Shown here one piece after another: positions 1 through 26,511 of a stretch of DNA of 26,511 nucleotides. Origin of the DNA: a virus; the IMG/VR virus record IMGVR_UViG_3300050121_000021, positions 1-26,511 of that record; one strand, 5' to 3'. The translations under genes were made by a program, and so were the position numbers. The notes under the pieces were generated by a model. It was not told where the DNA came from. It was given only the letters and a program-made list of their open reading frames with translations, and did not search any database. Within the stretch, counting starts at the first letter, position 1. Every line of letters begins with the position of its first letter.

Positions 1-507
1 GCTACCCAATTCATGACTTCACCAGCATTCGTCAAGATTGCTTTCGAGGATGCTATCAAATTGGTAGCTAAGACGAATAATCAAACCGTTGAATTGACAC
101 AGAAGGCTTTCGAGATGGAAATGCTAACAGAAGTGTGTCAAGAGTTTTATACAAAGTCTCTACTAAGAGCCTCCCCTAACAAAGTATTCGTCTTTGGTGA
201 TAACCTTATTCAAAAGGGTAAGGGTGGACAAGCCATCATCAGATGTGAGCCTAATGCTTTCGGTGTCCCTACAAAGCACCTTCCAACGATGAATATTAAT
301 GCTTTCTTTAGTGATAAAGAAGACGAACGACAAGCTGTGTTGATGGCATTACGGAAACTATACGTTATATCTAAGACAAATATTATTGTATTCCCTTCAA
401 GTGGCATTGGCACAGGTCTTGCTTGTATGGCTGAAAAGAGTCCTAAGCTATTCGCTGAGATGAATGGCGTGCTGAAAGAATTCTTTATGTTTGATAATAA
501 GTGTTGA
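1..507 (+). CDS. Macro-domain-like phage protein (DUF7831-like), probably 5' partial
   Basis: The reading frame is open to the window edge and the first ATG (nt 13) has no ribosome site, so the gene probably begins outside the window. At least 164 residues are visible. The core has KVFVFGDNL, then GKGGQA and NAFGVPTK, and later IIVFPSSGIGTGLA. This glycine-rich pattern resembles small phage proteins related to macro (ADP-ribose-binding) folds. The N-terminal 40 residues look helical and precede the core. Function is inferred from the fold only: binding or processing of an ADP-ribose-type nucleotide is possible, with no catalytic proof. A strong promoter overlaps its stop codon, so the next gene starts a separate transcript. 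Confidence 0.6.
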   Translation, partial: ATQFMTSPAFVKIAFEDAIKLVAKTNNQTVELTQKAFEMEMLTEVCQEFYTKSLLRASPNKVFVFGDNLIQKGKGGQAIIRCEPNAFGVPTKHLPTMNINAFFSDKEDERQAVLMALRKLYVISKTNIIVFPSSGIGTGLACMAEKSPKLFAEMNGVLKEFFMFDNKC

Positions 508-532
508 CAGTACATCTTCACATCTGTACAAT
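504..532 (+). promoter_or_regulatory. sigma70-type promoter
   Basis: TTGACA (504-509), 17-nt spacer, TACAAT (527-532). The -35 box overlaps the stop codon of the preceding gene. It drives the pair at 583-1016, which ends in a terminator. Confidence 0.75.
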
Positions 533-582
533 CAAACACATAGAGAGGCGGAATGATCTGCCTCAAAGCTTGGAGCTACATC

Positions 583-828
583 ATGACTACTATCAAAGAC
601 TTCTCTTACTATGACCAAGGTTTCTTTACTCTGTTCATGCCTAACACTAAAGAGGCTGAAGTGGCATACGCTGAAATGCTGGCTGTTCTAGGTGGTGTAA
701 GCAAGGTTCCTACAATTCAAGCTAAGCAAACAATCGCACAACTGAAGAAAGCAGGGTATACAGTTGGCAAGGGCAAGAAGCTTGCAACATCAATTGACGA
801 CATTCTGTTAGATGAGTTGTTCGCATGA
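583..828 (+). CDS. Hypothetical early protein, 81 aa
   Basis: I do not recognise the family. The start at 583 is chosen over an ATG at 553 because GGAG lies 8 nt before it; the earlier ATG sits in a hairpin (GAGGC/GCCTC, 545-564) with no ribosome site. The product begins MTTIKDFSYYDQGFF and has a helical middle (AEVAYAEMLAVLGGV), a basic segment (KKAGYTVGKGKKLATS) and an acidic end. No signal peptide or membrane segment. It overlaps the next gene by 4 nt (ATGA), so the two are translationally coupled and share the promoter at 504-532. Confidence 0.7.
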   Translation: MTTIKDFSYYDQGFFTLFMPNTKEAEVAYAEMLAVLGGVSKVPTIQAKQTIAQLKKAGYTVGKGKKLATSIDDILLDELFA

Positions 829-1016
829 ACTATAAGCTTAAAGATGTAGTGTATGAAAGTGCTAATCATTGGGTGCTAGATTGCCACTCGAAAGGTTATG
901 AAGTGTATAGAGTGGAATGCACTAACTCAGTTAGGTGCTCGATCATAGGCTACCAGGGTGAAGAGGGGCTGAGGCGAGCTATTGCAGAATGCACCCGTAG
1001 AGAATTAGGGACTTAA
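825..1016 (+). CDS. Hypothetical early protein, 63 aa
   Basis: Unrecognised small soluble protein starting MNYKLKDVVYES with three cysteines. The start overlaps the previous stop by 4 nt (ATGA), typical translational coupling. The stop codon lies inside the loop of the terminator hairpin at 1007-1032, so this is the last gene of its two-gene unit. No motif suggests a function. Confidence 0.65.
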   Translation: MNYKLKDVVYESANHWVLDCHSKGYEVYRVECTNSVRCSIIGYQGEEGLRRAIAECTRRELGT

Positions 1017-1032
1017 TCGTCCCTTTTCTTTT
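1007..1032 (+). terminator. Rho-independent terminator
   Basis: AGGGAC, loop TTAATC, GTCCCT, then TTTCTTTT. Perfect stem and T-rich tail; the stop codon of the preceding gene is in the loop. Confidence 0.85.
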
Positions 1033-1034
1033 GC

Positions 1035-1065
1035 CTATTATTTATGAATTCTTTGTAAATAATAG
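1035..1065. repeat. 10-bp perfect inverted repeat
   Basis: CTATTATTTA (1035-1044) and TAAATAATAG (1056-1065) with an 11-nt spacer, just after the terminator and before the 46-aa gene. There is no T tract on either side, so it is more likely a protein-binding site or RNA hairpin than a terminator. A second hairpin, GAGACA-GAA-TGTCTC, follows at 1102-1116 in the leader of the next gene. Confidence 0.6.
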
Positions 1066-1141
1066 ACAAGGGAAGGACAAAGCCCTGGAATAAGCCATAC
1101 AGAGACAGAATGTCTCAAGCCTCTTCAAAAGGAATCACCAA

Positions 1142-1282
1142 ATGAACACATTCAACATCATCGATACACAGTCTCGTGAAGTGGTGGCAACCCGCAAGAC
1201 TCTTGCAAGTGCTAAGAAGTGGGCTGTAGGCCTGAATAAAGGCTTTAAAGTGGCTCGCTATGTTATCTCGAAAGCAGCTTAG
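1142..1282 (+). CDS. Hypothetical small early protein, 46 aa
   Basis: Short frame from ATG 1142 to TAG 1282 with AAAGGA 8 nt before the start. The product begins MNTFNIIDTQSREVVATRK and is basic, with a likely beta-beta-helix pattern (SREVVATRKTLASAKKWAVG); it could be a small nucleic-acid- or protein-binding factor, but no family is recognised. It lies alone between the terminator at 1007-1032 and the promoter at 1307-1336, in line with the other tiny genes here. Confidence 0.6.
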   Translation: MNTFNIIDTQSREVVATRKTLASAKKWAVGLNKGFKVARYVISKAA

Positions 1283-1306
1283 TAGCTTAAATCGGTTGAA
1301 ATAATG

Positions 1307-1336
1307 TTGTACAGTGCTAACGAATGACTGTACAAT
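1307..1336 (+). promoter_or_regulatory. Promoter embedded in a 9-bp inverted repeat
   Basis: TTGTAC (1307-1312), 18-nt spacer, TACAAT (1331-1336). TTGTACAGT (1307-1315) and ACTGTACAA (1327-1335) form a perfect inverted repeat covering both promoter boxes. Drives the 42-aa gene at 1387 and may be a regulated promoter. Confidence 0.55.
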
Positions 1337-1386
1337 AACCCCATAGACAAGCAAACAGCTTAGTCACCCATAGAAGAGAATACACC

Positions 1387-1515
1387 ATGTACGTAGCCAC
1401 TACTAAATTCTTCGGTTCTTTCTGTGCACAAGGTGCTACATCTAAAGAAGTGATTGAACAGTGCAAACGTATGGGAATGTCTCGCAAAGACTTCTCTGTA
1501 AAGAAAGTAAAATAA
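1387..1515 (+). CDS. Hypothetical small early protein, 42 aa
   Basis: Frame from ATG 1387 to TAA 1515, following its own promoter (1307-1336); the ribosome site is modest (GAAGAG). The product begins MYVATTKFFGSFCAQG and ends in a basic tail (SRKDFSVKKVK). Its layout resembles the 46-aa neighbour in length and charge, but I see no convincing sequence similarity. Function unknown. Confidence 0.55.
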   Translation: MYVATTKFFGSFCAQGATSKEVIEQCKRMGMSRKDFSVKKVK

Positions 1516-1518
1516 AGC

Positions 1519-1546
1519 TTTACAGCTACGCTCAGAGTGTTAGAAT
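1519..1546 (+). promoter_or_regulatory. sigma70-type promoter
   Basis: TTTACA (1519-1524), 16-nt spacer, TAGAAT (1541-1546), about 50 nt before the ATG at 1596. It sits directly after the preceding stop codon, continuing the one-promoter-per-small-gene pattern. Confidence 0.5.
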
Positions 1547-1595
1547 AGACACAAGAAGAAAGGAAAGCCTTTCTCAAATAGAAGAGTATATAGAT

Positions 1596-1787
1596 ATGAT
1601 CACTTTCCATAAAGTCAAAGCCTCTGAAGCAGCAAAAGCTCTGTTTGATGCTGGCCTTAACGCTGAATGGGTTGGCAAGTCTATGATGTGGGCTCGTAAA
1701 TACAGTATGTTTTCTAACGAACAAGTAATTATCTGCTTTGGTTTTAACAAATACACTGTAGTAGTTAAGGAAGTAGAAGGCTACTAA
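1596..1787 (+). CDS. Hypothetical small early protein, 63 aa
   Basis: A longer frame opens at 1461 but would overlap the preceding gene by 55 nt; the ATG at 1596 lies after the promoter at 1519-1546 with GAAGAG about 9 nt upstream, so it is preferred. The product has helix-rich N-terminal sequence (SEAAKALFDAGLNAEWVGKS) and a beta-like C-terminus (VIICFGFNKYTVVVKEVEGY). No family recognised. A strong terminator follows 16 nt after the stop. Confidence 0.6.
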   Translation: MITFHKVKASEAAKALFDAGLNAEWVGKSMMWARKYSMFSNEQVIICFGFNKYTVVVKEVEGY

Positions 1788-1803
1788 GTAGCAGGATTAT
1801 TCT

Positions 1804-1831
1804 AAGCCCACTTAATAGTGGGCTTTATTCT
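1804..1831 (+). terminator. Rho-independent terminator
   Basis: AAGCCCACT, loop TAAT, AGTGGGCTT, then TATTCT. Nine-bp perfect stem closing the leftmost + strand block. Confidence 0.85.
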
Positions 1832-1834
1832 GCC

Positions 1835-2524
1835 TGTAATAAACACATCTCAGCAATTATTCTCCTTTCAAGTGCGTATTCTAGCAATCTTTCACCTTCC
1901 TACGACATCCCTTCTAAGGCTTATACGGTCTAGTCTGTACAATCCTATTAGCTAATGTCCCAGGCAGCTTATACGTCACTGTAGAGGCTTGTGTAGTCTA
2001 GTTCAAGTGTGTGACAAGCAACCCATTAGGTTAAGCATACACGAACAACTCGCTCAATTCCCTTCACCAACCCATAACACACTCCACACCATCACGTCAA
2101 TACTCCTTCACATTGTCTTATACTATAACTATTTAACAGATGATATACAGTATCTATTAGTGTATGTACAGGCTAAGGTCTGTTCAGTACGATAGAGATA
2201 AGTCATGACAGAGGGTGTGGTGATAGAGAATGATTAGAGTTGACAGGACGCCTGAACTCTGGCTTCTGGTGACGACATAATATGACTTCAACGTAGAGTA
2301 GAGAGATTATGACAGGTAGATCATCAAACACATGTTTAGTCAAGTGGTATAGTTGCAGTGATAGCTAGGAGACATCGATTAAGGTAGACTGAGAGTAATA
2401 TGCAACTAGACTTATCAGATATTTTAACGGCTCATTCGGGGTACTGACGTGCTACAACGCAACGGTTAAACGGTGCTGCTAGAGATACAATATTCTCAGG
2501 GCCTGCAAGATATTCTGGCAACAC
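1835..2524. other. Non-coding convergent region, about 700 bp
   Basis: No frame here has both a ribosome site and plausible protein composition. The region lies between the last + strand terminator and the terminator of the - strand block. A 10-bp hairpin with a 2-nt bulge is visible at 2236-2260 (AGAGTT-GA-CAGG, loop ACG, CCTG-AACTCT), and GTTGCA/TGCAAC forms a wider repeat near 2353-2406. An AT-rich stretch lies near 2110-2165. An origin, an untranslated RNA or a decayed gene region are all possible; nothing decides. Confidence 0.4.
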
Positions 2525-2554
2525 TGAAAGGGAGCTTCTATGTAAGCAAGCTCC
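2525..2554 (-). terminator. Probable terminator of the - strand block
   Basis: On the - strand GGAGCTT, 10-nt loop, AAGCTCC, then CTTTC. It lies about 35 nt after the stop of the 330-aa gene. The T tract is short, so efficiency is uncertain. Confidence 0.5.
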
Positions 2555-2587
2555 TAAATTTACAGGGGGTTTGGGTAAACTACATCT

Positions 2588-3580
2588 TCAGATATTTCTT
2601 ATTCCACCACCTTGTTCAAATATACTAATTACCTTGTCAATATTATAAGGGAAAGTAGTTTCAGTATAGCCGTCAGGCATCTCTTCTTTACTTATTACAC
2701 CTGTCTCCATTGACCTCAGGCAAAGTCTTTCAGCAGACTTACATTCCATGATGGTAGGATAGTTCCACACTCCATAGTTTACGATGTCGTATATCGATTT
2801 AGAGTGTTGTGTTTTAATCCTTTCCCTGGCTAAGTTGGCAACACCAAACTTAATTGCAACTACATTCTCTCCATCTTTAATAAGGTTTATATAAGTCTCT
2901 TGAGGTCTACTCTTAGCACATGCACAAGGTCTACTACCTTTATACAGACCAACCATATGTGCTTCACCTGAAGTATTACAATCAGGACACTCTATTAACC
3001 AATACTTCTTGTGTCCATATTTATCTAGTGTCTCTGTTCTTGTAAACTTAGTACCTTGTGCAAACCCTCCAGAAGACATAAATGTATTGATCATGAATTC
3101 ATCATCTTTCCTTTTAAAGTCACCCATCCGTATAGAGAAGCATCCAGCACAACCCTTATGACCACCATCTATCAGGATAAAGCTCAATACCATAGTATTA
3201 AAATCTCCGTGTACTGGACACTCTACGACCACCTTTGTTTTATTTGCTGTGGTTAGTTTGTCTACCCAACCTTTAAATACTAAACCCTTATTCAAACAAG
3301 CTCTGGCAGCTCTTACTTTGTATTGCTCCTCTGTCCAATTGCACTTGTCAGTACACCCACAAGGCTTATTACCTCTTTCTAGATGTCCCTTAGCCATTGC
3401 AAACAGACCCTCACCATGTAGTTCAGGATCTTCTTTACATACTGAACAAGAGACAATGTACTTCTTAGGATTCCCATGTTTACCATTCCAGCCGACTACA
3501 GTTAGATTTCCTAATACTGTACCAACATAACCATCAATCTTTACCTCATCTTCACCCATAAGGTCTTTTATATTAGCCAT
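2588..3580 (-). CDS. Zinc-ribbon GIY-YIG-like (T5orf172-type) putative homing endonuclease
   Basis: 330 aa. The N-terminus has a GTVLGNLTVVGW segment followed by Cys-x2-Cys and CGC clusters. Further zinc-binding blocks follow: ECPVHGDF with GCAGC near 120-145, and IECPDC with PCAC near 195-220. The C-terminal part (about 230-300) has the look of a divergent GIY-YIG domain: YINLI, then IKFGVA, an arginine (RERIKTQH) and a downstream glutamate (ECKSAERL). The organisation matches the 503-aa gene at 21418-22929, so both likely belong to the same phage endonuclease class that cuts DNA and spreads its own gene. Preceded by a TATAAT box and GTGCAC repeats of its own. Endonuclease activity is inferred; the GIY-YIG signature is weak. 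Confidence 0.6.
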   Translation of the reverse strand: MANIKDLMGEDEVKIDGYVGTVLGNLTVVGWNGKHGNPKKYIVSCSVCKEDPELHGEGLFAMAKGHLERGNKPCGCTDKCNWTEEQYKVRAARACLNKGLVFKGWVDKLTTANKTKVVVECPVHGDFNTMVLSFILIDGGHKGCAGCFSIRMGDFKRKDDEFMINTFMSSGGFAQGTKFTRTETLDKYGHKKYWLIECPDCNTSGEAHMVGLYKGSRPCACAKSRPQETYINLIKDGENVVAIKFGVANLARERIKTQHSKSIYDIVNYGVWNYPTIMECKSAERLCLRSMETGVISKEEMPDGYTETTFPYNIDKVISIFEQGGGIRNI

Positions 3581-3605
3581 TCTATTACTTCTAACTCCTA
3601 TATAT

Positions 3606-3707
3606 ATTATACCGAATTAATTACCAACTGCACTCTCAGTGCACCTTAAATATATACACCACAGAAGTGCACACCGCACCTCCATATGATAGTGTATAAA
3701 AGTGCAC
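3606..3707 (-). promoter_or_regulatory. Leader with TATAAT box and three GTGCAC repeats
   Basis: On the - strand a TATAAT box (3611-3606) lies just before the 330-aa gene, without a consensus -35. GTGCAC, mostly within AGTGCACC, occurs at 3639-3644, 3667-3672 and 3702-3707. The element spacing suggests an activator or repressor site replacing the -35 function. No gene fits between 3581 and 3720. Confidence 0.4.
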
Positions 3708-3720
3708 CCTATCTAAAGCC

Positions 3721-4308
3721 CTATTGTTTCTTAGCTTTTCTTTCTTCTAGGTTAGCTGCCACCTTACTGTTCCTCTCGCACCTAGTCTCTATGTCTTCTG
3801 GTATTAGCCAACTGTTTGCAAGCTTCACCATCTCTTGCTGTGCAGACATTCGATGTACATTAGGGAAGGCTGACATGTAGTCATTCAAGATGTCTTGCAT
3901 ATTTTCAAACAGAGTGTGAGCTGTTGATGTCATATATTTCAAACTGTCTTTTGGAGAGTCAGTGTCCATCCATGCTGGTCTGAATATAGCAAAGTGGTTA
4001 ACTGTCCTTACACGACCTTTGATCTTAGTCAACATCTGTTTGTCTTTACGCATCTTCTTTACTTCCTCTTCTGTGTAGAAAGAATGTAGCACTCCTATAA
4101 TTTCATAATTGGTGACTCCCACATCTCTGTCAGCTAGCTTTGCAATCTCCTGTGTTATCAGAGTAGTGTTGTCTTCCTTGGCTATAGTCTTCAAGTTTCG
4201 TTTGCACTGATCTAAAGATATTAACCCCTCTAGTTCTATTACAATATCTTTGTAAGTGCGTCCTAGCTTGCGTAGCTCTAAAGCTTTACTAAGAACAATA
4301 CAGTCCAT
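3721..4308 (-). CDS. Helix-turn-helix phage protein, 195 aa
   Basis: The N-terminus (about residues 7-40) reads like a homeodomain-type helix-turn-helix: KALELRKLGRTYKDIVIEL then SLDQCKRNLK. The rest is helical and charged with no known motif; the C-terminus is very basic (NLEERKAKKQ). The start overlaps the preceding stop by one base (TAATG). A relic of a second copy of this N-terminus lies upstream at 4969-5094, on the other side of the HNH/AP2 gene, implying duplication or a gene split by insertion. It probably binds DNA; the target is unknown. Confidence 0.6.
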   Translation of the reverse strand: MDCIVLSKALELRKLGRTYKDIVIELEGLISLDQCKRNLKTIAKEDNTTLITQEIAKLADRDVGVTNYEIIGVLHSFYTEEEVKKMRKDKQMLTKIKGRVRTVNHFAIFRPAWMDTDSPKDSLKYMTSTAHTLFENMQDILNDYMSAFPNVHRMSAQQEMVKLANSWLIPEDIETRCERNSKVAANLEERKAKKQ

Positions 4309-4976
4309 TAAGTTGTCTCCTCATAGTTCAGATACTGATCTTCGATGTGAGACACCAGTTCACTAAGCCCGTCATATAGCTTTCCATGGAACTTGTAATC
4401 CTCTGCTAGTTCATATCCAATACGAATTTTCTCTTCCTGCCATGCTCGGTGTGCCTCAAGGGATGTTGAGTAGCCACCTAGATTAATAGTCTTACCCTTC
4501 TCTTTAACTTGCCCAACATATTTAGCTCGTTGTGTGTTGTAGTAGCACCCAATAGGAAGCTCTGCATCTTTTGGTTTGCGGAAGGCAACGAATACATTCA
4601 CTTTGTTGGGTACGAACAGACAGGTTTCCTTTGAATATATTCGAGTACTATTCAGAATATCTTTATCTAGACTCCAATAATTTCCTGTACCTTCATCTTT
4701 AAGCTGATACCCAACTTCCTCAGCAGACCAGTCTGTAAACTCTTGGAAGTCTATAAATTGATTCTCGGCTCCTTGGTAGCAAACAGACCTTTCTTGTTGC
4801 ACACTCCCAACTTTACAACGCTTCGTTAGCTGGTCCCACCGTCGTCCTGATAAAGTGTGGTGAGTGTGCCTTACATTAGTTATGCCTGTAGGCTCATTCC
4901 AACATCTCAACCACACTCCTTCAGAAGACTTCTGATCAAATCCTTCATATGTATTCATTGTCTTAACTTTATTCAC
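4308..4976 (-). CDS. HNH-type homing endonuclease relative with AP2 DNA-binding domain
   Basis: 222 aa. Residues 103-108 (LDKDIL) and 114-127 (YSKETCLFVPNKVN) are the landmark blocks of the common phage HNH/AP2 endonucleases, and 142-185 (GCYYNTQRAKYVGQV, then LGGYSTSLEAHRAWQ) is an AP2 DNA-binding domain. The usual catalytic His-Asn-His triplet is not clear, so it may be degenerate or use a variant site. GTG is taken as start because AAGGG lies 8 nt before it; an ATG 18 nt further in has a poorer site. Its start overlaps the frameshifted helix-turn-helix relic by 8 nt, as expected for a mobile gene that inserted there. Confidence 0.7.
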   Translation of the reverse strand: MNKVKTMNTYEGFDQKSSEGVWLRCWNEPTGITNVRHTHHTLSGRRWDQLTKRCKVGSVQQERSVCYQGAENQFIDFQEFTDWSAEEVGYQLKDEGTGNYWSLDKDILNSTRIYSKETCLFVPNKVNVFVAFRKPKDAELPIGCYYNTQRAKYVGQVKEKGKTINLGGYSTSLEAHRAWQEEKIRIGYELAEDYKFHGKLYDGLSELVSHIEDQYLNYEETT

Positions 4977-5094
4977 AAATAAATCCCTTAAATTTACCAG
5001 TCAACAGAAACACCTCCGTTAAGGAGCTTACTATCTGCTTGTATGTATTTCCTTGTTGTCTTAAAGCTTTGGCTTGCTGTTGTATATCAGTCAT
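4969..5094 (-). pseudogene. Frameshifted N-terminal relic of a helix-turn-helix gene
   Basis: The open frame encodes 41 aa beginning MTDIQQQAKALRQQG then NTYKQIVSSL, which aligns with KALELRKLGRTYKDIV of the 195-aa protein (3721-4308). Shifting frame once after QIV gives KLLNGGVSVDW and then a stop, aligning with the IELEGLISLDQ of that protein; that protein continues CKRNLK, whereas here the DNA runs into the HNH/AP2 gene. I read this as a second copy or displaced 5' end, with a 1-nt loss, interrupted at the W/C boundary by the endonuclease gene. It overlaps its upstream neighbour by 8 nt (ATGACTGA). The 41-aa peptide may still be translated. Confidence 0.55.
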
Positions 5095-5245
5095 GTAACT
5101 CCATTCGTTTATTAAATTTATCTAATACCACACTGAGCTTGTCATAGTCCTTCTCCAAAGCTTTGAACTCTTGAGAAAGCATATCTTCAAACTCTTCTTT
5201 TACACTCTTACACTTATTAGACGTATTCTCTTCTTTAGGAGTCAC
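5087..5245 (-). CDS. Small coiled-coil-like protein, 52 aa
   Basis: GTG start at 5245 with AGGAA about 7 nt upstream. The product begins MTPKEENTSNKCKSVKEEF and continues with heptad-like charged helix (FKALEKDYDKLSVVLDKFNK), suggesting a short coiled coil. It overlaps the following relic by 8 nt. The tight overlap, ribosome site and amphipathic composition support a real gene, but there is no recognised family. Confidence 0.5.
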   Translation of the reverse strand: MTPKEENTSNKCKSVKEEFEDMLSQEFKALEKDYDKLSVVLDKFNKRMELHD

Positions 5246-5281
5246 ATTTATTTCCTATTTATTTTAATTGCCGACGAACGG

Positions 5282-5500
5282 TCATCTCTCCGTCACCTTC
5301 TCAACATCCCCATCACACACCTCCCTAAGCGCCTTCATACTCTCCTCCACACTTGAATAAAACTCTATACACTCACAATCTTGGTAGCAGCCACTCTTAT
5401 CCCTACTCCACCAGAATGTATTATCAACATCCACAGAGTTGTAAGGGGCTTCTAGTAAGAATGCATATACATCCCACCAACTGTTGAATGATTTAGTCAT
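5282..5500 (-). CDS. Hypothetical protein, 72 aa
   Basis: ATG at 5500 preceded by GGGGAG at 7 nt spacing. Acidic, tryptophan-rich N-terminal half (MTKSFNSWWDVYAFLLEAPY) with three cysteines in SGCYQDCECIEF. The start overlaps the upstream gene by 8 nt (ATGACTAA). It belongs to the run of small overlapping genes read from the promoter near 8.04 kb. No family recognised. Confidence 0.6.
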   Translation of the reverse strand: MTKSFNSWWDVYAFLLEAPYNSVDVDNTFWWSRDKSGCYQDCECIEFYSSVEESMKALREVCDGDVEKVTER

Positions 5501-5723
5501 TAATCAACTCTCCCCAATTATTCAATGTACTCTGATACTTACTATCCATAATCTTAGGCATCATATCAAGATAGTAATTAAGTATATTCTTCTCCACATC
5601 ATCTTCAGAAGTGAAGTAGTGGTTTGGAATTCTCATACTCCGTCCTCCATATATCAGATAGGTGCAGTATGTGTCCGCTTCAAACTGCCCGCCTAAGCTT
5701 ACAAACTTATCAAAGCTATTCAT
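5493..5723 (-). CDS. Hypothetical protein, 76 aa
   Basis: ATG at 5723 with AGGAAGGAA upstream; shares one base with the upstream stop (TGATG) and overlaps the downstream start by 8 nt. The product begins MNSFDKFVSLGGQF and has an aromatic middle (YCTYLIYGG) and acidic helix (SEDDVEKNILNYYLDMM). Soluble; function unknown. Confidence 0.6.
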   Translation of the reverse strand: MNSFDKFVSLGGQFEADTYCTYLIYGGRSMRIPNHYFTSEDDVEKNILNYYLDMMPKIMDSKYQSTLNNWGELIND

Positions 5724-5890
5724 CAGTATTCCTTCCTAAACTTACCCAATACTTCAATAGCCTTGGTCACTTCCTCTGGTTCTTTATAATCCTCAGACAA
5801 CACCAGACAAACATCCTTCTCACCTTTGACTGCCAAACGTATCATCTCATGGAGGCTTTCAAACACTTCACGCTTTAGTTCGTTGTCCAC
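5723..5890 (-). CDS. Hypothetical protein, 55 aa, GTG start
   Basis: GTG at 5890 with AGGAGAGGAA just upstream, ending TGATG with the next gene. The product begins MDNELKREVFESLHEMI and is charged and helical throughout, ending in VLGKFRKEY. Spacing, ribosome site and stop/start overlap make it a convincing small gene in the operon. No family recognised. Confidence 0.55.
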   Translation of the reverse strand: MDNELKREVFESLHEMIRLAVKGEKDVCLVLSEDYKEPEEVTKAIEVLGKFRKEY

Positions 5891-5982
5891 AATTCCTCTC
5901 CTATCAACATTAAGTTACTATTTATGAAACCTTGTGTAATGTTGGCTAGACATTTGAACATTAGTGTCTAGATAATAAGACA

Positions 5983-6180
5983 CTATTTCAAGCTATCTAA
6001 GTCTCGTTCAAAATAATAATTCCTAGCATCATCCACACCATCATAATAACCTCTACGGTAGTCCATCCAAGATGTCTGTGTAGAAAGAGAGCAGAACAAA
6101 TCCCCGTACATTTCAACATCACGTTCAGAGATTATACAATATTTGATGAAGGATGCTAGTAGTTCTTCTTGTGATTTCAA
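5983..6180 (-). CDS. Hypothetical protein, 65 aa, TTG start
   Basis: The frame starts with TTG at 6180, overlapping the TGA of the upstream gene (TTGA); upstream GGTGG is a modest ribosome site, so the start is less certain. The product begins MKSQEELLASFIKYC and contains a Tyr/Asp-rich stretch (DYRRGYYDGVDDARNYYF), a pattern seen in several unnamed phage proteins. The roughly 90 nt between this gene and the next (5891-5982) show nothing I can identify. Confidence 0.55.
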   Translation of the reverse strand: MKSQEELLASFIKYCIISERDVEMYGDLFCSLSTQTSWMDYRRGYYDGVDDARNYYFERDLDSLK

Positions 6181-6407
6181 CGTCTGCCACCATTCATGAG
6201 ATTAACGATTTCAACTTTTACCCTACCAAGGTATTGCCAAGCCTCTACTGAGAAAGAATTTGTATGGTGGATAGCTTCCCCAATATTGAAGCCCATACAT
6301 TTATACTCTTGCTCGATCATATAAATCTCAGATTCGACCATATGTAGTAGGGCGGCGGTAGTGGCTCGCATCTGAAACATTTCTTGGTACTGTTCTAAAG
6401 TTTTCAT
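6177..6407 (-). CDS. Hypothetical protein, 76 aa
   Basis: ATG at 6407 after AAGGAAG at good spacing, with a 4-nt overlap (ATGA) with the upstream gene. The product begins MKTLEQYQEMFQMRATT and is helical, with several methionines and a His-His (EAIHHTNSF). Soluble; family unknown. Part of a chain of ATGA or TTGA coupled genes. Confidence 0.6.
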   Translation of the reverse strand: MKTLEQYQEMFQMRATTAALLHMVESEIYMIEQEYKCMGFNIGEAIHHTNSFSVEAWQYLGRVKVEIVNLMNGGRR

Positions 6408-6553
6408 TTATTCTTCCTTACATTATCTATCCACTTAATCCAGTCAGCTTCACTCTTGAAGTTCATCCACATATCGAATGCATACACTGTGTACCACTTT
6501 GTATGTGGACTGATTGTAATTACCACCTCAACTATATTGGTTATTGGTTTCAT
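6404..6553 (-). CDS. Hypothetical protein, 49 aa
   Basis: ATG at 6553 with TTTGGAGA immediately upstream, and 4-nt overlaps with both neighbours (ATGA at each end). The product begins MKPITNIVEVVITISPH and has a tryptophan-rich half (KWYTVYAFDMWMNF, DWIKWIDNVRK). The double overlap leaves little doubt that it is translated. No family recognised. Confidence 0.6.
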   Translation of the reverse strand: MKPITNIVEVVITISPHTKWYTVYAFDMWMNFKSEADWIKWIDNVRKNK

Positions 6554-6909
6554 TCTCCAAACATCCTACTCTCAAGTTTCCTTACAGCATCTAGTACACC
6601 ATCAGAATCGAAGTTATAAGCTAGGTTCCTGATATTGTGTAGGTCTTCACGGAACTCACCAAACACAGCTTGAATAATTCCCCGTTTAGTTTCTTCTAGT
6701 GCTGTCTGTAGTCTATCAGAGATATGTGGACCTTCTGTAATAATAACTGATGTTTGTAGCGTCACACCAAGATTATATACAGAGCCTATATTACCACGAT
6801 CAAGACTTGTGTGATCAGACTGCACACTCAAATAGCTTTGCATTGGTGAATATATAGGTTTTCGTACATTTGTTTGTACAGCTTTAATCTGTTTTGACAG
6901 TTCACTCAT
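6550..6909 (-). CDS. Hypothetical protein, 119 aa
   Basis: The ATG at 6909 is preferred: AAGGAG lies 8 nt before it, whereas the in-frame GTG at 6918 directly abuts that ribosome site. The product begins MSELSKQIKAVQTNV and has a beta-like middle (LGVTLQTSVIITEG) and a long C-terminal helical part (RLQTALEETKRGIIQA onward). First gene after a 120-nt gap (6910-7031) that may hold a promoter, though no consensus box pair stands out. No family recognised. Confidence 0.6.
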   Translation of the reverse strand: MSELSKQIKAVQTNVRKPIYSPMQSYLSVQSDHTSLDRGNIGSVYNLGVTLQTSVIITEGPHISDRLQTALEETKRGIIQAVFGEFREDLHNIRNLAYNFDSDGVLDAVRKLESRMFGE

Positions 6910-7031
6910 TGTCCCCACTCCTTAATTAGTACATACATAGGCAATTCAGCACCTTTCTAGGAGCCTCACCACCTAAGCAGTATGTTTGCTTGTCTTTTAC
7001 ATTATCGTTGTTTTATAGGGTGTTTTGTACA

Positions 7032-7442
7032 CTACAATGTACGTTTCTTCCTCGGTATTGAAGGCTTATCCGGAGTGAATACTGGAGGATTAGTAAAATA
7101 CTCATCAATAAACTCCAATAATGGTCCAACAACACCAATTGCTGACAGGTGAGGGTTGATACTAACATACTCTTTAATATTAGAACAGCCTGTACTCTCT
7201 ACGAACAAATTGATATCAAAATTAGCTTTCTTAGCTACACGTCGAAGGTATTTAAACTCACTAGAGGGTTGCCACCAAAGAGGTAAGCGACAGTTGTATT
7301 TTGTAGCTAGCATAATCCAATGTTGATGATCTGCATAGTCTACCTTAAAATTAAGACGTGCGAAGTCTTGATCAAGTGACTTCCTGATCTTGGCTGCCGC
7401 ACGTTGTTCTTCTGTGATAGGTATTAGGTGTGTAGTTTTCAT
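7032..7442 (-). CDS. Hypothetical protein, 136 aa
   Basis: Starts ATGA-coupled to the phosphatase-like gene upstream. The product begins MKTTHLIPITEEQRAAAKIR, has a Trp-rich region (LPLWWQPSSEFKYLRRVAKK) and ends in a basic proline-rich tail (TPDKPSIPRKKRTL). Soluble, positively charged; might bind nucleic acid or a partner of the upstream phosphatase-like protein, but no motif shows it. Confidence 0.6.
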   Translation of the reverse strand: MKTTHLIPITEEQRAAAKIRKSLDQDFARLNFKVDYADHQHWIMLATKYNCRLPLWWQPSSEFKYLRRVAKKANFDINLFVESTGCSNIKEYVSINPHLSAIGVVGPLLEFIDEYFTNPPVFTPDKPSIPRKKRTL

Positions 7443-7828
7443 TTAATCTCGCCTTTGTATGCAAGCAATAGTTCGGTGTTCAACCAAGAATCATTCCAAT
7501 CAAAATCATCTTCAATGTTTAGAAAGACCACCTTAACACCAACATCAGAAATCTCATCCTTCTCCTCTTGGTTTAGACTATCAAAGTTATCTTTATTTAC
7601 AAAGACAATCTCATCTGCCCACCAGATTAGCGCTTGAGAGATTGGAATTAAGGCATACTCCTTATCACAACCTACAGCACGGGTATTGAATCCTAATGCT
7701 TTGTGTAAAACATTTGCAAGACTAGGTGACCTCAAGAGGCCGGCTGAGCAACAGCACAATACTTTCTTTGCAGATGTCTGAAACTTATTACCTACGTTCG
7801 CCAGTTGGTTACGTTTTCCTTTAATCAC
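7439..7828 (-). CDS. Low-molecular-weight protein-tyrosine-phosphatase-like protein
   Basis: 129 aa from a GTG start (GGAG 7 nt upstream; GTGTGA overlap with the previous gene). Residues 27-34 are C-S-A-G-L-L-R-S, the Cys-x5-Arg-Ser loop of tyrosine phosphatases, preceded by a beta-strand (KKVLCC). Further on, ALIWWADEIVFV fits the small predicted-phosphatase group that also occurs in bacteria and phages. The general-acid aspartate typical of the classical low-molecular-weight enzymes is not obvious. Likely cytoplasmic; a role in altering host phosphosignalling is inference. Confidence 0.65.
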   Translation of the reverse strand: MIKGKRNQLANVGNKFQTSAKKVLCCCSAGLLRSPSLANVLHKALGFNTRAVGCDKEYALIPISQALIWWADEIVFVNKDNFDSLNQEEKDEISDVGVKVVFLNIEDDFDWNDSWLNTELLLAYKGEIK

Positions 7829-8010
7829 ACCTTATCTCCTTCAGTATCATTAGCACATTCCAATAACACATTAATTTCCTGTAACACCTCTTCAAGAAGG
7901 TTATTCTCAGGGATATTTAAAGCCTTACTAATCTTCTTTGAGCGTGTACAGGCTTTCTGGACATCTTTCTGTAAGAGTGTGAGGTGTTTAATCATCTGTG
8001 TTTTAGTCAA
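7825..8010 (-). CDS. Hypothetical protein, 61 aa, TTG start
   Basis: TTG at 8010 has AGGAG 7 nt upstream, a far better site than the ATG five codons in. The product begins MTKTQMIKHLTLLQKDVQ and is helical, with a basic first half and an acidic end (LLEEVLQEINVLLECANDTE). First gene after the promoter at 8042-8070, so it leads the downstream small-gene operon. Function unknown. Confidence 0.6.
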   Translation of the reverse strand: MTKTQMIKHLTLLQKDVQKACTRSKKISKALNIPENNLLEEVLQEINVLLECANDTEGDKV

Positions 8011-8041
8011 ATTCGTTCTCCTATCTACTTATCAAGTGCCA

Positions 8042-8070
8042 ATTATAAAGAAAGCCGCTTCCCTTTGCAA
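8042..8070 (-). promoter_or_regulatory. sigma70 promoter inside a terminator
   Basis: On the - strand TTGCAA (8070-8065), 17-nt spacer, TATAAT (8047-8042). The spacer is the 3' arm and T tract of the upstream terminator, so one unit ends where the next begins. Confidence 0.7.
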
Positions 8071-8081
8071 GCAGAAACGGC
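8047..8081 (-). terminator. Rho-independent terminator
   Basis: On the - strand GCCGTTTC pairs with GGAAGCGGC (8-9 bp, one G-U) around a loop, followed by TTTCTTT. It ends the ligase/dCMP deaminase unit just after the 59-aa gene. Confidence 0.75.
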
Positions 8082-8086
8082 CAATA

Positions 8087-8266
8087 TCACTCAAATAATT
8101 GTGTATTTTCTAGGAAATAGTCAGAAAGCATCTCGTTCAACTCTCTATCACTCCAATCACCACTTCCTACGTTGATTTCTACATATGTCCCGTGGTGGGA
8201 GTATTCTTTAGTGGTGTATTCAAAGTCTTTTAGCCAGAAGCCGTCTTTGAAGAGGAATATGTTCAT
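8087..8266 (-). CDS. Hypothetical protein, 59 aa
   Basis: ATG at 8266 overlaps the upstream stop by 4 nt (ATGA). The product begins MNIFLFKDGFWLKDFEYTT and is acidic and aromatic, ending LENTQLFE. The stop lies 6 nt before the terminator hairpin, making it the last gene of the unit. No recognised family. Confidence 0.6.
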   Translation of the reverse strand: MNIFLFKDGFWLKDFEYTTKEYSHHGTYVEINVGSGDWSDRELNEMLSDYFLENTQLFE

Positions 8267-8718
8267 AAGTACTTCACTGTCTGAAGCATTTCTTCATAGT
8301 CAGCGTGAACAAAATTAACCAGATTACTATTACAAGATATATATCCAGTCTTCTTATTCAGTTGAAGGGATACAGTGTCTACAATCTTAGCAGCTTGAGC
8401 TTTACGCAATGCATACGGTGGGAAATGTAGAGATTTACGTTGATGACTACCTAAAGAGTCTGTTTCACTGTTGTGTAGATGGCAAGCTGTTGTGAAGGCT
8501 ACTTCATCACGACCTTTATTATCGTAACTAAAACTAAAGAAGTTATTCTTCTGGTGCTGGCCCCAATCAACTTCTTTTGACCAGAAGTAGCCTAGTGCAA
8601 ACATATATTCTTTAAGTGATTTCATTTGCAACGGAAGAGTATCAATAATTTCCTCCGGTTGTAACCACAAACCCTTGTCTTCTTTAATGATCTGGTTGAT
8701 AGTTTTAGTGGCGTTCAT
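8263..8718 (-). CDS. Hypothetical protein, 151 aa, downstream of ligase
   Basis: The start is either ATG 8718 (sharing one base with the ligase stop, TGATG) or GTG 8721; the AGGA upstream fits both. The product begins MNATKTINQIIKEDKG and contains a segment with histidines (HLHNSETDSLGSHQRKSLHF). No signal peptide or membrane segment. Coupled to the ligase gene, so it may serve DNA metabolism, but nothing in the sequence names a function. Confidence 0.6.
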   Translation of the reverse strand: MNATKTINQIIKEDKGLWLQPEEIIDTLPLQMKSLKEYMFALGYFWSKEVDWGQHQKNNFFSFSYDNKGRDEVAFTTACHLHNSETDSLGSHQRKSLHFPPYALRKAQAAKIVDTVSLQLNKKTGYISCNSNLVNFVHADYEEMLQTVKYL

Positions 8719-9791
8719 CACTCATAATTCCTAAATGTAACAAAAGTAGGGAACTGGGGCAATTTTGTGTCTTTGTATAAAGTCTGGTATTTTACAGTGA
8801 TATCTTTACCAATCAAAGACTCTTTCTCAGCCAGCCATTGTTTGCGTTGCTCATGACTACCACCAACAACATTAAATTGATTGTCTGCAAAGGTGTTTTG
8901 TAGTACAAAGATTGCACCACCGTCTTTATCTGGGATTACATTTACAATCTTAAACTCAGAGTCTAGGAAACTCTTAAGCTTTTGTAAGTTAGCAGAGCGC
9001 TTGCCTGATTCATAACGACCAAACATATTCCGTAACATAATACCTTCATAGCCGCAGTTAACGTACATCTCGTGGCGATCATGCATATCTCTTTCATTAC
9101 TTAGAAGCTCATAAGGTAGAACATCAATACTTACAACCTTATTCTCAAACAAAATGTCTTCAATCTGCAATAGTCGGATAAGACGATCTTCAAAGATCAT
9201 ATCATCTTCAACAACATCAAAGATTCGGAATGTAAGACTAATTGTAAGTGGATTATATTTCTTGACAGCAGATACAATCTCTTCTAGATATCTACCATGC
9301 AAATAAATCTCACCGTCCCAGATATCTCCAGCCTTCATAACATATTCAAGTTGTTGGATGATATGTTTCACATCATAGAGCTTACCACCTCGTGACTTCA
9401 GTATTACTCCTTCATTAGAGCAGATAGCAAGACAACGTACACCATCGAGTTTTGCACTACCAAAACATGGGAACTTAATACGATGTCCTTGTTTCAGGTA
9501 ATCAGAGGCAAGCATAGGGAGTAGGGGGAGTTCAACCAACTCTTCTTTATTCTCTCGGTAACCTTTATCTTTCTGTTTTGCTACTTTACTGAGGGCTTCT
9601 AGTTCAGCTTGTTGTGCTGGAGTCGTCTCATTACTACGTCCAATGTTCTTACCCTTAACAGATTCAATCTTTAGCTGAATCTTACCCTTCTCTTGACCAA
9701 ACTCAATAAAGATTTCTTCATCTTTGGTTTCAATGGACCAGAGTTTTAGTGTTCCGTTCTTATTGAGGCCGTACAGTGTAATCTTTTCCAA
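8718..9791 (-). CDS. ATP-dependent DNA ligase
   Basis: Joins nicked DNA using ATP during replication and repair. From a TTG start the product has 357 aa. Residues 1-55 (ITLYGLNKNGTLKLWSIE) look like a WGR-type or small N-terminal domain. Motif I is SAKLDGVR with adenylated lysine K114; motif III is FRIFDVV, motif IV GYEGIMLRN and motif V LQKLKSF. A C-terminal OB-fold follows (DITVKYQTLYKD). The TTG start is set by AAGGAG at 9804-9799, 7 nt upstream; a longer frame to 9818 would overlap the deaminase and has no ribosome site. Lies directly after dCMP deaminase. Confidence 0.9.
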   Translation of the reverse strand: MEKITLYGLNKNGTLKLWSIETKDEEIFIEFGQEKGKIQLKIESVKGKNIGRSNETTPAQQAELEALSKVAKQKDKGYRENKEELVELPLLPMLASDYLKQGHRIKFPCFGSAKLDGVRCLAICSNEGVILKSRGGKLYDVKHIIQQLEYVMKAGDIWDGEIYLHGRYLEEIVSAVKKYNPLTISLTFRIFDVVEDDMIFEDRLIRLLQIEDILFENKVVSIDVLPYELLSNERDMHDRHEMYVNCGYEGIMLRNMFGRYESGKRSANLQKLKSFLDSEFKIVNVIPDKDGGAIFVLQNTFADNQFNVVGGSHEQRKQWLAEKESLIGKDITVKYQTLYKDTKLPQFPTFVTFRNYE

Positions 9792-9807
9792 TTCTTCTCT
9801 CCTTAAA

Positions 9808-10209
9808 TTATTGTTCAAACTTCTCTACAATCACACCGTATTTTTTGAGATAGTCAAGTCCTTGTAGCTTCCTGTACTCTTCTAGGTACACAACCCTACC
9901 AACCTTTGCTCTGACAAGTAATTTAGCACAGTCTAGGCAGCAAGATAAACTTAAATATACAGTGGCACCTTTTGCACTAACACCTTGCTCAAGCATTTTC
10001 CCAAGCGCATTGAGTTCCGCGTGTACTACCTCAGGATTCCCTTCCTCTGTATAATCCCACTCATTTGGACCACCACTTGCCATCCCATTAAACCCAACTG
10101 ATAGCATACCCGACTTTGGTACAATTACGCATCCAACGGCTTTTCGGGGGCACTTACTTTCTAGAGCTACTCGGGTGACTATATCCATATATAGATTGTC
10201 GTACTTCAA
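9808..10209 (-). CDS. dCMP deaminase family (ComEB-like)
   Basis: Converts dCMP to dUMP, feeding dTTP synthesis for phage replication. The 133-aa product has the zinc-binding HAE in VVHAELNALGK and the second zinc ligand pair in SLSCCLDCAKLLV; the usual P-C-x-x-C appears here as S-C-C-L-D-C. NxG-type substrate loop VGFNGMASGGPNEW precedes it. The start is TTG at 10209 with AAGGAG 6 nt upstream; this gives MKYDNLYMDIVTRVALES, the normal family N-terminus, and removes a 50-nt overlap with the preceding gene. A longer frame reaches 10269 but adds unrelated residues. Confidence 0.88.
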   Translation of the reverse strand: MKYDNLYMDIVTRVALESKCPRKAVGCVIVPKSGMLSVGFNGMASGGPNEWDYTEEGNPEVVHAELNALGKMLEQGVSAKGATVYLSLSCCLDCAKLLVRAKVGRVVYLEEYRKLQGLDYLKKYGVIVEKFEQ

Positions 10210-10219
10210 GTCTTTCTCC

Positions 10220-10531
10220 TTAACTTGGACGAAGGTTCGCTGCAAACCCCTTACGACTATTTGTCCCATAGCAACTCAGCCCACCCCCTTCTTGCTTACT
10301 TTTAGTCTTGACTATACGACTAGTCTTGACTTTGTAAAACCCTGCATCAAATATTTGATCACATTTTAGTTGAGCATCTTCTCGTTTAGCGCAGTGAAAG
10401 TAGTAATAATCTCCTGTAGCTGAAAGTATCCACCAAACGGCTGGTTCCTGAAAGTCATATCCCGTAAATTCTGCATAGGATACTACAGTAACATTGACTT
10501 CTTTAACTTTCTTTTCCAATGTCTTAGCCAT
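10220..10531 (-). CDS. Hypothetical protein, 103 aa
   Basis: The ATG at 10531 has GGGAGA 10 nt upstream; an ATG 18 nt earlier has no ribosome site and contains that very GGGAGA. The product begins MAKTLEKKVKEVNVTVV, has an aromatic middle (AVWWILSATGDYYYFHCAK) and a basic tail with Gly-rich turn (KQEGGGLSCYG). Its TAA overlaps the deaminase ribosome site (TAAGGAG), so the pair is probably coupled. No recognised family. Confidence 0.6.
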   Translation of the reverse strand: MAKTLEKKVKEVNVTVVSYAEFTGYDFQEPAVWWILSATGDYYYFHCAKREDAQLKCDQIFDAGFYKVKTSRIVKTKSKQEGGGLSCYGTNSRKGFAANLRPS

Positions 10532-10574
10532 ACTATGTAAATCTCCCATTAATACCTACTCAAAGAATAACTAG

Positions 10575-10727
10575 TCATTGCATATCATCCCAACCATCAT
10601 AATTTACATAATCATCTTCTGGGTATGTAGCCGGTTCATCATCCCATACTAAATCTAAAGGTTCTTCATCTTCGTAATATTCATCTACACACTTGTCCAG
10701 AAAGATGTCATAAGCTGAATTACTCAT
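10575..10727 (-). CDS. Very acidic small protein, 50 aa
   Basis: ATG at 10727, overlapping the upstream gene by 8 nt. The product begins MSNSAYDIFLDKCVDEYY and is extremely acidic, roughly 17 Asp/Glu in 50 residues (EDEEPLDLVWDDEPATYPED). Such proteins can act as DNA mimics or inhibitors, but this is speculation from charge alone. Short but clearly placed in an overlapping chain. Confidence 0.55.
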   Translation of the reverse strand: MSNSAYDIFLDKCVDEYYEDEEPLDLVWDDEPATYPEDDYVNYDGWDDMQ

Positions 10728-10851
10728 AATCAATCCCATCCATAATTGCTGCTAGCATCTCTTCACCAAGCTCACTTAACATATATTGAGAGGACAAATC
10801 AAAGTATTCGTATTGCTGTGAGTGTGTGAAGTAAGAGTAGAAGTTGTTCAC
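10720..10851 (-). CDS. Hypothetical small protein, 43 aa, GTG start
   Basis: GTG at 10851 overlaps the upstream TGA (GTGA) and has GAGGAGG 5-6 nt upstream, an excellent ribosome site. The product begins MNNFYSYFTHSQQYEYF, aromatic at first, then an acidic helix (SELGEEMLAAIMDGI). No family. Confidence 0.55.
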   Translation of the reverse strand: MNNFYSYFTHSQQYEYFDLSSQYMLSELGEEMLAAIMDGIDYE

Positions 10852-10979
10852 GCATCCTCCTCTTCAGATTCTTTAGGTACTACGATATAAGTATTGAAGA
10901 TCCTTTCTTTTAGTACTTCCCTCAACTGCTCTAGTCGGTATTCTTCTGATAGTTCTTGAATCTCTTCTTGTGAAATCAT
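10848..10979 (-). CDS. Hypothetical small protein, 43 aa
   Basis: ATG at 10979 overlaps the upstream stop by 4 nt (ATGA) within a 19-nt junction sequence that is duplicated at 11204-11222. The product begins MISQEEIQELSEEYRLEQ and is a highly charged helix with a short beta segment (NTYIVVP). Function unknown. Confidence 0.55.
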   Translation of the reverse strand: MISQEEIQELSEEYRLEQLREVLKERIFNTYIVVPKESEEEDA

Positions 10980-11209
10980 TTTGTTTCTCCTTGTTTTAGG
11001 ATAATAGATACTCGTGGCGAGATACGTTGCTCACGATCTTTTGAAGATATAAGGTCTAGTGGTTCTAAAAGAATACTGTATGTATCTTCTGGATATTGTT
11101 TATGTAATTCTTTTAATAACAACTCAAAACCTTCGGTTGTATAAGGGATCGGCTCCTTGTCTGTCAAGATTCCATATAGTACAGACTTCATTTGGTCTTG
11201 ATCAATCAT
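10976..11209 (-). CDS. Hypothetical protein, 77 aa
   Basis: ATG at 11209 with GGAGAAACAAA upstream, ATGA-coupled to the previous gene. The product begins MIDQDQMKSVLYGILTDKE and ends KQGETK, the same C-terminal GETK as its upstream neighbour because the junction DNA is duplicated. Soluble; no family recognised. Confidence 0.6.
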   Translation of the reverse strand: MIDQDQMKSVLYGILTDKEPIPYTTEGFELLLKELHKQYPEDTYSILLEPLDLISSKDREQRISPRVSIILKQGETK

Positions 11210-11406
11210 TTTGTTTCTCCTTCTAATGAATGCAAATGTTGTTTATACTGCTTAAGTTCTAAATAGGTAAACATAAGTTCTGCATCAATATACTCCCTAA
11301 CATAGTCATCATAAAGATGTCCCTCTTCCATCTCTAAGTACTCTGCTGCTTCGGAGAGTGTAAACAATTCTTTGTGTAAATCTCCAAATACTTCTTCATG
11401 GTTCAT
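11206..11406 (-). CDS. Hypothetical acidic protein, 66 aa
   Basis: ATG at 11406 follows AGGAAGGAG at good distance; a TTG at 11427 in frame has no ribosome site. The product begins MNHEEVFGDLHKELFTLSE and is acidic and helical (EAAEYLEMEEGHLYDDYVRE). It is the first gene after the promoter/palindrome at 11425-11469, hence the most directly regulated member of the unit that runs to dCMP deaminase and ligase. Confidence 0.6.
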   Translation of the reverse strand: MNHEEVFGDLHKELFTLSEAAEYLEMEEGHLYDDYVREYIDAELMFTYLELKQYKQHLHSLEGETK

Positions 11407-11424
11407 TATATTCTCCTTCCTGTT

Positions 11425-11469
11425 CAATGTAGGTACCTACATTGTAAGCAGCACCCTATGTCTTGTCAA
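11425..11469 (-). promoter_or_regulatory. Consensus promoter with 20-bp palindromic operator
   Basis: On the - strand TTGACA (11469-11464), 17-nt spacer, TACAAT (11446-11441). A perfect palindrome CAATGTAGGTACCTACATTG (11425-11444) overlaps the -10 box and the expected transcription start. This is the classic geometry of a repressor operator. It controls the unit from the 66-aa gene to the terminator at 8047-8081. Confidence 0.8.
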
Positions 11470-11473
11470 CCAT

Positions 11474-12247
11474 TTATTTAAGTTTCTTTGCAGCCTTTTC
11501 TGCTGCAATCGCTGCTTTATTGACAGCGATTCGTTCAGCGGATAGTGCTTTCTTAACTCCTGATTCTACAGCACGTTCAATTAGCTCGTCTAGGGAAAAT
11601 TCTTCAATTCCCTCATCAGTACCTTTGACTTCTGTATTCTGTGAAGGACGTTGATTCTGAGGACATTGCTCATCACCACAATTACAAGGTTGACTATTTC
11701 GGTATTCCTTGAATAAAGCAAGTCGTTCAGATAGCTCATCACCATCGAATAGAAGATCTACACCTTTTAATGCCTCAATAATCTCCTCCTCAGTTAGAAA
11801 ACCACTATAGGTGTTTCTCAAAGATCGTTCATTCAGCTTCTTATTAAAAGTTGCTGTGTTATATACTTGAGCTTCGTGCCCATATGCACCATAGCTAAAC
11901 CCATGCACTAAGAATGTTGACATATCATCAACTTCCCATTCATCTGCTGCTAAACAGATTGCTGTACCTTCACTGGCCGTACCCATACCAATTACAGCCA
12001 CGATTGTTGCAGGGCAACGGTTCATGTGCTGTATATATTGGTGCCCTACCGCTACAGAACCTCCGGGTGATTGTATCCACAAACGGATTAAGTCTTCTGG
12101 GCCAGCTTGGTGGTATGTGGCAAAGTGTTCTAGATATTCGTCAGCGTCATGAGAAATTTCATTGTGTAGGTATAGGTTATACTCATTACTAACGAAACTT
12201 TTGCTAATGAGTTGACTTGGTTTTTGCAACATACTTAATTCTGACAT
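11474..12247 (-). CDS. ClpP-like serine protease
   Basis: 257 aa. ClpP/crotonase-fold peptidase: IQSPGGSVAVG (57-68) is the oxyanion strand, Ser92 in GTASEGTA is the nucleophile, His115 in FLVHGFS the general base, and an Asp in GVDLLFDGDEL (164-170) can complete the triad. A short Cys cluster (PCNCGDEQC, 187-195) and a helical Lys/Ala-rich tail (210-257) are added after the family domain. Ribosome site AAGGAG 6 nt before the start, in the 10-nt gap after phoH-like. Usual ClpP works with an ATPase partner; none is seen here, so it may use the host unfoldase or act on phage proteins. Confidence 0.8.
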   Translation of the reverse strand: MSELSMLQKPSQLISKSFVSNEYNLYLHNEISHDADEYLEHFATYHQAGPEDLIRLWIQSPGGSVAVGHQYIQHMNRCPATIVAVIGMGTASEGTAICLAADEWEVDDMSTFLVHGFSYGAYGHEAQVYNTATFNKKLNERSLRNTYSGFLTEEEIIEALKGVDLLFDGDELSERLALFKEYRNSQPCNCGDEQCPQNQRPSQNTEVKGTDEGIEEFSLDELIERAVESGVKKALSAERIAVNKAAIAAEKAAKKLK

Positions 12248-12257
12248 TTATTACTCC

Positions 12258-13043
12258 TTATCGTGGGGATGGGCCTTCAGCTTCAAAGATTTCTACAAAG
12301 ATGCGAGTAAGACCTGACCTTACAATATCTGCCGGTGTGAATTCAACTACACCACAATTTGGGATTTTATGTTTCTTAACCAAATCACACAGATATTGAA
12401 TCCCAGACAAACCCGGAATGTCACGTTGTTTATCATCCCCACAGAATGCTGCTTGGCTTCCTGTTGCCAGACGGGTTACAAGACTCCGTACTTCATCTGG
12501 TGTGCAGTTCTGTGACTCATCAATTATGACATAAGTTTTAAAATCGAAGTTCATACCCCTCACAGCTTCCATTGGTTGAATCAAAATATTCTTACCAAAG
12601 TCAGCTTCATACTTTGCAGCACCAATTGTATCTTTAATTGTATTAAGGATTGGTAAAAGGTATGGTTCCAACTTGGCACGAATATCTCCGGGCCAGAATC
12701 CTGATGATTTGCCCATACCCACCAGTGGACGCATCACTACAATACGATCAATCTCACCCTTGAGGTACTTGTTAGCTGCCACTGAAGCCGCACACCATGA
12801 CTTGCCACTGCCTGCACTACCACGCCCTACTGTAATTGCCGAGAACTGTAAGCTGTCTAGATATAGTTTCTGGTTCTCTGTCTTAGCAATGATAGGTTTT
12901 ACTCGTACTTCCTTTTCTTCACGGAACTTTTCAGCAACACTTTCAGGTTTACCACCCTGCCGCGTCCGTCGTGTTTTCTTCCTAGGTTGCTCTACTTCAA
13001 TACCATCAATGATTTCGATGAAGTGCTTGTTGTGACTACCCAT
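12258..13043 (-). CDS. phoH: PhoH-family ATPase
   Basis: 261 aa. Walker A is GRGSAGSGKS (about 74-83), Walker B YVIIDESQN (about 171-180), and the conserved RPLVGMGKSSGFWPGD segment typical of PhoH lies between. A basic N-terminal tail (PRKKTRRTRQGGK) precedes the ATPase domain. The ATG at 13043 is chosen (AGGGA 8 nt upstream) over an in-frame TTG 6 nt earlier. PhoH-like proteins are frequent in phages; the family has NTP hydrolysis and probable RNA-related activity, exact role unsettled. Operon partner of the ClpP-like gene. No consensus promoter is visible in 13044-13155. Confidence 0.85.
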   Translation of the reverse strand: MGSHNKHFIEIIDGIEVEQPRKKTRRTRQGGKPESVAEKFREEKEVRVKPIIAKTENQKLYLDSLQFSAITVGRGSAGSGKSWCAASVAANKYLKGEIDRIVVMRPLVGMGKSSGFWPGDIRAKLEPYLLPILNTIKDTIGAAKYEADFGKNILIQPMEAVRGMNFDFKTYVIIDESQNCTPDEVRSLVTRLATGSQAAFCGDDKQRDIPGLSGIQYLCDLVKKHKIPNCGVVEFTPADIVRSGLTRIFVEIFEAEGPSPR

Positions 13044-13155
13044 TATCAATATCCCTATGCCAATTAATATTAAATTACACTTTCTTCACACATCCCACCA
13101 AAACAATGTCTCACACTTATTATGCTTCTGTAAAGCTTTATTCTATAACAAACTT

Positions 13156-13344
13156 TCATTTAAAATCCTCTGATAGTCTCAAGCTTGCAATTAACTCTTT
13201 AACTAAATCTTCATGCACACAGAGAATAAACTCTGACTCGATGTCTTCAGGATCTCCAATGTAAACTTCTATGTATTTCTCTTTATCTCTTTTGTAGATA
13301 GAGAACATACCACGATCTCCTAGCTTACAAAGTTTTGATACCAC
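13156..13344 (-). CDS. Hypothetical protein, 62 aa, GTG start
   Basis: GTG at 13344 has AAAGGAG 8 nt upstream; a TTG at 13374 would put that ribosome site inside the gene. The product begins MVSKLCKLGDRGMFSIYKR, mixed alpha/beta and acidic later (GDPEDIESEFILCVHED). Isolated between two stretches without genes. No family recognised. Confidence 0.6.
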   Translation of the reverse strand: MVSKLCKLGDRGMFSIYKRDKEKYIEVYIGDPEDIESEFILCVHEDLVKELIASLRLSEDFK

Positions 13345-13407
13345 TATTTTATCTCCTTTAAATTTGTTTATCAAAAACCTACCACTACCCTACCTTATAC
13401 ATCAATC

Positions 13408-13483
13408 AAAACGCCACTTGTATGTATGAATTAGCACCATCTGAGGCGTTTTAACTGAAAAGGTAGGCTACCCTACTGGGTAG
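13408..13483 (-). terminator. Two stem-loops, probable terminator region
   Basis: On the - strand CTACCC-AGTA-GGGTAG (13483-13468) is followed six bases on by TTTT. Then AAAACGCC (13452-13445) pairs with GGCGTTTT (13415-13408) across a 29-nt loop. They lie just after the 68-aa gene and before the 62-aa gene. Either could terminate the Tim44-like unit; the wide second stem could also be a structured leader. Confidence 0.45.
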
Positions 13484-13496
13484 GTGGTTGCAAGGG

Positions 13497-13703
13497 TTAT
13501 TTAGGTGTTTCTACCCAATCAGGTATGAATTGGAAGTAACCTTCTCCCATATGATTATCACACTCAACGTTAGCACAATAACAGAACCAATCCCACTCTT
13601 CAAATCTGGCTAGTTGTGTGTTGTTAACTTGATCAACAACAATCTCTCCACATTCTTTACACTTACAACCTTCCATAATGCTTGTGTCTTGGCTACTGTT
13701 CAT
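13497..13703 (-). CDS. Small zinc-ribbon protein, 68 aa
   Basis: ATG at 13703 with AAGGAG 6 nt upstream, chosen over a frame opening at 13742 that would run into the preceding gene. CKCKECGE (12-19) and CYCANVEC (about 41-48) supply paired cysteines for a zinc ribbon. The rest is acidic and aromatic (RFEEWDWFCY; GYFQFIPDWVETPK). Small phage zinc ribbons often modulate protein or nucleic-acid contacts, but the target is unknown. Confidence 0.65.
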   Translation of the reverse strand: MNSSQDTSIMEGCKCKECGEIVVDQVNNTQLARFEEWDWFCYCANVECDNHMGEGYFQFIPDWVETPK

Positions 13704-13713
13704 TCTTCTCTCC

Positions 13714-13968
13714 TTAATCACTAGTCTTGAAAATAAGGGCATCGTAGGAGGATACTACTTCCCGTCCAGTGTACACCTCACAGTACTCAACTTCATACAT
13801 CTCTCCTTTATGAATACCATAGTTCCTTTTGTTTAGGAACTTGTAAACTTTGCCAGCATTAATATTTGACTCATCAGTCCAAGAGCCTACGTTACCATCC
13901 CGACATTCTACAACAGGTGTATCATCTGGTAGGTTTGCAATCAACGCTTTTAATTCTTTAATGTTCAT
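13714..13968 (-). CDS. Hypothetical protein, 84 aa
   Basis: Starts 3 nt after the Tim44-like stop with GGGGTGAT upstream. The product begins MNIKELKALIANLPDDTPV and continues VVECRDGNVGSW, a helix-then-strand N-terminus like many small phage proteins of the form 'KELK..L..LPDDTPV'. Later part has a Tyr-rich beta pattern (EMYEVEYCEVYTGREVV). Function unknown; follows the Tim44-like gene in the same transcript. Confidence 0.65.
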   Translation of the reverse strand: MNIKELKALIANLPDDTPVVECRDGNVGSWTDESNINAGKVYKFLNKRNYGIHKGEMYEVEYCEVYTGREVVSSYDALIFKTSD

Positions 13969-13971
13969 AGA

Positions 13972-14976
13972 TCACCCCTGTGCACCAATCAAATACCATT
14001 TATCATTCTGTTTCTCAAAGTGCCAAATCTGACTAATCTTCTCTTCAACCTTATTCACAACCCCCACAACTGTAGCTGTGTACTCCACTGATGCACGTAG
14101 CTTACCTTGTTCAATCGAGCAGTCAAGTACATTATGTTGATATTGTTCCACTGTGCAAGGGTCTGACAATGTGCTATCAATATTCATGTACTTTGTGTTA
14201 TTACCCACCCAAGCTTTATTATCAGCATTCTTCTGAAAATTAAAGAAAATGTCCATAGCTTTTTGATCAATATCTGCAAATTCATCATCTAGGTTGTATT
14301 CCATATTTGCTTTCTCCGTCTTAATCTGTCGTTTGGCTAGGAAGAATAGTTTATAAGCTCCGTATGCAAGAGCTGCAAGGATGCCCATAAAGACAATGAA
14401 CTGAATCAACCCACCTAGCATACCCCAGAAAGAGAAGTTACTCTTATGTTCAGGGAATACCATCCGTTGCTGCTGTGGGGCATATGTAGGTTGCTGATAT
14501 ACATTCTGCTCTTGTGGAGCTTGAACCGGAGCAACCTGTTGCGGCACACCCTGAGCATTGTAATACTGTCCCGGATTCTGTGGTGATGTGTACAACCCTT
14601 GATGAGAAGGACTACTAATAAGAGAACTGATAGCTTGAGCTGCAAGAATACCACCACCTACTCCAGCAGCAGTTGTAGCAATTTGTCGCATTGTAGAAGG
14701 CTGCTGATACGTGTTTTGAGGGATGTTTGAGGAGGGATAGCTATTAACCTGACGTGATGTATTACCTGAGCTATAAGAGCTGTTTCCAGTGTATGAACTA
14801 TTGGATGAAGGGGTTGTTGGTCGTGAGTATGTGGAGCTGCTGGAAGGACGACTAACACTTCGTGACACACCCATTCCAGAAGATGAGCTTGCACGAGAAC
14901 CACCAAAGGCAGCTTCAGATGAGACGTGGAAGGTTAGTAGTGACAGGGCTAGCATTGGTACGATTAACTTTTTCAT
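13972..14976 (-). CDS. Tim44-like membrane protein with signal peptide
   Basis: 334 aa. Residues 1-23 are a signal peptide (basic MKK, hydrophobic core, ending SSEAA). Residues 24-100 are Ser/Pro/Gln-rich, 101-121 moderately hydrophobic, 140-175 Gln/Pro-rich, 184-214 a clear membrane segment, and 230-334 a Tim44-like domain ending IWHFEKQNDKWYLIGAQG. This order, down to the 'W.F.....W.L.G.Q' finish, matches bacterial Tim44-like proteins of the inner membrane. It is unusual in a phage and was probably acquired from a host. The C-terminal domain may bind lipid or a membrane partner, perhaps altering the infected cell envelope; that role is inferred. AAGGAG 7 nt before ATG. Confidence 0.7.
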   Translation of the reverse strand: MKKLIVPMLALSLLTFHVSSEAAFGGSRASSSSGMGVSRSVSRPSSSSTYSRPTTPSSNSSYTGNSSYSSGNTSRQVNSYPSSNIPQNTYQQPSTMRQIATTAAGVGGGILAAQAISSLISSPSHQGLYTSPQNPGQYYNAQGVPQQVAPVQAPQEQNVYQQPTYAPQQQRMVFPEHKSNFSFWGMLGGLIQFIVFMGILAALAYGAYKLFFLAKRQIKTEKANMEYNLDDEFADIDQKAMDIFFNFQKNADNKAWVGNNTKYMNIDSTLSDPCTVEQYQHNVLDCSIEQGKLRASVEYTATVVGVVNKVEEKISQIWHFEKQNDKWYLIGAQG

Positions 14977-15006
14977 TTTGTATCTCCTTATTTATTTGAT
15001 GGGTAG

Positions 15007-15035
15007 AGGATAGCACCTGTGTAGGTGGAAAGCAA
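15007..15035 (-). promoter_or_regulatory. Promoter with inverted repeat in the spacer
   Basis: On the - strand TTGCTT (15035-15030), 17-nt spacer, TATCCT (15012-15007). The spacer holds CACCT-ACAC-AGGTG, a perfect inverted repeat that could be an operator. Drives the Tim44-like gene and the two genes after it. Confidence 0.5.
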
Positions 15036-15120
15036 TAGGAGATGTGTAAAGATTTCTTTATGATTGGTGGTTGACATAAGCTTAAGGTCAGAGCATAATC
15101 TGTGGGTTGGAAAGGGGTGT

Positions 15121-15216
15121 TGAAGACAATATCTTCACTTTCCAATAAAGTGATACCAAAACGTGTACACAGGCCAACAAACACGCATAGGTGACTAGAT
15201 TCCTTATATAAAGGAA
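15121..15216. repeat. Three 17-bp inverted repeats of 6-5-6 form
   Basis: TGAAGA-CAATA-TCTTCA (15121-15137), CACTTT-CCAAT-AAAGTG (15136-15152) and TTCCTT-ATATA-AAGGAA (15200-15216). All lie in the 334-bp divergent region with no genes. The arms differ in sequence, so they may serve different proteins or be leader hairpins. Confidence 0.55.
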
Positions 15217-15255
15217 GGTGTTTTAGTGTAAGAGAAAGAAATATGCACTTGGTTG

Positions 15256-15284
15256 TTGACTTTGACCTCCTGCACGTATAAGAT
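15256..15284 (+). promoter_or_regulatory. sigma70-type promoter
   Basis: TTGACT (15256-15261), 17-nt spacer, TAAGAT (15279-15284), 26 nt before the ATG at 15311. Starts the rightward block and is divergent from the Tim44-like promoter. Confidence 0.65.
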
Positions 15285-15310
15285 GTGCTTATCTACCAGA
15301 GGATTAGTGA

Positions 15311-16054
15311 ATGATTAATGTAGAAACAAAAGATGGTAAAGAATTCGTTGTGAATCCAGATACTGGTGAAATCCTATCTGAGTACATCACTATCACAGTA
15401 CCACCACATAAAGTAAAAGAAGAAACAAAGCACTTTACTGATTCTCTTATGAACCCAGTAACAGCTAGGAATAGTGAAGAGATTGATGCATTTGTTAAAG
15501 CAACAGTAGACAAGCGTAAACTGATTACAATTAACAACATCAGACATTACCATGATATCAATTGTGGTGAAGTGAAGCGTAATGGTACAGAAGATCATTT
15601 CTCTGTTACGTCATACAAGATTATGACTAAGCTTGTAAATGCTCTAACCATCCATAATTGTATTCTCTGTACAACAGAAGAATTGGCTGGAATCTTAGGC
15701 TGTGATGTATCTAATGTAAAGCGAACATTGTCTGCTTGTAAATCACTAGTTAGGTATCAAGGTGGTAAAGGTATGCAGAAAGGGTTTACTAAGGTATTTG
15801 TGTGTCCAGCATATGGTTGGAAGTCAGATTCTAGTACAGCATACGCCTCACAACAGCAAGCTATCTCTGATTGGTATAGGGTAAGTATTGATTTAGTAGG
15901 GGATATTGCACCTACATCTAGTCTTCCTGAGTCCTTTGAAATCAGTAGTGATTTTGATAAATGGTTGCACTCTTTTGCTAAGAGGCTGAAACCATTCAAA
16001 GATAATGTGTATGAAGAACAAGCTGAAGCTTACTTTAAAGCGGACTTTAAATAA
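15311..16054 (+). CDS. Winged-helix DNA-binding protein (possible replication or regulatory protein)
   Basis: 247 aa, AGAGGA 7 nt before ATG. The region around 110-165 has TSYKIMTKLVNALTIHN, then CTTEELAGILGCDVSNVKRT and a glycine hairpin (YQGGKGMQKGFTKVFV), the helix-turn-helix plus wing order of winged-helix domains, somewhat like RepL-type initiators or phage transcriptional regulators. The N-terminus has a 'NPDTGEILSEY' strand pair and the C-terminus is acidic and helical. It is the first rightward gene after the divergent control region, a typical place for a regulator. Function beyond DNA binding is inferred. Confidence 0.55.
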   Translation: MINVETKDGKEFVVNPDTGEILSEYITITVPPHKVKEETKHFTDSLMNPVTARNSEEIDAFVKATVDKRKLITINNIRHYHDINCGEVKRNGTEDHFSVTSYKIMTKLVNALTIHNCILCTTEELAGILGCDVSNVKRTLSACKSLVRYQGGKGMQKGFTKVFVCPAYGWKSDSSTAYASQQQAISDWYRVSIDLVGDIAPTSSLPESFEISSDFDKWLHSFAKRLKPFKDNVYEEQAEAYFKADFK

Positions 16055-16067
16055 ATATTACAAACAC

Positions 16068-16097
16068 TTGACATTCTTCTAACAAGTTTGCTAAAGT
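16068..16097 (+). promoter_or_regulatory. sigma70-type promoter
   Basis: TTGACA (16068-16073), 18-nt spacer, TAAAGT (16092-16097), preceded by AAACAC. The same AAACACTTGAC occurs at the promoter at 20496. Drives the 61-aa gene. Confidence 0.6.
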
Positions 16098-16127
16098 CAT
16101 TCCTATTAAACCGACTAAGGAGTCCAC

Positions 16128-16313
16128 ATGATGGATGAAGAAAGCTTTTGTCCAGATTGTGGTTATCTGGAAAGTGAATGTATTTGTTTTGAAGACATTG
16201 ATCCAGACAGTTCAGTAGATGGAATTAAGACATTCCGTTGGGAGTATCAGCAAGAAAGCTGTTCAATGCGAAGTACAAGGTTCAAGAAGATTTATCATGA
16301 CTCTGATTATTAA
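16128..16313 (+). CDS. Small putative zinc-finger protein, 61 aa
   Basis: ATG at 16128 (followed by a second ATG) with AAGGAG 5-6 nt upstream. CPDCGY and SECICFED near the N-terminus supply four cysteines (C-x2-C-x6-C-x-C) for a likely zinc knuckle, after which the protein is acidic then basic at the end. It has its own promoter. Function unknown. Confidence 0.6.
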   Translation: MMDEESFCPDCGYLESECICFEDIDPDSSVDGIKTFRWEYQQESCSMRSTRFKKIYHDSDY

Positions 16314-16338
16314 ATATATACAATCTTTTGTCATACTG

Positions 16339-16367
16339 TTGACAAGCGGTATATAAGTGTGTAAACT
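16339..16367 (+). promoter_or_regulatory. sigma70-type promoter for the tRNA transcript
   Basis: TTGACA (16339-16344), 17-nt spacer, TAAACT (16362-16367). No gene lies between it and the tRNA, so it probably produces a leader of about 120 nt ending in tRNA-Asn and continues into the 58-aa gene. A small hairpin (CCGCACATGCGG, 16473-16484) is in that leader. Confidence 0.65.
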
Positions 16368-16495
16368 AGTAAATGTAAAGACAAGGTAATCAATCGAAGT
16401 ACACATGAACCCCGGCAGATAGTGTATGGCTTCACTGCACGTAGGGTGAGACGTTGTATTACTTAGCCTAAGCCCGCACATGCGGTATTAATTCT

Positions 16496-16571
16496 TGACG
16501 AGTAGCTCAGCGGTAGTAGCAATGAACTGTTAATTCATCGGTCGAAGGTTCGATCCCTTCCTCGTCAGCCA
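16496..16571 (+). tRNA. tRNA-Asn (anticodon GTT), CCA encoded
   Basis: A full cloverleaf can be drawn: acceptor TGACGAG/CTCGTCA, anticodon stem ATGAA/TTCAT with loop CTGTTAA (anticodon GTT), T arm GAAGG-TTCGATC-CCTTC, discriminator G and encoded CCA (16569-16571). The D stem has one mismatch (GCTC against TAGC). The single phage tRNA may support AAC/AAT-rich translation. Its own promoter lies at 16339-16367. Confidence 0.93.
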
Positions 16572-16599
16572 AACATCCTTAATTAAAAGAGAACTTATA

Positions 16600-16776
16600 A
16601 TGTCCCAAGATGAATTCGGTAATGAAATCCCAGTTCCAGAAGCTATCCCAGTACTAACTGATGTTGTAGTTAAGCCCACAGAACTAGAAAAGCTGGAAGC
16701 TCTGATTGACAAGCTAGAACTAGAAAGTGTTAAAGAAGTAAAGGCAGCAATTGCTTTTATTAAAGCTCTGGTTTAA
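16600..16776 (+). CDS. Hypothetical small protein, 58 aa
   Basis: Frame from ATG 16600 to TAA 16776, 28 nt after the tRNA; an AGAGAAC ribosome site is weak but present. The product begins MSQDEFGNEIPVPEAIPV, then has a Leu/Glu/Lys heptad-like helix (PTELEKLEALIDKLELESVK) suggesting a coiled coil. Probably co-transcribed with the tRNA. No family recognised. Confidence 0.6.
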   Translation: MSQDEFGNEIPVPEAIPVLTDVVVKPTELEKLEALIDKLELESVKEVKAAIAFIKALV

Positions 16777-16846
16777 AGATTTACGCAGAGAGTATGCGGT
16801 TACTCTTAAAGGACTTGGTTGAATGCCCCGAGCGTCTGCACCAAAC

Positions 16847-17123
16847 AACAAAGCTCCTATAAATTCCCCTCCTTATAAAGCTTTGTTCTCCTCGCAGGCT
16901 TATGACAATCTCTGCTTTCCTCCTTCTCAGAGGTTGTCTCCTTAAATAGCCCTGCATTAAAGACTGTCTAGTCCTCTCCTTCTGGATATGTCTTTAGCAT
17001 CATCTAGCTAGTCCTCTCCTTCTAGTCTAGATGATGTATTTCTAAGAATCTTCCTTCTGTTGAATATTGTATGGAATTTGGTATTTAGCCAATATAGTCC
17101 TACGAGGATTCTTAGAAATACAT
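16847..17123. ncRNA. Tandem stem-loop array with conserved pyrimidine loops, upstream of terS
   Basis: Consecutive hairpins: H1 16847-16887 (AACAAAGCT/AGCTTTGTT with inner TATAA/TTATA, loop ATTCCCCTCC); H2 16904-16938 (11-bp stem with one G-U, loop CTTTCCTCCTTCT); H3 16958-16996 (TAAAGAC/GTCTTTA and inner CTAG/CTGG, loop TCCTCTCCTT); H4 16998-17036 (14 bp with one bulge, loop TCCTCTCCTT); H5 17034-17123 (17-bp perfect stem, 56-nt interior that begins TTCCTTCT). Stems differ while loops agree, which argues for selection on stem-loops. The + strand loops contain CCTCCTT-like anti-Shine-Dalgarno sequence, the - strand loops contain AAGGAG/GGA. Strand and function are open: sRNA, leader, or DNA packaging site of the adjacent terminase. 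Confidence 0.55.
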
Positions 17124-17171
17124 TTAATTTATAGGAGACATTAGTTTCCAACTCTTCTATAGGATATTATT

Positions 17172-17579
17172 ATGACAACAACAAAGAAAGTAACCAATAA
17201 GAGCCCAAATCCAAATACGAGGTTCGACGGCCCCAAGTCAAATCGTAAAACAACTGGCGGGAATAGCAAACGCATTACTAAGAGCAAGCTTCGCATCCTA
17301 GAAGAACAGTTGCTTGAAATGAAGGATAAGGCTCTTGAAAATATCAAGAAGCAGATTGATGGTCAGGCCATTGATACTGAACAAGCCTCGGCTTCTAAGT
17401 GGTTGGTGAATAGCTTAGTGACAGTGAGTAAGGCGGCTAATGCGGAGGAGATTTCTTATAACAAACTTAAGTTTGAAGTTAAGGATTCTTTGGAGGCTGG
17501 CGAGCAAACTCCTTCTGAAATCAAAGCTGAATTACGGCCCCGTCTTAGCTTAGTATATACTGAAGTAGAAGATGATTAA
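17172..17579 (+). CDS. Putative terminase small subunit
   Basis: 135 aa. Basic N-terminus (KKVTNKSPNPNTRFDGPKSN), then a helical Lys-rich segment (RITKSKLRILEEQLLEMKDK) and an acidic C-terminus (SLVYTEVEDD). Size, basic DNA-binding front, helical oligomerisation-like middle and acidic tail fit small terminases, and it lies at the start of the late structural block. No diagnostic motif; assigned by organisation. AGGA sits 7-8 nt before ATG. Unusually it is separated from terL by about 5.3 kb of tail genes and an endonuclease gene. Confidence 0.5.
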   Translation: MTTTKKVTNKSPNPNTRFDGPKSNRKTTGGNSKRITKSKLRILEEQLLEMKDKALENIKKQIDGQAIDTEQASASKWLVNSLVTVSKAANAEEISYNKLKFEVKDSLEAGEQTPSEIKAELRPRLSLVYTEVEDD

Positions 17580-17631
17580 GTAGCATCATCATAACTTGAT
17601 ATAGTCTCTTGGTAAATAAAGGTGAATGTTA

Positions 17632-17967
17632 ATGTCGATTCAAATTAAACGAGGCGACTCATTCCAAGAGCTAATCAACTTACCGACTACATATGGTGAT
17701 GGATACTTTACTTCTTGGACACTCTCTTCACAGATACGCACAGCTAGGTATCTTAAGCTCATTGCAGATTTATCTCCAGTATGGGTTGACCCTATCACCA
17801 CACATATTATACAACTTTCTCATACTGACACAACCGATTGGCCTATAGGTGCAGCGTCTATAGATATTCAGCTAACAAGTCCTAGTGGATTTATTATTAG
17901 CACCAAAACAATTGATGTTGATATTATTCAAGACATTACTTTCCCTATTGATTCTGTGGTGGTATAG
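17632..17967 (+). CDS. Phage structural protein, tail-fibre-associated, 111 aa
   Basis: The ATG at 17632 has AAAGGTGA at proper distance; an ATG 6 nt earlier is too close to that site. The product begins MSIQIKRGDSFQELINLP and has the pattern 'KRGDSF..', 'TSWTLSSQIRT', 'TDWPIGAASIDIQLTSPSG', 'TIDVDIIQDIT', an all-beta structure met in small phage proteins encoded just before tail-fibre genes. It abuts the next gene (TAG-ATG), so the two are translated together. Probably part of the tail or adhesin assembly; exact part unknown. Confidence 0.55.
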   Translation: MSIQIKRGDSFQELINLPTTYGDGYFTSWTLSSQIRTARYLKLIADLSPVWVDPITTHIIQLSHTDTTDWPIGAASIDIQLTSPSGFIISTKTIDVDIIQDITFPIDSVVV

Positions 17968-19416
17968 ATGATTGACGTAGAATTAATAGGCCAGTATTTT
18001 AAAGGTGATAAGGGAGACAAAGGCGATACTGGTATAAGTGTTCCAAGTGTCTCCCTTAGTAAGACTGTCGCTGAGATTAAGACAAGCTATTTGGCTATAA
18101 ATCACCAAAATGAATTGGTATTTGTTACAGACATTGGCGGAGTACCTAGCTATAGTGACGGTTATCATTGGAGGTTATTCACTACCAATGAAGCTATTGA
18201 TGTGGCCCCAAATCCATTAAAAGTAGCCACACTCTACAACCCTGTGTCCTATGATATTGATGCTGAATACTCTAGCTTACGCGGGTATAGGACTGATACT
18301 GAGCACACCCTTTCATTCTCTGTAAAATCTCTTGCCTTTACATTCCTGAATGCCTGTCTTAAAAGTAGTAGCACGGGTGGTATGCAGAGTACAGGTAATG
18401 CTATACCACTACATAAAGTGTCTGTACAAGCACTTGGAGTATCCGTTCCAGTTACATGGTCAGGTTCAAGGACTCACTCGGTTGCAGATGGTGAAGGTGA
18501 TGCACTTTGTGATGAGATTCCAGCTTCTGCATTTGGTGTAACATCAATCCCAGCAGGAACTGTATTACTCTTCAAGATGGAAGTGCTGTTCACATCTGAC
18601 TCAGTAGTTCCTTACTCCTTCCGACCTAATAACGAAACAGCAAACACTCGTTTCTGGCGATATGATCCTACAGCAACACAAACATCTGATGTGGATGTCC
18701 TAGGAGCTACCACTTATGCTGGTACAGCACCAATGAGCCGTAATGCTGGTTGGCACCCTATTGTTATTGGTAGGGCTGCTAGTAGCTCATCTAAGGCTAT
18801 TAGTGCTATTGGTGACTCTATTACAGCAGGTGTTGGTGATACACTACAAGCTAATGGCATGGGCTGGTTCCAAAGAGCTATCAAGAAGTTCTCAGCTAAT
18901 CCCGGATCTATTAACTTTGGTGTAGCTGCATCCTTCACAGATGCTGGATCAACAGATTCCCGTATCCTAAATCTTATTACTAAGTATACTCCAGATGGTG
19001 TGTCTGTCTTCTATGGCACAAATGATCTATTGTTCCCAGCAAGTGGTGTAACAGCTTCCACTGTGAAGGCTAAGATTGATAATAGGGTTGCACTGATCAA
19101 GGCAGCAGGCATTACTAAAGTGTCTGTATCCAAGTTAATAGCCTGTACAACTTCCACTAACAACTTCGCTGATGAGGCTGGTCAGACAGCTACAAATGCA
19201 CAGTGGATACTAGGCGGACCTGTACAACAACTTAATGCTTTGATTGATGCCGCTGGATATGACTTGTTAGTAAATAACACAACAATTATTGGTGTAGATC
19301 CTAGTAAGTGGAAAGCCTTGAATACTGATGAAGGTTTACATCCAAATGCACTAGGTCATGACAACAAGGCTACAAGTAATGCAACAGCAATGGAAGCATT
19401 CTTTAACGCTGCTTGA
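17968..19416 (+). CDS. Tail fibre/spike protein with SGNH-hydrolase domain
   Basis: 482 aa. N-terminus has a short collagen-like stretch (GDKGDKGDTG, about 14-23), common in phage fibres. A beta-rich middle follows, then an SGNH/GDSL hydrolase: block I IGDSIT with Ser284, block III YGTND with Asn352, block V DEGLHPN with His458. The position three before that His is Glu455 rather than Asp; Asp454 may take its role. Such domains deacetylate or de-esterify host surface sugars, so it likely trims the capsule or O-antigen during adsorption. Directly follows the 111-aa structural gene without a gap. Confidence 0.8.
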   Translation: MIDVELIGQYFKGDKGDKGDTGISVPSVSLSKTVAEIKTSYLAINHQNELVFVTDIGGVPSYSDGYHWRLFTTNEAIDVAPNPLKVATLYNPVSYDIDAEYSSLRGYRTDTEHTLSFSVKSLAFTFLNACLKSSSTGGMQSTGNAIPLHKVSVQALGVSVPVTWSGSRTHSVADGEGDALCDEIPASAFGVTSIPAGTVLLFKMEVLFTSDSVVPYSFRPNNETANTRFWRYDPTATQTSDVDVLGATTYAGTAPMSRNAGWHPIVIGRAASSSSKAISAIGDSITAGVGDTLQANGMGWFQRAIKKFSANPGSINFGVAASFTDAGSTDSRILNLITKYTPDGVSVFYGTNDLLFPASGVTASTVKAKIDNRVALIKAAGITKVSVSKLIACTTSTNNFADEAGQTATNAQWILGGPVQQLNALIDAAGYDLLVNNTTIIGVDPSKWKALNTDEGLHPNALGHDNKATSNATAMEAFFNAA

Positions 19417-19469
19417 TCTTGGTTACACTGAATAAGAAGACTAATACAAAATAATAAGGAAGTGCTCCT

Positions 19470-19730
19470 GTGGCTAATGATATCCCTGACATCACTTTAA
19501 ATGGCACTTGGCAGGATGTGTACTCACTGTCAGGTATTGCAGTAGGTACTTCACTATCAGTTCAGAATAAAACGGCCCAAATCATTAGCTTGTGGATTGG
19601 ACCAACAGCCCCAGCAACATCTTTCAACGGTGGAATGGAGCTTGCTGTACTAGCCTCTTCCATGATCACAGCAGGCGAAAGTGGCTATTGGGTTAAAGGG
19701 GTTGGTTCAGTATTTGTGCAGGTGCTATAA
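19470..19730 (+). CDS. Tail-associated protein, 86 aa, GTG start
   Basis: GTG at 19470 with AAGGA 9 nt upstream. The product begins MANDIPDITLNGTWQDVYSL and is all-beta and uncharged (GTSLSVQNKTAQIISLWIG, GYWVKGVGSVFVQVL), like small proteins found among phage tail-fibre genes. It may be a fibre adaptor or tip cap. It ends 2 nt before the next gene. Confidence 0.6.
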   Translation: MANDIPDITLNGTWQDVYSLSGIAVGTSLSVQNKTAQIISLWIGPTAPATSFNGGMELAVLASSMITAGESGYWVKGVGSVFVQVL

Positions 19731-19732
19731 TC

Positions 19733-20434
19733 ATGCCACACTACCCAATGGATCAAATCCCCACACCATCAGATGCAACTGGCACTGTGACTTCAGTAAA
19801 TGGGTACACAGGTATTGTAACAATCACCCCTAATAGTATTGGTGCTGCATCTACTGCACAGGGAGTTAAAGCTGATACAGCTATACAACTGAGTGATTTA
19901 TCTAGGGTAGCTACTTCCGGAAACTACACTGACCTAGCCAACAAGCCTGTAATTCCTACAGTTAACTACCCTGTCACCAGCGTAAGCTCACGTACAGGAG
20001 CAGTTACTCTAGACTCTTCTGATGTTGGTCTAGGTAATGTTAATAACACAAGTGATGCCAATAAGCCAATCTCTACAGCAACACAAGCAGCTCTACCTAT
20101 TATTAGGCGGATAGATAATAGTCTTATAGCATCACCTATTAAGATTAAATATTATTCAGCTACAAGTGATATTAGCGGTATTTGGACAATCTCTCTTGGT
20201 AGCGACTTCACAGAAGTACTGGATGTAAGCGTAAGAGCTTTCAGTGTAGATAATACTGTTGCTGGCATCAGACAAGCTACTCTTAACTCTTACATCCCTA
20301 CAGCAACAAGTGTGAGTGGAGTTACCTTTGGGAATACTCTCCTTAACACTGCATTAGTGACAGCAGGAGCAAACAGCTTATCCTTAGTTTCTAGTACTAT
20401 TGTTAAAGTATCGGTTACTGGCATTGGTAGTTAA
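19733..20434 (+). CDS. Tail fibre protein
   Basis: 233 aa. Contains fibre repeats typical of phage tail fibres: TVTSVNGYTGIVTI near residue 18, and VTSVSSRTGAVTLDSSDVGL followed by GNVNNTSDANKPIS near 80-120, the widespread 'GAVTL..DVGL.NV.NTSDANKPIS' element. The C-terminal 100 residues are a distinct beta-rich, Ser/Thr-rich domain that is likely the receptor-binding head. Very few cysteines or charged residues, as in extracellular fibres. A hairpin terminator follows. Confidence 0.75.
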   Translation: MPHYPMDQIPTPSDATGTVTSVNGYTGIVTITPNSIGAASTAQGVKADTAIQLSDLSRVATSGNYTDLANKPVIPTVNYPVTSVSSRTGAVTLDSSDVGLGNVNNTSDANKPISTATQAALPIIRRIDNSLIASPIKIKYYSATSDISGIWTISLGSDFTEVLDVSVRAFSVDNTVAGIRQATLNSYIPTATSVSGVTFGNTLLNTALVTAGANSLSLVSSTIVKVSVTGIGS

Positions 20435-20445
20435 GTAGCTTTATA

Positions 20446-20470
20446 GAAGGCTCTCTTATAAAGAGCTTTC
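20446..20470 (+). terminator. Probable terminator hairpin
   Basis: GAAGGCTCT, loop CTTATAA, AGAGCTTTC: 9-bp stem with one G-U, 12 nt after the fibre stop. The following sequence is A/T-rich (AAATAAAATTATTTATT) but not a pure T tract, so efficiency is uncertain. Confidence 0.5.
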
Positions 20471-20495
20471 AAATAAAATTATTTATTGTAAACAC

Positions 20496-20525
20496 TTGAC
20501 TTATAGTATAGCACAGTGGTATTCT
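20496..20525 (+). promoter_or_regulatory. sigma70-type promoter
   Basis: TTGACT (20496-20501), 18-nt spacer, TATTCT (20520-20525), preceded by AAACAC as at 16068. Starts the unit at 20562 after the fibre terminator. Confidence 0.5.
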
Positions 20526-20561
20526 TTGCTCCTTGAAACAACTAACACAAGGAGACGAACA

Positions 20562-20918
20562 ATGCTACAAGATATTAAAGTGCTTGCCACAGACCCGATT
20601 GAATTCTTTAAGTTAGCTCAAGAAGCTATCCTCCGTGGGGCACGTTATAAGAGTAATACTTATGTATCTCTTCGGACAATGCCTCTCATGGTTGAGCTTA
20701 CAGTGGACGTAGAAGACCCTGATAGTCAGTGGGTAGATAAGGGTCCAAACATTTGGGCAACTCCTATTGCAGCTAAGGTTTATACTAAAGAAGAGTTGGA
20801 TGGCCTAGAGTGGTCAGCGTTTAAGGCAGTTTATAATGCTAAGACAGGTGAGACAGGCCGAGACAGGCTCCTAATGTCTAGAAAGTATCTGGAAGTTACT
20901 AATCAAACAAAGGACTAA
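20562..20918 (+). CDS. Hypothetical protein, 118 aa
   Basis: ATG at 20562 with AAGGAG 7 nt upstream; a longer frame to 20496 would start inside the promoter. The product begins MLQDIKVLATDPIEFFKLAQ and continues with Val/Asp-rich beta segments (VDVEDPDSQWVDKGPNIWAT) and a helical C-terminus. Soluble. It precedes the ferritin-like gene by 2 nt, so they are probably coupled. No family recognised. Confidence 0.6.
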   Translation: MLQDIKVLATDPIEFFKLAQEAILRGARYKSNTYVSLRTMPLMVELTVDVEDPDSQWVDKGPNIWATPIAAKVYTKEELDGLEWSAFKAVYNAKTGETGRDRLLMSRKYLEVTNQTKD

Positions 20919-20920
20919 TA

Positions 20921-21310
20921 ATGAACATGGGTGACCTTATTGCTCTCTTGTTCCTCTCACGAGAACAAGCCCACCGAGCACACTTTAAAGCACAAGGGAA
21001 CGGTAGCTACGCTGCCCATGTAGCCTTGAATGATTTCTACGACGCTATCATTGATAATGCTGATACGATTACAGAAAAGTATCAAGGTGAATTTGGCGTA
21101 TTGATTGATATCCCATTTCTAGAGCCTAGTGATGCATCTGTAGCTGATGTCTACGGTACAATCCTTGCAGAGTTGAAAGCTCATAAGGGCTGGATTGATC
21201 AGCATCGTTATGAAGTGTGTCCTAAAGAGAAGACAGCAATTCAGAATTTGATTGATGAAAGTTTGGAGCTGTATCAGGAAGTTATATATAAATTGAGCTT
21301 TTTGAAGTAA
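20921..21310 (+). CDS. Ferritin/Dps-like helical phage protein (DUF5856-like)
   Basis: 129 aa. N-terminal pattern 'LFLSREQAHRAHFKAQGNGS YAAHVALNDFYDAIID' with paired histidines and acidic residues in helices resembles phage proteins annotated as DUF5856, related in fold to Dps/ferritin-like four-helix bundles. The C-terminus is also helical (KTAIQNLIDESLELYQE). Metal binding or protein-packing roles are guessed; ferroxidase residues cannot be confirmed by eye. AAAGGA 6 nt before ATG. Confidence 0.55.
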   Translation: MNMGDLIALLFLSREQAHRAHFKAQGNGSYAAHVALNDFYDAIIDNADTITEKYQGEFGVLIDIPFLEPSDASVADVYGTILAELKAHKGWIDQHRYEVCPKEKTAIQNLIDESLELYQEVIYKLSFLK

Positions 21311-21328
21311 GTAATAAAGCAATACAAT

Positions 21329-21383
21329 GAGAGCGAACGGATTTGCAAGTCCTTCTAACTGCTTACTCAGTTAGATAGCTCTC
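21329..21383 (+). other. Nested inverted repeat before the endonuclease gene
   Basis: GAGAGC (21329-21334) pairs with GCTCTC (21378-21383), enclosing TCTAACTG (21354-21361) and CAGTTAGA (21368-21375) around a 6-nt loop. Not a tRNA and no T tract. It lies 34 nt before the endonuclease start and may be a boundary of the inserted mobile gene. Confidence 0.5.
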
Positions 21384-21417
21384 ACCTAATTTAATTCAGT
21401 AAGGAATATAGAAGTTT

Positions 21418-22929
21418 ATGGCAAAGCCTATTACAAGTTTAGTTGGTAACAAATACTCAAGATTGACTGTAGAATCTCAAGCAGAGAGTCGTAAGTCATC
21501 TCCCACAAGTAAATCCAGGGCTTATTGGAACTGTGTTTGCGACTGCGGTATTCAGCTAGAAGTACGTCAAGACGGATTGACTGGTGGAGGAACTCAGAGC
21601 TGTGGTTGTTTTAAAATAGAGCAGAACAAAGCCCAGAAAGGTAAACGTGCTCCGGGATGGAAGCCCCGCCCAATGGAAGATTTAGTTGGCAAGTCTTTTG
21701 GTAGGTTGTCTATTATATCTAAAGGAAAAACTTCAACCACACCTAAAGGTCGCACCCTTAATTATTGGACTTGCAAGTGTCTGTGTGGAACAGTTAAAGA
21801 TATTGAGTCGGGACAACTTAGACAAGGCAAAACTAAATCCTGTGGATGCGTTCCGCCAGATTTTGCAGACAGCAATTTTATGTCTAAAACTGATTTGTTT
21901 TTATCCAGAGCCGTAGAAGCTCATGGCGATAAGTATGATTATTCTTTAGTGGACTTTCAACACTCCCAAGAAGATGTACATATTGTTTGTTCTATTCACG
22001 GAGTTTTTAGCCAAAAGCCTTGGAATCACTTGTTAGGGAGTGGTTGCCCCTCATGCTCTAGAGTAGAGCGTATAGGTAAAAGTACCTATACATTTAAGGA
22101 AGAGTTGATGTGTGGTAAACATCAAGTTCTTTATCCAGTAGCTACTGGTTGCGCAGATTGCAGAAAAGCTCTTTCAGAAAAGAATCTTGCTGAATTTTTA
22201 GAAAAAGCTTCAGGTATACACGGTAACAAATATGATTACTCTAAAGTTAAATTCACCTTAATGACAGATCGAGTCACTATTATCTGTCCAGAACACGGTG
22301 AATTTGAACAGACTGTTTCCCTGCATCTACAAGGTAATAATTGCACACCGTGTGCTTATAAACTTTTGACTAAGACAACTGAAGAATTTATTTTACAGGC
22401 CAAAGAAAAGCACGGGGATTTTTATGACTATTCAGAGACAGACTATGTGTACTGTTATGATAAAGTAAAAATTACCTGCCCAAACCATGGGAAGTTTTAC
22501 CAGAAACCTTCTGCACATTTGAATGGGCAAAGATGTACAAAGTGTGCTGGTGAATCTCGTGCTTTAAAGCAACACTGGAATTATATCAAGCGTTGTGAAT
22601 TAAACCCTGAACTTTCAGAATCAGATGGCACTCTATACTTACTAGAAATGACTCATAAAGATGAGATTTTCTTAAAGATTGGGATTAGCTCCGAGTTCAC
22701 CAAAAGGGCTGGTCACTACAGAGAATATGGAATATCTTTTGAGATACTCTCTAGAGTTGAAAGTACAGCAATTCAAACAGCTATTTGGGAAAGAGACATC
22801 CTCAAAGATATTAGAGGTAAAGGTTTTAAGTATATTCCCGAAGTTTCTTTTAAAGGTTGGACAGAATGTGCAACAATTGAGAATAAAGAGTATATACTTA
22901 AACTATTTGAGGATTTAAAGAATGTCTAA
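21418..22929 (+). CDS. Zinc-ribbon GIY-YIG homing endonuclease adjacent to intron-split terL
   Basis: 503 aa. Two N-terminal zinc modules of the form 'G..Y.RLTV...W.C.CDCG...SCGC' (about 8-65 and 85-145). These precede three to four repeats of 'A..HG.KYDYS....V.I.CP.HG.F.Q....HL.G..C..C' (about 160-375), a DUF723-like DNA-recognition array. The C-terminal domain (about 404-490) is GIY-YIG-like: LYLLE, LKIGIS, RAGHYREYG, then a candidate catalytic Glu in AIWERDI. Its stop overlaps the terL start (ATGTCTAA), leaving the gene outside the intron. It likely cuts terL alleles that lack the intron or this gene, promoting spread of the whole cassette. Catalytic residues are assigned by pattern only. 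Confidence 0.75.
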   Translation: MAKPITSLVGNKYSRLTVESQAESRKSSPTSKSRAYWNCVCDCGIQLEVRQDGLTGGGTQSCGCFKIEQNKAQKGKRAPGWKPRPMEDLVGKSFGRLSIISKGKTSTTPKGRTLNYWTCKCLCGTVKDIESGQLRQGKTKSCGCVPPDFADSNFMSKTDLFLSRAVEAHGDKYDYSLVDFQHSQEDVHIVCSIHGVFSQKPWNHLLGSGCPSCSRVERIGKSTYTFKEELMCGKHQVLYPVATGCADCRKALSEKNLAEFLEKASGIHGNKYDYSKVKFTLMTDRVTIICPEHGEFEQTVSLHLQGNNCTPCAYKLLTKTTEEFILQAKEKHGDFYDYSETDYVYCYDKVKITCPNHGKFYQKPSAHLNGQRCTKCAGESRALKQHWNYIKRCELNPELSESDGTLYLLEMTHKDEIFLKIGISSEFTKRAGHYREYGISFEILSRVESTAIQTAIWERDILKDIRGKGFKYIPEVSFKGWTECATIENKEYILKLFEDLKNV

Positions 22930-24699
22930 AAAAGACGGGTCCGTAATTGGACCCTCTTCTGAATTCCAACAACGATAAATTTTGTCGCTTCAGTCAGAAA
23001 TGATTGTCGAATAATCTCTCTAATTCAGGGAAACTCTCTTACAGAGACAATCCTGAGCGAAGCCTAAGTAATTAGGAACGTGCAACGATCAGTCGAAAGA
23101 CGTAACCTCAAGTGAGGCGAAACGGGAGATACCTAAACAGTTAAAGCTGTAGGTAGTGATATGATCTAATCTGCATAGTGATATGCAGCAGTATATCTAC
23201 TGGGTAAAGATTAACGACCTTTATTTAATATAAATGATTTGAATTCAGATGCGCAAATTATGTTGGTTGGTGGCGCAGCAGGAAGCTCAAAAAGTTACGT
23301 TGGATTGATGAGGCACCTACGCTTCGTTCATGATAGCGACTATAAAGCATACTGTATTCGTAAAAACTCCAGCGCTATCATGGCTTCTGGTGGTTTGTTC
23401 TGGGAAGCTGTGAAGTTATACACACAGTTTGAACCAAACATCAAAGTTAAACTTAAAGACCAAAAGATTGTTTTCCCTTCTGGCGCTGAAATCAGCTTCT
23501 CTCACTACGAGAATGATACAGCAGCTAAGAAGTATCAGGGTATCCAAATCTCAAATATTTTTTATGACGAGGTTACTCACGCTGATAACGAAGAGCAATT
23601 ATGGTGGTTATGGTCTCGCCTCCGTTCTGATGCAGAAAACGTACACTCAATGTGGTGGTCATGTAACCCTGACAATTCCAGTTGGGTTCTTAAGTATGCT
23701 ATGTGGTGGCTGTTCCCAGAGGGTCACGAGTTAGCTGGTCGTCCAGATCCAGAAAAGAATGGCAAGATTCGATACCTTCTTAGGATTGCTGGTGAACTGG
23801 TTTGGGGTGATACAAGAGAAGAATTAATTGAGAAGTATGGTAATCCTAAACTCTCTATTGAACATGAAGATCAAGTTAAACCTATTAGCTTTCAAGGTTT
23901 ATTTGGCACCATTGATGACAACCCAGATTTGCGGAAATCTAACCCTCTCTACAAATCAAATCTTCAAGCACTTCCAAAACTAGACCGTGAAAGATTGCTT
24001 TTCGGGAATTGGTTTGCAAGGCCGGATGGCAGCTCGTATTACGACAGAACAAGTTGCAAGGAACTTACTAGCATACCAAGGGAAAGAGACTTCACTAAGA
24101 TAGTCCGTGTTTTCGACGTAGCGGGCACAATTCCCCATGACGGTAACAGATCACCAGATTACTTTGCTAGTGTCAAGATGGGTAAGCTAGTGTCTGGAAA
24201 TTACGTCATCCTAGATATAGTGCGTACACGTATTACCTTTGGTAGTTGGCTGGAACATATACTAGGTCTTGCAAGAGAAGATGGTCCTAATGTGGATATC
24301 GTTCTTGGTGAAGATCCTAACCCCGCAGCCAAAGCAGCAATCAACTTGCTGGCAAGAGAGATTATTGAAGCGGGTTTTGTTTGCAAAACCAAACGTGCAT
24401 CTGCTGGCAAGCTTGATTCTTTCAGACCTTTCGCAGCAGCAGCAGAGTTAGGTGCTGTAGATATTGTGAAAAACTGTGGGAATGACTTATGGAATAAGAT
24501 TGTTAGCAATAATGACTTCTTCTATAAAGAGTTGGAAAACTTTGATGGTACTCGAAAGGGCGGTGAACTGGGCCACGACGATCTCGTCGATTGCTGCTCT
24601 CTAGCATTTATGTACTTAGCCCAGAAAGTTCACATCGGAAACTTCCTCCCCGGCATCCAATCAATTGACCTCTCACAAAAGAACGCATTCAAATTCTAG
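22922..24699 (+). CDS. terL: Terminase large subunit, split by a group I intron (exons 22922-22976 and 23237-24699)
   Basis: The packaging motor that translocates and cuts phage DNA. Spliced product 505 aa. Exon 1 (18 codons plus one base) gives MSKKDGSVIGPSSEFQQR and the first base of Y19; exon 2 supplies the rest. Joined sequence EFQQRYLNSDAQIMLVGG runs into Walker A GGAAGSSKS (30-38), so the exon-1 fragment restores the N-terminal motif region missing from the exon-2 frame. Walker B is IFYDE (D129, E130). Nuclease acids: D312 in FDVAGT, E377-D378 in GEDPN, D466/D467/D470 in GHDDLVD. Without splicing, exon 1 reads into stops in the intron. Start ATG overlaps the endonuclease stop, so translation may be coupled. 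Confidence 0.85.
22977..23236 (+). ncRNA. Group I intron, td-like (IA2), 260 nt, no internal ORF
   Basis: Self-splicing-type RNA, all core elements visible. P1: exon CGAT (22973-22976) pairs with GTCG (22984-22987), giving the U-G at the 5' splice site. P2 CAGTCA-GAAA-TGATTG (22991-23006). P3 ATCTCTC (23014-23020) with GGGAGAT (23124-23130). P4 TCAGG (23025-23029) with CCTGA (23052-23056). P6a CCTAA/TTAGG (23063-23076). P7 GATCA (23087-23091) with TGATC (23162-23166). P8 ACCT...AGGT (23131-23154). P9 CTGCATA-GTGA-TATGCAG (23171-23188). The 3' end reads GATTAACGACCTTTATT and finishes in G 23236, as in the T4 td intron. P10 AAAT (22977-22980) with exon ATTT is possible. Confidence 0.9.
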
Positions 24700-24742
24700 T
24701 TTTAATTAGAAGTCACCCAATCATAAATAAAGGGAGGTACTA

Positions 24743-26254
24743 GTGACCGATGCCTATTTAGATGCAGGAAACGTCCTAGCTAATAGTGTGGATGGCACTG
24801 CCTCTTTCGCTGTAGAGATGCCCCCTTTATCAATGGGTCAAATCTCTAACAACGGTCTTATCACTCTTGGCGGAGAAATTTTCGAGCAACATCAGTGGGA
24901 AATTCGTTGGCCTTATGCCACTGAAACCTATAAGAAGATGGCTCTTGATGAGACTATTGCTCCAGCTCTTAACTTAGTTGAAATGGCTATCTCTCGTGTA
25001 CCTTGGACTGTTGTAAATCCTGAAGGGTATGAAGACGAGTTGAAGGAAGAGAAGAAGTTTGCATTAGAACTTATGCATGATATGGAGCACACTTGGGGAA
25101 GTTTTATTCGTCAAGCTGTGACAATGAACCGTTATGGGTTTTCATGTCATGAGAAGGTACTAAGAAAGCGCACTAAGAAGAATGGCAGTAAACACTCTGA
25201 TGGTAAAATTGGTATTAGATGTTTACCCATCATCACTCAAGACAGCATTGCTTCTTGGCAGTGGGACGAAGAGACAGGTACTAAGATTACAGGGATGCTT
25301 CAGTGGAAGAATAAACCTGCTGGTTTACGTCAACTTGTAATGCTCACTGCTGGTCAGTATATCCCAATTCCCCGAGCTAAATACATTCACTTCCGTAACA
25401 ACCCTATCAAGGATAACCCGGAAGGAACTAGTCCGCTGGCTGCTGTATGGCGGGCATGGAAGTATAAAACTGCTCTACAAGAGCATGAAGCTATGGGTAT
25501 TGCTGCTGACCTACGTGGTTTGAAAGTTCTCTATATTCCCCCTCGCTATCTAGATCCAAATGCCAGCGATGAAGATAAAGCTGTTGGTGAATACTACAAA
25601 CAGATTATGCGTAACCTGCACACCAATGAACAGTCAGGTTTGATCCTGCCTCAAGTGTTGGATGATAAAGGCGAACAATACTTCAAGTTTGAATTGATGT
25701 CCATGACTGGTCAGAAGTCATACGATGTAAGTGGTGTTATCAAGCGTTATGAGAAAGACATTATCACTGCATTGATGGCATCTCAAATGATGCTTGGTGG
25801 TGAGAGTGGTGGTAGTTTCTCTCTTGCTGAGTCGCTATCTAACATCTCTGAAATGGCTATTGAATCTAAGTTACTTGAAATTCAAGAACAGCTTAACCAC
25901 GATATGCTGCGTCAGATATTTGAATTGAACGGTATGCGTACTGACGTAATGCCTGAGATTCGTTTCGGTAGTGTTGATAAGACTGACCTAGATGTTCTGT
26001 CTAAGTTCATTCAACGTGTGGGTGCAGTGGGAATGCTTGCTGATACACCAGAGACTATTAACTGGATTGCCCAACAAGCCAAGATGCCTAAGCCTTTTGA
26101 TGATACCAGTATTGATCAAGAAACAGCTCGTGAAGCCCTTGTAGGGTTTACTAGTAATGCTGGTGAAGGTATGACTTCCGGAATGGGTAATGGTACAGGG
26201 TCTTCCACAGGTTCATCAGGTGACAGCTCAACATCAAATGGAGAAAACACTTGA
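24743..26254 (+). CDS. Portal protein (DUF935-like)
   Basis: 503 aa, GTG start with GGGAGG 5 nt upstream. Portal proteins form the dodecameric ring at the capsid vertex through which DNA enters and leaves. Features fitting the DUF935/Mu gp29-like portal group: an N-terminal WPYATETYKKM segment, DETIAPALNLVEMAISRVPW stem region, FIRQAVTMNRYGFSCHEKVL clip-like strands, then HFRNNPIKDNPEGTSPL and a long C-terminal helix (GGSFSLAESLSNISEMAIES) followed by a Gly/Ser-rich tail. Directly after terL and before the protease, the standard head-gene order. The stop shares a base with the next start (TGATG). Confidence 0.8.
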   Translation: MTDAYLDAGNVLANSVDGTASFAVEMPPLSMGQISNNGLITLGGEIFEQHQWEIRWPYATETYKKMALDETIAPALNLVEMAISRVPWTVVNPEGYEDELKEEKKFALELMHDMEHTWGSFIRQAVTMNRYGFSCHEKVLRKRTKKNGSKHSDGKIGIRCLPIITQDSIASWQWDEETGTKITGMLQWKNKPAGLRQLVMLTAGQYIPIPRAKYIHFRNNPIKDNPEGTSPLAAVWRAWKYKTALQEHEAMGIAADLRGLKVLYIPPRYLDPNASDEDKAVGEYYKQIMRNLHTNEQSGLILPQVLDDKGEQYFKFELMSMTGQKSYDVSGVIKRYEKDIITALMASQMMLGGESGGSFSLAESLSNISEMAIESKLLEIQEQLNHDMLRQIFELNGMRTDVMPEIRFGSVDKTDLDVLSKFIQRVGAVGMLADTPETINWIAQQAKMPKPFDDTSIDQETAREALVGFTSNAGEGMTSGMGNGTGSSTGSSGDSSTSNGENT

Positions 26255-26511
26255 TGACTAAAGAAGATACAAAGAAAGGTTTGATGGATGGTTTCTTATC
26301 CTTGATTGAGAAAGCCTTTGGCTCTACAGAGAAAGAAACCCCCGACCAAGTATTGAAAGCTGAAGAAATGATCAGCTACGAAGTTGTCTATGAGCCTGAT
26401 GTTAAAGATGCTCATGGTGAGTGGATGAGCACTGAAACTGTTGCTAAAGCTTGCGAAGACTTTAATCAATATCTTGAAGCTGGTGTTGTCCAGCCTAATC
26501 TATTCCACCTT
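26254..26511 (+). CDS. Prohead protease, XkdF-like, 3' partial
   Basis: Starts ATG 26254 (TGATG overlap with the portal stop); 86 residues are visible before the window ends. Residues 30-86 include ISYEVVYEPDVKDAHGEWM and FNQYLEAGVVQPNLFHL, matching the start of the XkdF serine-protease-like domain that is encoded next to portal genes and processes the capsid during maturation. The N-terminal 30 residues are charged helix (EDTKKGLMDGFLSLIEKAF). Catalytic residues lie beyond the window. Confidence 0.7.
   Translation, partial: MTKEDTKKGLMDGFLSLIEKAFGSTEKETPDQVLKAEEMISYEVVYEPDVKDAHGEWMSTETVAKACEDFNQYLEAGVVQPNLFHL

Follow-up and report, generated by a model that had tools for sequence, protein, structure and literature searches.

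The locus and its hairpins

The window, i.e. the whole stretch of DNA analysed (26,511 nucleotides), comes from a 26.5-kb virus record and encodes a terminase large subunit 50–53% identical to those of the Pseudomonas phages phiPMW, vB_PsaM_M1 (M1), and vB_PpS_SYP (SYP). An array of stem-loops occupies positions 16847-17124 on the + strand. It follows a tRNA-Asn gene (GTT; 16496..16571, +), detected with ARAGORN and Rfam, and a small ORF of 58 aa (16600..16776, +), seen in the sequence, which fills part of the gap between tRNA and array in the window phage and lies outside the RNA. The array is followed by a gene at 17172..17579 (+) for a small helical protein, called terS in the first-pass annotation. 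Searches of Pfam and PHROG gave no match to this gene, and the predicted structure, two long helices with a mean pLDDT of 67.7, is not diagnostic for terS; its identity as terS is unproven.

Two other features of the window were noted. In this phage group, group I introns occupy more than one site in or beside the gene for the terminase large subunit (window 22967-23188; L022, L024, L027, L031, L032, and L033), with three in L031 and two in L022; the intron of the window is just 5′ of an ORF that starts at the Walker A region, and a 503-aa zinc-ribbon-type ORF lies upstream. At 9797-9804, AAGGAGAG falls inside the listed 366-aa ligase ORF, with a TTG start at 9818; therefore, the true ligase start is probably just downstream.

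The four hairpins with pyrimidine loops reported by the first-pass annotation were found where it had placed them. H1 (16847..16887, +) has the stem AACAAAGCT..TATAA and a 10-nt loop, ATTCCCCTCC; H2 (16904..16938, +) has an 11-bp stem with one U-G wobble and the loop CTTTCCTCCTTCT; H3 (16958..16996, +) and H4 (16998..17036, +; 10+4 bp stem) carry the same loop, TCCTCTCCTT. The 16-nt repeat CTAGTCCTCTCCTTCT was confirmed to be exact at 16968 and 17008. As a conserved unit it was rejected, since a scan of viral contigs returned nine, of which only L037 has a homologous array (before a terS-like gene) and the others look unrelated. The last element, a terminal branched hairpin (P-last; 17033..17124, +), had been left undescribed although it lies inside the region annotated; an outer stem of 20-21 bp surrounds a conserved inner hairpin with the consensus TATTGCAGG..CCTGT. 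Since it has no U-tract, this hairpin is not an intrinsic terminator, and none was found at the array end; it is a candidate RNase III site.

The window has five hairpins that do not overlap and that carry CTCC pyrimidine loops on stems of 5 or more; 400 dinucleotide shuffles averaged 0.40 such hairpins and never exceeded 2. When 7 uninterrupted pairs were required, two hairpins were left, a number equalled by 1 of the 400 shuffles. At the level of the window, an origin of the array by chance is excluded.

Conservation, strand, and folding of the array

The first-pass annotation had made its reading depend on conservation in relatives, and this was found: among viral-contig loci gathered with the terminase and the terS-like protein as queries, some two dozen contigs of related phages have the same array architecture. 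Most of these show, in order, GTTTCACC, one A-rich hairpin, between two and four CU-loop hairpins, and the terminal hairpin. The A-rich 5′ hairpin yielded no consensus pairs when aligned with MAFFT, and the resulting model, of sequence only, was left unused. At L031:8833-8882, a 15-bp hairpin follows a CU-loop hairpin, a terminal element simpler than in the rest of the group. Single CU-loop hairpins were present in five isolated Pseudomonas phages. Those of phiPMW and SYP are just 5′ of tRNAs; those of PAK_P3, vB_PseuGesM_254 (Gess254), and Boevelstad are in the leader of a DUF5681 gene, directly after a near-consensus TTGACA promoter (the PAK_P3 copy, L048:18652-18684, corresponds to PAK_P3 84651-84683).

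Conserved loops over changing stems, as proposed earlier for the window, hold true across relatives. In L011, the closest relative, stems have changed with pairing and loops kept: H2 shows compensatory stem changes, H3 has had its inner stem replaced, and the loops of both are identical to those of the window; in the terminal hairpin, each arm of the outer stem has one base changed and the arms still pair. H1 has an unchanged stem and the loop ACTCCCTCTCC. For matched hairpins picked by hand, loops were approximately 77% and arms 59% identical. The terminase large subunits of the window and L011 are 98% identical over the matched part, and the terS-like proteins (window 17172-17579; L011:7152-7556) only approximately 40%. 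Together with the position of the L011 array before another gene, this points to modular exchange in the region of the terS-like gene and the array.

The surroundings of the array vary. It is before a terS-like gene in L002-L005, L008, L009, L016, L018, L037, L050-L052, L055-L057, L059, and L060, whereas in L006, L007, L011, L017, and L023 it is in front of other genes or at a distance from the terS-like gene. In L005, L006, and L023 it begins directly after the CCA end of a tRNA, and in L023 a full-consensus sigma70-type promoter precedes the tRNA pair. Only some arrays have a near-consensus sigma70 promoter close upstream; for most, no adjacent promoter was found.

The stem search was strand-symmetric, accepting Watson-Crick pairs and up to 2 mispairs of any kind. 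The 45 non-redundant stems obtained contained 26 G·T mispairs, only 2 A·C, and 8 of other kinds, an asymmetry unexpected for selected double-stranded DNA or for a − strand RNA. Folding z-scores of the + strand ranged from −4.7 to −11.2 in 20 arrays (window MFE z = −11.2) and were stronger than those of the − strand in 20/20. In the alignment of the terminal hairpin, 98.5% of cells were paired and 40 were double-change cells, compared with 12.9 in shuffles. The covariation score was 0.686, compared with 0.257 for shuffles, which ignore relatedness, and at most 0.151 for slid versions, which keep it. On its training members, the covariance model of this hairpin scored approximately 40-50 bits higher for the + strand than for the − strand, and it matched most array loci. 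At E≤1, model R1 missed the window's own terminal hairpin, whose inner arm is longer, but found the L011 copy, with which that of the window aligns. The model gave no match in phiPMW, M1, SYP, or PAK_P3. These sequence comparisons firmly indicate selection as a structured RNA of the + strand, and this RNA is probably non-coding.

The same data bear on two readings offered in the first-pass annotation. One is a packaging site beside terS, which would be recognized by the terminase as double-stranded or extruded DNA. An array adjoining a terS-like gene in many phages and the exact 16-nt repeat of the window phage would fit such a site; however, the excess of G·T over A·C mispairs is against it, the repeat is not kept beyond the loop core in most relatives, and the array is sometimes several genes away from the terS-like gene (far from it in L006, L007, L011, and L023). 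We consider a packaging site highly improbable. The other reading is a − strand RNA sequestering CsrA/RsmA through AGGA loops, in the manner of CsrB/RsmZ. The − strand loops are indeed AAGGAGAGGA; but GGA loops occur on this strand only, where the G·U pairs of the stems become A·C mismatches and folding by z-score is the weaker one in every array, and the neighbouring genes are on the + strand. Such a sponge is extremely improbable.

Complementarity between loops and ribosome-binding sites

TCTCC was found in 32 of the 38 distinct loops, where 8.5 were expected from composition; the loops range from 7 to 19 nt in length. The UCUCC core is complementary to AGGAGA, the commonest Shine-Dalgarno (SD) hexamer near start codons of these phages when SD motifs help to select the starts. 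With starts selected independently of SD, TCTCCT was the best of 64 pyrimidine hexamers in matching the opposite-strand gene starts of the array phages. All starts were taken from a crude ORF caller. When loops were matched to the start regions of their own phage, the real loops were above the mean of composition-matched shuffled loops in 11/11 phages and individually below 0.05 in 7/11, the exceptions being G004, phiPMW, SYP, and Gess254. Because SD sequences all complement the 16S tail, any CU-rich loop matches some of them, and few hexamers are possible.

The preferred SD differs among phages with the loop. GGAGA is more frequent than GGAGG in all phages with TCTCC loops; PAK_P3, with the loop TTCCTCCTCCTTC, has 37 GGAGG and 14 GGAGA; and in Gess254 and Boevelstad, with the loop TTCCTCCTTC, the top site is AAGGAG. 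Loop core and SD preference thus appear to move together, which is support and not proof, because the phages compared are related, non-independent samples and GC content may contribute.

This covariation also bears on the possibility that the array is a multivalent RNA, CsrB-like, that binds a phage or host protein specific for CU-rich loops (for instance, as a decoy for S1, Rho, a KH protein, a toxin, or a ribonuclease). Protein sponges usually look like this array, with one conserved loop repeated on stems that are free to vary; however, loop length varies over the 7-19 nt given above, the core is UCUCC or CCUCC according to the SD that each phage prefers, as is predicted by pairing and not obviously by a protein motif, and a candidate protein was not identified. 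We regard a protein sponge as unlikely, while giving it some weight.

The loops pair better with starts of genes opposite to the structural operon than with starts of genes on its strand. GGAGA was present at 56/219 opposite-strand starts and at 36/246 starts on the structural-operon strand (p = 0.0035), a modest difference. A similar trend between early and late SD sites was observed in M1, which has no array, and the single-hairpin phages phiPMW, SYP, and PAK_P3 show the opposite trend or none. Because M1 trends alike, the early/late difference was rejected as proof of function, and the start-site comparison is only suggestive of one class of genes as the target of the loops.

Control in cis was considered as well, with the array as leader of the downstream operon acting on translation, transcription, antitermination, or mRNA stability and having no role in trans. 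In its favour are the short DUF5681 leaders of PAK_P3, Gess254, and Boevelstad, in which the hairpin comes just after the promoter, and the PAK_P3 loop, in which CUCCUU stands against AAGGAG of the same gene. Against it, the downstream gene varies, being terS-like in some phages and another gene in L006, L007, L011, and L023; SD sequences of downstream genes are poorly matched by the loops, as with the SD-like site AGGAT of the window gene at 17172; and the hairpins of phiPMW and SYP are before tRNAs, outside any gene leader. A 12-nt pairing of H1 with the leader in the window (16854-16865 with 17126-17137) was rejected, as the complement is absent in L011. Taken together, a purely cis-acting leader is improbable.

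Related designs and proposed role in translation

A search of Rfam at gathering scores assigned no family to the array; the window matched only tRNA and group I intron, and five array loci only tRNA. Neither Rfam nor the literature searched, whose coverage was incomplete, contained a description of the array RNA. Among sub-threshold Rfam matches of two arrays (window and L057) was ar14. Covariance scores with RF02344 ar14 were 15.3 bits for the window, 19.6 for L057, and at most 12.6 for whole phage records, the gathering cut-off being 58.8. Members of the ar14/cuckoo family (NfeR1, CcsR1-4) have three hairpins with identical CCUCCUCCC anti-SD loops on highly differing stems, and NfeR1 silences mRNAs via these redundant loops (PMC10746234). 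Like alpha-r14/cuckoo RNAs (RF02344), the array has several hairpins with conserved CU-rich anti-SD loops and divergent stems. The loop is different, UCUCC(U) in the array and CCUCCUCCC in cuckoo; the latter motif was found in none of the 45 listed loops, which share UCUCC/CUCC instead. Furthermore, the array is phage-borne and next to tRNAs, whereas alpha-r14/cuckoo is encoded on Alphaproteobacterial chromosomes, and it has in addition a branched terminal hairpin and, in most relatives, the A-rich 5′ hairpin. With scores far under 58.8 bits and a different loop motif, membership was rejected: alpha-r14/cuckoo is the closest known design, an analogue of the array and not its family.

Regulatory RNAs of the 3′ETS type, which are freed from a tRNA transcript as trailers, act as sponges of sRNAs where known. 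The array is likewise proposed to be a regulatory RNA from a tRNA transcript, but its proposed targets are SD sequences. Phage T4 has rnaC and rnaD, stable non-coding RNAs located directly after a tRNA and with no known role (PMC3014915). Placement next to a phage tRNA is their only likeness to the array, and they were rejected as homologues because neither has CU-rich anti-SD loops. Abundant RNAs near tRNAs and the terminase region, sRNA1 and sRNA2, are known from the distantly related Pseudomonas phage PAK_P3 (PMC4933390); the array has a similar location, but these RNAs were also rejected as homologues, since they have no CU-loop hairpin and the one of PAK_P3 sits elsewhere, in the DUF5681 leader. 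The endoribonuclease RegB of T4 targets GGAG SDs of early phage mRNAs (PMC3014915). GGAG SD sites are also the proposed target of the array; RegB is a protein that cleaves, whereas the array RNA would mask.

Of the three interpretations in the first-pass annotation, the CsrA sponge did not hold, the packaging site was disfavoured, and the SD-blocking RNA of the + strand gained support from the excess of G·T over A·C mispairs, the folding of this strand, covariation, and phage-specific complementarity between loops and SDs. Judged from sequence, an anti-SD mechanism has more support than the other readings considered; that the array is a tRNA-linked phage RNA repressing translation by SD pairing is about as likely as not. 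According to this anti-SD mechanism, the array would be co-transcribed with the upstream tRNA(s), its 5′ end released through tRNA 3′ processing and its 3′ end through cleavage, by RNase III, in the long hairpin that ends the array. The anti-SD loops thus exposed, three to five in number and redundant, would pair with GGAGA-type SDs and keep ribosomes from loading, mostly at phage genes of the opposite transcription unit and perhaps also at host mRNAs. In the structural operon, many genes, among them the one immediately after the array, would be spared because their SDs match the loops poorly.

A broader proposal, which we put forward only tentatively, is that the arrays form an undescribed phage RNA family serving as a global regulator of translation in lytic infection, with several redundant anti-SD loops tuned to the phage's own SD consensus, turning down one set of phage (perhaps also host) mRNAs and sparing the poorly matching structural operon. 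Little is known of trans-acting regulatory RNAs in strictly lytic phages; for T4, none has been functionally characterised according to a review (PMC3014915). The array would also be a natural example, from outside Alphaproteobacteria, of a design with multiple anti-SD loops. If the loops do track the phage's own SD, they would provide a directly testable RNA route to the timing of translation, parallel to RegB of T4.
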